NCBI GenBank assembly: GCA_030613245.1 | Contig: JAUWMI010000001.1 | Location: 62,001 to 126,000, forward strand | Direction: 5' to 3' | DNA length: 64,000 nt | Origin: Candidatus Sumerlaeota bacterium | GTDB taxonomy: Bacteria; Sumerlaeota; Sumerlaeia; MWCT01; JAUWMI01 | Part shown: in pieces, positions 1-64,000 of the stretch | Layout of the letters: every line of letters starts with the position of its first letter | Position numbering within the stretch: position 1 is the first letter of the stretch | Translations under genes and position numbers: made by a program | Notes under the pieces: model-generated | What the model was told of the DNA's origin: nothing | Databases searched by the model: none | The model's input: the letters and a program-made list of their open reading frames with translations, nothing else

Positions 1-313
1 AGAATATATCTGTGATCTCTGCCATAAAGAGATGCGTATGGAGAAAAAATGGTTCCACGGCCCGATCAATATTGGTGAATGCGCTGTATGCCATTATCCG
101 CATCAGTCGGTGTATCCTCATCTAGTGATAACAGATACTGACGACATCTGCCATCAGTGTCATCTGCGCAGCTTTATTCAGGATACCGAGGATCATCTGG
201 ATTTACAAGGGAAGACATGTCTTGAATGTCATGATCCGCACACAGGTGAATCGCGCGAAGAGAAAGACGCATCTCCCCAGGGCTTATCGGGAAGTAAGAG
301 AGGAGACGAATGA
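1..313 (+). CDS. Multihaem c-type cytochrome, C-terminal part
   Basis: The reading frame is open from the left edge (frame from base 2), so the gene begins outside the window. Four CXXCH haem-binding motifs are visible: CDLCH at bases 11-25, then CAVCH, CHQCH and CLECH. The last is followed by DPH, as in the 'doubled CXXCH' cytochrome family. Such proteins are exported and carry covalent haem in the periplasm or on the surface. The product ends with a short charged, haem-free tail. Its stop overlaps the next start (ATGA, 310-313), so it is translationally coupled to the NHL-repeat gene. Total haem number is unknown because the N-terminus is missing. Confidence 0.85.
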   Translation, partial: EYICDLCHKEMRMEKKWFHGPINIGECAVCHYPHQSVYPHLVITDTDDICHQCHLRSFIQDTEDHLDLQGKTCLECHDPHTGESREEKDASPQGLSGSKRGDE

Positions 314-1377
314 TACTGCGATATGGAGTATTCATCTGCGTGCTTGGGGTATTGCTTGAGGCGTGCGCAAGCGTGAAAGCGCCGGTGCCATCATCGCCTG
401 TGTTCTACCCTGCAGCACCGGCTGAGCCGCGCGTGCAATTTCTCACGGCGATTAGCTCATCGCGCGACCTCAGCCGATCCTCTGGCCGCAGGAGCTTCGC
501 TGACTTTATCCTGGGCAAGCAGCTACGTGCCCAGAAGATTATCAAGCCGTATGGCGTTGCCTATGCCAACGGAACGTTCTACGTATGCGACACGGTTGCT
601 CGCACCATCTGGGTGATTGATCTACATCAGGGGACATTTCTTCCGTTCAAAGGGGCCATGGGCGCTGGCCGCCTGATAAAGCCTATTAATATCGCGATTG
701 ACCCTGACGGCACCAGGTACGTCGCCGACTCAGGCCGCCAGCAGATTCTGGTGTACGATCAGCACGATCGCTTTCTTCGTGCGCTAGGCATGAAGGAGGA
801 GGTGCTTCCAGTAGACGTATTGATCGCTGGCGATCGCCTGTACGTGTGCGATATGCAGGATAACGAGATAGAAATCTGGGAGAAGGAAACAGGAAAGCGC
901 ATTGGCGGATTCGGACAGACTGGATCTGATCCGGGAGATTTGTTTCGGCCAACCAATATTGCGCAAGATGCAGAGGGAAATGTTTACGTCTCCGACTCAG
1001 GGAATTTTCGAATTCAAAAATTTACACTGATGGGAGAGCATCTGGCAACTATTGGAGGCTATGGCATTGCCTTTGGAAATTTTGTTCGGCCGAAAGGTGT
1101 GGCAGTGGATCGCGCAGGGCGTATCTACGAAGTTGACGCAGCATTTGAGAACGTCCAGATTTTTGATCAGGCCGGCAATCTCCTGCTTTTTTTAGGTGGA
1201 ACAGGGCAGGAACCAGGGAGTCTGGTGCTGCCGTCAAAAGTGATTGTAATTAACGAGGATTTAGCACACTTTCAGCGCTACGCCGCGCCCAATTTTGCTC
1301 TTGAGCACGTGATCGCAGTAACCAGCCAATACGGCCCGAACAAGCTTAATATCTATGGCTTTGGACACGTGCAGTGA
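310..1377 (+). CDS. NHL-repeat beta-propeller lipoprotein
   Basis: 355 residues. The N-terminus is a short hydrophobic signal ending in LLEAC, a plausible lipobox, so the protein is probably a lipoprotein. The body consists of repeated NHL/YWTD-like blades, each with a motif of the type 'I...PDG..YVADSG...I.vyd' (for example near residues 125-155 and 215-245), enough for a six-bladed propeller. NHL propellers usually bind other proteins or ligands and need not be enzymes. The start overlaps the stop of the upstream cytochrome. It is a paralogue of the gene at 11302: after the lipobox both have a P-rich linker, a YP..P..R..F segment and then the propeller. A scaffold or docking role for cytochromes is inference from context. 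Confidence 0.8.
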   Translation: MILRYGVFICVLGVLLEACASVKAPVPSSPVFYPAAPAEPRVQFLTAISSSRDLSRSSGRRSFADFILGKQLRAQKIIKPYGVAYANGTFYVCDTVARTIWVIDLHQGTFLPFKGAMGAGRLIKPINIAIDPDGTRYVADSGRQQILVYDQHDRFLRALGMKEEVLPVDVLIAGDRLYVCDMQDNEIEIWEKETGKRIGGFGQTGSDPGDLFRPTNIAQDAEGNVYVSDSGNFRIQKFTLMGEHLATIGGYGIAFGNFVRPKGVAVDRAGRIYEVDAAFENVQIFDQAGNLLLFLGGTGQEPGSLVLPSKVIVINEDLAHFQRYAAPNFALEHVIAVTSQYGPNKLNIYGFGHVQ

Positions 1378-1455
1378 GCCTGTGAAATGGTGTGTGAGTG
1401 GATGAGGTGAATCAAACAGGAAACCGAGTGAATTCCAGCAGGGCAGACTGACTCT

Positions 1456-3453
1456 ATGCGGATATCCAGCAGGCATGTGCGTAATCGGAGTGTTGCAGTA
1501 TGGGTTCTGGTTGGGCTGGTTTTTTCAGGAAGTCTGTTCACGCGGGGCAATGCTGAAGAGGAATTCGCACCGCTGCGGATTACAGAGTTTCAAGGCGAGC
1601 TAGGCGTCGAGTCGGAGTACTACCGCGATCAGGTTAAACACAAGGACGCACGGCTAGAGGATTACTGGTTTCGGCGCGTCACCATAGAGGAATACTTGCG
1701 GCTGGCTCTTCGTGGATCAATCTATCATCCGCGGTTTTTGAAGTTCCGGCTGGCAGGTAAGCTCAGGTTCGTGCAACAGGAATTCGACGCTTCGTTTACG
1801 GAGTCGCGGAACCTGCACGACGTCTTTCGAGAGTATGACGTTACTGTAGTGATGCTGGAGAAGCATCCCTATACAGTGACGGGGTTTGCACGGCGACACC
1901 AATCCTGGGCGACAACGCTTTTCTCGAATCGTTTCTACGTATTGCATGAGGATTATGGTGGGCGGATTGATCTGAAGTTTTTGCCATTTCCGACTCAGAT
2001 TTCATTGCGTAAATCACGACGCGTTGAAGACGGAGCATATAATCAGCGTATCGAGGATCGCGAGACCGTGAGTTTGCTTACGCGGCACTCAGTTGGTGAA
2101 TGGTTGCGGAGCACACTGCGCTATGACTACACAACGGTGGACGAAGAATATGAGTTCTATCGCGGCCAGTACCGTTCCGAGCAGCAGACCGAGTTATCGT
2201 CCCACATGGTGGATTTCTCCAATCAACTCTGGTTTGGCCCAAAGCGCACGAAGCGGCTGTTAAGCACGATTCGCTATTTCACGCAACAGGGCTCGTATGA
2301 TCTGCGCAGCCTGCGCGCGAGCCAGCGCCTGGTTATGGATCATTCCCGATGGTTACAAACGTATCTCCGCTACGGTATTCAGGATACCTCCACCCGGTCG
2401 CAAGATATTCGCGTATACGAAGGCGAGGCGGGACTGCGACATCAGCTTTTTGACAGCCTGACTACGCGCCTTGAAGCTCATGGCCGTAGAGAAGAGCAGG
2501 AGCGGTTCGATTCAACCACGGTCGGTGGGAGCGCGACTCTGGATTATCGCAAGACTACTGCCTTGGGATTGCTAACCGCGGGATTTGGCATTTGCTATGA
2601 TCGGATCAAGCAGGATATTGATGAAGCAGTACGTTCGATTTTTGACGAACAACACGTGCTGGAGGACGGACGCCGGGTATGGCTGCGTGGCCAGGATGTG
2701 ATCCGTTTAAGTGTCAAAGTGCGAGACCTGCGGCGAGAGCGTCTGTATGTTGAAGGTCTGGATTATCGACTGATTCCGGTGGGCAACCGGCTGATGATCG
2801 AGCGGGTCGTCGGAGGTGATATTGCAAACGGAGAAGTCGTGGCAATTGACTACAATTGCCGGGTGCAGCTAACCCCGCGGATCAATTCGATTTCCCAACA
2901 TTTCTACATTCAGCATGACTTCGAACGTTGGCTATCGCTCTACTACCAGTATGCACGTACGGATCAGGACGGGGACGGCGATGGGCAGCTCCGCTTATTA
3001 AATGATGAGCGGCATACGGTGGGAGCGCGGGTGCGCTGGAAGAATCTTGAATTTGTCGAGGAGTACGAGGATTATCACTCCGGACTGAGCGGTTACGAGC
3101 AGTTGCGCAGCGAGGGGAGTATCCACTTTCGTCCCACAGCGCGAACCTATGCAGGTCTGCTGGCGCAGCACCTGCATGTAGAGTATAGCGACGATGGGGA
3201 TCGGACCAATCAGCTGCAGTTGCTTGCGCGGTTTCGGGCGGCAATCAGACGTAGCACTACGATCGAGCTGGAGGGAGGATATCGGAGAGAAACGGGACGA
3301 ATTGACGAGGCACTCTGGGCGCTAAAGTCCTGCGTGAAATGGACCTGGCGTAAGCTCAGCCTGGAAGCTGGGGTGAACCTGCAATTTCGTGATTATGAAG
3401 ATAGTGATCTGGATCGGCGCTACGTTTATGTGCGGATGAGCCGTAAGTTATGA
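1456..3453 (+). CDS. Outer-membrane beta-barrel protein, porin partner of the cytochromes
   Basis: 665 residues with a signal peptide (basic start, hydrophobic core, probable cleavage after GNA near residue 33). The rest alternates polar and hydrophobic residues, rich in Arg, Tyr, Glu and Gln, with no haem motif. This is typical of a large transmembrane beta-barrel. A segment near residues 400-465 (ERLYVEGLDY ... IERVVGGDI) looks like an inserted non-barrel domain. The C-terminus ends in KL, without the usual terminal aromatic. It sits between an NHL protein and an octahaem cytochrome, the arrangement expected for a porin-cytochrome conduit. I cannot assign it to MtrB/PioB or another named family by eye. 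Confidence 0.7.
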   Translation: MRISSRHVRNRSVAVWVLVGLVFSGSLFTRGNAEEEFAPLRITEFQGELGVESEYYRDQVKHKDARLEDYWFRRVTIEEYLRLALRGSIYHPRFLKFRLAGKLRFVQQEFDASFTESRNLHDVFREYDVTVVMLEKHPYTVTGFARRHQSWATTLFSNRFYVLHEDYGGRIDLKFLPFPTQISLRKSRRVEDGAYNQRIEDRETVSLLTRHSVGEWLRSTLRYDYTTVDEEYEFYRGQYRSEQQTELSSHMVDFSNQLWFGPKRTKRLLSTIRYFTQQGSYDLRSLRASQRLVMDHSRWLQTYLRYGIQDTSTRSQDIRVYEGEAGLRHQLFDSLTTRLEAHGRREEQERFDSTTVGGSATLDYRKTTALGLLTAGFGICYDRIKQDIDEAVRSIFDEQHVLEDGRRVWLRGQDVIRLSVKVRDLRRERLYVEGLDYRLIPVGNRLMIERVVGGDIANGEVVAIDYNCRVQLTPRINSISQHFYIQHDFERWLSLYYQYARTDQDGDGDGQLRLLNDERHTVGARVRWKNLEFVEEYEDYHSGLSGYEQLRSEGSIHFRPTARTYAGLLAQHLHVEYSDDGDRTNQLQLLARFRAAIRRSTTIELEGGYRRETGRIDEALWALKSCVKWTWRKLSLEAGVNLQFRDYEDSDLDRRYVYVRMSRKL

Positions 3454-3478
3454 GAGCACGTCGTGTTCATGGCGATCA

Positions 3479-4522
3479 ATGTCCGAGTTTGTGTGTCGCG
3501 TTGGTGATATGCTGTGCCAATTGGAAAAAGCCAGGGGAGACGCTGCGATATTGAGCAATCGAGTGAGCCATACGCTTCGCCAATGGATGTTATACGTTGG
3601 GGCGGCGCTGTTTTGGGCAGTGCTAATGGGAACTGACGCGCAGGAGGTTCTCGTTCGTCCCAATATTACGGAGCCACACTGGGACAAAACGAGGTGCAGT
3701 ACGTGTCATCCCAGGATTGACGAGCAGGAGTTTGCCCTGGACGACACATCAATTCTTGACCTGTGTGGGACGTGCCATGATTTCACGTACCTTTCAACTA
3801 CCATGCATCCGCTTGACGTGCGGCCGTTGGCCCAGATGCGAGACCTTGAAGCGAAAAACATCAGTTTGGTGGACGGCAAGATTCACTGTATGTCGTGTCA
3901 TGATATTCTGCAGCAATGCTATCAGAAACCGGCTGATCGCACGCATAATCCCTATTTCTTATTTCTCGGCGCGGCTGGAACAATGACGGAGTTCTGCTTC
4001 CGCTGCCACCGCCGCGAATTTTACCAGAGTTACGATCCGCACAATCAGCTTACTGATGAGGGCGCCTATATATCAGAGAGCTGTGTCTTTTGCCATACAG
4101 TGAAAGGGGATGCGACATTGCCTCTGACTGCAGAGCAGTATCCATTGAAGCTGCCCGCGGACTCTCAGTGCATCAGCTGTCATGGAAATATTCCACATCC
4201 TTCTATGATTAATCATCTGGTGAAGGCATCACGCACTGTGCTGCTCAACATGGTTTGTTACGAGCAGAAGGATCGGTTTGTACTGCCGGTGGAGAAATTG
4301 CGTGCCTATCTGGAAGGAACGAATCGAATGCCCACCTCAGTGTCACTCGGACCAGAAGGACGTATTATGTGTACTACGTGTCATAATGCACACGAGAATG
4401 GACTTTTCCGCGCAGGGTCAATACATGCGCTGGGCGCCGAAGGTGATCGCCCTGCGAATAAGCGTCTGCGTTATCCAGAGCAGGAGATGTGTATATTTTG
4501 TCACCTGAGCAAAGGAAAGTAA
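3479..4522 (+). CDS. Octahaem c-type cytochrome
   Basis: 347 residues with eight CXXCH motifs: CSTCH, CGTCH, CMSCH, CFRCH, CVFCH, CISCH, CTTCH and CIFCH. A hydrophobic stretch near residues 37-53 ending in DAQ looks like the signal-peptide core. The first 36 residues may therefore be an over-long start, but later ATGs leave almost no basic n-region, so I keep the long form. The protein is expected in the periplasm or outer membrane. It lies 25 bases after the barrel gene and just before another octahaem gene, so it is the natural partner of the barrel. No catalytic haem motif such as CXXCK is present, which favours electron transfer over nitrite-type catalysis. Confidence 0.85.
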   Translation: MSEFVCRVGDMLCQLEKARGDAAILSNRVSHTLRQWMLYVGAALFWAVLMGTDAQEVLVRPNITEPHWDKTRCSTCHPRIDEQEFALDDTSILDLCGTCHDFTYLSTTMHPLDVRPLAQMRDLEAKNISLVDGKIHCMSCHDILQQCYQKPADRTHNPYFLFLGAAGTMTEFCFRCHRREFYQSYDPHNQLTDEGAYISESCVFCHTVKGDATLPLTAEQYPLKLPADSQCISCHGNIPHPSMINHLVKASRTVLLNMVCYEQKDRFVLPVEKLRAYLEGTNRMPTSVSLGPEGRIMCTTCHNAHENGLFRAGSIHALGAEGDRPANKRLRYPEQEMCIFCHLSKGK

Positions 4523-4557
4523 AAGAGCAGGTGCAACACATTAGTTCGGTGAAGGCG

Positions 4558-5703
4558 ATGATGCAGAAAGCATTGCTTGAGTTTTGCGTTATTGGATGGT
4601 TAGGGTCAGCGACTCGGCTGATTCGCTGGATAGGTGCGCTTGGTGTGATTGTGATTCTCAGCGCGTTACCCCTTGCCGCAGCAGCAATGGATGATGAGAA
4701 CTGTTTGATGTGTCATCGCTATCGGAAGCTGGGGATCATGGGGGCGAATGGAGAGCCAAGGTTTTTTTACATGGACGAGGCGGACTATGCGCACTCGCTT
4801 CATCGCAACACCTCTTGCCGGGGCTGCCATACTTACATTCGCAAGATTCCGCATGATCCAGTGATAGAGCTCGTGGATTGCACAACAAATTGCCATATCA
4901 AAGAGCCGTTTTCAAATCGTGAATTCTCGCATCAGCGCGTGGCGGACGAGCTGTCGCACAGCGCACACAGAATGCGCAAAGGGCCTGAAAGCGTATTGAA
5001 CCGCTATTTGCCAGATTGTAAGTACTGCCATACAAACGAGGTGATTGATTTTGGCCGTTCTGTCTTTCCACCAGAGATGCTAAAGCGCTGTATGGATTGC
5101 CACGAAGCGCGTGGCGTGACTACTGCATATCGCCATATGACCCAGCGTTTGGAGTACAAGACCACGCGGAGCGCGCGGGAAATCGTGGCGCTCTGCTCTG
5201 ACAACTGCCATGATAATCCGGAAGTCATGTCACATTTCACCACGAAAGAGCACGTGCTCGATGCCGTGGAGACGTACAAGCATAGTTTTCACTGGAAGGC
5301 GATTGTCTTTGGTGACGAGCATGCTGGAGAATGCGTGAATTGTCATAGCGGCCACTCAATCCATGACATCCGCCCCATAAGCGACCCACTGTCGGCGATT
5401 CACCCCGATAATATCCTGCAGTCGTGCAATCAGATTGATTGCCATACAAATGCGACGTATGAGATGACATTGATCAACGTGCATCCAACGGAGGACAAGA
5501 AGCGCAATCCGGTTATTTATGTTCTTCTCCTATTCTTTTCGTATCTGACCGTGCTGACCGTTGGGGGACTGGTTACAGTGATGTTGATGGAGACGTACCG
5601 GCGTGTGCGCGACGGCCGGGGGGCCTGGAGGGTGAGGAAACATCAATCGCTCTGGAATCGGCTGCTTCGTGAGAGAGCTTATAAAGCGAAAAAGGACGAG
5701 TAG
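4558..5703 (+). CDS. Membrane-anchored octahaem-type cytochrome with spaced haem motifs
   Basis: About 381 residues from the ATG at 4558; an upstream ATG at 4489 would overlap the previous gene by 34 bases. It has a signal-like hydrophobic segment ending near AAAA. There are five CXXCH motifs (CLMCH, CRGCH, CKYCH, CMDCH, CVNCH), two CX3CH (CTTNCH, CSDNCH) and one CX4CH (CNQIDCH), so up to eight haems. A C-terminal transmembrane helix (around FFSYLTVLTVGGLVTVMLM) is followed by a basic cytoplasmic tail. The tail abuts the cytochrome b gene with a two-base gap. This resembles a periplasmic multihaem subunit docked on a membrane quinol-oxidising cytochrome b; the pairing is inference. Confidence 0.85.
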   Translation: MMQKALLEFCVIGWLGSATRLIRWIGALGVIVILSALPLAAAAMDDENCLMCHRYRKLGIMGANGEPRFFYMDEADYAHSLHRNTSCRGCHTYIRKIPHDPVIELVDCTTNCHIKEPFSNREFSHQRVADELSHSAHRMRKGPESVLNRYLPDCKYCHTNEVIDFGRSVFPPEMLKRCMDCHEARGVTTAYRHMTQRLEYKTTRSAREIVALCSDNCHDNPEVMSHFTTKEHVLDAVETYKHSFHWKAIVFGDEHAGECVNCHSGHSIHDIRPISDPLSAIHPDNILQSCNQIDCHTNATYEMTLINVHPTEDKKRNPVIYVLLLFFSYLTVLTVGGLVTVMLMETYRRVRDGRGAWRVRKHQSLWNRLLRERAYKAKKDE

Positions 5704-5705
5704 CC

Positions 5706-6455
5706 ATGCTGTTCTACAAAATACGCAAAGGCGACTATCCGCGCTATTCCATTCACATCGTGATTCAGCACTTTCTGATGGCGGTATGCTTTGCAGTATT
5801 GGTAATCACCGGCATACCACTCAAGTACTATGATGCGCAATGGGCGTACTGGCTGAACTCAGCACTAGGCGGAATTGTGGTTACGCGGATTATTCATCGG
5901 GTGGCAGCCTGCGTGATGATGTTTTCCGGCGGATACCATTTAATGACTATCATTATCGGCCCTATGATGGCCATCTGGCAGAAGAAATTTAATATTCGCC
6001 GGACTATGATTCCATTACCCAAGGATTTTGTCGACTTCGTGCAGGATATCGAGTATTTTCTCGGGCTTCGCTCTACACGGCCAGCTATGGAGAAATTTTG
6101 CTATAAACAGAAGTTTCACTATTTGGCGGCCTTCTGGGGGAACGCGGTGTTGATTGCCTCCGGGCTCACGCTCTGGTTTCCAGAACAGGCCGTGCAGGTA
6201 CTGCCGCATTTGCGTCTTACCGTGGACATCTTTCGGTTGCTCCATTCCGACGAAGCTGTGCTTGCACTGCTGACCATTCTTGTGTGGCATCTCTACAATG
6301 TTCACCTGGCACCTGGCCGTTTCCCGATTCAATGGCTCTTTCTCACTGGCAGAATTACTAAGGATCATTTGATTGAGGAGCATTTTCTGGAATACCAGCG
6401 CCTGTTAAAGGAAGGGGCCATCAAAGAGGCCGAACCCACAGAGGATGCAGAGTAG
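5706..6455 (+). CDS. Membrane cytochrome b, formate dehydrogenase gamma/b561-like
   Basis: 249 residues with about four transmembrane helices (near residues 18-37, 65-90, 140-160 and 195-212). Helix-associated histidines suit two b haems: HIVIQH in helix 1, HRVA and GGYH in helix 2, KFHYLAAFW in helix 3 and VWHLYNVH in helix 4. This is the layout of di-haem cytochrome b subunits that exchange electrons with the quinone pool. A ribosome-binding site (AAGGACGAG) precedes the ATG. It is sandwiched between a C-terminally anchored multihaem protein and an N-terminally anchored trihaem protein, consistent with a quinol:cytochrome c module. Exact subfamily is uncertain. Confidence 0.85.
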   Translation: MLFYKIRKGDYPRYSIHIVIQHFLMAVCFAVLVITGIPLKYYDAQWAYWLNSALGGIVVTRIIHRVAACVMMFSGGYHLMTIIIGPMMAIWQKKFNIRRTMIPLPKDFVDFVQDIEYFLGLRSTRPAMEKFCYKQKFHYLAAFWGNAVLIASGLTLWFPEQAVQVLPHLRLTVDIFRLLHSDEAVLALLTILVWHLYNVHLAPGRFPIQWLFLTGRITKDHLIEEHFLEYQRLLKEGAIKEAEPTEDAE

Positions 6456-6456
6456 G

Positions 6457-7245
6457 ATGGCACAACGACTGACGAAGAGACGTATAATTCTCCTTATCGC
6501 CGTGGTAGGCCTGATCGTCATTGGCCTTCCCTATCTGGCGTACAAATTTATTTTCCCTCGCAGAATTCTCAAAGAGATATCCCCGCCACACGTGGTGGAG
6601 GTCAAGCTCTCACCTGAACAATATGAGGAGATCCACAGGCGTTTTCATCGCAACCTATTCGTGCAAACAATAGAGAACAAGGAGGACTATGCGTGTCTGA
6701 TCTGTCATACAATCTTTCCGCACAAGAAGCACAAGCGCTACCGCGCGATGATGAATATGCATTCCGACTTCCTTATCTGCCAGACTTGCCACGTCATAAG
6801 CGACGACACGACGCAACTTGTCTACAAGTGGGTTAACAGTACGGGTATAGAGCCCCATGGTAGACCATTCGGACTGGATTATGATAAAACGACCGGCTGG
6901 ATTGAAGACACTGATGATCACTATTCCAAGATTACGCCGTTCGTCAAAGAGAATGGAAGATTGCGCATCGTGGGGACTGATTATACGGCGGAGCAGGTAA
7001 GACAGTATTTAGCAACACAGCCGCAGCCTTATGCCGAGGAAGAAGCTCCCTCGGAGTTCCACTTGCGCATTACCACGACCGGGCACGAGTGTGAGGTGTG
7101 TCATGCGGAGAACAGCATTCTTGATTTTGCTGCTCTGGGCTTTAGTCCCACCCGCACAAAAGATTTAGTGACCCTGGGTATTAAAGGGATGGTGACGAAG
7201 TACGAGGCATTCTATCTGCCTGATCTGCTACGCAGGGAGGAGTAA
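6457..7245 (+). CDS. Membrane-anchored trihaem c-type cytochrome
   Basis: About 262 residues from the ATG at 6457; an ATG at 6445 lies inside the upstream gene and has no well-placed ribosome site. A basic N-terminus (QRLTKRR) and one hydrophobic helix form an uncleaved signal anchor, leaving the rest in the periplasm. Three CXXCH motifs are present (CLICH, CQTCH, CEVCH), with many free histidines that could be distal ligands (for example HKKHKRY). It is shorter in haem count than tetrahaem NapC/NirT proteins and does not show their helical pattern clearly. It follows the cytochrome b gene immediately and probably forms one membrane complex with it. Confidence 0.8.
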   Translation: MAQRLTKRRIILLIAVVGLIVIGLPYLAYKFIFPRRILKEISPPHVVEVKLSPEQYEEIHRRFHRNLFVQTIENKEDYACLICHTIFPHKKHKRYRAMMNMHSDFLICQTCHVISDDTTQLVYKWVNSTGIEPHGRPFGLDYDKTTGWIEDTDDHYSKITPFVKENGRLRIVGTDYTAEQVRQYLATQPQPYAEEEAPSEFHLRITTTGHECEVCHAENSILDFAALGFSPTRTKDLVTLGIKGMVTKYEAFYLPDLLRREE

Positions 7246-7268
7246 CACGCTATGTTTGGGAGGCGCAG

Positions 7269-8231
7269 GTGATACCACAAGTGCGCATGTGTGTATGCCG
7301 CTGGCAATGGGTGGCGGTCCTCGCGCTCTTAAGCATATGGAGCAGCTGGGCTCCTTTCATCGCCCATGGCTACGACATCATACAAATTGAGCCGCTCTTT
7401 GACATTTCTGGGCCAACCACTGCACCGTTGAATCAACCAACGGATGTCATCACAGGGCGTGGTGGCAACATTTACGTTCTTGATGGCGTTGAAAATCGGG
7501 TTGCGGTCTTTGACAGTACAGGGCGCTTCCTCTTTCACTTTGGCCGTGCGGGCGCTGCGCCCGGCGAGTTCAACCAGCCGGTCGGGATAGGCGCAGATCA
7601 GAGCGGCACCATATACGTGGCCGACACTGGTAACCATCGTGTCCAGTGGTTCTCCGGTGATGGGCGGTTTCTGGGGGAGATGATACTTACGAGCGAAGGA
7701 GTAGATGTTCCGCCTGATCCAACTGACGTGACGATCTCACCATTCACCGGCCATTGTTACGTCGTGGATAATGACAACCACCGAATTCTTATCTATCGCA
7801 AGAGCGGAGAGTTCTATGGTGAATTTGGCGGGCATGGCGAGGAAGTTGGCTATTTTCGGTATCCTGCGACACTGGCGATTGATGAGTCAGGTGACGTATA
7901 CGTAGTGGATGTCATTAATGCACGGATAAATGTGTTTAATCCTATCGGGCGGTATCCGCGGTTCATCGGAGAATGGGGGATCAATCCGGGCAAGTTGTTC
8001 CGGCCCAAAGGGATTGCCCTTGGCAGCCAGAAGCGCGTGTTTGTGAGCGATAGCTATGTTGGATATGTACAGGTGTTTAGCACTGAGGGAGATTTTCTGG
8101 GAATTCTTGGCACGTCATCTGACAAGGCAATGAAATTTAAGACGCCTACGAGTCTTCACGTTGATGCGATGAACAGGCTGTATGTCGTGGAGACGCTGGC
8201 AAATCGGGCACGGGTCTTTCGGTTCAAATGA
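7269..8231 (+). CDS. Secreted NHL-repeat beta-propeller protein
   Basis: 320 residues starting at GTG 7269, chosen because GGGAGG lies five bases upstream. A signal peptide is followed by mature sequence from about residue 35 (GYDII). At least five NHL blades can be seen (for example YVLDGVENRVAVF and YVADTGNHRVQWF). There is no lipobox, unlike the NHL genes at 310 and 11302, so the protein is probably soluble in the periplasm or surface-associated. Its stop overlaps the start of the 24-haem gene (ATGA, 8228-8231), so the two products are made together. The role is unknown; a structural partner of the large cytochrome is a reasonable inference. Confidence 0.8.
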   Translation: MIPQVRMCVCRWQWVAVLALLSIWSSWAPFIAHGYDIIQIEPLFDISGPTTAPLNQPTDVITGRGGNIYVLDGVENRVAVFDSTGRFLFHFGRAGAAPGEFNQPVGIGADQSGTIYVADTGNHRVQWFSGDGRFLGEMILTSEGVDVPPDPTDVTISPFTGHCYVVDNDNHRILIYRKSGEFYGEFGGHGEEVGYFRYPATLAIDESGDVYVVDVINARINVFNPIGRYPRFIGEWGINPGKLFRPKGIALGSQKRVFVSDSYVGYVQVFSTEGDFLGILGTSSDKAMKFKTPTSLHVDAMNRLYVVETLANRARVFRFK

Positions 8232-11200
8232 GTGACTTACGGGCAGGAGAAGCATGGTCAAGGAGGAGCAGGAGGCAGGCGGCGCGCTGCGTGGTTGGAC
8301 TATTGCTTGTGCTCGCGGTCATGACTCTTGGGAGACCGGCAAGCGCGATTCTGCAAATGTCGCCTGGCAAGGAATGCGCCACGTGTCATATCATGTGGGT
8401 GGATGCGTTTCGCAAGGGAGAAGAGACATTGATTCCCTGGGGTGGGGAGCAAACGCTGCGTGAATCTCGCCGTGGCGAAGAGAGTTCGGAACTCATGTGC
8501 TATAGCTGCCACGACGGCTACGTGCGCGATTCGCGACTTCAAGCGTGGTCTTACTACCAGCATCCTACAAAAAATGGCACACTGTATTGCGGCACGTGCC
8601 ATACGCCGCATAGCGGCAGTGTCACTGAGCCGGTTGTCATGGAAGAAAGCTCGTTTCTTCGCGTGGTGGGCGGTGCTAGCGAACTATGCGTCGAGTGTCA
8701 TGATGATAAAATTGCCAGTGATGACGTTTCAAATCATCCGATTGGAGCAAGAGACGTCGGCGTACACAGGCAGTCGTCCGACGGCGCGCCTGCAGATCTT
8801 TTATCGGAAGGGCAGGACCCGCAGCGCGAACAAAGCCGCGTGGGCTGTGAGTCGTGTCACCAGATGCATGGCGCCCGCCATGATGCACTTATCCGGCTTG
8901 CTGCGACGGGTGAGACAATATTTGGCTCGCCGCTGTGCGAGGAGTGCCATAGTGCGGAAGATGCCAGATACAGCCTCGGTCAGTATTCGCACCCTGTGGG
9001 TGCGGAAGCTGAAATGCCTTCCGGAGCACCCGTGATGTTTTCTAATGGTTTCTGGCCGAGCTATGGAAAAGCAGGAAGCCTGAATTGTCTGAGCTGTCAT
9101 GCGGTACATGATGGGTTGGAGGGAACTGCTCTGCTGGCAGAGACGCTCGAGGAGGAACAACTTTGCCTGGAGTGCCATCCGAAGGTATCAACCGTTTCAA
9201 GCACGAAACATGATCTAACATCTGGCGATCTCTCGACGCAAGAAATCTCCGACAATACGTGCGGCTTCTGCCATCGTGCTCATAAGGGTTATGGGCCGTT
9301 CATGTGGGCACAGACGCTCGGTGGTCAACTGGATCTAGCGTCGCAGCTCTGTGCGAGCTGCCATGCGAATGATGAAAAGCCCCTGACGCCTATGCCAGGA
9401 GCGCATTCGCATCCGGTCAACGTCACTCCGTCAGTTACGATGCGTCGTAGTGTTCAACATGGAGCTGACCCAAATCGTGCTTCACCATCAGAGCAGCCGT
9501 CTATTTTCCCTTTCTATACGAGTAATCTTGAGGAGAACGAGAAAACAGGGAATGTCGTATGTCTCACGTGCCATGATCCACATGGAGGTGTAGCGACAAC
9601 AACATCTGGGGCAAACCATTTGTCCCGGGAGAAGTTTCTGCGCGTAGGAGTGGAGAAAATATCAGACATTTGCCAGTATTGTCATGAAGATGTGTTTGAT
9701 GCGATTTCGGGCACAGAACATGACCTTCTGATTACAGCACCGACTGAACGAAACTTGATGGACCAAAGTGTAGATGAAGGAGGCTTGTGCTCGCCTTGTC
9801 ACGTTGTGCATCGTGGGGTTGCGCCAGCGCTCTGGGCCAAGGCTCTTCCTCAGACGGCCCACGACGCAGTGACTCTAATGTGCAATAGTTGTCATAATTC
9901 AGAGGGCTGCGCCGCAGCGAAGCTGTTTGATGATCTGGTTCATGAACCGCGCCGGGGTGGACCGAGGACAACCTCCGGTGCACTGCTGCCTGTGTACACT
10001 TTTGATGGGGAAAAGTCATCCGAGGGATACGTCACCTGCCTGAGCTGCCATGATCCACATCGCTTTTCACCCACTGCGGGGGCGCAGAATCCACAGGCAA
10101 ATGTGGAAGGGGATGGATCGAATAGTTTCTTACGCATGCGGAGTGACGGAGACGCACCGCTGTGCCAGGGCTGCCACGCAAAGCAGGCAATGCTGCTGAA
10201 TACGCAACACGATCTTAGAGTGATGGCACTAGATGTACGGAATTCCCGAGGGCAACGTGCAGCGGATTCAGGGGTGTGCCTTGTGTGTCATAATTTGTAT
10301 GCCTCCGGTCGCGGTGAGAAGGCATGGGCGCGCACCCTTGATACTGGCTGGCCGGACAGCGCTGCCCTCTGCCTGAGCTGTCATCAGGATGAATCTGTTG
10401 TTCACAAGAGGCTGAATCCTGACACCTCACATCCCATGGAAGTAAAGCCATCGCCAGGCGGCAGTCCGATCATGTTGGCGCTGAGAAACGGTGAGCAGCA
10501 GACCATTCCGCTTATAGAAGAGAAGCTCTACTGTACGAGTTGCCATGATGCGCACCGCTACAATCCTGTTAGCGATGCGAAGCAATTTAGCCCGGGCATT
10601 GCAGCTGGGTTTTTCTTGAGGCTGCTTCCGGGAACACATGAAGGGTTATGTGCCCAGTGTCACCCGGGCGAGCAGCTGGTGATCGGAACGGATCATGATC
10701 TCTCGGTGACAGCACCCGACGAGACTAATCGCGCAGGCCTTCGCACAGTTGAAGGCGGCGTGTGTAGCGCGTGCCACGTTATGCATCCGGGTGTGGACGA
10801 CCGGCCGGTTGCCCTTACTCGGCTATACCTATGGGCAAAGTCGTTAGACGGATTGCCGCAGAGGCCGAGTGCGCTTTGTCTGAGCTGTCATAGAGAAGGC
10901 GGATGTGCGGCGCACAAGGTGCCGCAGTTACTCGAGCATCCGACAACCGTTCGTGTGGAATTTCCTAGTGCGATCGAATCAATTCTCCAGTATTCGAAGG
11001 TTATTGTATATGATGACGAGGGTCGGATCAGTACGGAGGGTATGATTTCGTGCGGGTCGTGCCACGATGCGCATCGTTGGGACATTGACGAATCCCGGTC
11101 TGGCTCGGGCAAGAATCCCGAGGGTACTGCGGTCACAAGTTTTCTTCATACGTGGAGCTTCCAGCTGTTTTGCAAGAATTGCCACGGGGCACAGGCACTG

Positions 11201-11245
11201 TTTAAGTACAAATATTTTCATTTTGCGAAGCGAACAAAAAAGTAG
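8228..11245 (+). CDS. 24-haem modular c-type cytochrome
   Basis: 1005 residues with a signal peptide ending near RPASA and 24 canonical CXXCH motifs. After two leading motifs the chain falls into repeated four-haem modules of roughly 170-190 residues. Each has the order CXXCH-D-P/A-H, then FLR, CXXCH, HDL, CXXCH-xx-H, (L)WAK/R-(A/S/T)L and CXSCH. One divergent module, four clear modules and a final half module give 2+4+16+2 motifs. This is the 'doubled CXXCH' architecture, built by internal duplication. There is no membrane anchor or lipobox. Translation is coupled to the upstream NHL gene. It is expected to act as a long periplasmic or extracellular electron wire. Confidence 0.9.
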   Translation: MSDLRAGEAWSRRSRRQAARCVVGLLLVLAVMTLGRPASAILQMSPGKECATCHIMWVDAFRKGEETLIPWGGEQTLRESRRGEESSELMCYSCHDGYVRDSRLQAWSYYQHPTKNGTLYCGTCHTPHSGSVTEPVVMEESSFLRVVGGASELCVECHDDKIASDDVSNHPIGARDVGVHRQSSDGAPADLLSEGQDPQREQSRVGCESCHQMHGARHDALIRLAATGETIFGSPLCEECHSAEDARYSLGQYSHPVGAEAEMPSGAPVMFSNGFWPSYGKAGSLNCLSCHAVHDGLEGTALLAETLEEEQLCLECHPKVSTVSSTKHDLTSGDLSTQEISDNTCGFCHRAHKGYGPFMWAQTLGGQLDLASQLCASCHANDEKPLTPMPGAHSHPVNVTPSVTMRRSVQHGADPNRASPSEQPSIFPFYTSNLEENEKTGNVVCLTCHDPHGGVATTTSGANHLSREKFLRVGVEKISDICQYCHEDVFDAISGTEHDLLITAPTERNLMDQSVDEGGLCSPCHVVHRGVAPALWAKALPQTAHDAVTLMCNSCHNSEGCAAAKLFDDLVHEPRRGGPRTTSGALLPVYTFDGEKSSEGYVTCLSCHDPHRFSPTAGAQNPQANVEGDGSNSFLRMRSDGDAPLCQGCHAKQAMLLNTQHDLRVMALDVRNSRGQRAADSGVCLVCHNLYASGRGEKAWARTLDTGWPDSAALCLSCHQDESVVHKRLNPDTSHPMEVKPSPGGSPIMLALRNGEQQTIPLIEEKLYCTSCHDAHRYNPVSDAKQFSPGIAAGFFLRLLPGTHEGLCAQCHPGEQLVIGTDHDLSVTAPDETNRAGLRTVEGGVCSACHVMHPGVDDRPVALTRLYLWAKSLDGLPQRPSALCLSCHREGGCAAHKVPQLLEHPTTVRVEFPSAIESILQYSKVIVYDDEGRISTEGMISCGSCHDAHRWDIDESRSGSGKNPEGTAVTSFLHTWSFQLFCKNCHGAQALFKYKYFHFAKRTKK

Positions 11246-11301
11246 GACAAGCCTTAGACACAAGAAAAGGGAGAAACAATCTGCAACGCGAGTCCTTTAG
11301 C

Positions 11302-12396
11302 GTGCACAGTGTGCTGCGACGGCGAAGAAACACCCGGCTCTGGATGAGGCATACGGGAACAGGTCTTTTGCTGAGCATGGTGGGTCTTTTTCTATACTGT
11401 GCGTCGTTTGGGAAGCCCGTTGATCCATTTTCAACGCCAGTGGCCGATCTGGTGTATCCAGAGGTACCGTCTAAGTCGCGCATCCGGTTTGTTTGCAGTG
11501 TGACTGAAGAAAAATCACTATTCGCGCACCAAAAAGTCAGCCAGAAGGTGCTCACCTGGATCTTCGGTCGGGGTGGCGTGCCACTGGCGAAGCCAATGTG
11601 CTGCTTCATGACTACGGACAACCGCCTGCTCGTGACTGACACGGCATTGCGAGGAGTGCACATTTTCAATTTATCTAAGCGCTCGGCTGTATTCTTGGAC
11701 CAGACAAGGGATGGACCTTTTATTTCTCCCATCGGGGTGGCTGCAGACCCTGCGGGCAGAATTTACGTGAGTGATTCTTCGCGCCGCAAGGTATATTGCC
11801 TTGATAACCCGAAAAAGCCGTTTCGTGTTTTCATTGATGCAGACATGTTTGAGCGCCCTTCGGGCATGGCATTCAACCAGATCACCTCGCAGCTATACGT
11901 CGCTGATACACTTGCTCATTGTATAAAGGTCTTTAACCGCGCAGGCCAGCTCGTTCAGAAAATTGGACACCGTGGCAGTGGGCCTGTGGAGTTTAATTTT
12001 CCAACGCATCTCTTTACTGACGATCGGGGCGCGCTATATGTAACCGACTCGCTCAACTTCCGTGTGCAGATTCTTAGTGCTGATGGTGAATTCATCAGTG
12101 CCTTTGGAGAATTGGGCGATAGCCCGGGGTTCCTGAACAGACCCAAGGGTGTGGCGGTTGACCCCGATGGCAACATTTACGTGGTTGATAGTCTTTTCGA
12201 CAATGTACAGATCTTCAATCGGCAGGGCGAATTGCTCCTCTTCTTCGGAGAACCAGGAAGTCAGGCAGGAGAATTCTGGCTGCCTGCGGGCATTTTCATT
12301 GACGCCAGGGGTCGAATTTATGTTGCTGATTCGTACAACCAACGGCTGCAAGTCTTCGAGTATGTGAGTGGGAAGGTGGAAAACAATGCGTATTAG
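11302..12396 (+). CDS. NHL-repeat beta-propeller protein, paralogue of the gene at 310
   Basis: 364 residues from GTG 11302; an ATG at 11344 is an alternative. An Arg-rich n-region is followed by a hydrophobic stretch ending LFLYC. Position and following sequence match the lipobox cysteine of the paralogue at 310, although Tyr at -1 is atypical for a lipobox. Six blades are recognisable by repeated 'G.iYV.DS....vqif' motifs, including YVTDSLNFRVQIL and YVADSYNQRLQVF near the C-terminus. It lies between the 24-haem and 12-haem cytochrome genes and overlaps the latter by 11 bases. Haem-free; probably an assembly or docking protein for the surface cytochromes, by context only. Confidence 0.8.
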   Translation: MHSVLRRRRNTRLWMRHTGTGLLLSMVGLFLYCASFGKPVDPFSTPVADLVYPEVPSKSRIRFVCSVTEEKSLFAHQKVSQKVLTWIFGRGGVPLAKPMCCFMTTDNRLLVTDTALRGVHIFNLSKRSAVFLDQTRDGPFISPIGVAADPAGRIYVSDSSRRKVYCLDNPKKPFRVFIDADMFERPSGMAFNQITSQLYVADTLAHCIKVFNRAGQLVQKIGHRGSGPVEFNFPTHLFTDDRGALYVTDSLNFRVQILSADGEFISAFGELGDSPGFLNRPKGVAVDPDGNIYVVDSLFDNVQIFNRQGELLLFFGEPGSQAGEFWLPAGIFIDARGRIYVADSYNQRLQVFEYVSGKVENNAY

Positions 12397-14092
12397 GCCT
12401 GATCGTGCTTGGCGATTGCGCTGCGCAGTGCTGCTCATACTGTGCCAGGGATGGTTTACTGCTCTGTGCTGGAGTCAAGGGATTGAAAATACGGTACACA
12501 ATCTGTCAGTCAGCGGGCCGGGCACTATTAAGGCACTCCGAGAAGAGCGGATTTGCGTCTTTTGCCATACGCCACACCGCGCGCGTACTAGCGCACCTCT
12601 CTGGAACCGGCGTGACTCGACCGCTCTGTATTTTCCATACCAGAGCAGCACCATGGTGGCCATGCCGGGACAGCCGACCGGATCGTCCAAGCTATGCTTG
12701 AGCTGCCACGATGGTACGATTGCCCTTGGTGAAGTAATCAGCGAGCCGGAAATCATTTCATTCGGTATTACTGTTCTTCCGCGCGGGAGCACATACATTG
12801 GCACGGATCTCTCTGATGATCATCCCATATCGTTTGTCTATGATGAGGCAGTGGCAGAGTTGAAAGGGGGACTGGTCAATCCGCACACCTTGATGGGCAA
12901 GGTGCGTTTGGATCAGTATCACGAGATGCAATGCACAACGTGTCATGATCCACACACGAGCCAGTATGAAAAATTTCTGGTCGAAGATAACCACTATTCG
13001 GCTTTGTGCCGCGAATGTCATGAGATGGTGGAATTTCTGGGTTCAACGCACGATACGTCAATCGCTACCTGGAATGGAATAGGTGTGAATCCTTGGCCTC
13101 ACACAGAGTACAGAGACGTCCAGACGAACGCATGTGAAAATTGCCATCGCCCACATACGGCTGGTGGACGGCGCTGGCTGCTCAATTATGCGGAAGAAGA
13201 AGAAAATTGCTTCGTGTGCCACAACGGAAATGTGGCCAGACTCGACATTCAGCAGGAATTTCGTAAACGCAGTACACATCCCGTACAACGCACAACCGGG
13301 GTGCATCGAGCTGGAGAAGATGTCCCCATAATAGAGCCGCACGTTGAATGTGTGGACTGTCACAATCCCCATGCAACAGTCGAAGCAGGTGCGACAGCAA
13401 CCGAGCTCCCGGGTTCGCTCAGGTATGTGTCTGGAGTTGACTCACAAGGGGGTTTTATTCCTGAGGCGCGCTTTGAGTATGAGATTTGCTTTAAGTGTCA
13501 TGGTGACACCGCGGTGGCGCCCTTGTTTGGCATTCCGCGAGCCGACGAGCAATACAATACCCGACTCGAATTTGCATTATCTAACCCATCGTACCATCCT
13601 GTGGAAGGCCCGGGCCGGAATCCCGATGTGCCCAGCCTTATTCCTCCTATGACCGTTGACAGCATGATCGCGTGCACGAGTTGTCACACTAATGATTCAC
13701 TCGATCCTACAAGCCCGCGCGGGCCTCACGGTTCGCGCTATGATTTTCTTCTCGCTCGTCAGTATGAGACGCGCGATTTTACGGTCGAGAGCGCTATGGT
13801 TTACGAGCTCTGCTACCAGTGTCATAGCCGTACGTCAATTCTTGCAGACGAGAGTTTTCCCTACCACCGTAAGCATATCATTGACGAACGTGCGCCCTGC
13901 AGCGCCTGCCACGATCCGCACGGAATCAGTAGTGGAAGTACTTCGAGCGGTTCAAACCTGATCAATTTTAATCTACTTATCGTGAGTCCTGATCGTGCGA
14001 ATGGTCGGCTGGAATTTCTGGACGATGGGGATCGCAAAGGGCGCTGCTACCTGAATTGCCACCGCATTGATCATAATCCTATCTGGTATTGA
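12386..14092 (+). CDS. Twelve-haem-motif c-type cytochrome
   Basis: About 568 residues from the ATG at 12386, preferred over 12368 because AAGGTGG sits six bases upstream. A signal peptide is followed by NLSVSGPGTIKA, then CVFCHTPH and APLWNR, a start I recognise from exported multihaem cytochromes of metal-reducing bacteria. Eleven CXXCH motifs (CVFCH, CLSCH, CTTCH, CRECH, CENCH, CFVCH, CVDCH, CFKCH, CTSCH, CYQCH, CSACH) and a final CX3CH (CYLNCH) give up to twelve haems. It is the last gene of the rightward cluster. Precise partner and terminal acceptor are unknown. Confidence 0.88.
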   Translation: MRIRPDRAWRLRCAVLLILCQGWFTALCWSQGIENTVHNLSVSGPGTIKALREERICVFCHTPHRARTSAPLWNRRDSTALYFPYQSSTMVAMPGQPTGSSKLCLSCHDGTIALGEVISEPEIISFGITVLPRGSTYIGTDLSDDHPISFVYDEAVAELKGGLVNPHTLMGKVRLDQYHEMQCTTCHDPHTSQYEKFLVEDNHYSALCRECHEMVEFLGSTHDTSIATWNGIGVNPWPHTEYRDVQTNACENCHRPHTAGGRRWLLNYAEEEENCFVCHNGNVARLDIQQEFRKRSTHPVQRTTGVHRAGEDVPIIEPHVECVDCHNPHATVEAGATATELPGSLRYVSGVDSQGGFIPEARFEYEICFKCHGDTAVAPLFGIPRADEQYNTRLEFALSNPSYHPVEGPGRNPDVPSLIPPMTVDSMIACTSCHTNDSLDPTSPRGPHGSRYDFLLARQYETRDFTVESAMVYELCYQCHSRTSILADESFPYHRKHIIDERAPCSACHDPHGISSGSTSSGSNLINFNLLIVSPDRANGRLEFLDDGDRKGRCYLNCHRIDHNPIWY

Positions 14093-14180
14093 CCGTATCG
14101 CGGACAACAGCACTGGTTTGGTCCAAGCCAGGGGAAAGAACGCCGTAGTCTTGCGCTTCAGGGTCATTGTCCTTCGGAGC

Positions 14181-14213
14181 AAAAAAGAAGGCAGGTGATT
14201 TTATTCACCTGCC
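14181..14213 (-). terminator. Intrinsic terminator of the leftward cytochrome gene
   Basis: A nine-base stem (GGCAGGTGA, 14190-14198; TCACCTGCC, 14205-14213) with a six-base loop is followed on the minus strand by a T tract (complement of A6 at 14181-14186). It lies 55 bases past the stop of the leftward gene, between two convergent genes. The plus-strand side has no T tract, so it should stop leftward transcripts only. Confidence 0.8.
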
Positions 14214-14267
14214 TACATGTTCAGAAATACGGCGCACTTACCGCGCTCGAATGTCGTGTGCTACAGC

Positions 14268-17168
14268 CTACCGTATACCCGTGGCGTCGAAGCTTTCCAG
14301 GGTCACGCTATCAAGGAGCAACGACCCGGTTGCCGAGTCATAAGGATCAAAGTTCAGCAAGTCGAAGGCGGCATTCAGGCTGGTTTCTGCCAACCCATCC
14401 GGAGGTAGCAGATAGACCTCGTAAGACTTCGGAGTCGTCTCGGGTGCACTATCGGCCGTGTTGTTCGACGAGATGCTGAGCACGCTGCCAACCTGGAAAG
14501 ACCCATCAGAGATGCGCATGCGTACCTGTGGAACCGCGGGTTGATAAGTAACATCGGTGCTGACCGTAAAGGTAGCCCGGTAGATCTTGTTCGCCTCGAT
14601 TGGCGCGACAGCCGGACTTGCCCAGAAACCGAAGTTGCTGGTGTTGCTTGTGGCAGTCAGCCCAAGCGTTCCCGCGCCACTTGTTGATGTAGGCTCGCCA
14701 AAAGCAAACGGTGCAGTGCCGAAGGACCAGCCTTCCGTTGTGGTATCAAATGTGTAGCTGGCCACCGATGTGGCGGTGCCGAGAGCACTCGGCTCCAGCG
14801 TGTCAATCTGTACCGAATCGAGCAACAGCGTCCCAGTAGGATCATCCGCTGGATCGAAGTTGAGTATATCAAATGAGATGACCATGGTGGGGTTGGCGAT
14901 CGCAGCCAGTTCCTGAGGCGGATAAAATAGCGAGGTATAAGAAGTCCCGCCCGATACAGGAGCTGCAACCGCACTGCCGCTGCTTCCTACAACCAGCACC
15001 ATTCCACTCTGCGCCTTATTGTCGTTAATGCGCAGACGCAGTTGTGGCACCTGAGTGGGATCCGTCACGTTAGTGCTCACTGTTGCACGCAGGCGGTAGA
15101 TCTTCCCCGGAACAAATGGCACATTACCTTCTGCACTCGACCAGAACCCGAAGGTGCTAGTGTTTGTAACCGCAGTGAGGCCAATGGCACCGGGAAGGCC
15201 CGTTGTGGTTGGCGCGTCGAAGGGTGACGCTGAGCCAAATCCCCATCCTTGCACGCTGTCTTCAAACTCGAAGAGTATACCCTGGTAACCACCTCGCAGA
15301 TCAACTTCGGGGTTCGCCATCGAAAGGTCAACGTGGGTTAGATAACCATAGGAGCGTTGCAGGACTTGCACGGCATAGCTGGTATTGTGGATTCCGAGAC
15401 TCTTGTCTTCTGTTATTATGTTGTAGTTATACAGCACGCCCTTCTGCTCGACCGTCAGGTTATTGAAGTCGCTGGATCCAATGCTGATTGTGCCATCGTC
15501 AGCGTCGTATTCAGTTCCCTCGAAGCGTAGGAGAATGTCGGTCCGCAAGAATCTAAGGAGTCCTGTCACCTCGGACTGAATGCCTTCAAGCGAATACTCG
15601 CCATCATAGTCTCCACGTGCAGTCCGATCCAGTGTTGTCAGGCCAGAATGGCATGAACCACAGGCATTCTCTGCATTATTGACATCATCCGCAGGATTAC
15701 CCGGTGTACCGCCATCCCAGCTCAGCATCCAGGTATGGCCACCAACTGGAGGTGGGGTGATGATCCCTGAGCCAGACTCAGTTGGGTCGGCCATGTGGCA
15801 TGCCACGCACGTATCTGTCACAACAGTTGTGTGCAGGGAATTGCCCTCGGCGTACGGAAAGCCAAAGTCATAGGCATTCACGCCAAGCAAGATATCGGCC
15901 TGCGGGCCGTGGTGTGCACCGCGACGGTTAGTTCTAACCGTGTCGCCCACATCTGACCTGCGCGAGTTATGGCAGTTCATGCAGAGTCCGCCGAGTCCTG
16001 CATTGGTATACACGTCGCCGCTTGGCAGCGTGGTATCGCCCACAATGCGCAACTGATGGTCATTATCCTCTGCATGAGGATCATGGCATGTGGAACATGT
16101 CACTGGAGAAGGATGTTCAATACTCGCCGGTGCAGGATTGCCCTCGACCACCACCTCAATGAACCCTTCGCCACTATGGCATGCATAGCACGACGAGCCG
16201 TGACCTGCCTCATCTGCGGTTGGATGACCGGAGTTATTCCACTGATAGACGTGTTGCTGATGGCCGGTAGCAGAATCATGGCAGCGGGCACAGACACCTA
16301 CATCAAGCGTTCCGGCTGCAATCTTCGCAGGGTTGCCCATATGCTGGCTTCCCGCGCCGTGACAGTTTTCACATTGAATATTAGCAACATTTTGCAGTTC
16401 CGAGGGAAGCGTCGAAAAGGTGTCTGGATCCAGCGCATGCACGGTGCGCGAGGTATACGCAGCGTTTGCCAACGTAGGGATCTGGTTCAGGTCATACGAC
16501 AAGAGCTGAGCCACATCGTAGAAATTGTCGTTGTTCAGCGCTGTCTCATCGTACCCAACCGTGTGGCACTCAAGACATGAGACTGCGTAGTGGTCGGTTT
16601 CCCAGCCATTCATCACGTCTTCGAGTTTCGTGCCGTGGCCTGTGAGCTCCCAGCTCTGAACATTACCAGTGTGGCAACCGCTAAGGCCGCACTGCGGAAA
16701 ACCGGGTGTATTATCGCCAACGGTTCCGGTGCCGATATAGGAGGCTGCAATGATGTCGGTTTGCACGGCAAGAGTCGGTGTACCGCTAAGATCCTCCGTT
16801 ATGAGCTGAATCGTGAATACTCCCGCCATGTCAGGCCGGAACGACACAACCGATGACGTCGGATCATCCAGCGTTGTGGCTGAACCCGAGGGAGCAGAGT
16901 TAATGCTCCAGTCATAGGCGCCGATATTGCCTTCGTTCTCTTCGGTTGGATCTGCCTGGAGGTAGGTCTTCTCGTTGATGCCAACTGTATTCAGGCCTGT
17001 AGAGGCAGCGGTATAATACCCAGTTTCATCCAGAGTGACTGTGCGAGGCGAAACCGCCATGATCTTGATATCTGCGAGTGACGCCGGTTGCGCAAATGCG
17101 CCAAATGCAATGCTAATGAGCAAAACAACAATACCGCAGTATAGATAGAGCGGTAAAATACGTTTCAT
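14268..17168 (-). CDS. Nine-haem cytochrome with PKD-like and twin jelly-roll-like domains
   Basis: 966 residues with a clear signal peptide (MKRILPLYLY ... AFAQ) and a good ribosome site (AGGGAG eight bases before ATG). Residues about 30-135 look like a PKD/Ig-like domain (YDWSINSAP, GVFTIQLITED). A haem region from residue 160 to about 510 carries one CX4CH (CGLSGCH) and eight CXXCH motifs (CLECH, CENCH, CARCH, CYACH, CSTCH, CMNCH, CVACH, CGSCH). After a helical linker come two similar modules of about 155 residues (from about 640 and 805), each running from 'GW.FG' to 'D.LNFDP...G.LLLDSV'. These resemble jelly-roll carbohydrate-binding domains. Probably a surface cytochrome anchored to polysaccharide; binding is inference. 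Confidence 0.85.
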   Translation of the reverse strand: MKRILPLYLYCGIVVLLISIAFGAFAQPASLADIKIMAVSPRTVTLDETGYYTAASTGLNTVGINEKTYLQADPTEENEGNIGAYDWSINSAPSGSATTLDDPTSSVVSFRPDMAGVFTIQLITEDLSGTPTLAVQTDIIAASYIGTGTVGDNTPGFPQCGLSGCHTGNVQSWELTGHGTKLEDVMNGWETDHYAVSCLECHTVGYDETALNNDNFYDVAQLLSYDLNQIPTLANAAYTSRTVHALDPDTFSTLPSELQNVANIQCENCHGAGSQHMGNPAKIAAGTLDVGVCARCHDSATGHQQHVYQWNNSGHPTADEAGHGSSCYACHSGEGFIEVVVEGNPAPASIEHPSPVTCSTCHDPHAEDNDHQLRIVGDTTLPSGDVYTNAGLGGLCMNCHNSRRSDVGDTVRTNRRGAHHGPQADILLGVNAYDFGFPYAEGNSLHTTVVTDTCVACHMADPTESGSGIITPPPVGGHTWMLSWDGGTPGNPADDVNNAENACGSCHSGLTTLDRTARGDYDGEYSLEGIQSEVTGLLRFLRTDILLRFEGTEYDADDGTISIGSSDFNNLTVEQKGVLYNYNIITEDKSLGIHNTSYAVQVLQRSYGYLTHVDLSMANPEVDLRGGYQGILFEFEDSVQGWGFGSASPFDAPTTTGLPGAIGLTAVTNTSTFGFWSSAEGNVPFVPGKIYRLRATVSTNVTDPTQVPQLRLRINDNKAQSGMVLVVGSSGSAVAAPVSGGTSYTSLFYPPQELAAIANPTMVISFDILNFDPADDPTGTLLLDSVQIDTLEPSALGTATSVASYTFDTTTEGWSFGTAPFAFGEPTSTSGAGTLGLTATSNTSNFGFWASPAVAPIEANKIYRATFTVSTDVTYQPAVPQVRMRISDGSFQVGSVLSISSNNTADSAPETTPKSYEVYLLPPDGLAETSLNAAFDLLNFDPYDSATGSLLLDSVTLESFDATGIR

Positions 17169-17625
17169 TGATGTACTCCCTTCTGTGTAACGTAGCGCTC
17201 TTTTTCATACAACACAACTCTTCGCCCTGTGGAGAGACGAAACATCTGAACTTGGTTTCATTCACCCCCTTTCTTGCTGTGTTGCACTCTAGGAGTTATC
17301 GTGCAGTTGCCTGGCCGATGGAAGGTTGTTCATTAGTAGAACTTGCGTGCAAAGAGGATATAGCGAACTCCTTAGAGCAATTTTTAGCCAGGCCATCAGT
17401 AAATGTTTGTTTTCTCCTTCCTCTTATTTCTCTATTTAAAAGACGATGCAAGAAAAGTCAAGATGAAATTTTTCACAAAATTTGATGGAATAATGCTGGT
17501 AGTACATATAGACCCCACGGTGTGCGAATATTCACAAGCATCTTGATGATGATGTGAAGGCATGTTGCTCTTGTCTGGTAGGCTGAGGGTTACCTGGCCT
17601 GGTCACTGTCTTTGGGTGGGCTGGC

Positions 17626-17677
17626 AGCCAGCCGTGTTGGCCAATTCAGAGGTTAAGCAATTGCTGGCTTTTTTTTT
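17626..17677 (+). terminator. Intrinsic terminator upstream of lexA
   Basis: AGCCAGC (17626-17632) pairs with GCTGGCT (17663-17669), with a nested AATT/AATT pairing, and nine T residues run from 17669 to 17677. It is immediately upstream of the lexA -35 box. No protein gene reads into it on this strand, so it either insulates lexA or ends a small RNA. Confidence 0.65.
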
Positions 17678-17678
17678 A

Positions 17679-17707
17679 TTGACTTTCGCTTTTTCTTCGT
17701 ATATAAG
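17679..17707 (+). promoter_or_regulatory. lexA promoter, sigma-70 type
   Basis: TTGACT (17679-17684), a 17-base spacer and TATAAG (17702-17707) closely match the -35 and -10 consensus. The lexA ribosome site AAGGATGGAG (17732-17741) and ATG (17746) follow. I could not find a CTG-N10-CAG or GAAC-N4-GTTC LexA operator between the promoter and the start codon, so the SOS operator here must be of another type or absent. Confidence 0.7.
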
Positions 17708-17745
17708 GGCCTTATTCAACCAATGCCCAGAAAGGATGGAGAAAA

Positions 17746-18354
17746 ATGCTTCCGCTCACAAAGCGCCAACGCGAGGTGTTTAATTATATTAGCCGCTTTA
17801 TTCGCTCGAAGGGCTATTCGCCAACACTTGAGGAAATTGGCACAGGACTGGGCTTATCCTCTCTTGCTACGATCCACAAGCATCTTCAGAATCTCGAAGC
17901 AAAGGGACTGATCAAGCGCAATTGGAATCGCGGGCGCTCAATTCAGATCGTCACGCGCTTCGACTATCCGAATAGTATCGAGCTGCCTCTGCTGGGCGAA
18001 GTAGCTGCGGGCAAGCCGATCGAGGCCATCGAAGATCGCCGTGTTGTGAGTGTGCCCCAGGAGTTCTTGCGCGGCAAGGAAACGTTCGTGTTGCGAGTGA
18101 GAGGCGACTCTATGATTGACGAGCATATCCGCGACGGCGACTTTGTTATTGTTGAGCGCCGGAACACAGCGGAGAATGGTGAGACTGTGGTGGCATTGAT
18201 GAATGGGAATGAGGTCACCGTGAAGAAATTCTTCCGCGATAAGGACAGCGTGCGTCTCCAGCCTGCGAATGAGGAGATGCAGCCGATTATCTGCCGGCCT
18301 GAGGAGATCGAGATCAAAGGCGTGGTAATCGGCCTGATGCGCAAATACGTGTAA
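17746..18354 (+). CDS. lexA: LexA repressor, SOS regulator with S24 self-cleavage domain
   Basis: 202 residues, the normal length for LexA. The N-terminal winged helix is conserved (LTKRQREVFNYI, SPTLEEIG, ATIHKHLQNLEAKGLI). The cleavage site is Ala88-Gly89 in GEVAAGKP, the catalytic serine is Ser122 in GDSM and the general base is Lys160 in EVTVKKF. LexA represses DNA-damage genes and cleaves itself when RecA filaments form. It has its own near-consensus promoter and is 37 bases from the next gene. It is distinct from the phage repressor at 32757, which shares only the peptidase fold. Confidence 0.97.
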   Translation: MLPLTKRQREVFNYISRFIRSKGYSPTLEEIGTGLGLSSLATIHKHLQNLEAKGLIKRNWNRGRSIQIVTRFDYPNSIELPLLGEVAAGKPIEAIEDRRVVSVPQEFLRGKETFVLRVRGDSMIDEHIRDGDFVIVERRNTAENGETVVALMNGNEVTVKKFFRDKDSVRLQPANEEMQPIICRPEEIEIKGVVIGLMRKYV

Positions 18355-18391
18355 CCTAGGCACACGTGCAGGCAGCACTCATGTCGCTCTT

Positions 18392-20527
18392 ATGCGGCCA
18401 CTGTTTCTTCCTTTCATTCGATTCCTGAGTTCAGGACTACAATTGCACCATCCACCAACAGATCAGCGGGATTCCTCGGCATCACGAAAATTCCTACCTC
18501 GTGTTAGGCGTGAGACTCTGATTCTTTGCGCGCTTCTCCTCATTGGCCTTGTGCTGCGCATCATTTACACGGTTGAATTCAGCCGCACTCCATTCTACCG
18601 CTATCCCATTCTTGATGCGCGCTACTACGACCAGCTGGCGCTGCAGGTGGCCGAGGGGAGGCTAGTGGGCGAGCGGGCCTTCTTTATGGGGCCGCTTTAT
18701 CCGTACCTGCTCGGTGCCACTTATTATGTCTTCGGCCACAGTTTGCTTGTGCCGCGGCTGCTGCAAATTCTCATGGGTCTGGGTAACTGCGTGCTCGTGT
18801 TCTTTATTGGCCGGCGTGTCTTTGGCCGCGCAGTTGGGTTGGTGGCTGCCGGTCTCCTGGTGCTTTATAAACCTGAGATTCTGTACGAGCAGACGCTACT
18901 GATGGAAGTGCTGGCTGCGCTCCTTGCACTTGGTGCGGTTTATCTGATTCTGGTGGCGGATGAACAACGCAAAGCGTGGTGGTGGTTGATCATTGGCGGT
19001 GTGCTGGGGCTGGCGGCATTGACGCGGGCGAATCTGCTGCTCTTCATGCCGTTCGTGCTGGTCTGGTGTTTCGTGCCTAAAAGAGCCGAAGCATCTGCGC
19101 GAGGTGTTAAACAGCGGCTGGGCATCTGCGGCCTTGTCGTGCTAGGTGTGTTAGCTGGAATCTTGCCTGCAACACTTCATAACTTTCTCGCTGAGCGCGA
19201 TTTCGTGCTTATCACTTCAAATGCTGGCTTCAATTTTTATATAGGCAATAATGAGAAGGCAAAAGGGAAATTTCTGATTCCAATGAATGTTGATATGGAC
19301 CAGGATCCCAGCGGTACGCGCATTGCCGAACGCGCGCTGGGTCGCGAGGGGCTGAGCTCGTCGGAAGTCTCGGCATTCTGGAACCGCAAGGCTATTGAGT
19401 TCATCCGTAACAAGCCGGGTGTGTTTGTGAGGTTGCTTACGCTGAAGTTCTACTACTTTTGGGGACGCGAAGAGATTCCGCAGATTTACGATCCTAAGTT
19501 AATGGCCGGTTTGACGCCGCTTCTGCGATGGCCACTCGTAGGGTATATTTTTCTGTCGCCATTAGCCATTCTTGGCATAGTGTTGGCGCTCGTTTACAGG
19601 AGTCGTGGCAAGACGCTGCTTCTGCTGTTTGTAGTTGCGTATGTACTATCGATCGTTCCCTTTTTCATCACGTCGCGCTACCGCATTCCAGTGGCTCCAT
19701 TTCTTGCTTTGTTTGCCGCCTCGGCTCTGGTTATTTTTGTGCAGGCGTTAATGAAGCGCAAGGTATACGGGGCACTTGCAATGGCCGCAGGCTTTCTGGT
19801 GTTGGTTGTAGCGTTAAATAATTCTGGAATTCGCGACCCTGTTCTTGAAGAGGCGCAATTTCGCAATAACCTTGGTATGATTCATCAGCACCTTGGCGAG
19901 CCGGAGAAGGCACGAGAGGAGTTTGAACGCTCACTTCGCCTGAGGCCACTTGCAACGGCGGCCGCAAATCTCGGCACACTCTTCTTTGAGGTCTATAACG
20001 ACATGCCGAAGGCGATCTACTGCTACCAGAAGGCGGTTGAACTGAATCCAGAGAATGCACGGATGTTCTACAACCTGGGGCAGGCCTATCTCAGGAGCAG
20101 CGAAGAAGAGGACGCCATTCGGGCATACGAAAAGGCGCTTTCTCTTGATCCGAAGGTGAGACCTCTCGCGTGGTATAATCTGGCAGTGCTCTATGGCGAT
20201 AAAGGATTATTTAAACAGGCTTGTGCAGCTATGCAGAGGTACCTTCACAGTGAACCTGGCGATATGCAGGCCTTCAACTTAAATATCAAGTATCTAATCG
20301 AAGCGGGTGAACTGGAAAGGGCAGAGACAGCGCTTCGCGAAAGAATCGCCCAATATCCACAGAACGCCATGCTTCATTTCAACCTGGGCGTTGTCTACCA
20401 TCGTCAGGGGGCACTTGAGAAAGCCAGAGCCGCATACGAGCAAGCCCTTCAGCTCGACCCAGACAATCCTACCATAAAAAAGAGTCTCGAATTACTAACA
20501 CAGGATACTCCAACCACATCACATTAA
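18392..20527 (+). CDS. GT-C (family 39-like) membrane glycosyltransferase with C-terminal TPRs
   Basis: 711 residues. A basic N-terminal segment is followed by about ten transmembrane helices between residues 45 and 475. Just after helix 1, the loop PILDARYYDQLA carries the acidic/aromatic motif expected for the active-site loop of GT-C enzymes that use polyprenyl-linked sugars; GPLYPYLLG follows, as in ArnT/PMT relatives. Residues from about 490 to 705 form five or six tetratricopeptide repeats (for example NLGMIHQHLGEPEKAREEFE). Fusion of this membrane core to a periplasmic or cytoplasmic TPR tail is common in uncultivated bacteria. Substrate is unknown. It could be co-transcribed with lexA, but no functional tie is evident. 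Confidence 0.8.
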   Translation: MRPLFLPFIRFLSSGLQLHHPPTDQRDSSASRKFLPRVRRETLILCALLLIGLVLRIIYTVEFSRTPFYRYPILDARYYDQLALQVAEGRLVGERAFFMGPLYPYLLGATYYVFGHSLLVPRLLQILMGLGNCVLVFFIGRRVFGRAVGLVAAGLLVLYKPEILYEQTLLMEVLAALLALGAVYLILVADEQRKAWWWLIIGGVLGLAALTRANLLLFMPFVLVWCFVPKRAEASARGVKQRLGICGLVVLGVLAGILPATLHNFLAERDFVLITSNAGFNFYIGNNEKAKGKFLIPMNVDMDQDPSGTRIAERALGREGLSSSEVSAFWNRKAIEFIRNKPGVFVRLLTLKFYYFWGREEIPQIYDPKLMAGLTPLLRWPLVGYIFLSPLAILGIVLALVYRSRGKTLLLLFVVAYVLSIVPFFITSRYRIPVAPFLALFAASALVIFVQALMKRKVYGALAMAAGFLVLVVALNNSGIRDPVLEEAQFRNNLGMIHQHLGEPEKAREEFERSLRLRPLATAAANLGTLFFEVYNDMPKAIYCYQKAVELNPENARMFYNLGQAYLRSSEEEDAIRAYEKALSLDPKVRPLAWYNLAVLYGDKGLFKQACAAMQRYLHSEPGDMQAFNLNIKYLIEAGELERAETALRERIAQYPQNAMLHFNLGVVYHRQGALEKARAAYEQALQLDPDNPTIKKSLELLTQDTPTTSH

Positions 20528-20550
20528 TTAGCTCTTTTCATTTTTTCATC

Positions 20551-20579
20551 GTAAGGGCAGGTTTAGAACCCGCCCTTAC
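20551..20579. repeat. Palindromic repeat at the 3' end of uvrA
   Basis: GTAAGGGC (20551-20558) and GCCCTTAC (20572-20579) form an inverted repeat that includes the last codons of uvrA. A related palindrome lies at 23803-23830. There is no T tract on the leftward strand after the hairpin, so it is not a classical terminator. It looks like a short dispersed REP-type repeat that has become the C-terminal coding end (GKGGF) of uvrA. Confidence 0.5.
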
Positions 20580-23487
20580 CATTGCGGTGGCGGGCAAGGA
20601 TTTCCTTGAGGAACTGACCGGTATAGGACGCATCAACACGGCTGACTTCTTCTGGCGTCCCACAGGTAACCACCCAGCCGCCGTCATCCCCGCCCTCTGG
20701 CCCCAGATCAATGAGATAATCTGCGGTCTTAATCACATCCAGGTTATGCTCGATAATGATTACGGTGTTGCCTGCGTCCACCAGTTTGTCCAGAACGTCG
20801 AGCAGTTTCTTGATGTCGTCAAAGTGAAGGCCCGTGGTTGGCTCGTCAAGAATGTAGAGGGTCTTTCCGGTTTGCTTTTTGCTGAGTTCGCGCGAGAGTT
20901 TGACGCGCTGGGCCTCGCCGCCGGATAATGTAGTTGCAGGTTGACCGAGCGTGATATAGCCGAGCCCGACCTCATATAGCGTTTCCAGTTTTCTGCGGAT
21001 CGGTGGGATATTGGCAAAAAACTCATACGCTTCCGCGACGGTCATATTCAGCACGTCGGCAATTGTTTTGCCCTTGTAGCGAATTTCCAGCGTTTCGCGG
21101 TTAAAGCGCTGGCTTTTGCACTCCTCGCATTCGATGTAAACGTCGGGCAGGAAATGCATTTCGATCTTAATCATGCCGCCGCCCTGGCATGCTTCGCACC
21201 GACCGCCTTTTACGTTAAATGAGAATCTGCCCCGCTTATAGCCGCGCATGCGCGACTCGGGCACCTGCGCATAAAGCTCCCGAATCAGATCGAACGCCTT
21301 GGTATAGGTAACAGGATTCGACCGAGGTGTTCGACCAATAGGCGACTGATCAACGTCAGCCACTTTATCAATTAACTCCAGTCCGTGAATAGCAGCGCAT
21401 TTGCCCGGCTTAACCGGCGTCTTATAGAAGTGCTTTGCCAGCGCCGCATACAAGGTGTCGAGGATCAGCGTTGATTTACCGGATCCCGATACACCGGTGA
21501 CACAGGTTATAACTCCTAGCGGAATAGTAACGTCAATGCACTTGAGGTTATGCTGTACGGCGCCAATTATTCTGAGACAGTAATTGGATTTCACGGATCG
21601 GCGTCGAGGGGGAAGTGGAATTCTCTCTTTCCCGGCTAAATAACGGCCGGTAATGGATTTCCTACACTGAATGATTCGCTCCACCGGTCCGCATTTCACC
21701 ACTTCACCCCCAAGGCGTCCCGCGCCAGGGCCGAGATCAATTACGAAATCGGCAGAGCGAATGGTGTTCTCATCGTGTTCCACCACAATGATAGTGTTAC
21801 CGAGGTCGCGCAGCTGCTTCAGGGTGGCGATGAGCCGCCGATTGTCGCGCTGGTGAAGGCCAATGCTGGGTTCGTCAAGAATGTAGAGAACTCCGACGAG
21901 CTGAGAGCCAACTTGTGTAGCCAGGCGGATGCGCTGAGCTTCGCCGCCTGCCAGGGTGCCTGCCCGTCGATCGAGCGTAAGGTAATTCAAGCCGACGTTG
22001 TCGAGAAAAGCCAGGCGCTCCGATATTTCTTTAATAATTTGGCTGCCGATTTGTTCCTCACGGTTTGTGAGAGGAAGCGTGAGGAGGATTTGGCGGATAG
22101 ATTTTGCCGGAAGCGCACAGAGCTGGCTGATGTTGAGGCTATTAATCTTCACAGCCAGCGCTTCTTTGCGTAGCCGTTGGCCCTGACATTCAGGGCAGGG
22201 CGTGTCGCTACAATATTGCAGAATCTCTTCGCGTACTGCCTCGGATTTGGTCTCCTTCAAGCGGCGTTTCAAACGATGGATGATTCCTTCGAAGGGTTGG
22301 CGAATCTCATGGCGCGAGCCATTGCTCGAACGATATTTCACAGAAATGCGTTTTCCTTGCGAGCCGTAGAGAAGCACGTTCCGCTGCCGCGCTTTAAGCC
22401 GCTTGAAAGGGGCGGCAAGGTCAATGCCATAGTGCCTGGCAACGGATTTGACAAGCCGGTAGGTCCACGACGTGTATCGAGGACGTTTCTTATCGCCGTT
22501 GACAAATATTCCCTCCCACGGTTCAATCGCTCCTTCCAGTATGCTCTTTGAGCGGTCGGGGACAACGAGTGATTCGTCAATTTCAGGCAGCATGCCCAGC
22601 CCCTTGCAATGCTGGCATGCTCCGTACGGGCTATTGAACGAGAAAAGGCGCGGGGTCAGCTCTTCCACTGAGATGCCACAGTCCGGGCAGGCAAACTTTT
22701 CGCTGTAAAGGAAAGACTTTGGAAGTGCGCGACGCTTTTTCGATTTTGGATACGCGACGATATCAATGGCCACCAGTCCGTTCGCCTTTTTCAGGGCAAG
22801 TTCAATCGAGTCGGCCAGACGTCCTCGCATGCCTGCATTCATCACCAGCCGGTCAACGACGAGTGCAATGTCGTGTTTGCGCGTCTTTTTCAACGCGATC
22901 TTCTCGTCGAGCTCGCGTATCTGTCCGTCTACCTTCACACGGATGAATCCATCTTTTTGTGCCTTCTCGAAGAGCTTCGAGTATTCGCCTTTCCTGCCGC
23001 GCACCACCGGAGCCAGCACCATAAGCCTGGTTCCGTCCGGTAGCGTCAGTATGCTGTCAACAATCTGCTGAACTGTTTGCCGTGTAATCGGCTTGCCGCA
23101 CTTATAACAATGCGGGATGGCGATACTAGCATAGAGGAGCCGCAGGTAGTCGTAAATTTCAGTCACTGTGCCCACAGTTGAGCGTGGACTTTTGCTGACC
23201 GTGCGCTGTTCGATTGAAATGGCTGGGCTCAGTCCTTCGATGTGCTCCACTTTCGGCTTGGGCATCTGATCGAGGAACTGGCGCGCATATGCTGATAGGC
23301 TTTCGACGTAACGGCGTTGACCTTCGGCGTAGATTGTATCAAACGCCAGCGAGGACTTGCCCGAGCCGCTCACCCCGGTGATGACGATCAGCGTGTTTCG
23401 CGGAATTGATACCGAGATATTCTTGAGGTTGTGTTCCGATGCGCCGATTATAGCGAGTTTTCTATTACGCGAATAAGGCAATTTCAC
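20563..23487 (-). CDS. uvrA: Excinuclease ABC subunit A
   Basis: About 974 residues from GTG 23487, which has GGGAGA just upstream; a TTG at 23499 is the alternative. UvrA is the damage-sensing ATPase of nucleotide excision repair and loads UvrB. Two ABC modules are complete: Walker [10 protein letters not shown] near the start and GVSGSGKST in the second half, with Walker B segments [10 protein letters not shown] and [10 protein letters not shown]. Two zinc modules are present (CPDC ... CQHC; CEAC ... CECC-type CEEC). The second signature is TLSGGEAQR but the first reads TLAGGEAQR, with Ala replacing the usual Ser. It is monocistronic and convergent with the glycosyltransferase. Confidence 0.97.
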
Positions 23488-24009
23488 ACATTCTCCCAAA
23501 ACAATCTCTACTGCATATTATTGGCGTTTTCCCCTGCCAGTCAATAGAAACTCTGGCCCGCCCTCATTTGTATAGGCTCTTTGTCAAATGAGTTTCCATT
23601 TTGGGAGAGATAATCCCTATGCACAAGGCGCATTTTCAACCTCACCTCGCCTGAGGCGGGTAAACCTTACTCCTCTCCCCAGTGGGGAGAGGGAAGGGGT
23701 GAGGGGGCAATGAATGCATTAACAAAATCATAGAAAAAGAGGCTCTTTGTCAAATGCGTTAGCGTTTTTTGATCGTAACAATAGAGATAGGTCGGCTGAA
23801 TAGTAAGGGCGTTTAATTAAACGCCCCTACAATTACCCGAATGGATACCGCTTTAACGTAACGCCATCCTCTAATCTGAACTGAAGGTTGACGGATCTTG
23901 GCGTAGGCCGATAAGCAGCCCGAGGTGTTATTTCTCTTGCACTGCGATAGCCTTCGAGTTAGAAGCAATTCTATTAAGCCGAGAAATGCGAGCGAACGCA
24001 GGATGATTT
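23488..24009. repeat. Repeat-rich intergenic region
   Basis: No gene is visible. A 17-base direct repeat ending in CTCTTTGTCAAATG occurs at 23574-23590 and 23740-23756. Between the copies is a hairpin with arms CTCTCCCC (23673-23680) and GGGGAGAG (23684-23691), nested in CTCACC/GGTGAG, a type of repeat seen in many bacterial genomes. At 23803-23830 is a 28-base palindrome of the form GTAAGGGCGTTTAA/TTAAACGCCCCTAC with one mismatched pair. The region looks like accumulated small mobile or REP-like elements. Confidence 0.65.
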
Positions 24010-24432
24010 ATGCGCGATGATGACGCAGAATCTGGTGAAGGGGCTGAAGCGATGAATACTGTTGAACGGCGACAGGTCAAGCGGATGAAATTCCAGATAC
24101 CAGTTGAGCTAGAGACAGCAAATCATCTGGATAAGAGTCGGCCTTTCCGACTTCAGGGAGAAACGGAAAACCTCAGCGAACGAGGAGTTTGTTTCGCGGC
24201 ACTCGTCGGTGAGACGGAGCTTATGAAGTTCTTGGTCGGCCACACTAAATATGCCTTGGTCCGGTTACCAGTTGGTGAGCATAGCGAAACGCAGGAGGTA
24301 TGGGGAAAGATCAGCTGGTTTGACTATGCTAGGCAGGGTGAGCGCTACGCATTTAGCATTGGCCTCTTCTTCGAAGACATTGAGGAATCTGTAATGGGGA
24401 AAGTTAGAGACCTGATTGGGTCTGTTTCATAG
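24010..24432 (+). CDS. PilZ-domain protein, probable c-di-GMP receptor
   Basis: 140 residues; an internal ATG at 24052 would give 126. The PilZ signature is present: ERRQVKRMKF (the RxxxR element) near residues 19-28 and ENLSERGVCF (the D/N-x-S-x-x-G element) near residues 53-62, followed by beta strands (LVRLPVG, VWGKISWF, FSIGLFF). PilZ domains bind cyclic di-GMP and alter motility, polysaccharide production or surface adhesion. It is a single-domain protein with no transmembrane segment, isolated between two repeat-rich gaps, so its output partner is not shown by context. Confidence 0.85.
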   Translation: MRDDDAESGEGAEAMNTVERRQVKRMKFQIPVELETANHLDKSRPFRLQGETENLSERGVCFAALVGETELMKFLVGHTKYALVRLPVGEHSETQEVWGKISWFDYARQGERYAFSIGLFFEDIEESVMGKVRDLIGSVS

Positions 24433-24474
24433 CCTGCCGTCATTCATCTCTCCTGTTATCAACTATAAAATCAT

Positions 24475-24694
24475 CTCAAAGTGCCCGTTTTTTGGAGTGC
24501 GTAAGCGAAGCGATAATCCGCCATGGCGGACGTCTTCATAAGCCGAAGCGTAGCTTTGGTCCCTCTCGTAAGCTACGCTTACGAAAAAGAAAGGCGGTAG
24601 CTACACCATGTTTCGCTACCGCACTCCAAATGGTTAAACCTGAATTCTCCGGATACTTTAGCTAAGGCCATTGACCATTTTCGGGCACTTTGAG
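24475..24694. mobile_element. 220-bp MITE-like element
   Basis: Perfect 13-base terminal inverted repeats (CTCAAAGTGCCCG at 24475-24487; CGGGCACTTTGAG at 24682-24694) enclose a second inverted pair (TTTGGAGTGCG at 24491-24501; CGCACTCCAAA at 24620-24630). A central CGTAAGCTACGCTTACG-type dyad lies inside. It contains no gene. It fits a miniature non-autonomous transposable element or a large REP-type structure. I see no clear target-site duplication at its borders. Confidence 0.6.
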
Positions 24695-24716
24695 TAGCCA
24701 GATTTAATTGCGTGGG

Positions 24717-26471
24717 CTATTCGTACGTTAGGCCGTAGCCATAGACATACAAACCTGGAATACTAATAGGAAGTTTGCCTTTAGGGCTAAAGTCTCCAAG
24801 GATTGTCCCGACCCCTGCTTCCTGAGACACATCGCTGTAACCGTACGTTGTTAAATAAGCGTCAACCTCTGGAAATCGGCGAATCAGATAAGGATTGCCG
24901 AATGAGATTATGATAACCGGTTTGGGACCCTTCGCTAAATTCAGCAGGAGCTCATTCTGCTCGGGCGACAGCTCAACAGTGTCTTTGCGCCCCTGAACCT
25001 TTACATAGAGACCGCAGATAATTGCATCGGCATTGATTGCTGCTGCATACGCATCGCGATACGCGCTAGGCGAGGACCGAGGATCCAGCGTCATGACGGT
25101 TGCCTCGGGGAAGCGTGTCTGAAGGCGCTCTTTAAAGACGCTGCCGTGGTCGCCCCGAAGATTATCGTAGATAGCAAGAACCAAAGGGTGATGAATCGCT
25201 TCCGCCTTCAAGGGCAGGGTATGATTAGTATTTTTTAGCAGGGTAACGGAGTCGCGCGCAATGCGTTTTGCCGCTTCGTAATGAGCCTTTGTAGCGGCCT
25301 TTGAATCCAGCGCTGCAAGATCCACCATCCGGTTCTTGTGCAACCCGACCGATGCTTTTAGGCGGAGCAACTTCCGAACCGAATGGTCGAGGCGTTTTTC
25401 TGTAATCAATCCCTTCGTTACCGCCTTTTTAATCCACGCGAAGACCTGCGAGGCGTCTGCAGGGCAGAGGATGGCATCCGCCCCAGCTTGAATCGCCTGA
25501 ATCGTTGCCTCCTCGGAGCCAAAGTAGCTCACAATGCCGCCCATCTGCATCGAGTCCGTCACGATATGCCCCTTGAATCCGAGATCGCCTTGCAGGAGCC
25601 CGGTCAGGATGCTATGCGACAGGGTGGCTGGCAGGCGGTCGTCCTGCTCCAGCTGAGGATAGGCAATGTGCGCGGTCATGATTGCGGCGACGCCCTCGTC
25701 TATTGCCGCTTTAAACGGTACGAGCTCAATCTTATCCATACGTTCGCGATCGCCTTTGAATACCGGCAGCAATGAATGCGAGTCCTGCGTTGTATCGCCA
25801 TGCCCTGGGAAATGCTTTGCTGTGGCCAGCAGGCCGCTCTCCTGGCAACCGCGGACATAGGCACGTGTCATGTCTGTCACAAGGGCTGTGTCTTGACCGA
25901 ACGAGCGGATGTTGATGATCGGATTGTCCGGGTTATTATTGACATCAGCTACCGGACCGTAGGTCTGATGAACCCCCATGGCACGGGCCTCGATAGCCGT
26001 AATCTTGCCCACCAGGTAAGCATACTCAGGGTTGCGCGTCGCGCCAATAGCCATATTACTCGGGAACTCCGTAGCATCTGGCACTTCATAGCCTGCGCCC
26101 GACTCCATGTCGGATGCAAAGAGCAAGGGATACTTGGCCAATGATTGCAGCTTATTGGTCAGCCATGCTGTGCCAAGCGTGGAGCCATTGTAGGTAATGT
26201 AGCTGCCGATGTAAAAATCAGTTACTTCGGATCTCAGCCGCTGCCACGATTCAGTATCCTCTGCCATAAGCCTGCCCGACGTAATTGCGCAGATAACCGA
26301 GCCAATCTTCTCATCAATGCTCATCTGCTTCAGGGTCTCATTGACCCATTTCTCTGTATCCTGATCAAGTGCTTGTGGAATTGCCTGATCAGCAAATCCA
26401 GCGTTTAACATGAGAAAAATAATCAGCGCAGCTCCAGCGATGCAGAATCTCCATCCGGTTCGTTCTAACAT
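24717..26471 (-). CDS. Exported family 3 glycoside hydrolase, NagZ-like beta-N-acetylglucosaminidase
   Basis: About 584 residues from ATG 26471, chosen because AAGGAGA lies eight bases upstream; a start at 26516 would overlap the amidase gene. A signal peptide ends near GFADQ. The catalytic TIM barrel has the NagZ loop KHFPGHGDTTQDSH, whose His-Asp pair acts as acid/base, and the nucleophile Asp in VTDSMQMGG. A C-terminal alpha/beta domain of about 200 residues follows, as in secreted Bacillus NagZ. The enzyme should remove GlcNAc from muropeptides or similar amino sugars. It lies 38 bases after an exported amidase, so the two probably act together in cell-wall turnover. Confidence 0.9.
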   Translation of the reverse strand: MLERTGWRFCIAGAALIIFLMLNAGFADQAIPQALDQDTEKWVNETLKQMSIDEKIGSVICAITSGRLMAEDTESWQRLRSEVTDFYIGSYITYNGSTLGTAWLTNKLQSLAKYPLLFASDMESGAGYEVPDATEFPSNMAIGATRNPEYAYLVGKITAIEARAMGVHQTYGPVADVNNNPDNPIINIRSFGQDTALVTDMTRAYVRGCQESGLLATAKHFPGHGDTTQDSHSLLPVFKGDRERMDKIELVPFKAAIDEGVAAIMTAHIAYPQLEQDDRLPATLSHSILTGLLQGDLGFKGHIVTDSMQMGGIVSYFGSEEATIQAIQAGADAILCPADASQVFAWIKKAVTKGLITEKRLDHSVRKLLRLKASVGLHKNRMVDLAALDSKAATKAHYEAAKRIARDSVTLLKNTNHTLPLKAEAIHHPLVLAIYDNLRGDHGSVFKERLQTRFPEATVMTLDPRSSPSAYRDAYAAAINADAIICGLYVKVQGRKDTVELSPEQNELLLNLAKGPKPVIIISFGNPYLIRRFPEVDAYLTTYGYSDVSQEAGVGTILGDFSPKGKLPISIPGLYVYGYGLTYE

Positions 26472-26509
26472 GCTCAAATCTCCTTTTCTTAAATATGGGC
26501 GGTTTGGGA

Positions 26510-27895
26510 TCACCATGTGTAGGTGTCCAATAGCCCTGCTTCCGCCATCTCTGCCCAGGACTCAAGGCGCGTTATCGCATTCTCTGCCGCTGGTCCCAGG
26601 GGGCTCGATGGGTAGAAATTCACTACCCGCTTATACGCCTTGAACGTAGCCTCCAGATTCTCCGAGGTGCGCGGCAGTACCTCATAGCACTCGCCGATGT
26701 GGTATTGCGCCTGGTCAGAAAACGGGTGGTGAGGGGATACGTCAAGACTCCGCTGATAATTGGCAATGGCCTCCTTCAGGAGACCGGGAGCAAGACCTCC
26801 CCTGGCAATTTCGTTCGCTGCTTCCTGACACAGGGCCTCCGCCTTGTCAAAGCGTGTACGCCATTCCTTCTCGACAGGATCACCGTAGGCTGCTTCGGTT
26901 TTCACCGTGAGGATGCGTGGGTGCAATGCGTTACCTTTGAGATTTCGGCCGAATACCTGGATTGTCAGCTTGGTCTTGCCGCTGAATTCCGGCCTCACAG
27001 TCAAATGTCCGGTTGACGGATCGTAGATATGTTCGACGGCGTGATCATCTACGAAGACTTGAATTGTCTCAGGCTGGAATGCCGTGCCGCCAAGACCGTC
27101 TGTAAGCTGAAAGATCAAGGCGGGATTGCTTGCACCCAGCCGCTCGTCACCTGTGGGCGTGACCAGCGTGGTCTTTGGCAAGCCGTTGCGCACGTATTCC
27201 AGAATTCCCTCATAATAGGCCTCAGCCTCCAGCTTGTTGTAGGTACGGTTCTTCAGCTGAAGTTCTGCCGCGGGATTGGTGAAGTATGCTGGCTCACCAA
27301 TAATGCCCGGAATGTGGGGATAGGTATTGCGCAGAACAGATGTGCCCCTTGGGTAGATTACCCAGTCAGAGTAAATGCCTGTGCCGGCCGCATCTTGCAG
27401 TTCGAGATTCTCGACTAGGTGGGGAAGAATCGATCGGGCCAGGTCAACGGAAGCCGGGTTCTTTGGTGCCTCGCCCCAAAAGTAGATGAGCGGAAAATTC
27501 ACATCAGGATCATGCCTGGTTCCATTGTGGTGAAGGGAGATGAAGAAATCCGCATGGTTGTTCACGGCGAGGGCAGCGCGTCCCGCGAGGTTGACGTCCG
27601 TATCGGTTTCACGAGTCATGAGCACATTCGCCCCCGCTTGGACCAGATATTTTTTCAGATACTTACCCACGCGAAGGTTAATCCATTCTTCGCGTTCTCC
27701 AGTGGGGCCCACACGGAAGGAATCGGTTCTTGTGGTTGCTCCGTGGCCCGGGTCAATGCAAATTGTGATGTCTGTGAGAGGCTTGGGCGGTGCCGCTGCT
27801 TTCGGGCAATGCCAGGAAATCGTTGCGCAGCCCAGGCTAAGACTAATAATGGCCAGTAGAACAGCAGATAAGATAACGCTGCGTTTACGGTTCAT
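26510..27895 (-). CDS. N-acetylmuramoyl-L-alanine amidase (Amidase_3) lipoprotein with TPR-like tail
   Basis: About 461 residues from ATG 27895 (AAAGGAGA eight bases upstream). The N-terminus is a lipoprotein signal ending LSLGC. The zinc amidase domain (residues about 40-240) shows DPGHGA with the first His ligand, a Glu in REEWINLRVGK, the second His in SLHHNG and a catalytic Glu in IIGEPAYF. These match the AmiC/CwlV family, which cuts the bond between MurNAc and the stem peptide. A beta-sandwich-like segment and a C-terminal helical repeat (residues 350-450, TPR-like, YqhA/Yfio-type spacing) follow. It is the first gene of a two-gene leftward operon with the NagZ-like enzyme. Confidence 0.88.
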   Translation of the reverse strand: MNRKRSVILSAVLLAIISLSLGCATISWHCPKAAAPPKPLTDITICIDPGHGATTRTDSFRVGPTGEREEWINLRVGKYLKKYLVQAGANVLMTRETDTDVNLAGRAALAVNNHADFFISLHHNGTRHDPDVNFPLIYFWGEAPKNPASVDLARSILPHLVENLELQDAAGTGIYSDWVIYPRGTSVLRNTYPHIPGIIGEPAYFTNPAAELQLKNRTYNKLEAEAYYEGILEYVRNGLPKTTLVTPTGDERLGASNPALIFQLTDGLGGTAFQPETIQVFVDDHAVEHIYDPSTGHLTVRPEFSGKTKLTIQVFGRNLKGNALHPRILTVKTEAAYGDPVEKEWRTRFDKAEALCQEAANEIARGGLAPGLLKEAIANYQRSLDVSPHHPFSDQAQYHIGECYEVLPRTSENLEATFKAYKRVVNFYPSSPLGPAAENAITRLESWAEMAEAGLLDTYTW

Positions 27896-28109
27896 GGGCC
27901 AAATCTCCTTTCCCTTCAAGAATGAACATGCTGCATCAGGTATTTTGGATTTTCATTAAGGCCAGACGCGAGAGCGACACAGTTGCATTGCAGCAATGCG
28001 GCGCCAAAGAATCTTCACTCTATGGTAAGCAACCAATTTCGCTACCGCTTAGCAAGGGGGATACAGCAAAGTCAAGCAGATTACTTACGCCTGGTCAGCA
28101 AATCGTGTG

Positions 28110-30725
28110 TTATGGGATCAATTGCCATTCCGTAAAAAGCGATGCATCATTGCCCGTGCCGATTCCAGGTGTCCATTCCATCCAGCCGCGCCGTCCGCCG
28201 CCGTCATTGTCGTTCAACAGAAATGTAAAGCCGAAGCGAGAGCCGGGAACAAACTCCAGTGGCGCGAGGCACTCTTTGGGTATTCGGGCTTCGTAGACCG
28301 TATGCATTGCATCAAGGCGTGTAATGGCAATCTCAATTTGCGGGACAGCGTCGGGTTTAAGGTCGCCACCTTTCCATCGAAACGCTTCCGGGCCGCGTTT
28401 TGTCAGACTGAGCCCATAGACGTAATGGCCCGGGTCATCGGGTACGCTGCCTTTTGCGTTGGCACAGTCAAAGCCAAGTTGAAAATTGTCGCCCTGCCAG
28501 ACCAGTGTTCCCTCGTGCGGTTGAAAGAACATATTATCCGTCACCAGCGCTCCGAAGTAGAAGTTCTGATCGTCCCATAGTGTTGCAACTCTGGCACTCA
28601 GGTTCCAATCCATCCATGGCACGAGACCAACCGCCTGGCTTGAATCATTCAGATACACGAAGCGCGCATGGTGCCAGTCGCTGAGCTCGCCGTCAATTTT
28701 TGGAGACCCCTTTGCGGCAACGTTCTCTGTCAGCACGCGACGTTTCTGCGTGCTGCTACCGTCGGCACACACCAGCTCGGCCTCCACTGGATATTGATTG
28801 TCTGGGCTGGCTTCCATGCGGGTGAATTGAAACTCAAGCACTGTACTGGCCAGCGGCTCGAGATGATCGAACGATTGCCATTCTTCTTTTAACTCCCACC
28901 CCGGCGGAGGAATCAGCCGGACATTTCCACTGATTGCCTGGCGGCCAGCACTGGTTACTTGCACACGCACTGGTGGAAGCTCTGCCAGACTTCCTTTCAG
29001 GGGTAAAATATCCACGCTAAACGGTGCAATGCCGACAATTTTGCCTTGGCCGAGCAAGCCCGCCAGCGCAGAAACCGCTAGCCCCGGCGCATCAATGTAA
29101 ACTGGATCTGCACGAAGGGGAATCGCCCAGGCTCGAGATGCTCTTACGATACTCCAGAGGCGCTTCTGCGCACCAATGGGATTCCCCATGAGGTCAAAGA
29201 CCGCAGTCTTCTTCGGCAGATGAACGTGCAGCGCTCCGTTGCTCGAGCTGCTCCATACCACGGCACGCGAGGCGGCGTTTTGGGAGAACAAGTAACATCG
29301 AACGTCCTTCCCCAGGCGTAGCTCACTTTCGTATTTCCATCCCTCGAGAAAATGAACCATCGCAGCGTAGGCTCCATAGGCGATCTTAGGCGTGAAATCC
29401 TCGCGATTCAGCAGACCAAATTCCTCGCGGGTTTTGTCGCGCTGATCATTCATAAAGTTGTACCAGAGCACCTTGTCCATCCCACTCGCCGAGGCGAGAA
29501 CATAGGAGCGCACAAGAAAATAGGCCTGCAGCTGCTGCTTGGCAAGCGTGTTGTCCGTTGGCCATCCCATCTCGGTGATCCACAAGGGTACTTGAATGTT
29601 GCGATCGCGGAAAAATGTGACGGTACTCTGCATATGCTTATCAAGTTGGCCATCTTCGGGACTGCGTGGCGGACAGTAGTAATGAGGTGCTACGCCATCG
29701 AAGATGTCTTTACCAGCTACATCCAGCACTGTGCTATCGAACTTCTGGTCGCAATTGGAAAAAAAGATCGTGCACTCCGGATCCGCCTCTCTTGCTGCCT
29801 GAGATGCAACTTTCAGAAGGTGGGCGAATTGTTCAGCCGTGCCGAACCAGAATGTTGCAGGTTCGTTCCAGATTTCCCAGTGCCGGATGCCGTAGCCGTT
29901 GTTCCAGTCGTTTTCCTGGGCAAAGATTCCATTGGGTTTGTAACGAGCAACCACCTGCTTTACGTAATTGGCAAAGCCCTCATATGATTTCTGAGAGAGC
30001 GGCTCTGTCCATTGGCTCCAGTAATCCAAAAGTCCGATAATCAGAATGTGATTTTCGCGACAGGCCAGCACGGTGCGGTCAAATTTCTCCCACTCCCATT
30101 GGCCAGGTTTAGGCTCGCACAGGCTCCAGAGCAGCTCGTCACGGTCGTATGCCGCGCCTAGAAGCGCCTGAAGACGCGCACCTTTTTTCAATTCATCTGG
30201 ATTGAACCGGACCGCAAAATAGCTGCCTATGCCAAAGCGAGAGTCTGGCCGAAAGTCACGAAGCGTTACATCAGGGATGATGCCAAATGAGGTCTCTTCC
30301 GTAGCTACGGTTCCGCCCTTATCGTTGACAAACGTTCCAGTCACCCGAAAAATTCCCAGCTGCCGAATCGGAAGCCTGAGTGTACGTCGTACTACACCCT
30401 CGGCGTTCTGCATCCGTGGTACGCTTCGCCAGAACTCATACCACTTTTTCTGGAAATAGACGGTTTTTTTGAGCACGTCTTCCCCTGTGTAATCAGTAAC
30501 AGAAAAGCGAAGGTAACGAATTTGCCTTATCTCATGTGGATCAGTGAGCCGCACTTCCAGCCGGATGTCATCTCCTGGAAGTATCACGCTGAGATTTTCC
30601 TGTCCCAGCACTGCCAGACGCCCAGCCTCGGCATTGCATAGGCCCAGGAAGAGCAAGCAGGCAGTCCAAAGAACGGGGGAGAGGATGCTCTGCAGGTAAC
30701 GCGGCGATGTTTTAGGAGAGGTCAT
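28110..30725 (-). CDS. Exported TIM-barrel glycoside hydrolase-like protein with CBM9-like module
   Basis: About 871 residues from ATG 30725; GTG 30746 is an alternative with no better ribosome site. A signal peptide ends near AEAG. Residues about 35-150 form a beta domain. A TIM barrel follows, with HWEIWNEPATFW, whose Glu is the expected acid/base of clan GH-A, and LWITEMGWPT, whose Glu is the expected nucleophile. Beta domains come next, and the last 180 residues (KIDGELSDW ... FYFGALVTDN) match a CBM9-type carbohydrate-binding module. It resembles GH39/GH5-like enzymes but I cannot fix the family or substrate. A 214-base gap separates it from the amidase gene. Confidence 0.78.
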   Translation of the reverse strand: MTSPKTSPRYLQSILSPVLWTACLLFLGLCNAEAGRLAVLGQENLSVILPGDDIRLEVRLTDPHEIRQIRYLRFSVTDYTGEDVLKKTVYFQKKWYEFWRSVPRMQNAEGVVRRTLRLPIRQLGIFRVTGTFVNDKGGTVATEETSFGIIPDVTLRDFRPDSRFGIGSYFAVRFNPDELKKGARLQALLGAAYDRDELLWSLCEPKPGQWEWEKFDRTVLACRENHILIIGLLDYWSQWTEPLSQKSYEGFANYVKQVVARYKPNGIFAQENDWNNGYGIRHWEIWNEPATFWFGTAEQFAHLLKVASQAAREADPECTIFFSNCDQKFDSTVLDVAGKDIFDGVAPHYYCPPRSPEDGQLDKHMQSTVTFFRDRNIQVPLWITEMGWPTDNTLAKQQLQAYFLVRSYVLASASGMDKVLWYNFMNDQRDKTREEFGLLNREDFTPKIAYGAYAAMVHFLEGWKYESELRLGKDVRCYLFSQNAASRAVVWSSSSNGALHVHLPKKTAVFDLMGNPIGAQKRLWSIVRASRAWAIPLRADPVYIDAPGLAVSALAGLLGQGKIVGIAPFSVDILPLKGSLAELPPVRVQVTSAGRQAISGNVRLIPPPGWELKEEWQSFDHLEPLASTVLEFQFTRMEASPDNQYPVEAELVCADGSSTQKRRVLTENVAAKGSPKIDGELSDWHHARFVYLNDSSQAVGLVPWMDWNLSARVATLWDDQNFYFGALVTDNMFFQPHEGTLVWQGDNFQLGFDCANAKGSVPDDPGHYVYGLSLTKRGPEAFRWKGGDLKPDAVPQIEIAITRLDAMHTVYEARIPKECLAPLEFVPGSRFGFTFLLNDNDGGGRRGWMEWTPGIGTGNDASLFTEWQLIP

Positions 30726-30866
30726 GCGTATTTCTCTTAAAGCCACTAGACAGTTATCTCAGCGTGATTGGCTAGCATTCGCCATGGCACTGTGGGGACC
30801 AGGCAACTACTTGTCTAAACGGAACCCCCCCCAGGTCATGCGCTATCTTTATTCCTTCACAAACAG

Positions 30867-30895
30867 AGAAAGGGGAAGTTCGCCTTCCCCTTTCT
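30867..30895 (-). terminator. Hairpin terminator downstream of the truncated lectin-like gene
   Basis: A perfect 12-base inverted repeat (AGAAAGGGGAAG at 30867-30878; CTTCCCCTTTCT at 30884-30895) with a TTCGC loop lies 38 bases past the leftward stop codon. The minus strand then reads CTGTTTGTG, a weak T tract, so termination efficiency is uncertain. Confidence 0.55.
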
Positions 30896-30932
30896 ATTAC
30901 TGCTGCTATACCATATCAATCGAGGGTTATGC

Positions 30933-32046
30933 TTACTCGTAGAGGTTCCACTCCGCACTGTCAACCGTCATCGGGGTATAGCTGTAAACACGAATGTAGT
31001 CCCAATCTACGGTTCTCGTCTGCCACTGAGCAAGCCTGAACCAACCTTCAGTGAAGTCTGCATTGTTGGCTGACAACGAGGCGATGTCGCTCCCACCCTC
31101 TGTGGAGCCAACGTTAGCCACAATGCTGGATCCATAAACGAAGAGCGTAATGTAGATCTCCTGGCCCGTGGTAAAGGTCACAGGCACAGGCCCGGCCAGA
31201 GTGGCAAAGTCGCCGCCTCCATAGCGAAGCCGGATGTTCGTGGGCGTTGTATCCGGATATGCGGTTCCAAAGGTCAGCCCATAGCCCCAATAGCCGCTTC
31301 CATTTTCCAGACCGCCTCGGAAGTATAGCGAGGTGTTCGCTTCCTCAGTTACGGGATGGCTGGCAAGGTCAGAGAGCTTGAGTTTGGCGCGAGCTTCGAA
31401 ATTGCCAGTGGTGAACCTCGATCCCAGTGAAATAGCCTGATCGGTTGAGGGATCACCCAGATCGGCACTTAAATTGAGGAACCCACCCGACAGAGAGGGA
31501 GTATCCTGAGCATAGGCAAGTCCGGCTACAGCCCAGATGGTGTCATCAATCGTATCGCCGGTAAAATCGTCGCTGAAAATCAACGTATCGCTGCCATCGC
31601 GTACCTCCACATAGTCAAAGTCCGCAGCCTTCATATTCCACAGGGTGAGTCGCATTCGGCCGGTACTATGTGCCGAGTCAGAGAAGCTCACCAATGCAAG
31701 ATCCTGGGCATCCTTGCTGGTCCCCAACTTGTAGGTAAAACTAGAGCCAGAGGCGATAATGGTCATATGTACCGTCTGACCGGCAGTCAGCGAACTTGAG
31801 CAGTTCTGCTCACCTAACACGGTCCAGGTTTGTGCCTCGCGCGCCTTGATTTTGGAGACTGGATTATTCGATTCCACGGTCCAGATTTCGAAGCAATAGG
31901 ACCTGGCGTCTGACCTTTCACGGATGCGGATGCCAACGTTGGCTTGGTCAATGTCAGTGCGATTGCGAGTAATGTCGGTCAACTTAATCCCCGCATAAAT
32001 CGTGACGTCTGTGTAAGGGGGTGGTTGGTTTGGCAAAGCGCGATTT
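30933..32046 (-). pseudogene. 5'-truncated lectin-like surface protein gene, cut by the prophage
   Basis: The frame encodes about 370 residues with no signal peptide and no credible start; the best is a TTG at 32036, and the frame stays open to 32196 inside phage DNA. Two similar concanavalin-like beta-sandwich domains are visible. The second is complete, from FSDDFTGDTIDD to WDYIRVY. The first begins abruptly at YTDVTIYAGIKL, which aligns with the middle of the second (NFEARAKLKL), so about 50 residues of its start are missing. Both end in 'G..RL..W....DFDYV/WDYI'. The missing 5' end should lie beyond the right end of the prophage. The gene probably encoded an exported adhesin or carbohydrate-binding protein. 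Confidence 0.72.
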
Positions 32047-32265
32047 TGAATGTTGTGTGTTGAGCCATAAGGAGTTAGGGTCGAAAATGGGCGATTCGAC
32101 TTTTGTCCAAAATGTCCTGAATGGGTGAAGAAAAGGTTAAATCTGTACAGTGGTTTGGCAAATTTAACAAGCGTTGAATGGGCTTTTAAAAACGTTTAAA
32201 CGTCGTTCAATACTGGACTTAGCGAGCAAAGAGGCTCGAACAGACCGCTCGCATGGGCTCCAGCA
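32047..32265. other. Prophage left-end region with candidate transposase-binding sites
   Basis: This 219-base gap has no gene. It contains the motif AATGGG(C/T) three times (32086-32092, 32120-32126, 32177-32183), an inverted repeat GTCGAA/TTCGAC at 32080-32100, and TTAAACG at 32196-32202 next to a related TTAAAAACG. Mu-type ends carry several transposase-binding sites in the first 200 bases, so the triplet is a candidate. Confirmation needs the right end, which is not in the window. Confidence 0.4.
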
Positions 32266-32709
32266 CTATTTTGCAAGCTCATACCAGCCAGTTGCCTTCA
32301 GATAATCCCCATCCTTGATACGGTACCGGAATTTCATGCTGCTTCCTTTGCTCAACTTAACATAAAATACATAGCGGAATTTCACGAACTTGTTGTCTAG
32401 CAAGAACTCCTCTCTTTTCAGCGTTTTGCGCGCCCCGCGTCCCTCGAACCGCATTATGGCAAGATACGTGACATAAGCGGTTTCATAGTCCTCTTCCTTG
32501 ATCTCAAGCTCACTACCTGCGGGCAACCGTGTGAAGGTTGTGTATTCCCGCATCTCGCATCCGTGCAGGATCGTGCCCACGCGCTTACCGTCGACATAGA
32601 CGCTAGGGCAGTTCGGCTCTTTGCCTTGCCGCGCGAGTGCCAGGAAGGCCATAAGGCAAATCCCGATTGCAAGAACAAACAAGATTTTAGACTGCTTTAT
32701 TCGATTCAT
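32266..32709 (-). CDS. Exported phage protein of unknown function, lysogenic-operon copy
   Basis: 147 residues with a strong ribosome site (GGGAGGGATAG before ATG). The N-terminus is a signal peptide or anchor (basic, then FVLAIGICLMAFLALA). The mature part has two cysteines in CPSVYVDGKRVG ... GCEMREYTTFTRLP, then EDYETAY and a C-terminal MKFRYRIKDGDYLKATGWYE. The gene at 38907 encodes a clear paralogue with the same blocks. I do not recognise the family. It lies directly downstream of the repressor on the same strand, so it is probably expressed in the lysogen and may change the host envelope (lysogenic conversion). Function is inference only. Confidence 0.8.
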   Translation of the reverse strand: MNRIKQSKILFVLAIGICLMAFLALARQGKEPNCPSVYVDGKRVGTILHGCEMREYTTFTRLPAGSELEIKEEDYETAYVTYLAIMRFEGRGARKTLKREEFLLDNKFVKFRYVFYVKLSKGSSMKFRYRIKDGDYLKATGWYELAK

Positions 32710-32756
32710 TTGACTATCCCTCCCTTTAAATATTATCTAAAATAGTAAACCCCATA

Positions 32757-33524
32757 TCAATCCGGGGACCAGAAGACGAGGATTACGCGGCCCAGGATCT
32801 GGACGTCCGGGCCGACCGGAATCGGTGCAAAGTCAGGATTGATCGATGTAAGAAGCATTTTCCGTGCCTGAATCACCAGCCGTTTTATAAGACATTCCTC
32901 TTCAATTTTTGCAACAACCAATTTCCTCCTCAATAACCCAGGTTCCGTCTGGCTCAGGTCCACAATACATATGGAGCCTTCGGGCATAGTCGGAGCCATG
33001 CTTTCGCCTTTGAGAATCAAGGCGGCCAGTTTGTGCTTCCTGGACCTGGAAGGGAGCCCGGCCAGAGGCCAGACAATGCGAGTCTTTATCTTATCATCCA
33101 TGGCAGTTGGAGTCCCGGCGCCGACGGGTGAGGCCATGAACGGTATGGAGACTACCGGGCTTTCATGAACTTGAGGCGATAACGTGACCCTGTGCTTTCT
33201 GCGACGTGGGATGCGAATGATATAAGCATCGCCAGAGACGGTGACTTCAGGGGCGGTCTCGGCAACCGCCCCAGGCTGTGACTGAGCCTGCCTTTCCTTT
33301 GGGCCCTCGCCATAGAGAAGCCAGCCTATATTAATGTTAAAGGCGTCCGAGATAGCCTGCAGGAGCTTCCGGCTGGGTGGCGCGGCGCTTCGCTCGACTT
33401 TACTGAGGTGATTCGGAGTAATGCCAAGCTGTTTTGCAGATAGCTCCTGGCTGAGGTGTCCCCTGGCTTCTCGAATTCTTCTGCCTACTGATTTAAGGGT
33501 ATCCTTCATTCCCGAAACACCCAC
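32757..33524 (-). CDS. Phage repressor, HTH plus S24 self-cleaving peptidase domain
   Basis: 255 residues from GTG 33524, which has GGGGA upstream; ATG 33509 is an alternative. Residues about 12-75 form an XRE-type helix-turn-helix (LSAKQLGITPNHLSKVE). A linker is followed by a LexA/CI-like peptidase domain: cleavage site Ala-Gly in ASPVGAGTP, catalytic serine in LKGESMAP and a lysine in ECLIKRLV. Such repressors hold the prophage silent and are cleaved during RecA-dependent SOS induction, unlike Mu c, which is controlled by Clp. Induction should therefore depend on DNA damage. It diverges from the Ner-like gene across a shared control region. Confidence 0.88.
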   Translation of the reverse strand: MGVSGMKDTLKSVGRRIREARGHLSQELSAKQLGITPNHLSKVERSAAPPSRKLLQAISDAFNINIGWLLYGEGPKERQAQSQPGAVAETAPEVTVSGDAYIIRIPRRRKHRVTLSPQVHESPVVSIPFMASPVGAGTPTAMDDKIKTRIVWPLAGLPSRSRKHKLAALILKGESMAPTMPEGSICIVDLSQTEPGLLRRKLVVAKIEEECLIKRLVIQARKMLLTSINPDFAPIPVGPDVQILGRVILVFWSPD

Positions 33525-33557
33525 TCAAAAAATCCCCGAAAACTAATCATTTTCTGC

Positions 33558-33586
33558 TTGACAAGCCTTCTGCCTGTCTGCTAAAT
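33558..33586 (+). promoter_or_regulatory. Early rightward promoter of the prophage
   Basis: A consensus -35 TTGACA (33558-33563), a 17-base spacer and a weak -10 CTAAAT (33581-33586) lie in the divergent control region between the repressor and the Ner-like gene. The weak -10 and a nearby dyad suit a regulated early promoter. Confidence 0.5.
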
Positions 33587-33594
33587 GTTGTTCC

Positions 33595-33608
33595 GTTAAT
33601 TCTAATTA
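33595..33608. promoter_or_regulatory. Palindromic operator candidate
   Basis: TTAATT-CT-AATTAA is a near-perfect dyad just downstream of the presumed early promoter -10. Its position suits binding by the phage repressor or the Ner-like protein. No second identical copy was found in the control region. Confidence 0.4.
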
Positions 33609-33668
33609 ATGGATTCATACATCATGCGTCAAGGCGAAATCAAGAGAAAAAGCAGGAGAAGTCGAGAA

Positions 33669-33905
33669 ATGAGGCAGACGAAGGCGAAGGCAGCTCTGAA
33701 GAAGGCGGGAGTCAGTCAGGCAGACATTGCTCGAATGCTGGGGATTAACAGGCCAATAGTCTGCGACGCGGTAAAGGAAGGCAAGAGCTGCGTTATCGGC
33801 AGTAGGCTTTACCAGGCCAGGGCAAAGATTTGCGAGGCAACGGGGAAGAAGATGGAGGAGCTCTGGCCGGTGGGGAAAAGGAACCATCGTTCTGCGGCGA
33901 AATAA
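33669..33905 (+). CDS. Ner-like small HTH regulator
   Basis: 78 residues from ATG 33669, chosen because AGGAG sits ten bases upstream; longer in-frame starts at 33609 and 33624 lack ribosome sites. The helix-turn-helix is VSQADIARMLGINRPIVCDAV, with GINRP and a conserved second helix as in Ner and SfsB-type regulators. In Mu, Ner is the first early protein and shuts down the repressor and early promoters. Position, size and orientation here match that role. The C-terminus is basic. Alternative: a Cro-like repressor of different ancestry. Confidence 0.75.
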   Translation: MRQTKAKAALKKAGVSQADIARMLGINRPIVCDAVKEGKSCVIGSRLYQARAKICEATGKKMEELWPVGKRNHRSAAK

Positions 33906-33906
33906 A

Positions 33907-33926
33907 GGGCAATTCACGAATTGCCC
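33907..33926. promoter_or_regulatory. Perfect dyad between the Ner-like and nuclease genes
   Basis: GGGCAATTC (33907-33915) and GAATTGCCC (33918-33926) are perfect inverted repeats separated by two bases. It begins at the stop codon of the Ner-like gene. With a two-base loop it is more likely a protein-binding site than an RNA hairpin. Confidence 0.45.
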
Positions 33927-33944
33927 CCACTAAACGGTTGGGCG

Positions 33945-34580
33945 ATGAAGAGACAATTCCTCAATGTGCTTAAAGAGAATGGAGTCAGTGCCCGTGATGT
34001 TTTAATGGGACTGGGCATTCAGTCATTAACCAGAATTGAGATAAGACGGATTGCCGAGGGCATTGATCCGACGCCGATAGAAGCGCGGAAGATACTGAAG
34101 GCCCTGGGGCTTCCAGTAAGGCTTGCCAGTAAATGCAGGCTGCGTAGGCCTGCGAGCCAGTACAGGAGCCATGCGGAGCGACGGTTCGCAATCAAAATGC
34201 GGCTGCGCGGGTTGACGATGATACCACAACCGCGGGCGTTCAAGGTTGGAGTGACAACCTGGACGCCCGATTTTTATTGTCCGGAGCTGGACATTTACTA
34301 TGAAGTCGTGGGCACTAGCCAGGCCTGGTCGCAGAGCAGGGAGAAGATCCAGGCAGTGAGGGCGGCATATTCGAAGATACGGATCAACGTTGTCAATGCC
34401 AGGGGCCTGGAGCTAAGAGGGACGCCAAACAGAATGCAGGCCGGAGCAGCCCGAAAGGCCAGGAAGGCACTCCTGGTACTGAATGCTTTTGGGATCAAGA
34501 AGGACGAGATGCCGGCAGTCCTGGCAGAAGCAAGCAGGCTGGTACAGCGCAAGCTGATTACTCAAATGGTTGCAAAATGA
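33945..34580 (+). CDS. Putative PD-(D/E)XK nuclease-fold protein with N-terminal DNA-binding region
   Basis: About 211 residues from ATG 33945. Residues 1-65 are helical and basic (VSARDVLMGLGIQSLTRIE; TPIEARKILKALG), like a DNA-binding HTH. Residues about 75-165 resemble the core of VSR/DUF559-type nucleases: HAERRFAIKMR with a possible first acidic residue, TPDFYCPELDIYYEVVG with Asp and Glu in the order expected for PD-(D/E)XK, then KIQAVRAAYSKIRINVVNA. The usual Lys after the second acidic residue is Val here, so catalysis is uncertain. It sits directly before the transposase gene, recalling TnsA beside TnsB in Tn7. A nuclease partner in transposition is inference. Confidence 0.6.
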   Translation: MKRQFLNVLKENGVSARDVLMGLGIQSLTRIEIRRIAEGIDPTPIEARKILKALGLPVRLASKCRLRRPASQYRSHAERRFAIKMRLRGLTMIPQPRAFKVGVTTWTPDFYCPELDIYYEVVGTSQAWSQSREKIQAVRAAYSKIRINVVNARGLELRGTPNRMQAGAARKARKALLVLNAFGIKKDEMPAVLAEASRLVQRKLITQMVAK

Positions 34581-34632
34581 TTGGTGCATTTATTGGTGCA
34601 TTTATTGGTGCAAAAGGGAATATATTGGTGCA
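34581..34632. repeat. TTGGTGCA iterons upstream of the transposase gene
   Basis: Four exact TTGGTGCA octamers start at 34581, 34593, 34605 and 34625. The first three form perfect 12-base tandem units (ATTGGTGCATTT), close to helical repeat. A degenerate TGGTTGCA precedes them. They lie between the nuclease stop and the transposase start. They could bind the transposase (like the Mu internal enhancer), the Ner-like protein or a regulator. They are too short and few for a CRISPR. Confidence 0.7.
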
Positions 34633-34666
34633 ATGATGCTAAAGACTGATACTGCGAGGCTTAGAA

Positions 34667-36712
34667 ATGGGAAATGATCGAGAGGTCTGGCTGAACATAA
34701 AAGATGCTGCACTAATTCATCATAGGCATGAAAAGACCATATTCCGAAGGATGCAAGCTGGGCAGTTTGTGATAAGATGGGTTGCTTCTCAGGGATGCAA
34801 AGGGGCGAAGATAGAGGTTGCGCTCTCGTCCCTTCCCGAGCTGATCCAGGAGCGATACTGGCGGCAGAGGTGTCCGAAGTTATTCGAAGGGAAAGATACC
34901 ACCTGGATGATGCGGGGAAGCAAAAAGAAGCACGAGACCGCGGGCTTGCGGAAAGACCTGCTCGAGAAGCTGAACGACGAATTGAACAACAGGGACGGCA
35001 GGTCGAAGACGGAAATCATCGAAGGGTTCGTGCATAAATACAACGCAGCGGAGATCGACGAGCGGATCCTGGCGATCCTGGGACCAAGAACCGTGCGTAC
35101 GTTTAATCGCTGGCGTCGCGAAGATCGCGACTATGGCATGGAGGGCCTCGTGCCGGGTTGGACTTCAAAGACGTTCGACGAACTTCCGATAGACGAGAAG
35201 GTGCTGCTCCATTCCTTATGGCTCAATGAGAACAGACCGTCGGTCGCGTTCGTATACCGCAAGTACAAGGAAGAGGGCTTTGATACGCTCACCCTCGCGC
35301 GCGTGCGCGCGTACCTTAATAGGATTCCCGACGCAGTGAAGTGCAGATACCGCGAAGGCAAGAAGGCGTACAAGGACCGCTTCGGGCAATACATTGAACG
35401 CGATTATTCGAAGGTGCGGGCGAACGAGATCTGGGTCGGGGATCATTGTCAGCTCGATTTCGCAATCGAAGGCTTCAACGGCAAGGCGCTTTTCCCATGG
35501 ATCACGGTATGGATGGACATTCGGAGTCGCAAGGTGATGGGCTTCTGCATCCATCCCAGTCCATGCACGGAGACGATCGTGGCGTCATTCAGGTCCGCGG
35601 CGCTGAAGCACGGACTGCCGGAGCAGGTGCTGATCGACAACGGGAAGGACTTCTCGTCGCGGCGGTTCAGCGGAGGGCGGAAGCGGTCCAGGCTGCGGAT
35701 CGATAAGCGGAAGATGACCAGTCTGCTTCACGGGCTGAAGGTGGAAGCGCGCTTCTGCAATCCCTACAATCCCAGGTCGAAGCCGGTCGAGCGGTTCTTC
35801 AGAACGATGAAGGACGACTTCGAAAAAGGGTGGGACACCTATCGCGGCAGGTACAGGGGCAAGGAGCGGCCGGAAGGTCTGGAGGCGGTGCTGAAGGATC
35901 CGAGCAGATTGCCGGGGCTGCCGGAAGTGGATGCGGCATTGCAAGCATGGATCGAGGAATACCATGCGCGTCCGCACCGCGGGCAGGCGATGGACGGGAA
36001 GAGCCCGGACCAGGTATGGCGGGAGACGCTAGGCGAGAAGCGAGAAGTCGATCCGGAGCGGCTGAGGCTGGCGATGATGGTTGCCGAGGACCGCATGATC
36101 CGCAGGAACGGGATAAGCATCTTCGGGCAGGTCTACTGGGACGAGGCGATGTGGCGATACAAAGGCAAGCGGGTACGCGTGCGATACGACGTTCATGACC
36201 TCGGCCGCATCGACGTTTACGACCAGGAAGAAAACAGGTATCTATTCACGGCCGAGTGTAGGCCGATGGCGCAATGGCGGGCGTGCCAGGACGACATCAA
36301 ACGGGCGCAGAAGGAAGGGCGGGAAGAGAGGAAACAAGTGGAGGAATTTGCGAACGTGGTACACCGCGGCCGTCGTGGCATGCAACCGGCGGCGCGGGCG
36401 ATACAGACGAAGCGAGATTCGTTAATCAGTAGACAGGAAGAAAATCCGGGAATGCCTGCACGCCGACCCGCCTGCAGGAGCCTTGCGGCGGGTAGGACAA
36501 GTTCTTTGGCAGGCGGGGAGGACGACGGGAATGAACTTCACAATCTGGTCGCGCAGCGAAAGGGATTATCTGGAAGCACAGCGGAAAGCGGAAGCGACGA
36601 TGGAAGCAGACGAAGACCAATCTTCAAGTATTACTGGGAGAAGGAAGACTGGGAGCGGCGCGAGCGAGCCCGGGCCGACTCGGACGGCGAAGAGACTGGC
36701 GAGATTCATTAG
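34667..36712 (+). CDS. MuA-type DDE transposase
   Basis: 681 residues; MuA has 663. The N-terminal winged helix (LNIKDAALIHHRHEKTIFRRM) matches the Mu end-binding domain. The catalytic rve core has Asp259 (WVGDHCQLD), Asp324 (VLIDNGKDF) and Glu375 (SKPVERFFR), with spacings near those of MuA (269, 336, 392). A beta-barrel follows (RRNGISIFG ... KRVRVRYD). The last 120 residues are low-complexity and charged, include codons derived from a GC-rich repeat (36465-36518) and overlap the MuB frame. The enzyme should bind both prophage ends and perform strand transfer for integration and replicative transposition. A ribosome site GAGG precedes ATG. Confidence 0.95.
   Translation: MGNDREVWLNIKDAALIHHRHEKTIFRRMQAGQFVIRWVASQGCKGAKIEVALSSLPELIQERYWRQRCPKLFEGKDTTWMMRGSKKKHETAGLRKDLLEKLNDELNNRDGRSKTEIIEGFVHKYNAAEIDERILAILGPRTVRTFNRWRREDRDYGMEGLVPGWTSKTFDELPIDEKVLLHSLWLNENRPSVAFVYRKYKEEGFDTLTLARVRAYLNRIPDAVKCRYREGKKAYKDRFGQYIERDYSKVRANEIWVGDHCQLDFAIEGFNGKALFPWITVWMDIRSRKVMGFCIHPSPCTETIVASFRSAALKHGLPEQVLIDNGKDFSSRRFSGGRKRSRLRIDKRKMTSLLHGLKVEARFCNPYNPRSKPVERFFRTMKDDFEKGWDTYRGRYRGKERPEGLEAVLKDPSRLPGLPEVDAALQAWIEEYHARPHRGQAMDGKSPDQVWRETLGEKREVDPERLRLAMMVAEDRMIRRNGISIFGQVYWDEAMWRYKGKRVRVRYDVHDLGRIDVYDQEENRYLFTAECRPMAQWRACQDDIKRAQKEGREERKQVEEFANVVHRGRRGMQPAARAIQTKRDSLISRQEENPGMPARRPACRSLAAGRTSSLAGGEDDGNELHNLVAQRKGLSGSTAESGSDDGSRRRPIFKYYWEKEDWERRERARADSDGEETGEIH
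36465..36518. repeat. GC-rich REP-like repeat inside the transposase 3' region
   Basis: The block begins GACCCGCCTGCAGGAG, continues CCTTGCGGCGGG and ends with GTTCTTTGGCAGGCGGG. It shares these segments, partly inverted, with a repeat at 52873-52937. It is read in frame within the transposase tail. It looks like a dispersed chromosomal repeat that entered the phage. Confidence 0.55.
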
Positions 36713-37556
36713 CGATCGCAACCTGCGGCAGGCGGCGGTTGCACGCTCGCTCGGCGTAAGCGGTGCGCGGCTGTCGCAGTATTTGTCCGGTACGTACAAG
36801 GGCGATGTCGAGTCGCTCGACACGCGGGCAGAAGTTTATCTCGCGCGCGAGGAACAGAAACTTCGCGAGCCGCTAACCAGGCTCAAGTTCCGCGCAACGT
36901 CGGCTTACAGAAAAATGGAAGAAACCCTGGACACGGCATATATCGAAGGCGACATCGCCGTGGTAGTAGGCAGCTCGGGCGTGGGCAAGACGGTCGGCGC
37001 GGAGCATTATTGTCTCGAGCATCCGGATTGCATTTTCATCGATTGCGATCCCTCGTTCACGGTGCGCGTGCTCGTGAATGAGATCCTGCACAAGCTGGGG
37101 ACGCAACCGCGCGGCACGATTCACGCTGCGATGGAGCAGATCATACAGCGCCTGGCCGGCACGGGGCGGATGATCGTGGTCGACGAGGCGGAACATCTTT
37201 CGTATCGTTCGCTTGAGATCATACGCAGAATTCATGACAAGACGGAAATAGGCTTGTGCCTTTGCGGAATGCAGCGGCTGATCGAGAACTTGCGCGGCGG
37301 CGGGCAGTATCAGCAGCTTTATAGCCGCGTCGGGGTATTCTGCGACCTTCGCAAACTCGAGCCGAAGGACATCGAGACGATACTCGATCAGGTGAAGACG
37401 TCGAAAGAGACGAAGCGCGCGCTGCTGGCATCGGCGCAAGGGAATGCGCGCAGGTTGCAGAAGCTGCTCAAGCGGACGGAACGCCTGGCGAAAATCAACG
37501 GGACCGAGATGACGCCGGAGATCGTGCAGAAGGCGGAAGGGCTTTTGATGGTATGA
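36600..37556 (+). CDS. MuB-type AAA+ ATPase, target-DNA activator
   Basis: About 318 residues from ATG 36600; the frame is open to 36483 but a longer form overlaps the transposase by over 180 bases. An N-terminal HTH (LRQAAVARSLGVSGARLSQYL) and the AAA+ core (Walker A GSSGVGKTV, Walker B MIVVDEAEHL) match MuB. A C-terminal helical part (GNARRLQKLLKRTERLA) is also MuB-like. MuB binds target DNA, stimulates MuA and gives target immunity. Even with the 36600 start the gene overlaps the transposase by 113 bases, and a later non-ATG start is possible. Confidence 0.9.
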   Translation: MEADEDQSSSITGRRKTGSGASEPGPTRTAKRLARFISDRNLRQAAVARSLGVSGARLSQYLSGTYKGDVESLDTRAEVYLAREEQKLREPLTRLKFRATSAYRKMEETLDTAYIEGDIAVVVGSSGVGKTVGAEHYCLEHPDCIFIDCDPSFTVRVLVNEILHKLGTQPRGTIHAAMEQIIQRLAGTGRMIVVDEAEHLSYRSLEIIRRIHDKTEIGLCLCGMQRLIENLRGGGQYQQLYSRVGVFCDLRKLEPKDIETILDQVKTSKETKRALLASAQGNARRLQKLLKRTERLAKINGTEMTPEIVQKAEGLLMV

Positions 37557-37588
37557 GAAAGGATTCATCCTGAAGGAGGCAGCGTAAG

Positions 37589-37774
37589 ATGGATAAGAAA
37601 GAAAAGGAAGAATGGGTAAATCAGTGCATAGCAAAGATACAGAATATAGAAAAAATGGTCGTGGACAGACCTCACAGCGAAGAATCTACAAATCTAAGTG
37701 ACGTGCTAGCTCGCATGGAGGAGGCGATTTTTTCTTTGGGCGAATATTATGATGAAGATGGGGAGATGGAATGA
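37589..37774 (+). CDS. Small acidic phage protein, unknown
   Basis: 61 residues, rich in Glu and Asp, predicted mainly helical, ending DEDGEME. A strong ribosome site (GAAGGAGG) sits in a TTCATCCTGAAGGAGG element that recurs at 52938. The stop overlaps the next start (ATGA at 37771). I do not recognise the family; small accessory genes at this position are common after the MuB gene. Confidence 0.65.
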   Translation: MDKKEKEEWVNQCIAKIQNIEKMVVDRPHSEESTNLSDVLARMEEAIFSLGEYYDEDGEME

Positions 37775-37962
37775 TCACCCGTAATTTTTACTGTGATACT
37801 TGTCGCGTTGAGTTCGCTATTACGGTTGAGCCCGGCAAGCCTGAAGAGGTCATAAAGAGGGAATTCCCCGACAGCATAGAGTGGCTCGACAAGCTGGACA
37901 AGGTAAATGTAATCGGCAAAATGGAATGCCCTGTTTGCGGGGAACCATTGAACTGTCTATAA
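37771..37962 (+). CDS. Small zinc-ribbon phage protein
   Basis: 63 residues with two CXXC pairs (CDTC near residue 8 and CPVC near residue 53), the arrangement of a zinc ribbon. It is coupled to the preceding gene by an ATGA overlap. No further domain is visible. It may bind nucleic acid or protein; function unknown. Confidence 0.65.
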   Translation: MITRNFYCDTCRVEFAITVEPGKPEEVIKREFPDSIEWLDKLDKVNVIGKMECPVCGEPLNCL

Positions 37963-38106
37963 ATAGGTTTCTTTTTTGCAATAGCTGCCAGGGTGCGAGG
38001 CGGCTGGCCGATAATGTGAGATATAAAAGTGGCCAAAAGGCAGGGGAGCCCTTGTTGAAGGCCCGCCAGTCGCCCGCCCCTTTCGCAAAGTAGCGAAGGA
38101 AATGAT

Positions 38107-38178
38107 ATGGATTTTTGGTCGATAGCATTTATATTCTTAGTGGGGGTATTGATTGGCTTGTATTTGAGGAGTATTTAA
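38107..38178 (+). CDS. 23-residue single-helix membrane peptide
   Basis: The frame encodes a peptide beginning MDFWSIAFIF, continuing with a Val/Leu/Ile/Gly-rich hydrophobic helix and ending YLRSI. A ribosome site (GAAGGA) lies nine bases before the ATG. Orientation and the early-region location suit a small phage membrane peptide. The very short length makes this uncertain. Confidence 0.4.
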   Translation: MDFWSIAFIFLVGVLIGLYLRSI

Positions 38179-38207
38179 TAACGTGAGCGCAATACCAAAG
38201 GGAAGAG

Positions 38208-38729
38208 ATGAAGATAGCTGAAGAGGTTCTGGCTGAAAGGTTCGTGCGCAAGGACGGATGCATTTCTTTCAAAGGCCCGGAATACAGCCTGGGCAGGGGC
38301 TGGTCGGGTCAGCACGTCTGCATAGTGATGAGCAATGAAGGCAGGCTCACGGCGATAAACGAAAGCGGCGAGCGGCGAACCTGCATAAAGAAGCCGCTAG
38401 TTCCCAGGCCGATGCTCAAGTGCAAAAAGTGCAAGAAGGTCAAGTTCATTTACGCATGCGGCCTTTGCGAGCCATGCTACGGTGAGGAGAAGCGGGGAAT
38501 CTATAAGGGACAAAAATCGAAGTTCCTTGACGGACGGGCGAAGAAGGGCAGATGCAGGCGATGCACAAGGGTCATGATGTTGGACAAGCAAGGCCATTGC
38601 TATGCTTGCGCCAATGCGATAGCCGTGGCGAGGGCGACGTCGCGAAAGAGAAACGGAAGAATCAGGGACCTGGAAGAACGCGTTCAGGCATTGGAGACAG
38701 ATGTAAGAAACCTGACGGAGGCTATGTAA
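38208..38729 (+). CDS. Zinc-finger protein with a transposase-barrel-like N-terminal domain
   Basis: 173 residues. Residues about 10-60 (RFVRKDGCISFKG ... GQHVCIVMSNEGRLTAI) resemble the small beta-barrel found after the DDE core of Mu-type and IS21-type transposases; compare RRNGISIFG in the transposase at 34667. Two zinc modules follow (CKKCKK ... CGLCEPC; CRRCTR ... CYAC), then a C-terminal coiled coil (RIRDLEERVQALETDVRNL). The stop overlaps the next start (TAATG). It may bind phage DNA ends or regulate transposition; that is inference from the barrel resemblance. Confidence 0.6.
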   Translation: MKIAEEVLAERFVRKDGCISFKGPEYSLGRGWSGQHVCIVMSNEGRLTAINESGERRTCIKKPLVPRPMLKCKKCKKVKFIYACGLCEPCYGEEKRGIYKGQKSKFLDGRAKKGRCRRCTRVMMLDKQGHCYACANAIAVARATSRKRNGRIRDLEERVQALETDVRNLTEAM

Positions 38730-38887
38730 TGCGACTGGGAGGCGAGATCCGGAACGTAAGTCCGATTGTGCTGAAGCCATTGATCGGAAAGATAAAAAAG
38801 CCACTGGGCTGGCGGATCGTGAAGACGTTGATTCATTTCGCAACCGCGATCATTATATGGGAGCTTATAGTACGGAAACTATTCTAA
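38729..38887 (+). CDS. Small single-pass membrane protein
   Basis: 52 residues starting at ATG 38729, overlapping the previous stop by one base (TAATG). A basic N-terminal half (LIGKIKKPLGWR) precedes one hydrophobic helix (LIHFATAIIIWELIV). It fits a small inner-membrane phage protein of unknown role. Confidence 0.55.
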   Translation: MRLGGEIRNVSPIVLKPLIGKIKKPLGWRIVKTLIHFATAIIIWELIVRKLF

Positions 38888-38906
38888 GGGAATGGAGGCG
38901 GTAGCT

Positions 38907-39359
38907 ATGAAAAAAAGCGCATTGATCATCTTCTCTCTGCTGGTGCTCGTGGCGGCAGTGTGTGTGGCCGTGTCGGGTATGAGAAGGGAAGCGGGCGACT
39001 GCCCGAACGTCTACGTCGACGGGAAGCGGGTCGGCGTCACTCTCAAAGATTGCCAGATGCGCGAGTATACGACCTTCACGCGCCTGCCCGAAGGAAGCAG
39101 CGTGGAGGTAAAGGGCGAGGATTACGAGACGGCGTACTTCAGAACTCTGGCGGTAGTGCGGCTCAAAAGGGACGCCCGGATCAAAGTCGGCAACGAATAC
39201 AAGCATAAGTGGCAGGTGGTAATCAGGGAGTGGTGCGTGAAGGACCATACTCCACGGGCATACATACGGCTGAAGAAGGGCGAAAGCCTGAAGTTCCGCG
39301 AACGGATCAAGGACGGCTACTACCTCATGGCAACTGGATGGTATGAGCCGTCGAGATAG
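38907..39359 (+). CDS. Exported phage protein, second paralogue
   Basis: About 150 residues from ATG 38907 (GGAGGCGG five bases upstream; an upstream ATG at 38892 is part of that site). A signal anchor (KKSALIIFSLLVLVAAVCVAV) is followed by CPNVYVDGKRVG, DCQMREYTTFTRLPEGS, GEDYETAY and a C-terminal LKFRERIKDGYYLMATGWYE. These blocks match the leftward gene at 32266 almost residue for residue, with the middle region diverged. The two cysteines may form a disulphide in the periplasm. It lies in the early rightward operon, so the two copies are probably expressed at different times. Family unknown. Confidence 0.8.
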   Translation: MKKSALIIFSLLVLVAAVCVAVSGMRREAGDCPNVYVDGKRVGVTLKDCQMREYTTFTRLPEGSSVEVKGEDYETAYFRTLAVVRLKRDARIKVGNEYKHKWQVVIREWCVKDHTPRAYIRLKKGESLKFRERIKDGYYLMATGWYEPSR

Positions 39360-39403
39360 AATGATAGCCACATACAATGCACTGAGACACAGAGGAGAAC
39401 GAT

Positions 39404-39946
39404 ATGGCAAGAGCAAAGCCTAGTAGGGACCCGGTCCTGCAAAGCTGGCAGCAAGTCGACAATTCAATGCGACGGATAGGCGAGATCACCGCCACTCTGG
39501 ATAAGGCCAATGCAGATCTCAATAAGAGAATTCAGACGATTCGTGAAAGCGTCGAGAGGACATACGCAGATTTGGCGAGGGAGAAACTGCGCCTGGAAAA
39601 GGACATTGAGGAATTCACCTGCTCGAGGCGGGACGAGTTCAAAGAGAAAAAAAGCAAGCCGCTCACGTTCGGGATCGTCTCCTTCAGGATCGTGCGGAAG
39701 CTGCTCGTCAAGAGCAACGCATTCACCGTGGAAGCCATCAAGAGAATACTCGGCCTCAATGCCCTGAAATATCTGCACGTCCAGGAAAAACCCAACAAGG
39801 AGACGCTTGCCGAGCTGGAGGACCAGGAGCTCAGGAATCTCGGCGTCATTCGCAAAATTACGGACGACTTCGGATACAAGCTGAACTGGCAGAATCTGCA
39901 GGAAGTCCTGGCGGAGAAGGCCGAGACGGCAGCGGGTAAAAAGTAG
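39404..39946 (+). CDS. Mu Gam-like host-nuclease inhibitor
   Basis: 180 residues; Mu Gam has 174. An N-terminal coiled coil (ITATLDKANADLNKRIQTI) is followed by the Gam core motif KPLTFGIVSFR. Gam binds double-stranded ends, is related to bacterial Ku and protects phage DNA from RecBCD-type nucleases. A ribosome site (AGGAG) lies in a spacer with a short periodic repeat (CACTGAGACACAGAGG). The position between the transposition and middle genes is as in Mu. Confidence 0.88.
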   Translation: MARAKPSRDPVLQSWQQVDNSMRRIGEITATLDKANADLNKRIQTIRESVERTYADLAREKLRLEKDIEEFTCSRRDEFKEKKSKPLTFGIVSFRIVRKLLVKSNAFTVEAIKRILGLNALKYLHVQEKPNKETLAELEDQELRNLGVIRKITDDFGYKLNWQNLQEVLAEKAETAAGKK

Positions 39947-39968
39947 ACAGTAGACAGCGGGCAGTAAA

Positions 39969-40289
39969 ATGGGAATGAGACCGGCAGGCAGGGGTAGGAT
40001 AGAGAATACAAAGTTCAGAACTTTGTGGGAAGCACTATGGCATGCAGAAGTTACTTCAGGTGCGGAGTACTGCAGGGAGACATACCCGAGTTTTTATGTC
40101 GTGTTCAGGCGGAGAATACTTTTCCCTTCAATACGCAGCAAGCTGGAAAAGGCCGTAATCTTCAAAAACGGAACGGGAGGGCAGTGGCAATTAACGCCAT
40201 TTGTAAATGCTGGACTAGAGATTGTCGACGTCCGCTGCATGCATATCAATGATAAGGTCGTAAAGCTAAGGCGGCGTAGGAAGAAATGA
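39969..40289 (+). CDS. Phage protein of unknown function
   Basis: 106 residues, basic, with a C-terminal RRRRKK tail and aromatic-rich middle (YPSFYVVFRRRILF). No recognised domain. Preceded by an AGTAGACAGTAGAC heptamer repeat and coupled to the next gene by ATGA (40286-40289). Confidence 0.6.
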   Translation: MGMRPAGRGRIENTKFRTLWEALWHAEVTSGAEYCRETYPSFYVVFRRRILFPSIRSKLEKAVIFKNGTGGQWQLTPFVNAGLEIVDVRCMHINDKVVKLRRRRKK

Positions 40290-40459
40290 AGATATACCGT
40301 ATCATGAATCTGAAGACAAAGCAGTGGTGGGAAGGACAGGCCAGGTCGGCTGAAGAGGCATGCTGCATGGCCGGATGGCTACTCTCACAATGCTGGATTC
40401 GGCAGAAATCATATAAAGGTAGCGGTGGATGGAAGAAGCCAGACAGGAAATCACGGTAA
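40286..40459 (+). CDS. Small phage protein with Trp- and Cys-rich core
   Basis: 57 residues. The pattern 'TKQWWEGQARSAEEACCMAGW' with a later GWKK resembles short phage proteins of unknown function that carry an A-x-EA-C...GW core. Its start overlaps the preceding stop (ATGA) and its end overlaps the next gene by 31 bases, which supports a packed operon. Confidence 0.5.
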   Translation: MKIYRIMNLKTKQWWEGQARSAEEACCMAGWLLSQCWIRQKSYKGSGGWKKPDRKSR

Positions 40460-40803
40460 CTCTGCAAAGAGAGAATCAGCTCAAGCATGCATGGATCGAT
40501 CAGGACGAGGAGAACTGCTGGGCATTGAAGAGCAAGCCCCGGGGACTGAAGTCTGGCGGTAGGATTTATTTCGTATGGCAGGACCAGGTTGTCGCCCTCG
40601 GCACGATCACGCGGATCCAGCCCATCGAGATGGACGGCGACGGGATTTTCATGGACGAGGACGAAGAGGCGGAGTCGGTGAACGGCTATCCTTCAGGCGC
40701 ACGATTCCTGGTATTTTTCAATGGCGTTATTCCCGGGCCGGGGACTGAGCATCATCACAAAAACTTCGAGCGCCACTATTGTCTGGAGGAATTGCATGAT
40801 TGA
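40429..40803 (+). CDS. Phage protein, possible PUA-like fold
   Basis: 124 residues, acidic. The segment LKSGGRIYFVWQDQVVALGTITRI resembles the strand pattern of ASCH/EVE-type PUA-like domains, but this is a weak match. The last eight bases overlap the radical SAM gene start, and a ribosome-like GGTGG precedes its ATG. Function unknown. Confidence 0.5.
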   Translation: MEEARQEITVTLQRENQLKHAWIDQDEENCWALKSKPRGLKSGGRIYFVWQDQVVALGTITRIQPIEMDGDGIFMDEDEEAESVNGYPSGARFLVFFNGVIPGPGTEHHHKNFERHYCLEELHD

Positions 40804-41716
40804 GATCAGACATGCGAAGAGATCGAGCTTCATAAGCCGCAAAAAGTTCGGCTGCGGCGAGGGGCCGGAGCAGATCATCTGCCCGCCGTTCTGGCAGGGC
40901 GTGCCGTTGGCGGTGGGCTGTCCGCTCGGTTGCTCTTATTGCTACCTCAAGCTGACGCTGCGGCACCGCAAAGGCAGGATCCTCGTATACAACAATCCGG
41001 AGGATCTGAAGATCCAGCTGCTCGAATTCGCGAAGCACCATCCAGGTGCAGTAGTGAATTTCGGCGAGACGGCCGACAGCGTGGCAATGGAAGAAGAGAC
41101 GGGATTCCTGCGTTTGCTTCGGGCAGCGATGTCGCAGTTAAAGGAGCAGGGTTTGGATCTGCATCCGCTATTGATCACGAAGCTAACCTATCCCATTGCC
41201 AGAATTTCCAAGGATCCAGATGGTACCATCTTCTCCTGGTCAATTACTTCACCGCAGACGCACTTCCTTTTTGAATGCGAGCACGTTATCAGAGGACTTG
41301 TAGTTCCCAGTATTCCGGAATTGAGATTGACCAATGCGCGTCTCATGATGACGATGGGATATCCCCTAAGGCTACGAATCGATCCAATCATACCACCACT
41401 TGAGGATTATAATAACATATTGGCGGATATTCGATTGCTCAAGCCGGAGCGAGTGACGCTTGGCACGCCACGGTTTTTCAAAGGCTGGCCGAACTTCGCG
41501 GACGAATTTGGCAGAGCGCTTTATTATAAGACGACCAGGGTGGACGGCGCGGACGGAAGGCGTCGTCTGCCATTTATGCAAAGAGTCGAGATTTACACGA
41601 AGTTCAAGAAGGCATTAGAGGGCGTTTCGGAGATTGCGCTCTGCAAGGAGACGCGGGCGATGTGGCAGGCCGTCGGCCTCGACTGGCGCCGCCCGAAATG
41701 CAATTGCATACCGTGA
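40796..41716 (+). CDS. Radical SAM protein, spore photoproduct lyase-like
   Basis: 306 residues from ATG 40796, which overlaps the upstream gene; this start precedes all conserved sequence. The radical SAM cluster motif is CPLGCSYC at Cys42, Cys46 and Cys49 (CX3CX2C) in GCPLGCSYCYL. Later blocks (NFGETADS, TKLTYPIARI, ITSPQTHFLFE, RIDPIIPPLEDY) follow the layout of SplB-family proteins, which open UV-induced thymine dimers with S-adenosylmethionine. The C-terminus ends KCNCIP, with possible extra cysteine ligands. Its presence in a Mu-like prophage suggests DNA-repair or DNA-modification cargo. Substrate is not shown by sequence. Confidence 0.75.
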   Translation: MIEIRHAKRSSFISRKKFGCGEGPEQIICPPFWQGVPLAVGCPLGCSYCYLKLTLRHRKGRILVYNNPEDLKIQLLEFAKHHPGAVVNFGETADSVAMEEETGFLRLLRAAMSQLKEQGLDLHPLLITKLTYPIARISKDPDGTIFSWSITSPQTHFLFECEHVIRGLVVPSIPELRLTNARLMMTMGYPLRLRIDPIIPPLEDYNNILADIRLLKPERVTLGTPRFFKGWPNFADEFGRALYYKTTRVDGADGRRRLPFMQRVEIYTKFKKALEGVSEIALCKETRAMWQAVGLDWRRPKCNCIP

Positions 41717-41819
41717 TTAGAAAAATTGTTACACTACCATGGAGACTAGTGCTGCGCTTCATCGGGCTTATTCTCTGGTGGGGGGCAACAAGAAAAATGA
41801 GCGGATGGTCGGATTGAGT

Positions 41820-43304
41820 ATGATGCAGAGACCACTGGCAATTTTCTTTTTGATTCTTTCGCTTGGCTGCTCCCGGATGTACGTTGACGATCGCCCGTTC
41901 GAGGAGACCTCATGGACTATAGAACGCGCCAAGACCTTCCGGCATGACATTCCCATGCAAGAGAAAGCCCCGCTTTACGAGGATGTGACAGGGCGTTTTT
42001 ATGACAAGGGAGCTTGGACTACTGAACTTCGCCTTGACGATGCAGGTGATCCATACGGGTTCAGCGTTGCATTTGTGCCTCGTGGCTATGCCGACGTGTC
42101 CTGCTATTTAGGCAGATTTCTTGCGGCTATGTGCTATAAGTATGCGTGGGAAGTTTGGAAGTACGGGCAAGCAACACCCGAAACGGAACTAAGGCTAGGG
42201 CAAGTTTTCGATGCGATTGAAACGCTCTGCAATATCTCTGAGATCCCCGGGCTTCCAGCGAGGGGCTACCGCAATAAAGACACGCCATACGACGAACAAG
42301 AAGATCAGAAATGGTATGCAGGGCGCGGTCAATATGAGCAGTTCCGCTATCGCGCTGGAGCCAGCCCCCCACAATACACCGGCATAGTCACGGGGCTGCA
42401 GATTTGCTACGCTCTAGGGCCGGACGAGTACAAGCCCCGCATACGGGCAATCATGGAAGACATTTGCCTGTATCTCATGGCGCATGACTACCAGATAGTT
42501 GACATTGACGGGAAGCCAACGGAGGTAAGCGAGTTCGATCCGCGCGACGTTATTCTGCTCTTGGGAAGCCCACGCTCTGGCTATATGGGTTTGTATCTCG
42601 TTTATACAATGCTGCCAGGTGGCAAGACACTCTCTGGCATTATGACGGGGAACAGGGCGGCCAGGAATCTCTTGCTGCTTCAGTTTTTTAGATTTGGAGC
42701 AATCAGTACAGGGAACCCTTTAATACTCCACGAGTATCTCAGGCTGTGTCAAGAGGGCTATGCCAAGCGTACCGTACTGGCGGGCGTGAACTTCTTTGGC
42801 ATAATGAGCGCGGGTGATGAGATTGCAAAGTTTGACTCGTGGATGTGCCTGCTCTGGCCGGCATGGAGAGACGCCTTGCCCGATGCGGAATACCAAGAAT
42901 ACTACTGGCAAGGGATGGAGCGGGTATGGCCTTGGGTGAAGGATATGAAGTCTATAGCGACGGCGCAGTATTCGTTCCTGCATGACAGAGACGAGGGGAT
43001 ACAAGAGTTCCTTGAGATGCTCGACACCTTTCCCTACCCGAATCGGCGCTTGGATATTGTCAATAGTAATCGGCCGGACGTCGAGCTGGGTTTCTGGGCG
43101 GAGGTCGGGAAGAGTCTGGGGCCGTTGTGCACGGCGGATTCGATTCTTCCATTTTACGAGCGCGAAGCGAACGCCTGGGTCTGGTGCAGGGATCCCAGGC
43201 GTTTGGACAGCGAAGGCGACGGCACGAGGGAGTTCAGCTACATGGACTTCCTTTATGCATACTGGATGATGAGATACTTTGAGTACCCGGAGGCCGGACA
43301 ATGA
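41820..43304 (+). CDS. Cargo lipoprotein with (alpha/alpha)-barrel-like glycosidase fold
   Basis: About 494 residues from ATG 41820 (or 41823). The signal ends in the lipobox LSLGC. Downstream helices with motifs GLPARGYRNKD, YRAGASPPQYTG and DYQIVDIDGKPTE recall uncharacterised six-hairpin glycosidase-like proteins in host genomes. This DNA is visibly less GC-rich than neighbouring phage genes, suggesting later acquisition. It is in the rightward operon and is followed by an overlapping gene (ATGA at 43301). A role in envelope modification or superinfection exclusion is possible; no catalytic residues can be assigned. Confidence 0.65.
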   Translation: MMQRPLAIFFLILSLGCSRMYVDDRPFEETSWTIERAKTFRHDIPMQEKAPLYEDVTGRFYDKGAWTTELRLDDAGDPYGFSVAFVPRGYADVSCYLGRFLAAMCYKYAWEVWKYGQATPETELRLGQVFDAIETLCNISEIPGLPARGYRNKDTPYDEQEDQKWYAGRGQYEQFRYRAGASPPQYTGIVTGLQICYALGPDEYKPRIRAIMEDICLYLMAHDYQIVDIDGKPTEVSEFDPRDVILLLGSPRSGYMGLYLVYTMLPGGKTLSGIMTGNRAARNLLLLQFFRFGAISTGNPLILHEYLRLCQEGYAKRTVLAGVNFFGIMSAGDEIAKFDSWMCLLWPAWRDALPDAEYQEYYWQGMERVWPWVKDMKSIATAQYSFLHDRDEGIQEFLEMLDTFPYPNRRLDIVNSNRPDVELGFWAEVGKSLGPLCTADSILPFYEREANAWVWCRDPRRLDSEGDGTREFSYMDFLYAYWMMRYFEYPEAGQ

Positions 43305-43513
43305 GTCAGAGAATGAATAGCATGGAGGAATACTACGCGCAGCTTCTTTGCAAGAACTGTGGCTGCGTGAAGGGCGCAGGAACGCATGATGCTTCTGATT
43401 GTGGATTGAGGCCATTTAATCTTTGTCGTGATGTATTCGGCGAGTTCAAACTTCCTGAAAGCATGGCAAAACCATCTACCGGGTTTGCCGACTTCAAATG
43501 GGAAAAAGGATGA
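43301..43513 (+). CDS. Small cysteine-rich phage protein
   Basis: 70 residues with CKNCGC, then CGLRPFNLC, a likely zinc-binding pattern with a nearby His (GTHDASDC). The start overlaps the lipoprotein stop and the stop overlaps the next start, both as ATGA. Function unknown. Confidence 0.6.
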   Translation: MSQRMNSMEEYYAQLLCKNCGCVKGAGTHDASDCGLRPFNLCRDVFGEFKLPESMAKPSTGFADFKWEKG

Positions 43514-44121
43514 ATCTGAGAACAGCAAAACAGAATAAAGAGATCTGGAGCCTGGTCGGGCGTTTGGGAAAGGAGATTGGCGAAAATCAGGGCGACGATC
43601 AGAGCGCCGAAGAACGAATGCGCGAGATGGTGGAGAAGCATTCAGGCCAGCGCTCGACCAGGCTGCTTACGCCTCTCGAGGCCGCGCGGGTGATCTGCGA
43701 CCTCGAGATCGAAATTGAATGGGGAACCCTGCGCGATATGAAGGATCCGCAGGGCGAGCCGACCGGCCCGCAGCTGTGGGTGATCAAACGGCTATTCAAG
43801 GAGCTTGGCATGGACACGCCCGAGCGGCGGAAAGGTTTCTGCCGGCGCGTCATCTGCAAGCCCTGGCCTACGGACAGGACCGAGGCGAACAAAATTTACG
43901 AAGGCCTCAAGGCCATGTGGATGCGGCGGTTCAAACACAAGGCGTTCGACATGATACTCGAGCTCGAGGCGTGCGGCACGTTGACGGACTGGGAATGGGA
44001 ATTCCTGCAGGACGCGAAGCGTCAGATCGAGAAACGCGAGACGCTGAAGAGCGCCGGCACTTTGCACAAGCTGCTGGAGATATACGGGAAGCGTAGCCAT
44101 GAAAAAATATTATCGGCCTGA
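43510..44121 (+). CDS. GemA (Mu gp16)-like regulatory protein
   Basis: About 203 residues from ATG 43510 (coupled by ATGA; an ATG at 43498 is less likely). N-terminal sequence TAKQNKEIWSLVGRLGKEIG, then MVEKHSGQRSTRLLTPLEAARVI, follows the DUF1018 pattern of Mu gp16/GemA. The C-terminal half is helical and basic (WMRRFKHKAFDMI). GemA modulates DNA relaxation and host gene expression in Mu. It is in the expected middle region, before the late genes. Confidence 0.65.
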   Translation: MNLRTAKQNKEIWSLVGRLGKEIGENQGDDQSAEERMREMVEKHSGQRSTRLLTPLEAARVICDLEIEIEWGTLRDMKDPQGEPTGPQLWVIKRLFKELGMDTPERRKGFCRRVICKPWPTDRTEANKIYEGLKAMWMRRFKHKAFDMILELEACGTLTDWEWEFLQDAKRQIEKRETLKSAGTLHKLLEIYGKRSHEKILSA

Positions 44122-44260
44122 TGAAGTGGCAGAAATGCTGGGTGTTTCAACGCGCACGATCTATCGCTGGATTGACAAGAAGGAACTGTCGGCGATAAAA
44201 ATTGGCGGTACTGTGCGGGTTAAATTCCTGGATTTGGAGGCCTGGAGTAAAAAAGTGTGA
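44099..44260 (+). CDS. Excisionase/MerR-type small HTH protein
   Basis: 53 residues. The whole sequence is a winged-helix of the HTH_17 type: YRPDEVAEMLGVSTRTIYRWI, then KKELSAIKIGGTVRVK and LDLEAW. It overlaps the GemA-like gene by 23 bases. Such proteins act as excisionases or small activators. Being the last gene before the terminator and the late genes, it may stand in for Mor/C as a late activator; this is inference. Confidence 0.7.
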   Translation: MKKYYRPDEVAEMLGVSTRTIYRWIDKKELSAIKIGGTVRVKFLDLEAWSKKV

Positions 44261-44377
44261 CAATTGATGACAATTGCGCCACGCGCGATCAGATTCCTCT
44301 TGCGGTACTTTCCCGTTCCCATTGTATTATTCAAGCTGTGGTTGCGCAAGGTCCCTGTTGGGCCTTCATTCCCGGAC

Positions 44378-44423
44378 GGCGCGGGTTCTTCTTGAACATG
44401 GAGGCCCGCGCCTGATTTTTTTT
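44378..44423 (+). terminator. Strong intrinsic terminator ending the early/middle operon
   Basis: GGCGCGGG (44378-44385) pairs with CCCGCGCC (44405-44412), and eight T residues follow (44416-44423). It separates the early genes from the late block, which starts 15 bases later. Upstream, TGACAATTG is directly repeated at 44258 and 44268 (ten-base period), a possible activator site. Confidence 0.8.
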
Positions 44424-44437
44424 CGGAGGAGAGAACG

Positions 44438-44701
44438 ATGAAAATTCTAAGCGTCCTGCTTGCCATGCTCTTCGCGCTGGGCTGCGCCACGACCGGCCTG
44501 AAGATTTACGATGACGAAGGCCGGACGGTAGGCAAGTTCACGCGTCGGCATCTTCTGATAAATCAGGACTTCAAAGTGAACGTGGATACGTCGGGCACGT
44601 TGCACATCGACGTAAGCACGGACAGCGGGCCTGGCGAGAAGGCGATCGAGATGATGGCGAAGACGCTCGGGGAAATCGCATTGCAGGCGGCGGTGAAATG
44701 A
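44438..44701 (+). CDS. Small phage lipoprotein
   Basis: 87 residues with a lipoprotein signal ending LFALGC. A ribosome site GGAGGAGAG precedes ATG. The mature part has short beta-like stretches (GLKIYDDEGR; FKVNVDTSGTLHIDV) and a C-terminal helix. It is coupled by ATGA to a membrane-anchored coiled-coil gene. The pair could be an Rz/Rz1-like spanin set, but no overlapping-frame signature is seen. Confidence 0.65.
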   Translation: MKILSVLLAMLFALGCATTGLKIYDDEGRTVGKFTRRHLLINQDFKVNVDTSGTLHIDVSTDSGPGEKAIEMMAKTLGEIALQAAVK

Positions 44702-45021
44702 ACGGCGAAGAGAGGACAGAGCTTAACCGCCTGGCCTGCATACTGGAGAAGCTGCGCCAGAATACGGAGAAGGGCTTGAGGGAATCCGCCCTGGGCCTCG
44801 AGCATCTCACGGGCAACGTCAAGGTTGTAGAGACGGTGATGAAGGCGCACATGGCGCAGCAGGTGTCCATCAACTTGAATTTGGAGAAGCTGATCACGAC
44901 CCACGACGGGGAGATCCGGCGTCTGGACCGGCGGCAGGCGTACGCGGCGGGCGGAATCGCCCTGCTGATAGTTTTGCTGCAGATGGCGCCCCACATTATA
45001 CGGCTTGTAAACGGCGGTTGA
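44698..45021 (+). CDS. Tail-anchored coiled-coil membrane protein
   Basis: 107 residues. A long helical, charged N-terminal part (LACILEKLRQNTEKGL ... NLNLEKLITTHDGEI) precedes one C-terminal transmembrane helix (GGIALLIVLLQMAPHII). Topology suits a holin-associated or spanin-like protein. It starts inside the stop of the lipoprotein gene and ends one base before the terminase small-subunit gene. Confidence 0.6.
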   Translation: MNGEERTELNRLACILEKLRQNTEKGLRESALGLEHLTGNVKVVETVMKAHMAQQVSINLNLEKLITTHDGEIRRLDRRQAYAAGGIALLIVLLQMAPHIIRLVNGG

Positions 45022-45022
45022 A

Positions 45023-45475
45023 ATGGCCAAAAAAGATCTGATGTCGGAAGTCGAGCGGCTGTTCGTGATCGAAGGGAAGACTCTAACGCGGATCTCCGAA
45101 TTGCTCGGCGTTAGCAAGAAGACGCTGAGCCGCTGGAAAAAGAAACTCGACTTGGGCAAAAAGCGCTCGGCGTTCCTGTCGACGCCGCGTGCCATAGCGG
45201 ACTCATTGCAGGACGTGCTCCGTGTGAAAGTCGAACAAATCACGAGCATGGAGGCGTCCGAGGTCACGCCTCCGATTCTTGACGGTCTCCACAAGCTGAT
45301 CAAGTCGGTCAAGAACATAAGGCGCGAGACGGATCCCCTGGCCGAGGCCGTGAACACGTTCGACAGATTCTCTTTGTTCGTTGCGGAGCGCGAGCCGAAG
45401 CGCCAGGTCAGGGAAAGGTTGGCGTTGCTGATGCAGGAGTTCTTCGAACGCTTGGCAAAAGGAGAATACGAGTAG
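45023..45475 (+). CDS. Terminase small subunit, Mu gp27-like (DUF1804)
   Basis: 150 residues. An N-terminal helix-turn-helix (LTRISELLGVSKKTLSRWKKKL) is followed by a helical oligomerisation region, as in Mu-type small terminases that recognise DNA for packaging. It lies two genes before the large subunit, as expected. Confidence 0.78.
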   Translation: MAKKDLMSEVERLFVIEGKTLTRISELLGVSKKTLSRWKKKLDLGKKRSAFLSTPRAIADSLQDVLRVKVEQITSMEASEVTPPILDGLHKLIKSVKNIRRETDPLAEAVNTFDRFSLFVAEREPKRQVRERLALLMQEFFERLAKGEYE

Positions 45476-45476
45476 C

Positions 45477-45728
45477 ATGGCTCACAAGGACAAACTGCAA
45501 GAGTATATGCGCGCAGGCGTACTCGTCAAGAAAAGGAAGAAGGTCGAGGAGGAGGAAACCAGGATCGACCGCCTGGTGAAGGACGTGAATTTCGCCCTCT
45601 ACATGCTGGAAGGGGTGAAGTCGATCGACATGAAAGCGGCCGATCAGGCGATGGGCGAGCTGAAAGCCGCCCATTCACGATGGCGGGAGCTGAAAAATGA
45701 AATCAAGAAGCTCGAGCAAAACGGATAA
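45477..45728 (+). CDS. Small coiled-coil phage protein between terminase genes
   Basis: 83 residues, strongly charged and helical (KKRKKVEEEETRIDRLV; RWRELKNEIKKLEQNG). It starts one base after the small-subunit stop. Mu-like phages often have a small gene here; function unknown. Confidence 0.6.
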   Translation: MAHKDKLQEYMRAGVLVKKRKKVEEEETRIDRLVKDVNFALYMLEGVKSIDMKAADQAMGELKAAHSRWRELKNEIKKLEQNG

Positions 45729-45743
45729 GCCCGAGGCTTATAA

Positions 45744-47240
45744 ATGAAAAGACTCACGAAAAAGGAATTGCGGAAGAAGATCGCGCTTATCGTCGCGCGG
45801 ATGCGCGCCGAGGCCACGCCGTTCGAGGACGCGAGCGAAGAGGCGAAGGCGAAGAGGCGCGAGACGGGCCGCCTGAACAAGGCCTGGTTTTTCAAGACGT
45901 ACTTCCCGCATTACTTCGAACTCGGGTTCTGCGAGATGCACTATGACCTGATGGGCTTCGCGGACATTAAGGAAATGCCCGTCCTGATCGCCGGTTTCCG
46001 TGAGAGCGCAAAGTCGACGGTCCTCACGTTCGGCGATTTCATCCACAAGGTTTGTTACAAGCTGCGGCATTTCATCATCCTGATTTCGGAAATAGAGGAG
46101 CACGCCGCGGACCTGCTCGAATTCATCAAGCTGGAGTTCGAGGAGAACGAGCGGCTCCGCACGGACTTCGGCGATTTACTCAAGTCGGGCCAGGAGAAGA
46201 AGGATTTCATCGCGAATGAAACCAGGTTGAAGGCGCGCGGCCACAAGCAGCGCATCCGCGGGCTTCGTTACAGGCAATACCGGCCCGACCATGTCGCCGT
46301 CGACGATTACGAAGATGAAAAAAGCGTGCGGAATCCGCGCATCATCAGGGAAAAAATGAACTGGCTCAAGCGCTCGGTGATCGGCGCCCTGGGCAAAGGC
46401 TTCTCATTCGTCATGGTGGGCCAGCTGCTCGCGCGGAAGTGCGTGCTCGCGCAGATGATGGCCGAGGAGAAAAACGGCGAGCCGGTATACATCTCGCGCG
46501 TCTATCGAATCTACAAGGAAGACGGCACGCCGACCTGGCCCGAGATGTGGCCGCTCGCGCGGATTGAGCACTGGAAACGGATCATGGGCTCGACCGCGTT
46601 CCAGGCCGAGATGATGCAGGATCCGCGCGAGGAGGAAGGGCCGTTCCAGGTGATTTATTATTACACGATCGAAGAGCTTGCGGACAGGAGTCTCGAAGTC
46701 GTCGGCTTCATCGACGGGAGCGTGGGCTCGGGCGAGTCGAACGACTTCAAGGCGATCGTCATCCTGGCCAGGGACCGCGCCACGGGCGACATGTTCGTCA
46801 GGTACGCTTTCATAAAGCGCTGTTCGATTTCGAGAATGGTCAACGCGGGATATGGTGCGGACGAGGATTACGGGCCCCGCATTATCGGACTCGAAACCAA
46901 CAGCTTCCAGAAACTTCTTCTGAACGATTTCGATCGCGGCGCGGAAGAGCATGGATACCACCTTCCGCTCAAGGAAGTAGTACATACGACGAACAAGGAA
47001 TCGCGGATCATATCGGGATGCGAGTCCGTTGTGGAGCGCGGGAAGTTGAAGTTTCTGAAAGGGCACAGCGACCAGGATCTCCTCGTAGACCAGCTTCAAT
47101 CGTTGCTGTCCCCGACGGTCGAGGACGACGGGCCGGATGCCCTGGAAGGTGCGGTGAGCCTGCTGAACAGATCCACGCGGAAAGCCGAGATCACGACTGC
47201 GCGGCGCCGCAAGGTGCCCGCGATGATGGAGGCTTATTGA
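45744..47240 (+). CDS. Terminase large subunit, Mu gp28-like
   Basis: 498 residues. The ATPase domain has a variant Walker A, GFRESAKST (residues 85-93), and Walker B VAVDDYED (about 184-191). A nuclease domain starts near residue 320 (VGFIDGSVGSGESNDFKAIVIL), with later acidic residues in GLETNSFQ. TerL powers DNA packaging and cuts at headful; in Mu-type phages this takes flanking host DNA. The stop overlaps the portal start (TGATG). Confidence 0.92.
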   Translation: MKRLTKKELRKKIALIVARMRAEATPFEDASEEAKAKRRETGRLNKAWFFKTYFPHYFELGFCEMHYDLMGFADIKEMPVLIAGFRESAKSTVLTFGDFIHKVCYKLRHFIILISEIEEHAADLLEFIKLEFEENERLRTDFGDLLKSGQEKKDFIANETRLKARGHKQRIRGLRYRQYRPDHVAVDDYEDEKSVRNPRIIREKMNWLKRSVIGALGKGFSFVMVGQLLARKCVLAQMMAEEKNGEPVYISRVYRIYKEDGTPTWPEMWPLARIEHWKRIMGSTAFQAEMMQDPREEEGPFQVIYYYTIEELADRSLEVVGFIDGSVGSGESNDFKAIVILARDRATGDMFVRYAFIKRCSISRMVNAGYGADEDYGPRIIGLETNSFQKLLLNDFDRGAEEHGYHLPLKEVVHTTNKESRIISGCESVVERGKLKFLKGHSDQDLLVDQLQSLLSPTVEDDGPDALEGAVSLLNRSTRKAEITTARRRKVPAMMEAY

Positions 47241-48733
47241 TGGGCGGACTATGGTTTCCGGACGACAGTGGCGGATATAGACTCATTCATGTGAAGGCCG
47301 CCAACATCGCGCGGGAGATCGCGACCAGGGCGCGGAGCTTCGACTTCATGGGAATGCTCGACGTCCTGCCGGATCCGGATCCAATACTCGAGAAGATGGG
47401 CGCCACGGCCGAGGTCCTTCGGCAAATCGAAAGCGACGCGCACGTCTTCTCCTGCGTGCAGAGCCGGATCAACGGGACGCTGAGCAAGGAGTGGGTGCTG
47501 CACGAGGCCGGCGACGATAGCCGCGACACGAAGATAGCGGAGTTCGTCAAGGAGAATCTCAACGCGCTGGACATGAACAGGGTGATCACCGGGATATTGT
47601 CATCGCCATTCTACGGATTCTCGGCAAGCGAGATCATGTGGAAAGCGGAAGGCGGCAACGTCGTCATCGACGACATCCAGGAGAAGCCGCACGAGTGGTT
47701 CTGCTTCGATGCGGAGAATCGGCTGAAGTTCGTGACGCGGGACAATCCCAGCGGGGAGTTGCTGCCGGAGAGGAAGTTCATCCTGGTGCGGCACATGGGG
47801 TCGTACAAGAACCCGTACGGGAAGAGGATCCTGAGTAAATGTTTCTGGCCGTTTGTATTCAAGAAGTCGAGCTTTAAATTCTGGGTGATATTCACGGAAA
47901 AGTACGGCATGCCGTGGCCCATCGGCAAATACGGCCGCGGCGCAACCGAGCAGGAAAGAAGCGAACTTCTGAGCAAATTGGAGGCCATGGTCCAGGATGG
48001 CGTTGCGGCGGTAAGCGAAGACACCGAGATCGAGATCAAGGAGTTCGAGCGCAGGGCGTCCGCGGAGATATACGATAAACTGATCGACGCCTGCGACTCG
48101 GACATGTCGAAGGCGATCCTGGGACAGACGCTCACGACCGAGATCGGAGATAAGGGAGCCTATGCCGCATCCAAGACGCACATGGAAGTGCGCGAAGACC
48201 TCATTCTTTCCGACATGGCATTGACGTCGGCCGGCATGAACCGCGCGATCGCATGGCTGGTCGCTTTCAATTTCGCGGATGCGCAGCCGCCGCGGTTCGG
48301 CTGGGCGCAAGAGCGGGCGATCAAAGAAGCGCAGGCGAAGCGTGACAAGACGCTGTTTGATATGGGAGTGAAGTTCCCAGATTCATACTTTCGCGAGACG
48401 TACTACATTCCCGCGCCGGAGAAGGGTGAGCCGGTGGTGCAGAATCCGACGCTCGCGACGAAGGCGGCGCGGCGGCGCTCCGGGCATGACAAGGTGGAAG
48501 AGATGGCGGCGCGGGCGTTGCGCGAGGCCGTGGACGCTTTCGGCGAAGAGGCGATGGATCCGCTTATGCGGATCATAGGGGAAGCGAGCGATTACGACGA
48601 TCTGAAAGAGCGTTTGAAGAAGGCCTTTCCGAACCTGTCGGACAAGAAATTATCGGACCTGCTCGGCCGTGCGATCCTGGCGGCGGACATGTTCGGGCAG
48701 CACGAGGCGATTGAACTCGATGGCGGTGATTGA
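47240..48733 (+). CDS. Portal protein, Mu gp29-like (DUF935)
   Basis: 497 residues from ATG 47240, overlapping the terminase stop by one base. DUF935 features are seen: IESDAHVFSCVQSRINGTL early, GKRILSKCFWPFVFKK and EKYGMPWPIGKY in the middle, then the region around DKGAYAASKTHMEVR. The portal forms the dodecameric DNA channel at one capsid vertex. Gene order terminase-portal-F is that of Mu. Confidence 0.92.
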   Translation: MGGLWFPDDSGGYRLIHVKAANIAREIATRARSFDFMGMLDVLPDPDPILEKMGATAEVLRQIESDAHVFSCVQSRINGTLSKEWVLHEAGDDSRDTKIAEFVKENLNALDMNRVITGILSSPFYGFSASEIMWKAEGGNVVIDDIQEKPHEWFCFDAENRLKFVTRDNPSGELLPERKFILVRHMGSYKNPYGKRILSKCFWPFVFKKSSFKFWVIFTEKYGMPWPIGKYGRGATEQERSELLSKLEAMVQDGVAAVSEDTEIEIKEFERRASAEIYDKLIDACDSDMSKAILGQTLTTEIGDKGAYAASKTHMEVREDLILSDMALTSAGMNRAIAWLVAFNFADAQPPRFGWAQERAIKEAQAKRDKTLFDMGVKFPDSYFRETYYIPAPEKGEPVVQNPTLATKAARRRSGHDKVEEMAARALREAVDAFGEEAMDPLMRIIGEASDYDDLKERLKKAFPNLSDKKLSDLLGRAILAADMFGQHEAIELDGGD

Positions 48734-49406
48734 AGAGATAGAGGCTCTGCCGTTCGAGGAGGCGGAGGAATTCTGGCGGGAGAAGGTTCCGATGCCGCAC
48801 GATCAATATATGGAGTTGGTCGACAAGGCGAAGGTGCTCGCGTTCAGCGTGTCTGGCGCGGGGCAGATGGACGTAATCCTCGATCTCTACGAAGCGATAG
48901 ACGGGGCGATCGAGGAAGGGATTTCATTTCAGGAATTCAAAAAGAATGCGGAGGACATTTTCAAGCGGCGCGGCTGGGCAGGGCCGAAGCCTTGGCATCT
49001 GGACTTGATCTTCCGGAACAACACGGGTTCGGCATACAGTGCGGGCCGATACCGGCAGATGGAGGAGACGAAGGCGACGCGGCCGTACTTTCGATACAGT
49101 GCGATCCTGGACTCCCGAACACGGCCGAGTCATGCGTCATTGCATGGCAGGGTGTGGCCGGCGGACGATCCGATCTGGGACGAGATCTATCCGCCGAACG
49201 GACATTTGTGCAGGTGTTCGGTGAGCAGTTTGAGTCCGCGGGATCTCAGCCGCATGGGAGTAAAGGTCGAGACGCAGCAGCCGGACATGAAACCGGACCC
49301 GGGATTCAGCTTCAATCCCGGGAAGCAAATGTGGCAGCCGGATTTGAGCGAGTATCCGAAGGAGCTCGCGGATCAGTATCGAGAAAGAAGCAAGAAGATG
49401 AAATAA
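48720..49406 (+). CDS. Mu F-like minor head protein
   Basis: 228 residues from ATG 48720 (14-base overlap with the portal). The C-terminal part holds the conserved F motif: RYSAILDSRTRPSHASLHG, then DPIWDEIYPPNGHLCRC. Proteins of this family help assemble the head and are packaged in small number. Residues before it are helical. Confidence 0.92.
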   Translation: MAVIEEIEALPFEEAEEFWREKVPMPHDQYMELVDKAKVLAFSVSGAGQMDVILDLYEAIDGAIEEGISFQEFKKNAEDIFKRRGWAGPKPWHLDLIFRNNTGSAYSAGRYRQMEETKATRPYFRYSAILDSRTRPSHASLHGRVWPADDPIWDEIYPPNGHLCRCSVSSLSPRDLSRMGVKVETQQPDMKPDPGFSFNPGKQMWQPDLSEYPKELADQYRERSKKMK

Positions 49407-49446
49407 GAAGTCGGAAGTCAGAAGCTAGATCGGAAACAGGGGAATG

Positions 49447-49493
49447 AAGGCCAGCGCACGGGACGCAAGGGAAATGCGTCCATCGCTGGCCTT
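49447..49493. terminator. Large hairpin between the F-like and peptidase genes
   Basis: Outer arms AAGGCCAGCG (49447-49456) and CGCTGGCCTT (49484-49493) and inner arms GGACGCA (49461-49467) and TGCGTCC (49475-49481) form a long stable stem. Only a short T stretch follows, so it may act as a partial terminator or RNA-processing site. It ends seven bases before the next ATG and may limit its translation. Confidence 0.5.
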
Positions 49494-49499
49494 TCGATT

Positions 49500-50147
49500 A
49501 TGGGCGAACGGAAACTCATACTGGGAATCGCGGATCTTCTGATGAAGGTTTTCGGAAGACAAAAAAGGCAGAAGGGATATCGCATATCGGCCGAGGAGTT
49601 CGTGCGGTTCGAGCGGGCGGCGGTGCGGGGCAGGTTCTTTTCCGTCGAGGGGACGAACGCGATTAGCGAGGCGATCATCCGCGAGCAGCGCGGCCTCGGC
49701 GTGCAGGGCGACGAGTCGCATTGCGGCATAGTCGGCTATGAGGAGTTCGGCTGGGAGCTGCTGCCGGGCGGCCTCGATTACGAATGGGTCGGCAGGTATT
49801 TCGAGATCAAGAGGGGCGGATTCCTGGGCCTGGGCAAGAAGCGCCCCGTCACGCGGGCGGTCCGGATCTGGGAACTCAAGCCGGAGTTCGGGGCGCGCGC
49901 CCGCGGGTCGGAGGATTACGCGCGCGCGTTCGAGCTCGTGAAGCGGAAGTTCCGCGAAGGGCTGCCGTACGATTTCCTCGAGCTCTTGACGGCGGGCAAG
50001 TTCGACCATCGGGAGGCGGAAGTCTGCTCCGGCCTGGTGAGGCTTTTCATCGACGAACTGATCAGGCCGCAGGGCAAGCGGATCTCGGAGCTGTTTTTCA
50101 TGCCGAATCATCTCCGCTGGTATTGCGACCTGGTGGCGGAATTCTGA
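49500..50147 (+). CDS. YiiX-like permuted papain-fold cysteine peptidase
   Basis: 215 residues. The order SHCGIVGYEEFGWELL, then LPYDFLELL and AEVCSGLVRLFIDE matches the circularly permuted NlpC/P60 family (YiiX/YebB-like), with His and Glu before the catalytic Cys. Such enzymes cut amide bonds in peptidoglycan or lipoproteins. No other obvious lysis enzyme is visible in the phage, so this could be its peptidoglycan hydrolase or a virion enzyme. The gene has no clear ribosome site and lies between two hairpins, suggesting separate control. No signal peptide. Confidence 0.55.
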   Translation: MGERKLILGIADLLMKVFGRQKRQKGYRISAEEFVRFERAAVRGRFFSVEGTNAISEAIIREQRGLGVQGDESHCGIVGYEEFGWELLPGGLDYEWVGRYFEIKRGGFLGLGKKRPVTRAVRIWELKPEFGARARGSEDYARAFELVKRKFREGLPYDFLELLTAGKFDHREAEVCSGLVRLFIDELIRPQGKRISELFFMPNHLRWYCDLVAEF

Positions 50148-50258
50148 AGGCCGAAAACGCGAACGGGGCCTTCTAAGGCCGTGTTTTTGGATCGGGAGAG
50201 AACACCACGCAGCGGAATAGTTAAACGAATTAAACGCTGCTTTAAACGTTTTTAAACG
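50146..50258 (+). promoter_or_regulatory. Hairpin and TTAAACG iterons before the protease gene
   Basis: GAAGGCC (50146-50152) and GGCCTTC (50167-50173) form a stem, followed at 50184 by five T residues, a weak terminator. Then TTAAACG occurs four times, at 50221, 50230, 50242 and 50252, about one helical turn apart. The same heptamer occurs at the left end (32196). This could bind a phage regulator that activates the capsid operon. Confidence 0.5.
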
Positions 50259-50306
50259 CTATTGTGAGGCGAAAGCCACAAATTTGGTTACGCGGAGGAG
50301 GAAATC

Positions 50307-51398
50307 ATGCCCTGGATGGAAATTTACAGGATATCTGGCGACGAATCAAACCACAGATTAAGTCAGGCCAAGATACAAGAAATGGCAGACAATTACGATC
50401 CGGACTATAGGGAAGCGCCGCTGGTGATCGGTCATCCGAGAGACACCAAGGCGCCGGCCTGGGGCTGGGTCAAGAAGCTTGAAATCCGCGGGGACTCGAT
50501 CCTGGCCCTCGTGGATCAGATGCATGACAAGGTCAGAGAAATCATCAACAAGGGGCTCTACAAGAAGATCAGCATGGCTATTAATACCATAAAAGGCAAA
50601 GGGCTTTATCTCGCGCACGTGGGGCTGCTTGGCGCGGTACAGCCCGCAGTGGCCGGGATGGCCGAGATCGCGCTCAGTGCGGAGGACGGCCAGGAGATTA
50701 CGACCCGCGAGACGGATTCGTGGCCGCAGCCGCTTCTCGATTCATTGGAAGATCGCCGAAAGGCTTTCAACATACCGGCCCGGCAGCCGGTGCCGGGATT
50801 CAAATCCATTGAGGAAGGAGGTATCGAAATGGAGAAGGAGAAGATTCAAGCACTCGAGACGGAACTGACAGAGCTCAAGGCCAATCTGGCAGAAGCGACG
50901 ACGGAAGCGGAAGAGAAAGTCAAAGCGCTCCTGACGGAAAAAGAGCAGCTTCAAACGAAGCATGAGGAGCTCGAGCAGGAAGTGGTGCGCGAACGCGAGA
51001 CCGCCTGGGTCGAGACGCAGATCAAAGAGGGCAAGATCCTGCCGGCGTGGAAGGAAGCGGGCCTGGTGCAGTTCATGCTCTCGCTCGACGACCAGGAGAT
51101 CGTGACGAAATCCGCGGACGGGAAGACGCAAAAGGCCGGCCAGCGCAAGATGTTCAAGGGCCTGGTCGAGAGTCTGGCCGCGGTGATCGACTTCAAGGAA
51201 CTCGTCACGGCCGAGCGGGCGAAAGAGAAAAGCGCAGCCGCGGGATCCCAGCAGAAGGTCGAGGTCAAGAAAGGCGAAGTGACGGATCCCGATATGGAAG
51301 AGCTTGACAAAGAGGCGAAGACCTACATGGCAAAGCATCCGGACGTCACCTACGAAAAGGCGATCGACATCGTCAAGTCCGAAGTTCTGAAAGCCTGA
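50307..51398 (+). CDS. Mu I-like capsid maturation protease with scaffold domain
   Basis: 363 residues. Residues about 1-140 form the protease domain: DYREAPLVIGHP, then GLYKKISMAI and LAHVGLLGAVQPAVAGM, matching Mu gpI. A Gln/Glu/Lys-rich coiled coil (residues 175-240) follows, then a basic and acidic C-terminal part typical of a scaffold. The protease removes the scaffold during head assembly. An internal start at 50829 should yield the scaffold alone. Confidence 0.88.
   Translation: MPWMEIYRISGDESNHRLSQAKIQEMADNYDPDYREAPLVIGHPRDTKAPAWGWVKKLEIRGDSILALVDQMHDKVREIINKGLYKKISMAINTIKGKGLYLAHVGLLGAVQPAVAGMAEIALSAEDGQEITTRETDSWPQPLLDSLEDRRKAFNIPARQPVPGFKSIEEGGIEMEKEKIQALETELTELKANLAEATTEAEEKVKALLTEKEQLQTKHEELEQEVVRERETAWVETQIKEGKILPAWKEAGLVQFMLSLDDQEIVTKSADGKTQKAGQRKMFKGLVESLAAVIDFKELVTAERAKEKSAAAGSQQKVEVKKGEVTDPDMEELDKEAKTYMAKHPDVTYEKAIDIVKSEVLKA
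50829..51398 (+). CDS. Internal in-frame scaffold protein (Mu Z-like)
   Basis: ATG 50829 (Met175 of the protease frame) is preceded by a near-perfect ribosome site, GGAAGGAGG at 50813-50821. It gives a 189-residue coiled-coil protein identical to the C-terminus of the protease. Nested scaffold genes of this kind are known in lambda (Nu3 in C) and Mu (Z in I). The site is stronger than that of the full-length gene, so scaffold should be made in excess. Confidence 0.78.
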   Translation: MEKEKIQALETELTELKANLAEATTEAEEKVKALLTEKEQLQTKHEELEQEVVRERETAWVETQIKEGKILPAWKEAGLVQFMLSLDDQEIVTKSADGKTQKAGQRKMFKGLVESLAAVIDFKELVTAERAKEKSAAAGSQQKVEVKKGEVTDPDMEELDKEAKTYMAKHPDVTYEKAIDIVKSEVLKA

Positions 51399-51466
51399 TC
51401 TTTGTCCGCTCAATCAGAGACTCATGTATTGAATAAAATTCTCAGCATGAAAGGAGGATCGGAGAC

Positions 51467-51826
51467 ATGGCGGTATCAAGACCCTTACTAACGCTGCCGG
51501 TGACAGCATCGGCTGCGATCACGGCGAAGTACTTCGTAACCGGTGCCGGAGCGGTCTGCGGCGACGGAGCGAAGGCGATCGGCGTTTCGCAGTTTAATTG
51601 CGATGACACAAAGACCATCAGCGTGATCGCGCTGGGCACGGCGGTCGTCATCGCAGGTGCGGGGATAACTGCGGATGACGACGTAGCGTCCGACGCAGCC
51701 GGCAAGGCAGTGACTGCCGCAGCCGGTGACGTGATTCTCGGCCGTGCGCTCGAGACGGCGGCCGCAGCCGCCGACGAGATAGAAGTGCTCCTGACGAATG
51801 CAGGCGCAATAGTACCAGCAGCCTAA
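51467..51826 (+). CDS. Head decoration protein (DUF2190-like)
   Basis: 119 residues, rich in Ala, Thr, Val and Gly, ending in a run of Ala. The pattern LPVTASAAITAKYFVT ... GVSQFNCDDT ... IALGTAVVIAGAGIT is typical of small capsid cement proteins. AAGGAGG precedes the start. It lies between scaffold and major capsid genes, as expected. Confidence 0.78.
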   Translation: MAVSRPLLTLPVTASAAITAKYFVTGAGAVCGDGAKAIGVSQFNCDDTKTISVIALGTAVVIAGAGITADDDVASDAAGKAVTAAAGDVILGRALETAAAAADEIEVLLTNAGAIVPAA

Positions 51827-51906
51827 CAGGGGAAGAAGGCCGAACGGAATTGATTCGGGAATACCTTTGGCAACCACGCACACAATAACGAGAGGAGGTT
51901 AATCCA

Positions 51907-52833
51907 ATGGCAGGAAGACTTTCAGAACTCCGGATAGTTGATACCGTCCAGACGCAACTGTCATGGGGATTCATTCCCGCAACGTGGGTGGGAGCCGTTC
52001 TTTTCCCGATCATCACCGTTGTGCAGGAAGCGGGCAAGGTGCCCAAGTTCGGCACGGAGGCATTTCGACTCTACAACACGAAGAGGCCGCCGCGCGGGAC
52101 GCGGGCAAGAATCGATTTCGGAATCAGCTCGATCGATTACAGGTGCGAGGAGCGTTCGCTCGAATGCCCGCTCGATTTGCGCGAGATCGAAGAGGCCGCC
52201 GCCGTGTTCGATGCAAGAACGGCGGCGAGGGAAACAACGCAACTGGCAATTTTCACGGACGTCGAGAAGGAGCAGGCGGCACAAGCACGCCTTGCGACCA
52301 ACTACGCCACGGGCAACAAGATTACGCTGAGCGGGACGAGCCAGTGGAGCGACTTCACTACGCCCAGCCATCCCATTGCGGCCGTCCGCGTAGGCAAAGC
52401 CGCAATTCGCGGAAAGATCGGCGTTAATCCCAACGTGTTTTGCATGGGCGAGGACGTCTTCGTGAAGCTCCAGGACCATCCGGATATCATCGCAAGGATC
52501 CAGTACTCGCAGAAAGGCATCATTACGCCCGAGCTTCTGGCGGAGATTTTCGGGATCGAGAAAGTGGTGGTCGGCTCGGCGGCTTATGCCAGCGAGGCCG
52601 ACGTCTTCACGAGCATATGGGGAAAGGATGCGATGCTGGCGTATGTCGCGCCAGGGAAAAGAACTCTGGGAACTCCGACGTTCGGCTCCACGTTCCGCAA
52701 ACATGGCAGGCCGCGGGTATTCACGTATGGCGCGCCCAGGGAGAACAGCGAAATCGTGGTCGTGGAAGACAATCTCGACACGAAGGTCCTGAGCGACGTG
52801 GCAGGCTACCTGTTCACTGACGCCGTGGCGTAA
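51907..52833 (+). CDS. Major capsid protein
   Basis: 308 residues with a GAGGAGG ribosome site. It follows the protease/scaffold and decoration genes, the normal order. The chain has HK97-like features: an acidic N-arm region, a helix (LREIEEAAAVFDARTAARETTQLAIFTDVEKE is the longest; shown here as positions 90-122) and beta-rich C-terminus (IVVVEDNLDTKVLSDVAGYLF). It is of the gpE/gpT-like group found in B3-type phages. Confidence 0.88.
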   Translation: MAGRLSELRIVDTVQTQLSWGFIPATWVGAVLFPIITVVQEAGKVPKFGTEAFRLYNTKRPPRGTRARIDFGISSIDYRCEERSLECPLDLREIEEAAAVFDARTAARETTQLAIFTDVEKEQAAQARLATNYATGNKITLSGTSQWSDFTTPSHPIAAVRVGKAAIRGKIGVNPNVFCMGEDVFVKLQDHPDIIARIQYSQKGIITPELLAEIFGIEKVVVGSAAYASEADVFTSIWGKDAMLAYVAPGKRTLGTPTFGSTFRKHGRPRVFTYGAPRENSEIVVVEDNLDTKVLSDVAGYLFTDAVA

Positions 52834-52872
52834 GACTGAACGACGCCGAGATCCTGAAGGATTCACCCTGAA

Positions 52873-52953
52873 GACCCGCCTGCAGACCCGCCTGCCAAAG
52901 AACCTGTTCGGCAGGCAGGAGCCTTGCGGCGGGCAGGTTCATCCTGAAGGAGG
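52873..52953. repeat. GC-rich REP-like repeat plus recurring ribosome-site element
   Basis: From 52873 to 52937 the sequence has GACCCGCCTGC twice, then CCAAAGAACCTG, then GCAGGCAGGAGCCTTGCGG. These segments are shared with 36465-36518. It ends in TTCATCCTGAAGGAGG (52938-52953), identical to 37564-37579, which supplies the next gene's ribosome site. TTCACCCTGAAG precedes it at 52862. Confidence 0.6.
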
Positions 52954-52962
52954 TGAGCTGTT

Positions 52963-53151
52963 ATGCTCGAGGGAGTGCGAGTAAGGAAGAAGCTCACGGT
53001 GACCGTTGTCGGGATGGTCTGCGTGGGCGTTTGTCTGCTTCTGGACATCGAGCCGGCCGCGCTGACGAAGGCGATAGCCGGGTTTGGCGGCATCGTGGCG
53101 ACGTTCAATGTCGGCCAGGGCATCGCCGACATCGGCAAGGAAGGGAAGTAA
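52963..53151 (+). CDS. Small membrane phage protein
   Basis: 62 residues with two hydrophobic segments (VTVVGMVCVGVCLLL; IAGFGGIVATFNV). A strong ribosome site is present. It could be a holin or a virion-associated membrane protein; neither is proven. Confidence 0.6.
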   Translation: MLEGVRVRKKLTVTVVGMVCVGVCLLLDIEPAALTKAIAGFGGIVATFNVGQGIADIGKEGK

Positions 53152-53154
53152 TTC

Positions 53155-53586
53155 ATGGCATACTGCACGATTGACGACTTGAAGGCGGCGATGCCGGAGT
53201 CCGTTCTTATCCAGTTGACCGACGACGAGAAGACGGGTGCGGTGAACACTGCCAGGATCACGGCCGCGATCACGGCTGCGGAGTCGGAAACCGACGGCTA
53301 CTGCGAAGCGCGCTACACCGTGCCCTTCACTACCGCGCCGACTATCATAAAGAAGATGGCGGTGGATATCGCGCTATACAATCTGTTCGCTCGTAAAGGC
53401 GCGAGCATGGAGGGTACGCGGGGCGAATCGGTGAAGACGCGGTACGACAATGCGATTCGCTTTCTCACGGCGGTCTCCAAAGGCACGATCGCCATCGGCA
53501 CGCCGGAGGCGCCGTCGGCGCAGACGATGGACATCAAAACGCGCCCGAAGATCTTCGATACGGAAGACTTCGAGGATCGGTACTGA
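53155..53586 (+). CDS. Mu gp36-like head-completion protein (DUF1320)
   Basis: 143 residues. The N-terminal AYCTIDDLKAAMPESVLIQLTDD and the helical ITAAITAAESETDGYC followed by IALYNLFARKG match DUF1320. This family joins head and tail in Mu-like phages. The C-terminal MDIKTRPKIFDTEDFEDRY is also typical. Confidence 0.88.
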   Translation: MAYCTIDDLKAAMPESVLIQLTDDEKTGAVNTARITAAITAAESETDGYCEARYTVPFTTAPTIIKKMAVDIALYNLFARKGASMEGTRGESVKTRYDNAIRFLTAVSKGTIAIGTPEAPSAQTMDIKTRPKIFDTEDFEDRY

Positions 53587-53636
53587 GCATCAGTAGACAG
53601 TAGACGGTAGACACTAGACAGGGAGTACCGCAAACA

Positions 53637-54155
53637 ATGGCGGGTGTTGGGGCCAGGATCAATGCCGACGAGCTGAAGCAGGAGATCGCGCGGCTGCGAC
53701 ACGTCGGGCGCAATTTCCGGCCCGTGCTCAGGGATTTCGGCGAGCACATGATCACGAGCATCGCGCGGAATTTCGAGGAGCAAGGCCGGCCGGAATCATG
53801 GAAGCCGCTTGCGCCGGCGACGAAGATCGCACGATGGCGCAGACGCAACCGCGGGAAGAGCATGTATACCAAAGGCGCGCGCCAGCGGACCACAGTCAGG
53901 GCGTATCGCTTCATGACCGGCATGAAGATTCTGCAGGATACCGCGCAGCTCAAGCGTTCGATTCATCGCCGCGTTGTCGGCAACGTACTCGAGATTGGCT
54001 CCGGACTCGTCTACGCGCGGATCCAGCAGAAAGGCGGCCAGGCGGGCCGAGGACGCCGCATCAGGATCCCCGCGCGGCCTTACATTCTCTTCCAGGATGA
54101 AGACGAGCGCGAATTCCTCGACATGGTCGAGGACCATATCTTCAGAGGAAGGTAG
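53637..54155 (+). CDS. Mu G-like virion morphogenesis protein
   Basis: 172 residues. The family motif RPESWKPLAPATKIARWRRR with a later LEIGSGLVYARIQQKGG and RPYILFQDEDEREFL matches the phage virion morphogenesis family (gpG). It acts in tail or head-tail joining. Preceded by an AGTAGAC heptamer repeat (53589-53623) with GGGAG as ribosome site. Confidence 0.88.
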   Translation: MAGVGARINADELKQEIARLRHVGRNFRPVLRDFGEHMITSIARNFEEQGRPESWKPLAPATKIARWRRRNRGKSMYTKGARQRTTVRAYRFMTGMKILQDTAQLKRSIHRRVVGNVLEIGSGLVYARIQQKGGQAGRGRRIRIPARPYILFQDEDEREFLDMVEDHIFRGR

Positions 54156-54161
54156 GACGGG

Positions 54162-54662
54162 ATGCCTTACGTGCACCTCACGGAGATCGAACTGGCGATC
54201 GAAGCGGAGCTCGATTCGCTCAAGGTTGAGAACGGCGGATACCTCAAGCAGCTTGAGAGCATCTCGACCAGGCCGGACGAGGAACTTGCGGCGGGCGAAT
54301 TGATCCTCTCGTATCCGGCAATCCTCATTAATTTCGACGGCAGCCCGATAGACAGGGCGGGGAATTCGCCGCATTACGACATGGGCCTCGAGTTCACTCT
54401 CTTTCTGCTCGATGCGAGCCTGCGTGGTGATAAGGAGCGGCGCCATGGCTCAGGCGTGGCGGGCGAACCGCCCGGGCTTTTCAAGATGCTCGAGGACGTG
54501 CTCGGACTGCTGGATGAAAAAATGTTGGTCAATCCTATCCTGATAGTGGGACGCGGGCCTATTAGATTTCACGGCAGGATTGAAATGCTTACGGGGATGA
54601 TGGGAGCGGTCGGAATGTCCGTCTCCTTCGTCGTTCCCGATCGATATCCATTTTCAGACTAA
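54162..54662 (+). CDS. Gp37-like tail-terminator protein (DUF1834)
   Basis: 166 residues. LTEIELAIEAELDSL at the start and YPAILINFDGSPIDR in the middle follow the gp37/DUF1834 pattern, a tail-end joining protein. Order (gp36, G, gp37) is as in Mu. Confidence 0.72.
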   Translation: MPYVHLTEIELAIEAELDSLKVENGGYLKQLESISTRPDEELAAGELILSYPAILINFDGSPIDRAGNSPHYDMGLEFTLFLLDASLRGDKERRHGSGVAGEPPGLFKMLEDVLGLLDEKMLVNPILIVGRGPIRFHGRIEMLTGMMGAVGMSVSFVVPDRYPFSD

Positions 54663-54682
54663 ACGAAAGGAGGATAGAAGAT

Positions 54683-55510
54683 ATGGCAGACAGAACGCAA
54701 ATCATCCACTCTCCGGTTGACCTGATCCTCGACAGCACGCCACTCGGGCATGCGAAAGCGGGATGCAAAGTTGACTGGATAATGGACAACATTGAAGTTA
54801 CATCCCACATCAGCCGAAAGATGCCTGTCGGGATAAACCAGGGAGTACCGTTCCCGGTCGTGACGTTCGACGAGATTGAAATCAATGAGGTCAACCTTGC
54901 GAGGCTGTTTCCGAACGCATCGGTATCGGGTGGCGAGGTCTATTTCGACAAGGACGATGCGAACAAAGCGGTCGCCCCACTCGGCACGGTGCGCATACAT
55001 CCTCGCAGTGAGGGTGCAAGCACAGCCAAGGATCTTTTCATCTACGATGCCCTTCCGGCATGCGTGGATTACAGCATGTTGGATCCGGGTGACGAAACAG
55101 GGCGCTGGCTGTTCACACTCGTGTTGAAACCGAGATGGAACGACGCAGGCGACAAGATGTGGTCATGGGGTACTACGTCCGACGTAACTACGCCGACGGT
55201 TGACACCATATCCCCGACAGACGACGAAACAGGCGTGGCGGTTACTACGAATGTGGTCATCACGTTCCTCGAGGCGATGCGCGCGGGCGACGTCACGGAC
55301 AAGGACAACGTGGTACTGATCAAGGAAGCTGATGAAACCGAAGCGCCCGTCACTCTTTCCTACAACGGAGCGAACTACCAGCTCACGATCGATCCCGTAT
55401 CCGATCTAACGGCTGCCAATAAATACTGCGTGATGGTCAACAAGCGCGTCAGGGATCTCGCGGGCAACGAAATGGCCGCGCACTTCTACAGCGGATTCGA
55501 AACTGCATAG
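54683..55510 (+). CDS. Major tail tube protein with C-terminal Ig-like domain
   Basis: 275 residues with a ribosome site AAAGGAGGATAG. Residues 1-165 are a tail-tube-like beta domain. The C-terminal 95 residues (TPTVDTISPTDDETGVAV ... YCVMVNKRVRDLAG) match a Big_5/SbsA-type Ig-like domain. Ig modules on tail tubes are known in siphophages and may bind host surface sugars. No sheath gene follows, so the tail is probably non-contractile. Confidence 0.78.
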   Translation: MADRTQIIHSPVDLILDSTPLGHAKAGCKVDWIMDNIEVTSHISRKMPVGINQGVPFPVVTFDEIEINEVNLARLFPNASVSGGEVYFDKDDANKAVAPLGTVRIHPRSEGASTAKDLFIYDALPACVDYSMLDPGDETGRWLFTLVLKPRWNDAGDKMWSWGTTSDVTTPTVDTISPTDDETGVAVTTNVVITFLEAMRAGDVTDKDNVVLIKEADETEAPVTLSYNGANYQLTIDPVSDLTAANKYCVMVNKRVRDLAGNEMAAHFYSGFETA

Positions 55511-55524
55511 AGAGAGGAGTGGCT

Positions 55525-55923
55525 ATGGCGTTCAGAATCATTGACGGGGATGCGTTCCTCGAGAAGAAGGACATCGGGTTGCGCGTGAAGATCAATGGCA
55601 AGCTCTATCCATTGCTGAATGTGAACGTGCTTGGAGAGTTCATCGCATACACGCAGAAGATAAGAGGTGGCGACCTGCAGGAATCCGAAATGGGCGATGC
55701 ACTGGATAAGCCGTACCAGATTCTTCACGAGATGGTGCCTGATTGTCCCATGGGCGAGCTGCGGCGCTTCTCGACTCAGAAGGCAATCGCGCTTGCAGGA
55801 CATCTTATCGGAATTCTTCACGCTGAAGCGATGGAACTGGGGGCAAAATTGCCCGGGCGGTTGGGTGGGACGAAAGACGGAAGCGAGAAGGAAGAAGCAA
55901 GCGTGGCGGAGAAAAAGACGTAG
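55525..55923 (+). CDS. Tail assembly chaperone, upstream frame (lambda G-like)
   Basis: 132 residues from ATG 55525 (GAGGAG upstream; GTG 55519 is unlikely). It lies exactly between the tube and tape measure genes. The C-terminus is charged and ends EKEEASVAEKKT. A Lys-Lys AAA AAG sequence at 55912-55917 lies two codons before the stop, the place where -1 slippage would join it to the next frame. Confidence 0.75.
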   Translation: MAFRIIDGDAFLEKKDIGLRVKINGKLYPLLNVNVLGEFIAYTQKIRGGDLQESEMGDALDKPYQILHEMVPDCPMGELRRFSTQKAIALAGHLIGILHAEAMELGAKLPGRLGGTKDGSEKEEASVAEKKT

Positions 55924-56276
55924 CCGAGCAGCCGACGACGTGGCCGCAGCTCGTAACGGAATTCTGCGATCTCAGCGGCTGGACTGACGAGCACGTGCTG
56001 CGAATGCCAACGCTGCGCTTCTTCGTTATGCTCGAGGAATGGCGCAAGCAGAGGCGTCATCGCGACATGTTCAGTTACATGCTCATGCAGGCGACACGCA
56101 ACCGTCGTTTCAAGGAGGATTTTTACGGTCGCCTGATGAAGTTTCTCGCGACTGGCGAGGCGCCGGAGGTTCGTGAACCGGCGGATCCTGTGGCATTCGC
56201 TACTGCTTTGAAAAGGGGAATGGAGACTCTGAAGCGGAGGGAAGGGTATGCCAAAAGATTCTTCGGGAAAAACTGA
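55525..56276 (+). CDS. Predicted -1 frameshift fusion of the tail chaperones (GT-like)
   Basis: The -1 frame is open from before 55900 to 56276. After slipping at AAA AAG (55912-55917) it reads DVAEQPTTWPQLVTEFC, DLSGWTDEHVLRMPTLRFF and continues to the C-terminus. The frame on its own has only a GTG at 55995 with no ribosome site and would lose this conserved-looking start. Long-tailed phages commonly make such a fusion from overlapping frames before the tape measure gene. Confidence 0.72.
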
Positions 56277-56613
56277 AACTGATCGGCCGCATATCGGAAG
56301 CATTGGGCCTGACGGCAACCTGCGTTACGTATTGGAATGCACGAACTGCCACATATCTTTCAAGCCCGAACTCAAGCAGCACGAGCTGGGCGACGTCGAA
56401 GGCGACAAAGCGATTGTCAAGCATTTCATCGTCTGCACACACTGCGAGACGGAATACGTAGTGCATTACATATCCAACCATGTGCGGGATCTGCAAGCAA
56501 AACTCCAGAGCACAAGAAAACAGTCAGATCATGCCGCGTTTAAAGAGGCTTTAGACGCTCTTCAAATGCGGATGAAAGACTGCGGATATCCAGTCAATGC
56601 ATTTTTTAAATGA
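56248..56613 (+). CDS. Zinc-ribbon phage protein
   Basis: 121 residues. CTNC (near residue 31) and CTHC (near residue 64) form a zinc ribbon, followed by a coiled-coil (LQAKLQSTRKQ). It overlaps the chaperone frame by 29 bases. CTNCH resembles a haem motif but there is no signal peptide, so haem is very unlikely. Possibly a small tail assembly protein. Confidence 0.65.
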   Translation: MPKDSSGKTETDRPHIGSIGPDGNLRYVLECTNCHISFKPELKQHELGDVEGDKAIVKHFIVCTHCETEYVVHYISNHVRDLQAKLQSTRKQSDHAAFKEALDALQMRMKDCGYPVNAFFK

Positions 56614-56672
56614 TCACCACCAAGGCTTCAGCCTGAAGGCTGTCAGTCTGAAGGCACAAAGACACAAAGAAC

Positions 56673-59129
56673 ATGGCTGAGAGAAAAGTAAAAATCGTAG
56701 CGATCATCGACGCCGAGGGCGGCGATTACGAAAAGATGCTCACGTCGGTCCAGGGGAAGACCACGCTTTTCGGCAACGTGGTACAGGGCATTTTCCAGGG
56801 CATAGGGCAGGCGATCTACCGGCATTTCGTCGGCGGCCTGGTCGATGCCGGGAAGAAGATGGTCGCCATGATCGGCGACTCGATCGGGAAGACCGCGGAT
56901 CTCGAGTATGCCCTGGCCGAAGTTGCCACGCTTGGCGTCAAGGACATGGAGAAGATGCGCCGCGGCGTGCTCGATCTTTCCTATGCGATCGGCGAGGATG
57001 CCGTCAAGGGAACGAAGGCGCTCTACCAGGCGATCTCCGCCGGCGTGCCCGAAGAGAACGTCCTGACGTTCATCGAGACCGCAAGCAAAGGCGCCATCGC
57101 CGGGCTCACCGAAACAGCAGTAATGGTCAATGCTCTGACCACTGTAATCGCAGCCTATAATCTTGGGTGGGAAGAAGCGGCACGGGTATCCGATCTTCTC
57201 TTCACGACGGTAAAGTACGGCAAAACGGAGATGTCGATACTTGCACCCGTTATTGGCCGCGTTGCCGCATTGGCGAAGCAGGCGGGTATGTCGCTCGAGG
57301 AGATGTTTGCCTGGCTGGCGAAGAGCACATTATTAGTAAGGACCGAAGAAGCGGTTACAGGACTTCGAACGGCTTTGCAGGCGTTTATCAAGCCAACAGG
57401 CGAGTCGGTCAAAGTATTGAAAGAGCTTGATCTCACATGGGAACAGATGCAGAAGACCGTTGCCGACGAAGGGATTGCCAAGTTTCTTTCCAGACTCAGT
57501 AAAGATCAGCTGCCGAGATTCCTCGGTAGCATAGAAGCCATTGTTGGGACATTAGCAGTAATTGGAGGTGATCCAGGCGCACGGGAATTTTTAAAATTTC
57601 TCGAGGAATTCGGAAAGTCGGCGGGCGCGACGGGGACTGCGTTCGGCATAATGGTCGAGCAATTCAATTTTCAATGGGATCTGCTCAAGCGGAGGGTTAA
57701 AACCGCAAAGACCGAAATCGCCGGGCCGTTCATGGAGATCGGAAAGGAGATCGTCAAGTCGGTCAATGAATGGCTGGATATGCCGGGCCCGGACGGCCGC
57801 ACGCCGATACAGGCGTTCAGCCAATGGGCTGACCGGGCGAGAAACCGGGTCATCGAGGATCTTGACCTGGTCCGCAAAGGCGAGAAGACATGGGGCGAGA
57901 TAATTTCCGGCTGGATCGACGAGTCGACGCCGGCAATCGCCGAAGCGATACAGGCGTTCACGGAGTCGGATCTTTGGGCTGAATTCAATAAGTCGGTCCG
58001 GAGCGAGTGGGAAAAAGCAAGGCCCTCGGTATTGGCCTTTGCCGAAACCGTCGGCATAGAGATCATGAAGGGCATTGCAAAAGGTATCGCAGGCGCGGTA
58101 ACTTTTGTATGCGAGGCAATTGTGAATACTATCGAGAGTGCCTTGCGGGATGCCTTAAGCTATGTGACTGGCGGATATCCTGCAGGGGCAGGGGCGACGG
58201 GAGGAGGCATCGCAGAGTCTATCATCACCCCATACCTCCAGGGTGCGCCTGGCATACCCAGCGTCAGGGCTCCATCATGGATGGGGGAATACACGACACT
58301 GCCCATACCTGCTGAAGCGGCTAAGGAGGTCGCGGCAGGACTCGAAGAGGCAGTCAAGGCAGGAGAGAATTATATTAAGATCGGCGGGGAGATCGTAACA
58401 CTTGAGAGCATGGGCTTGGATGATGCAGCCGAGTCAGCTGCCAAAATGGCCAAAGAGCTGGACGACCTTGGCGGAACCCAAGAGGGGTATTACAAAATTG
58501 TATTCCAGGGCGTCGAAACAGTCGGGAAGCTTAACGAGGCAATCAGCGCAATCGACACCGAACCGATACAGAAGGCCGTTGAAGAGACTCTTACAGAAAC
58601 CACCAGGGCTGTAGAAGATTTTACAGGCTCGACCCTCTGGGCCAGTTTCGAGGCTTCCCTGATCAGCGGATGGCAAATGATAAAGCCGTCTATTCTGGGA
58701 TCTGCAGAAGGGACAGGAAGAGAAATTGTAGATGCAATCGCGGAAGGCATATCAAGGAGTGCCGGGATACTAACAAGTGCCATTAACGCGATTATTAGCT
58801 CTGCTATGGCGACGGCTTCGGCCAGCTCGTATAGGGCGACAACTTCGACGGAGAATGTCATAGGAGAATATGTTACCGAAGGACCTGGTGCATCGCCATG
58901 GGTATCGGACGAAGATTTTGACGATTGGTATTGGTGGCAATACGGAGAAGAGTGGGGGGAGAAGGCAGGGGCGAAGGGAGCAGGGCGGCAGCAAGCCGTT
59001 GGCGGGAATGTAACCTTTCATATCTATGATGCACGGGATGCGGATGCGGTTGCTGATAAAGTTGCGCGGAAAATCAAAGAGCTCGAGCGACTCGGCAAAT
59101 TCAGCCTCTCACCGGAGCTATCACGATGA
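56673..59129 (+). CDS. Tail tape measure protein
   Basis: 818 residues, the longest gene after the chaperones, as usual. Hydrophobic and helical stretches occur throughout. The N-terminal third (GLVDAGKKMVAMIGDSI; AVKGTKALYQAISAGVPEENV; TAVMVNALTTVIAAYNL) matches the phage minor tail/TP901 family. Length sets tail length, and the protein is injected with the DNA. Base composition shifts within the gene. The start follows an ACAAAGACACAAAG heptamer repeat. Confidence 0.88.
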   Translation: MAERKVKIVAIIDAEGGDYEKMLTSVQGKTTLFGNVVQGIFQGIGQAIYRHFVGGLVDAGKKMVAMIGDSIGKTADLEYALAEVATLGVKDMEKMRRGVLDLSYAIGEDAVKGTKALYQAISAGVPEENVLTFIETASKGAIAGLTETAVMVNALTTVIAAYNLGWEEAARVSDLLFTTVKYGKTEMSILAPVIGRVAALAKQAGMSLEEMFAWLAKSTLLVRTEEAVTGLRTALQAFIKPTGESVKVLKELDLTWEQMQKTVADEGIAKFLSRLSKDQLPRFLGSIEAIVGTLAVIGGDPGAREFLKFLEEFGKSAGATGTAFGIMVEQFNFQWDLLKRRVKTAKTEIAGPFMEIGKEIVKSVNEWLDMPGPDGRTPIQAFSQWADRARNRVIEDLDLVRKGEKTWGEIISGWIDESTPAIAEAIQAFTESDLWAEFNKSVRSEWEKARPSVLAFAETVGIEIMKGIAKGIAGAVTFVCEAIVNTIESALRDALSYVTGGYPAGAGATGGGIAESIITPYLQGAPGIPSVRAPSWMGEYTTLPIPAEAAKEVAAGLEEAVKAGENYIKIGGEIVTLESMGLDDAAESAAKMAKELDDLGGTQEGYYKIVFQGVETVGKLNEAISAIDTEPIQKAVEETLTETTRAVEDFTGSTLWASFEASLISGWQMIKPSILGSAEGTGREIVDAIAEGISRSAGILTSAINAIISSAMATASASSYRATTSTENVIGEYVTEGPGASPWVSDEDFDDWYWWQYGEEWGEKAGAKGAGRQQAVGGNVTFHIYDARDADAVADKVARKIKELERLGKFSLSPELSR

Positions 59130-59746
59130 AGCCGATATTGGCCTTGGGAAAAACAAACGAGCAATCGGAAAGCGGCAGCGTGAACGCCGGTGCGAAGGTC
59201 ATTCCCGTTACCGACACCAGCGGATTCGCCGTCGGCGATCCGATCTTCATCAGCGAGACCGACGGCTCGGAAGTCGAATACCTCGGCGAGATCGTCTCGA
59301 AGACGGCCAGCGACATCACCATTTCTTACGCCGTCAAGGAATCGAAAGGCCCGGGCTACAAAGTTTGGAAGCCGACCTACTATGAGCTCATGCCGTACGA
59401 CGTCTCCTCGCCGGACAAACGCACCGCGCTCGGCGTCGAGACTCAGCGTACTCAATCGGGCGTTCCTTACCGCACGAGAATCGCGGATCCGTATACGATA
59501 GTCACCTTGACTTGGGAGATGCTTCCCCGGTCGGTTCTGCAGGCCCTGGATACGTTCATAATCGTCCACCTGAACCATGGCATCGAGAAGTGCACGGTAG
59601 GGTATTATGATTATAAAGCGGGTGGGATCTATTCGGTCACGGCAACGCTGCTCCTTGACGAGCTTCCGTATTCGGAGCGCATACCCGGTCTCGCCCCTCT
59701 TGACATATTATTTCAGATCGACCAGGTGGGAGCTTACCAGTCGTGA
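59126..59746 (+). CDS. Distal tail/tail-tip protein
   Basis: 206 residues. The N-terminal part (GSVNAGAKVIPVTDTSGFAV; ISETDGSEVEYLG) looks like a small beta-rich insert, and the C-terminal part (PYTIVTLTWEMLPRSVLQAL) like a distal tail protein. It overlaps the tape measure stop (ATGA) and the next start. Assignment is by position as much as sequence. Confidence 0.6.
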   Translation: MKPILALGKTNEQSESGSVNAGAKVIPVTDTSGFAVGDPIFISETDGSEVEYLGEIVSKTASDITISYAVKESKGPGYKVWKPTYYELMPYDVSSPDKRTALGVETQRTQSGVPYRTRIADPYTIVTLTWEMLPRSVLQALDTFIIVHLNHGIEKCTVGYYDYKAGGIYSVTATLLLDELPYSERIPGLAPLDILFQIDQVGAYQS

Positions 59747-62700
59747 AGACGCTTAGTACAAAGCAAGAGACGGAACGAGAGAAGACCGGGCAGGATATCT
59801 TCTGGCTCGTCGAGATAGATTTCCCCGCACCAACCGGCACGAAGTATTATTCCACCAGACAGTTCACGATCGAGGGCAGAACTTACGAAGGGAAAGTAAC
59901 GCGCTACCCGTCGCTCTCGAAGGTGCTGCCCTCGGGCATAGACGAACTGGGCATAGTGGATTCCGCCGACATCGGCATTCAGAGCCTGCCGGAGGATCCT
60001 AATCGGTTCGAGAAGCTGACGCTTCAGCATACGCTCGAAGGCCTGGAAGTGCGGCTGAGATACATTTTCAAAGACCTGTTAGGCAGCATCGGCCTTTCCG
60101 ACATCATAGACGCGCACACGTACAGGATAGACGACTTCGAAGTCAGCACGCGGGAGGTCAGACTCAAGCTTGTTGACCTTACGCTCGCGTTGGGTGAAAG
60201 GGAAGTAGGCCGCGCGATCACGTCGGAGGAGGCGATATTCCGCCTGGCGCCACCCGAGAGCTTCGGCAAGATCATGCCGATAATATTCGGGAAGTGCCGA
60301 GATTGTCGGCTTATCCCGGTCAATATCGGCCAGGAGACGCGGCTGCATGGAAGTCTCTCGCCCGACGACGTCGTCATCAAAGTGGAAGACATCGCGAATT
60401 TCCCCGACCCCAAAGCAAACTGGCGCAAGCTCCAGATAGATGACGAGATCATACATTATAACTACCTCGATGCCGCTGCGAACGAGTTCGGCTCGGGCTC
60501 CAGTCCCTGCAAGCGCGGCCAGGACGACACTGTCGCGCGTGAGCATTCCGACACTTCGGTTGTAAAGGAGATCATGGATTCCTACCATTATCTCGTGGCC
60601 GGGCATCGGTGTAAACTCATCGACAACGTGCGGATCGCGGGCCGCCTCATTTCCAATTACTCCATCCACTGGTGGCAGGTTGCCGGCAAGGACGTGCAGC
60701 TCCTGCAGATAAACGGGTTGCCCACGTACCAGGACGTCATGCCGATTTCCACTTTCCTCGAAGTATCGGGAGAAAAGGACAAAGAGGGGCAATCTGTGTG
60801 GACATGGACAACTGGCGGGAGCAATACCGCTACCGATGCTGGGTTCGCGTATGATGTTGAAGGCATCTTTTCTTTTGCGCAGATAACTAAAGACAATCCC
60901 CTGTTACACATCAAGATGGAAAGCAGTCTTGCAGACGGGGCTGCAAAATATGGCGACTTGGTAAACGTGCGGCTAGGAATTGAGTATTACGAATCGCAGC
61001 CCCATGATGAAGCCAATCCGCCTTCTGCAAAGCTAAAAAGGAATGGGGCTTTTCAGAACTTGCGCGAGAATATTTTTGATTATGTCAATCTAAGACGTAC
61101 CGCAGAGCAGGAAACCGAAGCCGATAATCCCGACCATCCACATGATACCAAGGTTGATATTGGTGACTTGGCCTTGCCTACTGTAAGGCTAAGGAAGAGA
61201 GCTATTGTATATGGGCAAGAGGAAGTTCATGTACCGTCGAGGCCTTCTGAATCAAGTTTTGTAAGGGTTAAAAGTTGGCCGAGTGGGGAGTCAGCATTAT
61301 CAGGGAGTAGTTTTTCGCTTCCGCATTCTTTGCCCCTATCTGGATATGCTGCGGGATACGAAACCGAAATCTATCGTCAAATTGCGCAGCATTCATATTC
61401 TCTTTGGTTTGAGTTTGTTGATGTGCCATATACCAATGAGCAAGCGACCATTAAGAAAATTACAGTAACAGTAACGGCTGGACATGCACCGTATCCATTA
61501 AAGGGATTCATACAAAAAAAGGGGTTTCATATTAACGTACGAGCAGCGGGTGATACCAGTTATGGCCCCAGTGTAGCAGAAGATGTTTATGGAACCAGAA
61601 TAGGCGGCGGTGTAATCAGCCTGGTAAGCGGAGATTATAGGGTAGCACAGGAGGAAGCATTAAGCGATTGGGAAGCGCGGAAACAAATCCAAATATTTAC
61701 TTTTAATATGGATATCCCGACCAATGGTTGGGATTATTTTAGAAACATACAATGGGGTCTTCAGGCTACCAGAGCAAACTGTCCCGAACTAGGTGACCCC
61801 TATGTTCTTGATTCATTTATTTTTCGGATGTACGGCATTGAAGTTGAAATAGAATACGAGTTGGTAGACGGGTTCGATCTAGACATTGAGGTTCTCCCCT
61901 TCCGTAACCTGATTGGCGAGATTGCTTCTAATCGTGCAGTGCAGAAAATCAACATTACAAAATGCGTAGAGAACAACGGGGGCTGGGGATTTTTCAACGA
62001 GACGCCGGAGGTCTTTATTGACTTTAATAGTACGGGGAGTGAGGTCAAAATCTATATCTTGAATGTGTTCTTTGAATTTGAATACCGCGCCAAGACTATG
62101 CGTATCGGTACGGGACGGGTGACGGCGGATGTGGAGGGACACTACAGCGGTTCGACGCTCTACGAAAATCCAGCGTCCCTGATCTGGTTCTTGTTGACTC
62201 ACGTAGATTTCATGGGACTAAGCGGCGACTACCTCGATGTCGATTCTTTCGTGGCCGCACAGGCAGAGCTTACCAATCGTGGATATAAGTTCGCGCGTCG
62301 CATCGGAGATCGCATTCAAATACGGGAACTCCTGGCGGAAGCGGTATGGCAGTGCCGATGCAGGCTTTATTTCGAAGGCGGGAAGTACAGGCTGAAGTTC
62401 CGTCCGTTGGGACCGGCCGGTCTCTTTTCGCCCGGTCTGAGCGTGTTCACTTTCGACAAGACGAACATGCTTGAGCCGATCCTCACGAAAATGCGCTCGC
62501 ATACTACGGAGCTGGCGAATCAGATCACCATAAACTACGACGAGAACAACAACGGCGACGGATTCCTGCGGTCGCACCAGGTAAGCGACCCGAGCAGTGT
62601 CGATCGCTCATGGGGAGAACGTCCCGTCACGAAGTATGCCCGCTGGCATGCGCACAAGAATTCAACCGTCATCGCTGATCTGGCCGCATTCCTTGTCCAG

Positions 62701-63396
62701 CTCCTTTCCTACAAGCACAACTTCGTGATGGTCGACACTCCGCTGCTCTGTTCGCATCTTGAGCGGTGCGACGTCGTCACGATAGACCATCCCGAATCCG
62801 AACTGAACAACATCCCGGGCGAGATTATACACACCTCCAGGATAGCTCCGCATCGCCTGCAATTCATGATCGATACCATCGGGGCGCATATGTATGCTTA
62901 CTGGTACGATGGCAACAACTACATTCTGATCTCCCCGGGGCGGACGATGATGTACTTCGTCGTCGAGGGCGAACTCCTGGGCACGCTCGACTGGCAGGGC
63001 AATTTGACGCTGCGCGGATCCTATGAGCAGAATCAGAAGTCTAAAGTGACGAATTTCACCGAGCCGGTGAAATACATACCGGCCCCGGATCCCGGGCTGC
63101 CACTGGGTTTCCATCACGTGCTGGCGTTCAATATGAAACGATCGCCCACTTATGGCTGGGCCATGCTCTGGTTCCATGGAAAGACATGGAACGACCCGGA
63201 GAAAAGACGCCTCACGATCGCCTCCAAGGTGAAGACGAACCATCCGCTTACCGCAACCGCGACGGACTTCATAACGAATTCCGAAGACCAATGGATTCGA
63301 TTTGCAGTTGACGGTACGAACGTCGTTGCCGAATATAATCACACCGATAAGACATTCTACTTAAAAGGAGGACTTCAGACCAATGCGATACTTTAA
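59743..63396 (+). CDS. Large tail-tip protein, J-like
   Basis: 1217 residues from GTG 59743, overlapping the previous stop. The N-terminal 180 residues (FWLVEIDFPAPTGTKYYS; RYPSLSKVLPSGIDELG) match DUF2163-like tail-tip proteins. The C-terminal half has features of central baseplate/host-specificity proteins (RIGDRIQIRELLAEAVWQC, KYRLKFRP). The middle part (60780-62110, residues about 347-790) is much more AT-rich than its flanks, suggesting an exchanged segment. It should form the tail tip that contacts the host. Confidence 0.78.
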   Translation: MKTLSTKQETEREKTGQDIFWLVEIDFPAPTGTKYYSTRQFTIEGRTYEGKVTRYPSLSKVLPSGIDELGIVDSADIGIQSLPEDPNRFEKLTLQHTLEGLEVRLRYIFKDLLGSIGLSDIIDAHTYRIDDFEVSTREVRLKLVDLTLALGEREVGRAITSEEAIFRLAPPESFGKIMPIIFGKCRDCRLIPVNIGQETRLHGSLSPDDVVIKVEDIANFPDPKANWRKLQIDDEIIHYNYLDAAANEFGSGSSPCKRGQDDTVAREHSDTSVVKEIMDSYHYLVAGHRCKLIDNVRIAGRLISNYSIHWWQVAGKDVQLLQINGLPTYQDVMPISTFLEVSGEKDKEGQSVWTWTTGGSNTATDAGFAYDVEGIFSFAQITKDNPLLHIKMESSLADGAAKYGDLVNVRLGIEYYESQPHDEANPPSAKLKRNGAFQNLRENIFDYVNLRRTAEQETEADNPDHPHDTKVDIGDLALPTVRLRKRAIVYGQEEVHVPSRPSESSFVRVKSWPSGESALSGSSFSLPHSLPLSGYAAGYETEIYRQIAQHSYSLWFEFVDVPYTNEQATIKKITVTVTAGHAPYPLKGFIQKKGFHINVRAAGDTSYGPSVAEDVYGTRIGGGVISLVSGDYRVAQEEALSDWEARKQIQIFTFNMDIPTNGWDYFRNIQWGLQATRANCPELGDPYVLDSFIFRMYGIEVEIEYELVDGFDLDIEVLPFRNLIGEIASNRAVQKINITKCVENNGGWGFFNETPEVFIDFNSTGSEVKIYILNVFFEFEYRAKTMRIGTGRVTADVEGHYSGSTLYENPASLIWFLLTHVDFMGLSGDYLDVDSFVAAQAELTNRGYKFARRIGDRIQIRELLAEAVWQCRCRLYFEGGKYRLKFRPLGPAGLFSPGLSVFTFDKTNMLEPILTKMRSHTTELANQITINYDENNNGDGFLRSHQVSDPSSVDRSWGERPVTKYARWHAHKNSTVIADLAAFLVQLLSYKHNFVMVDTPLLCSHLERCDVVTIDHPESELNNIPGEIIHTSRIAPHRLQFMIDTIGAHMYAYWYDGNNYILISPGRTMMYFVVEGELLGTLDWQGNLTLRGSYEQNQKSKVTNFTEPVKYIPAPDPGLPLGFHHVLAFNMKRSPTYGWAMLWFHGKTWNDPEKRRLTIASKVKTNHPLTATATDFITNSEDQWIRFAVDGTNVVAEYNHTDKTFYLKGGLQTNAIL

Positions 63397-64000
63397 GGTC
63401 ATTTTTAACATCATTATATTGATGCTTTTAACGTTGCCAGGGATAGCACAGACGCTGACGCCTGAGCTGAGCCTGACCACTCCATCGGGGGGTATAGAGG
63501 ACGACAAGGCAAAGATCTGGCGCAGTGATGGTGGGATCATGTATCTGAAGGACGATGAAAATACGACTAAATCGCTGACTGATCTGGTCACCGCAGGCGT
63601 AACGGATCACGGTGTCCTGACAGGGCTGGCAGATGATGACCACACAAACTACCATACCGCTGCACGACATACAGCTGGGCACACAGCCACGTATAATATG
63701 GATTTGCCGATTGACGTGACACAACAGGCGCACGCCACGCTGGGCGGTCATTTGACTGACGACGACATCCACTTCAAGCGTGAGATGTGTAAAGTCTACG
63801 TGGCGAAGGGCGGCACCGGACAGTATAGCAGCATCCAGACCGCCCTTGATAATATTTCAGATGCCGGCGCAGCCAAACCCTATATCGTCTATGTGGCTCC
63901 TGGAGTTTACAATGAGCAAATCAAGCTGAGCAAAAGCTATATCTCTATCGTCGGCACACAACCGGCGGGTGCGAAGATAACCGAAACGCAAGCTTCCGGC
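63383..64000 (+). CDS. Beta-helix fibre-like protein with signal peptide, N-terminal part
   Basis: 206 residues up to the right edge; the gene continues outside. An AAAAGGAGG ribosome site precedes ATG 63383, overlapping the tip gene by 14 bases. The N-terminus is a typical Sec signal peptide (YFKVIFNIIILMLLTLPGIAQ is the hydrophobic part, positions 3-23). Then short repeats (HGVLTGLADDDHTNYHT; HATLGGHLTDDDIH) typical of phage fibres, and a pectate-lyase-like start (YSSIQTALDNIS; YIVYVAPGVYNEQI). A signal peptide on a tail fibre is unexpected. Confidence 0.7.
   Translation, partial: MRYFKVIFNIIILMLLTLPGIAQTLTPELSLTTPSGGIEDDKAKIWRSDGGIMYLKDDENTTKSLTDLVTAGVTDHGVLTGLADDDHTNYHTAARHTAGHTATYNMDLPIDVTQQAHATLGGHLTDDDIHFKREMCKVYVAKGGTGQYSSIQTALDNISDAGAAKPYIVYVAPGVYNEQIKLSKSYISIVGTQPAGAKITETQASG

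Follow-up and report, generated by a model that had tools for sequence, protein, structure and literature searches.

Computational analysis established the fold, the family, and the conserved acidic triad of a 211-aa protein encoded next to the transposase gene of a Mu-like prophage: it has a PD-(D/E)XK nuclease core of the T7 endonuclease I/Bax1 type, in which the hallmark lysine is replaced by valine. We put at about even the chance that the phage uses it early as a structure-selective endonuclease on branched DNA. A dedicated, TnsA-like obligate partnership with the transposase, which an earlier note on this DNA had suggested, is unsupported, since none of 85 other loci with MuA-type transposases carries the nuclease and other loci with the nuclease have no MuA-type gene nearby. 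A nuclease gene next to a transposase gene thus need not be a TnsA-type partner.

Gene and prophage setting

The intact open reading frame runs from an ATG at position 33945 to a stop codon at 34580 of the window (our term for the whole 64-kb stretch of DNA that was analyzed), with a TTG at 33921 as a possible alternative start. As the earlier note had it, the gene lies directly upstream of the MuA-type transposase gene of a Mu-like prophage. A small Ner-like HTH gene precedes it, the transposase gene starts 86 bp 3′ of it on the same strand, and a MuB-type ATPase gene comes next. The prophage as a whole consists of a divergent CI/S24 repressor, the Ner-like gene, the nuclease-like gene, transposase A, the B ATPase, Gam, a GemA-like protein, Mu F, Mu I protease, capsid E, and tape measure. 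The features of the early region are as follows.

32757-33524, minus strand: CI-type repressor (HTH plus S24 peptidase)
33609-33905, plus strand: small Ner/repressor-like HTH protein (phrog_769, 8e-6)
33945-34580, plus strand: PD-(D/E)XK nuclease-like protein, 211 aa (homologues, profile, AlphaFold2, and Foldseek)
34580-34632, plus strand: four ATTGGTGCA repeats with spacing 12, 12, 20, a candidate operator between the nuclease stop codon and the transposase start
34667-36712, plus strand: MuA-type transposase (phrog_310, 1.5e-93; Mu-transpos_C, 1.6e-18)
36483-37556, plus strand: MuB-type ATPase, true start probably later (phrog_296, 1e-79)
39404-39946, plus strand: Mu Gam-like protein (PF07352, 1.4e-23)

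The four ATTGGTGCA repeats compare with 0.6 expected, and no further copies were found in the 64-kb window. We also considered the repeats as a transposase end site and rejected this, because, with no copy elsewhere in the window, the repeats cannot be tied to the prophage ends; the right end of the prophage lies beyond the window. In the short stretch that separates the Ner-like gene from the nuclease gene, direct reading of the sequence showed a perfect palindrome, GGGCAATTC-AC-GAATTGCCC, at 33907-33926.

Family and fold of the nuclease core

When the protein was searched by itself, it gave weak matches only, all at about aa 70 to 150 and nearly all to nucleases. PHROG returned endonuclease and Holliday-junction resolvase families (E = 0.006 to 0.06), a PDB sequence search returned Bax1 (E = 0.05 to 0.6; the better match, 8gy8, bears the name of a translation factor in the file of sequences, but its entry title identifies it as Bax1), and tblastn returned phage resolvases and a restriction endonuclease. 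The best single-protein family match was the NCBIfam Bax1 model (NF053694; 7.5e-5 over the nuclease domain), in which aa 71 to 136 aligned with profile positions 258 to 328 of 342 at 21.9 bits, far below the equivalog cutoff of 500. The full Bax1 architecture is not present, the other Bax1 domains being absent from the window protein. PF05367 (Phage_endo_I) was not listed for the window protein alone at E values up to 1 in Pfam, and the homologues L007, L008, and L016 gave weak PF05367 matches only.

Direct protein queries of viral contigs, genome contigs, the host class, and the host phylum found no relatives. A scan with the degenerate DNA pattern PDF[YF]...YEVVG recovered three phage homologues, L007, L008 (whose nuclease gene is also that of L013), and L009, with phmmer E values of 2.5e-14, 3e-21, and 3e-16, each against a tiny database. 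The recovery of these homologues implies that the nuclease-like reading frame is not a product of chance. A second pattern, YEVVGTxQA, yielded two extra loci, L123 and L124, which do not encode the nuclease family. No near relative of the prophage itself was found in the searches of contigs, host class, and host phylum, nor was there an empty-site neighbor for comparison.

Searched against the PDB, a profile built from the window protein and its three homologues picked out T7 endonuclease I at 1.4e-6. For a 17-sequence alignment, the corresponding values were 1.3e-17 for T7 endonuclease I and 2.6e-6 for Bax1; because this larger alignment includes a bona fide Phage_endo_I member (L025), the four-sequence figure is the cleaner test. 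Both profiles show homology to T7 endonuclease I (PF05367).

We then modeled the protein with AlphaFold2 from the 17-sequence alignment. The overall pLDDT was 79.5, with values above 90 at about aa 71 to 150, and the predicted elements were a helix at 76-87, strands at 99-101, 104-106, 110-112, and 117-121, a helix at 125-141, and a strand at 147-150. In Foldseek searches of the PDB, the best matches were Bax1 (probability 1.0) and T7 endonuclease I (0.85), none passing an E value of 0.001. Among viral models, the top match was an endonuclease of Escherichia virus LS3 and phage endonuclease I proteins were among the leading matches; proteins named for homing and VSR endonucleases were also returned. 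The earlier note's call of a PD-(D/E)XK-like fold was therefore borne out, the fold search having returned Bax1 and T7 endonuclease I and not an unrelated fold. We regard the nuclease fold and family as well supported, with very little room for doubt. Two parts of the protein are as follows.

33945-34124, plus strand: N-terminal helical, HTH-like region (aa 1 to 60)
34158-34424, plus strand: nuclease core (aa 72 to 160)

For the DNA-binding N terminus that the earlier note had proposed, the model shows four short helices (pLDDT 56 to 75) and HTH_3 matches at E = 0.08, which weakly suggest such a function.

Two known nucleases stand closest to the core. The Bax1/DUF790 nuclease domain (NF053694, PF05626; we take DUF790 to be the family of Bax1) is both the best single-protein family match and the best PDB fold match. 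T7 endonuclease I, a domain-swapped dimer that cleaves four-way junctions, resembles the window protein in its core fold, its E...PD...E order, an alignment along the length of the core, and its phage origin. The window protein differs in being larger, in having an extra N-terminal region, in falling below the Pfam threshold alone, and in having no equivalent of K67 of T7 endonuclease I.

Active site and the EVV subgroup

We aligned 30 distinct family members and located the active-site motifs in the window protein, whose residues 108 to 123 read PDFYCPELDIYYEVVG.

34176-34178, plus strand: E78, motif I acid, at the position of T7 endonuclease I E20 and Bax1 E275 by alignment; invariant in the 30 members
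34266-34271, plus strand: P108-D109, motif II; invariant in the 30 members
34302-34310, plus strand: E120-V121-V122, motif III, with the acid kept and valine in place of the catalytic lysine; E-x-K in most members, EVV in four
34320-34346, plus strand: Q126...R132-x-K134, in the helix of motif IV; shared by the members of the EVV subgroup

The acids of the PD-(D/E)XK superfamily (motif I E, motif II PD, and motif III E) are all present, E120 being shared by 28 of the 30 members, so that the earlier note was right about the Asp and Glu residues as well as the fold; it overlooked the absence of the usual lysine. Valine takes the place of this lysine in the window protein and in L007, L008, and L009, while the large majority of the family keeps E-x-K. 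In the same four proteins, the motif IV helix is lengthened and reads GT-x-QA-[WFY]...R-x-K.

The EVV sequences are a rare subgroup, with only four known. Two related IMG/VR phage proteins, L016 and L017, have EVKK and cores 38 to 42% identical to that of the window protein; unlike it, they keep E-x-K and do not have the QA[WFY] lengthening, and L016 lies beside a phage early region. In a tree of the 30 cores, the EVV four adjoin L016 and L017, but the node uniting the four has negligible support (0.02), and we therefore do not claim that they are monophyletic.

The missing motif III lysine is not decisive against membership of the superfamily, in which such variation is known (PMC1913061). 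In PD-(D/E)XK families that lack it, a Lys or Arg in motif IV is thought to substitute, DUF790 being a named example whose lysine has reportedly moved to motif IV (PMC1913061). Loss of the lysine alone thus does not mean loss of activity. By analogy, the positive charge may have moved into the motif IV helix (Q126/R132/K134) in the EVV subgroup. Catalytic activity of the window protein is a prediction from its sequence, against which the valine in it and its three nearest EVV relatives counts. A rare T7 endonuclease I/Bax1 subgroup that has lost the hallmark lysine and kept the acids is a direct test case for the migration of active-site residues.

Possible roles of the nuclease in the phage

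The reading that we favor, at about even probability as stated above, is that the protein is an early-expressed endonuclease combining a PD-(D/E)XK core with a short DNA-binding-like region at its N terminus. E78, D109, and E120 would bind the metal, the next helix (Q126/R132/K134) would supply the missing positive charge, and the enzyme would cut branched or forked DNA arising from phage replication, recombination, or transposition. It would be a general DNA-metabolism or junction nuclease occupying a variable early slot of a Mu-like phage and not a transposase subunit. T7 endonuclease I is a Holliday-junction resolvase (PMC9547003), and the AfBax1 nuclease, whose acids are E275, D305, and E318, contributes to cutting a single arm of forked DNA (PMC7293015).

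The relatives are mostly freestanding phage genes, and their DNA-binding modules vary: besides the weak HTH-like N terminus of the window protein, there is a C-terminal HTH in L007, a weak RHH-like module in L009, a Myb-like module in L037, and NUMOD3 in L022. Such differing modules, together with the sporadic distribution of the family, would also be expected of a homing-type endonuclease, whose DNA-binding module targets a site and whose gene passes from phage to phage through cleavage of alleles that lack it. The core is indeed found in large DnaE-type proteins of Chloroflexota metagenome-assembled genomes and of one from Liptonbacteria (L030 to L036), where it keeps E-x-K and lies embedded in inteins; the Pfam architecture scan, which covered L030 only, showed the intein there. 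In these proteins, the T7 endonuclease I-like domain is likely a homing endonuclease, and junction specificity for this reason does not follow from the fold. NUMOD3 in L022 and the fold matches named homing endonucleases point in the same direction. However, the window gene lies outside any intron, intein, or split gene, and in two relatives (L008/L013 and L016) the nuclease gene opens the rightward early region, with a divergently oriented repressor or HTH gene at its side, a place similar to that in the window and unlike random insertion. We consider a homing function for the window protein unlikely, at perhaps one chance in several.

In L018, an endonuclease I-like gene (7926-8282) lies directly 5′ of a phage gene (8282-11032) that resembles the one for DNA polymerase III alpha and apparently bears an intein. 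Taken with the bacterial DnaE inteins that contain the same nuclease domain, this arrangement may reflect collaborative homing.

Slightly less likely again is a catalytically inactive nuclease reused as a Cro-like DNA-binding regulator of the early region, acting at the nearby repeats. Loss of the motif III lysine, the gain of DNA-binding modules, the position near a repressor in the window and in L013 and L016, and the four ATTGGTGCA repeats directly 3′ of the gene would all suit such a regulator. Yet a dead enzyme would need neither E78, D109, and E120, which are kept, nor the conserved Q, R, and K of motif IV, and migration of the lysine is known in the superfamily (PMC1913061).

The third possibility, a nuclease coupled to the transposase, appears improbable. 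Such an enzyme would remove flanking host DNA or cleave the 5′ strands of the donor at the ends of the phage, being TnsA-like or replacing the MuA flap nuclease. TnsA, which cuts the 5′ strands at the ends of Tn7, resembles the window protein in belonging to the PD-(D/E)XK superfamily and in having its gene adjoin that of a TnsB/MuA-class DDE transposase. The adjacent, same-strand position 86 bp upstream of the transposase gene favors coupling, as do the facts that flap removal is a real step in Mu and that strand-transfer intermediates are branched DNA. Flap removal in Mu has been ascribed to a cryptic MuA nuclease, and as of 2012 it had not been reproduced in vitro (PMC3325207). We assign an equally low probability to the specific version in which a T7 endonuclease I-like subgroup with a lost lysine and interchangeable DNA-binding modules was recruited to process branched transposition intermediates, by flap removal or donor 5′ cleavage, as a separate protein doing the job of the cryptic MuA nuclease. 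If the nuclease did act on Mu-type intermediates, flap removal would be testable with a separate enzyme.

The comparative data argue against such coupling, though an association peculiar to this one phage is conceivable. We searched with the 17-sequence profile 85 other loci with MuA-type transposases (80 from viral contigs, 3 from the annotated phages BalMu-1, phiRTG5, and KS10, and 2 from the host class, redundancy not removed) and found the nuclease family in none; in 73 of them, over 1.5 kb of sequence precedes the transposase frame. In ten loci scanned, the slot upstream of the transposase held BRO/anti-repressor proteins, HTH proteins, phrog_1748 coiled-coil proteins, or integrase-like genes. 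Conversely, among 52 nuclease loci, a MuA-type gene was near the nuclease in only 3, all of them the window's own, and the fetched flanks of the other ~49 had none. Kinship with TnsA likewise failed to emerge: the TnsA family PF08722 was not matched at E values up to 1 in Pfam, TnsA was absent from the PDB sequence search and from the top 50 PDB folds, and one TnsA-N-annotated phage protein stood at rank 49 of the viral fold library. Moreover, the repeat array separates the nuclease gene from the transposase gene, and a search of the literature on similar transposase-linked nucleases found nothing specific.

Least probable, to the point of being marginal, is a host-takeover or superinfection nuclease degrading host or competing DNA; the early position of the gene and the known part of T7 endonuclease I in host DNA breakdown speak for it, but there is no specific evidence and no confident defense-family match (best PADLOC E = 0.018).

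Two further features of the prophage deserve mention. A pair of clear paralogues encoding small secreted-looking proteins, at 32266-32709 (minus strand) and 38892-39359 (plus strand), flanks the early region on both sides; they have in common CP.VYVDGKRVG...MREYTTFTRLP.GS...YETAY. At 40721-41716, the prophage carries a spore-photoproduct-lyase-like radical SAM gene, and genes with a CxxxCxYCY-type radical-SAM-like motif occur in the phages of all three EVV relatives (L007, 25-723, minus strand; L008, 5527-5799; L009, 3378-4118, minus strand), a co-occurrence with EVV nucleases that may be coincidence.
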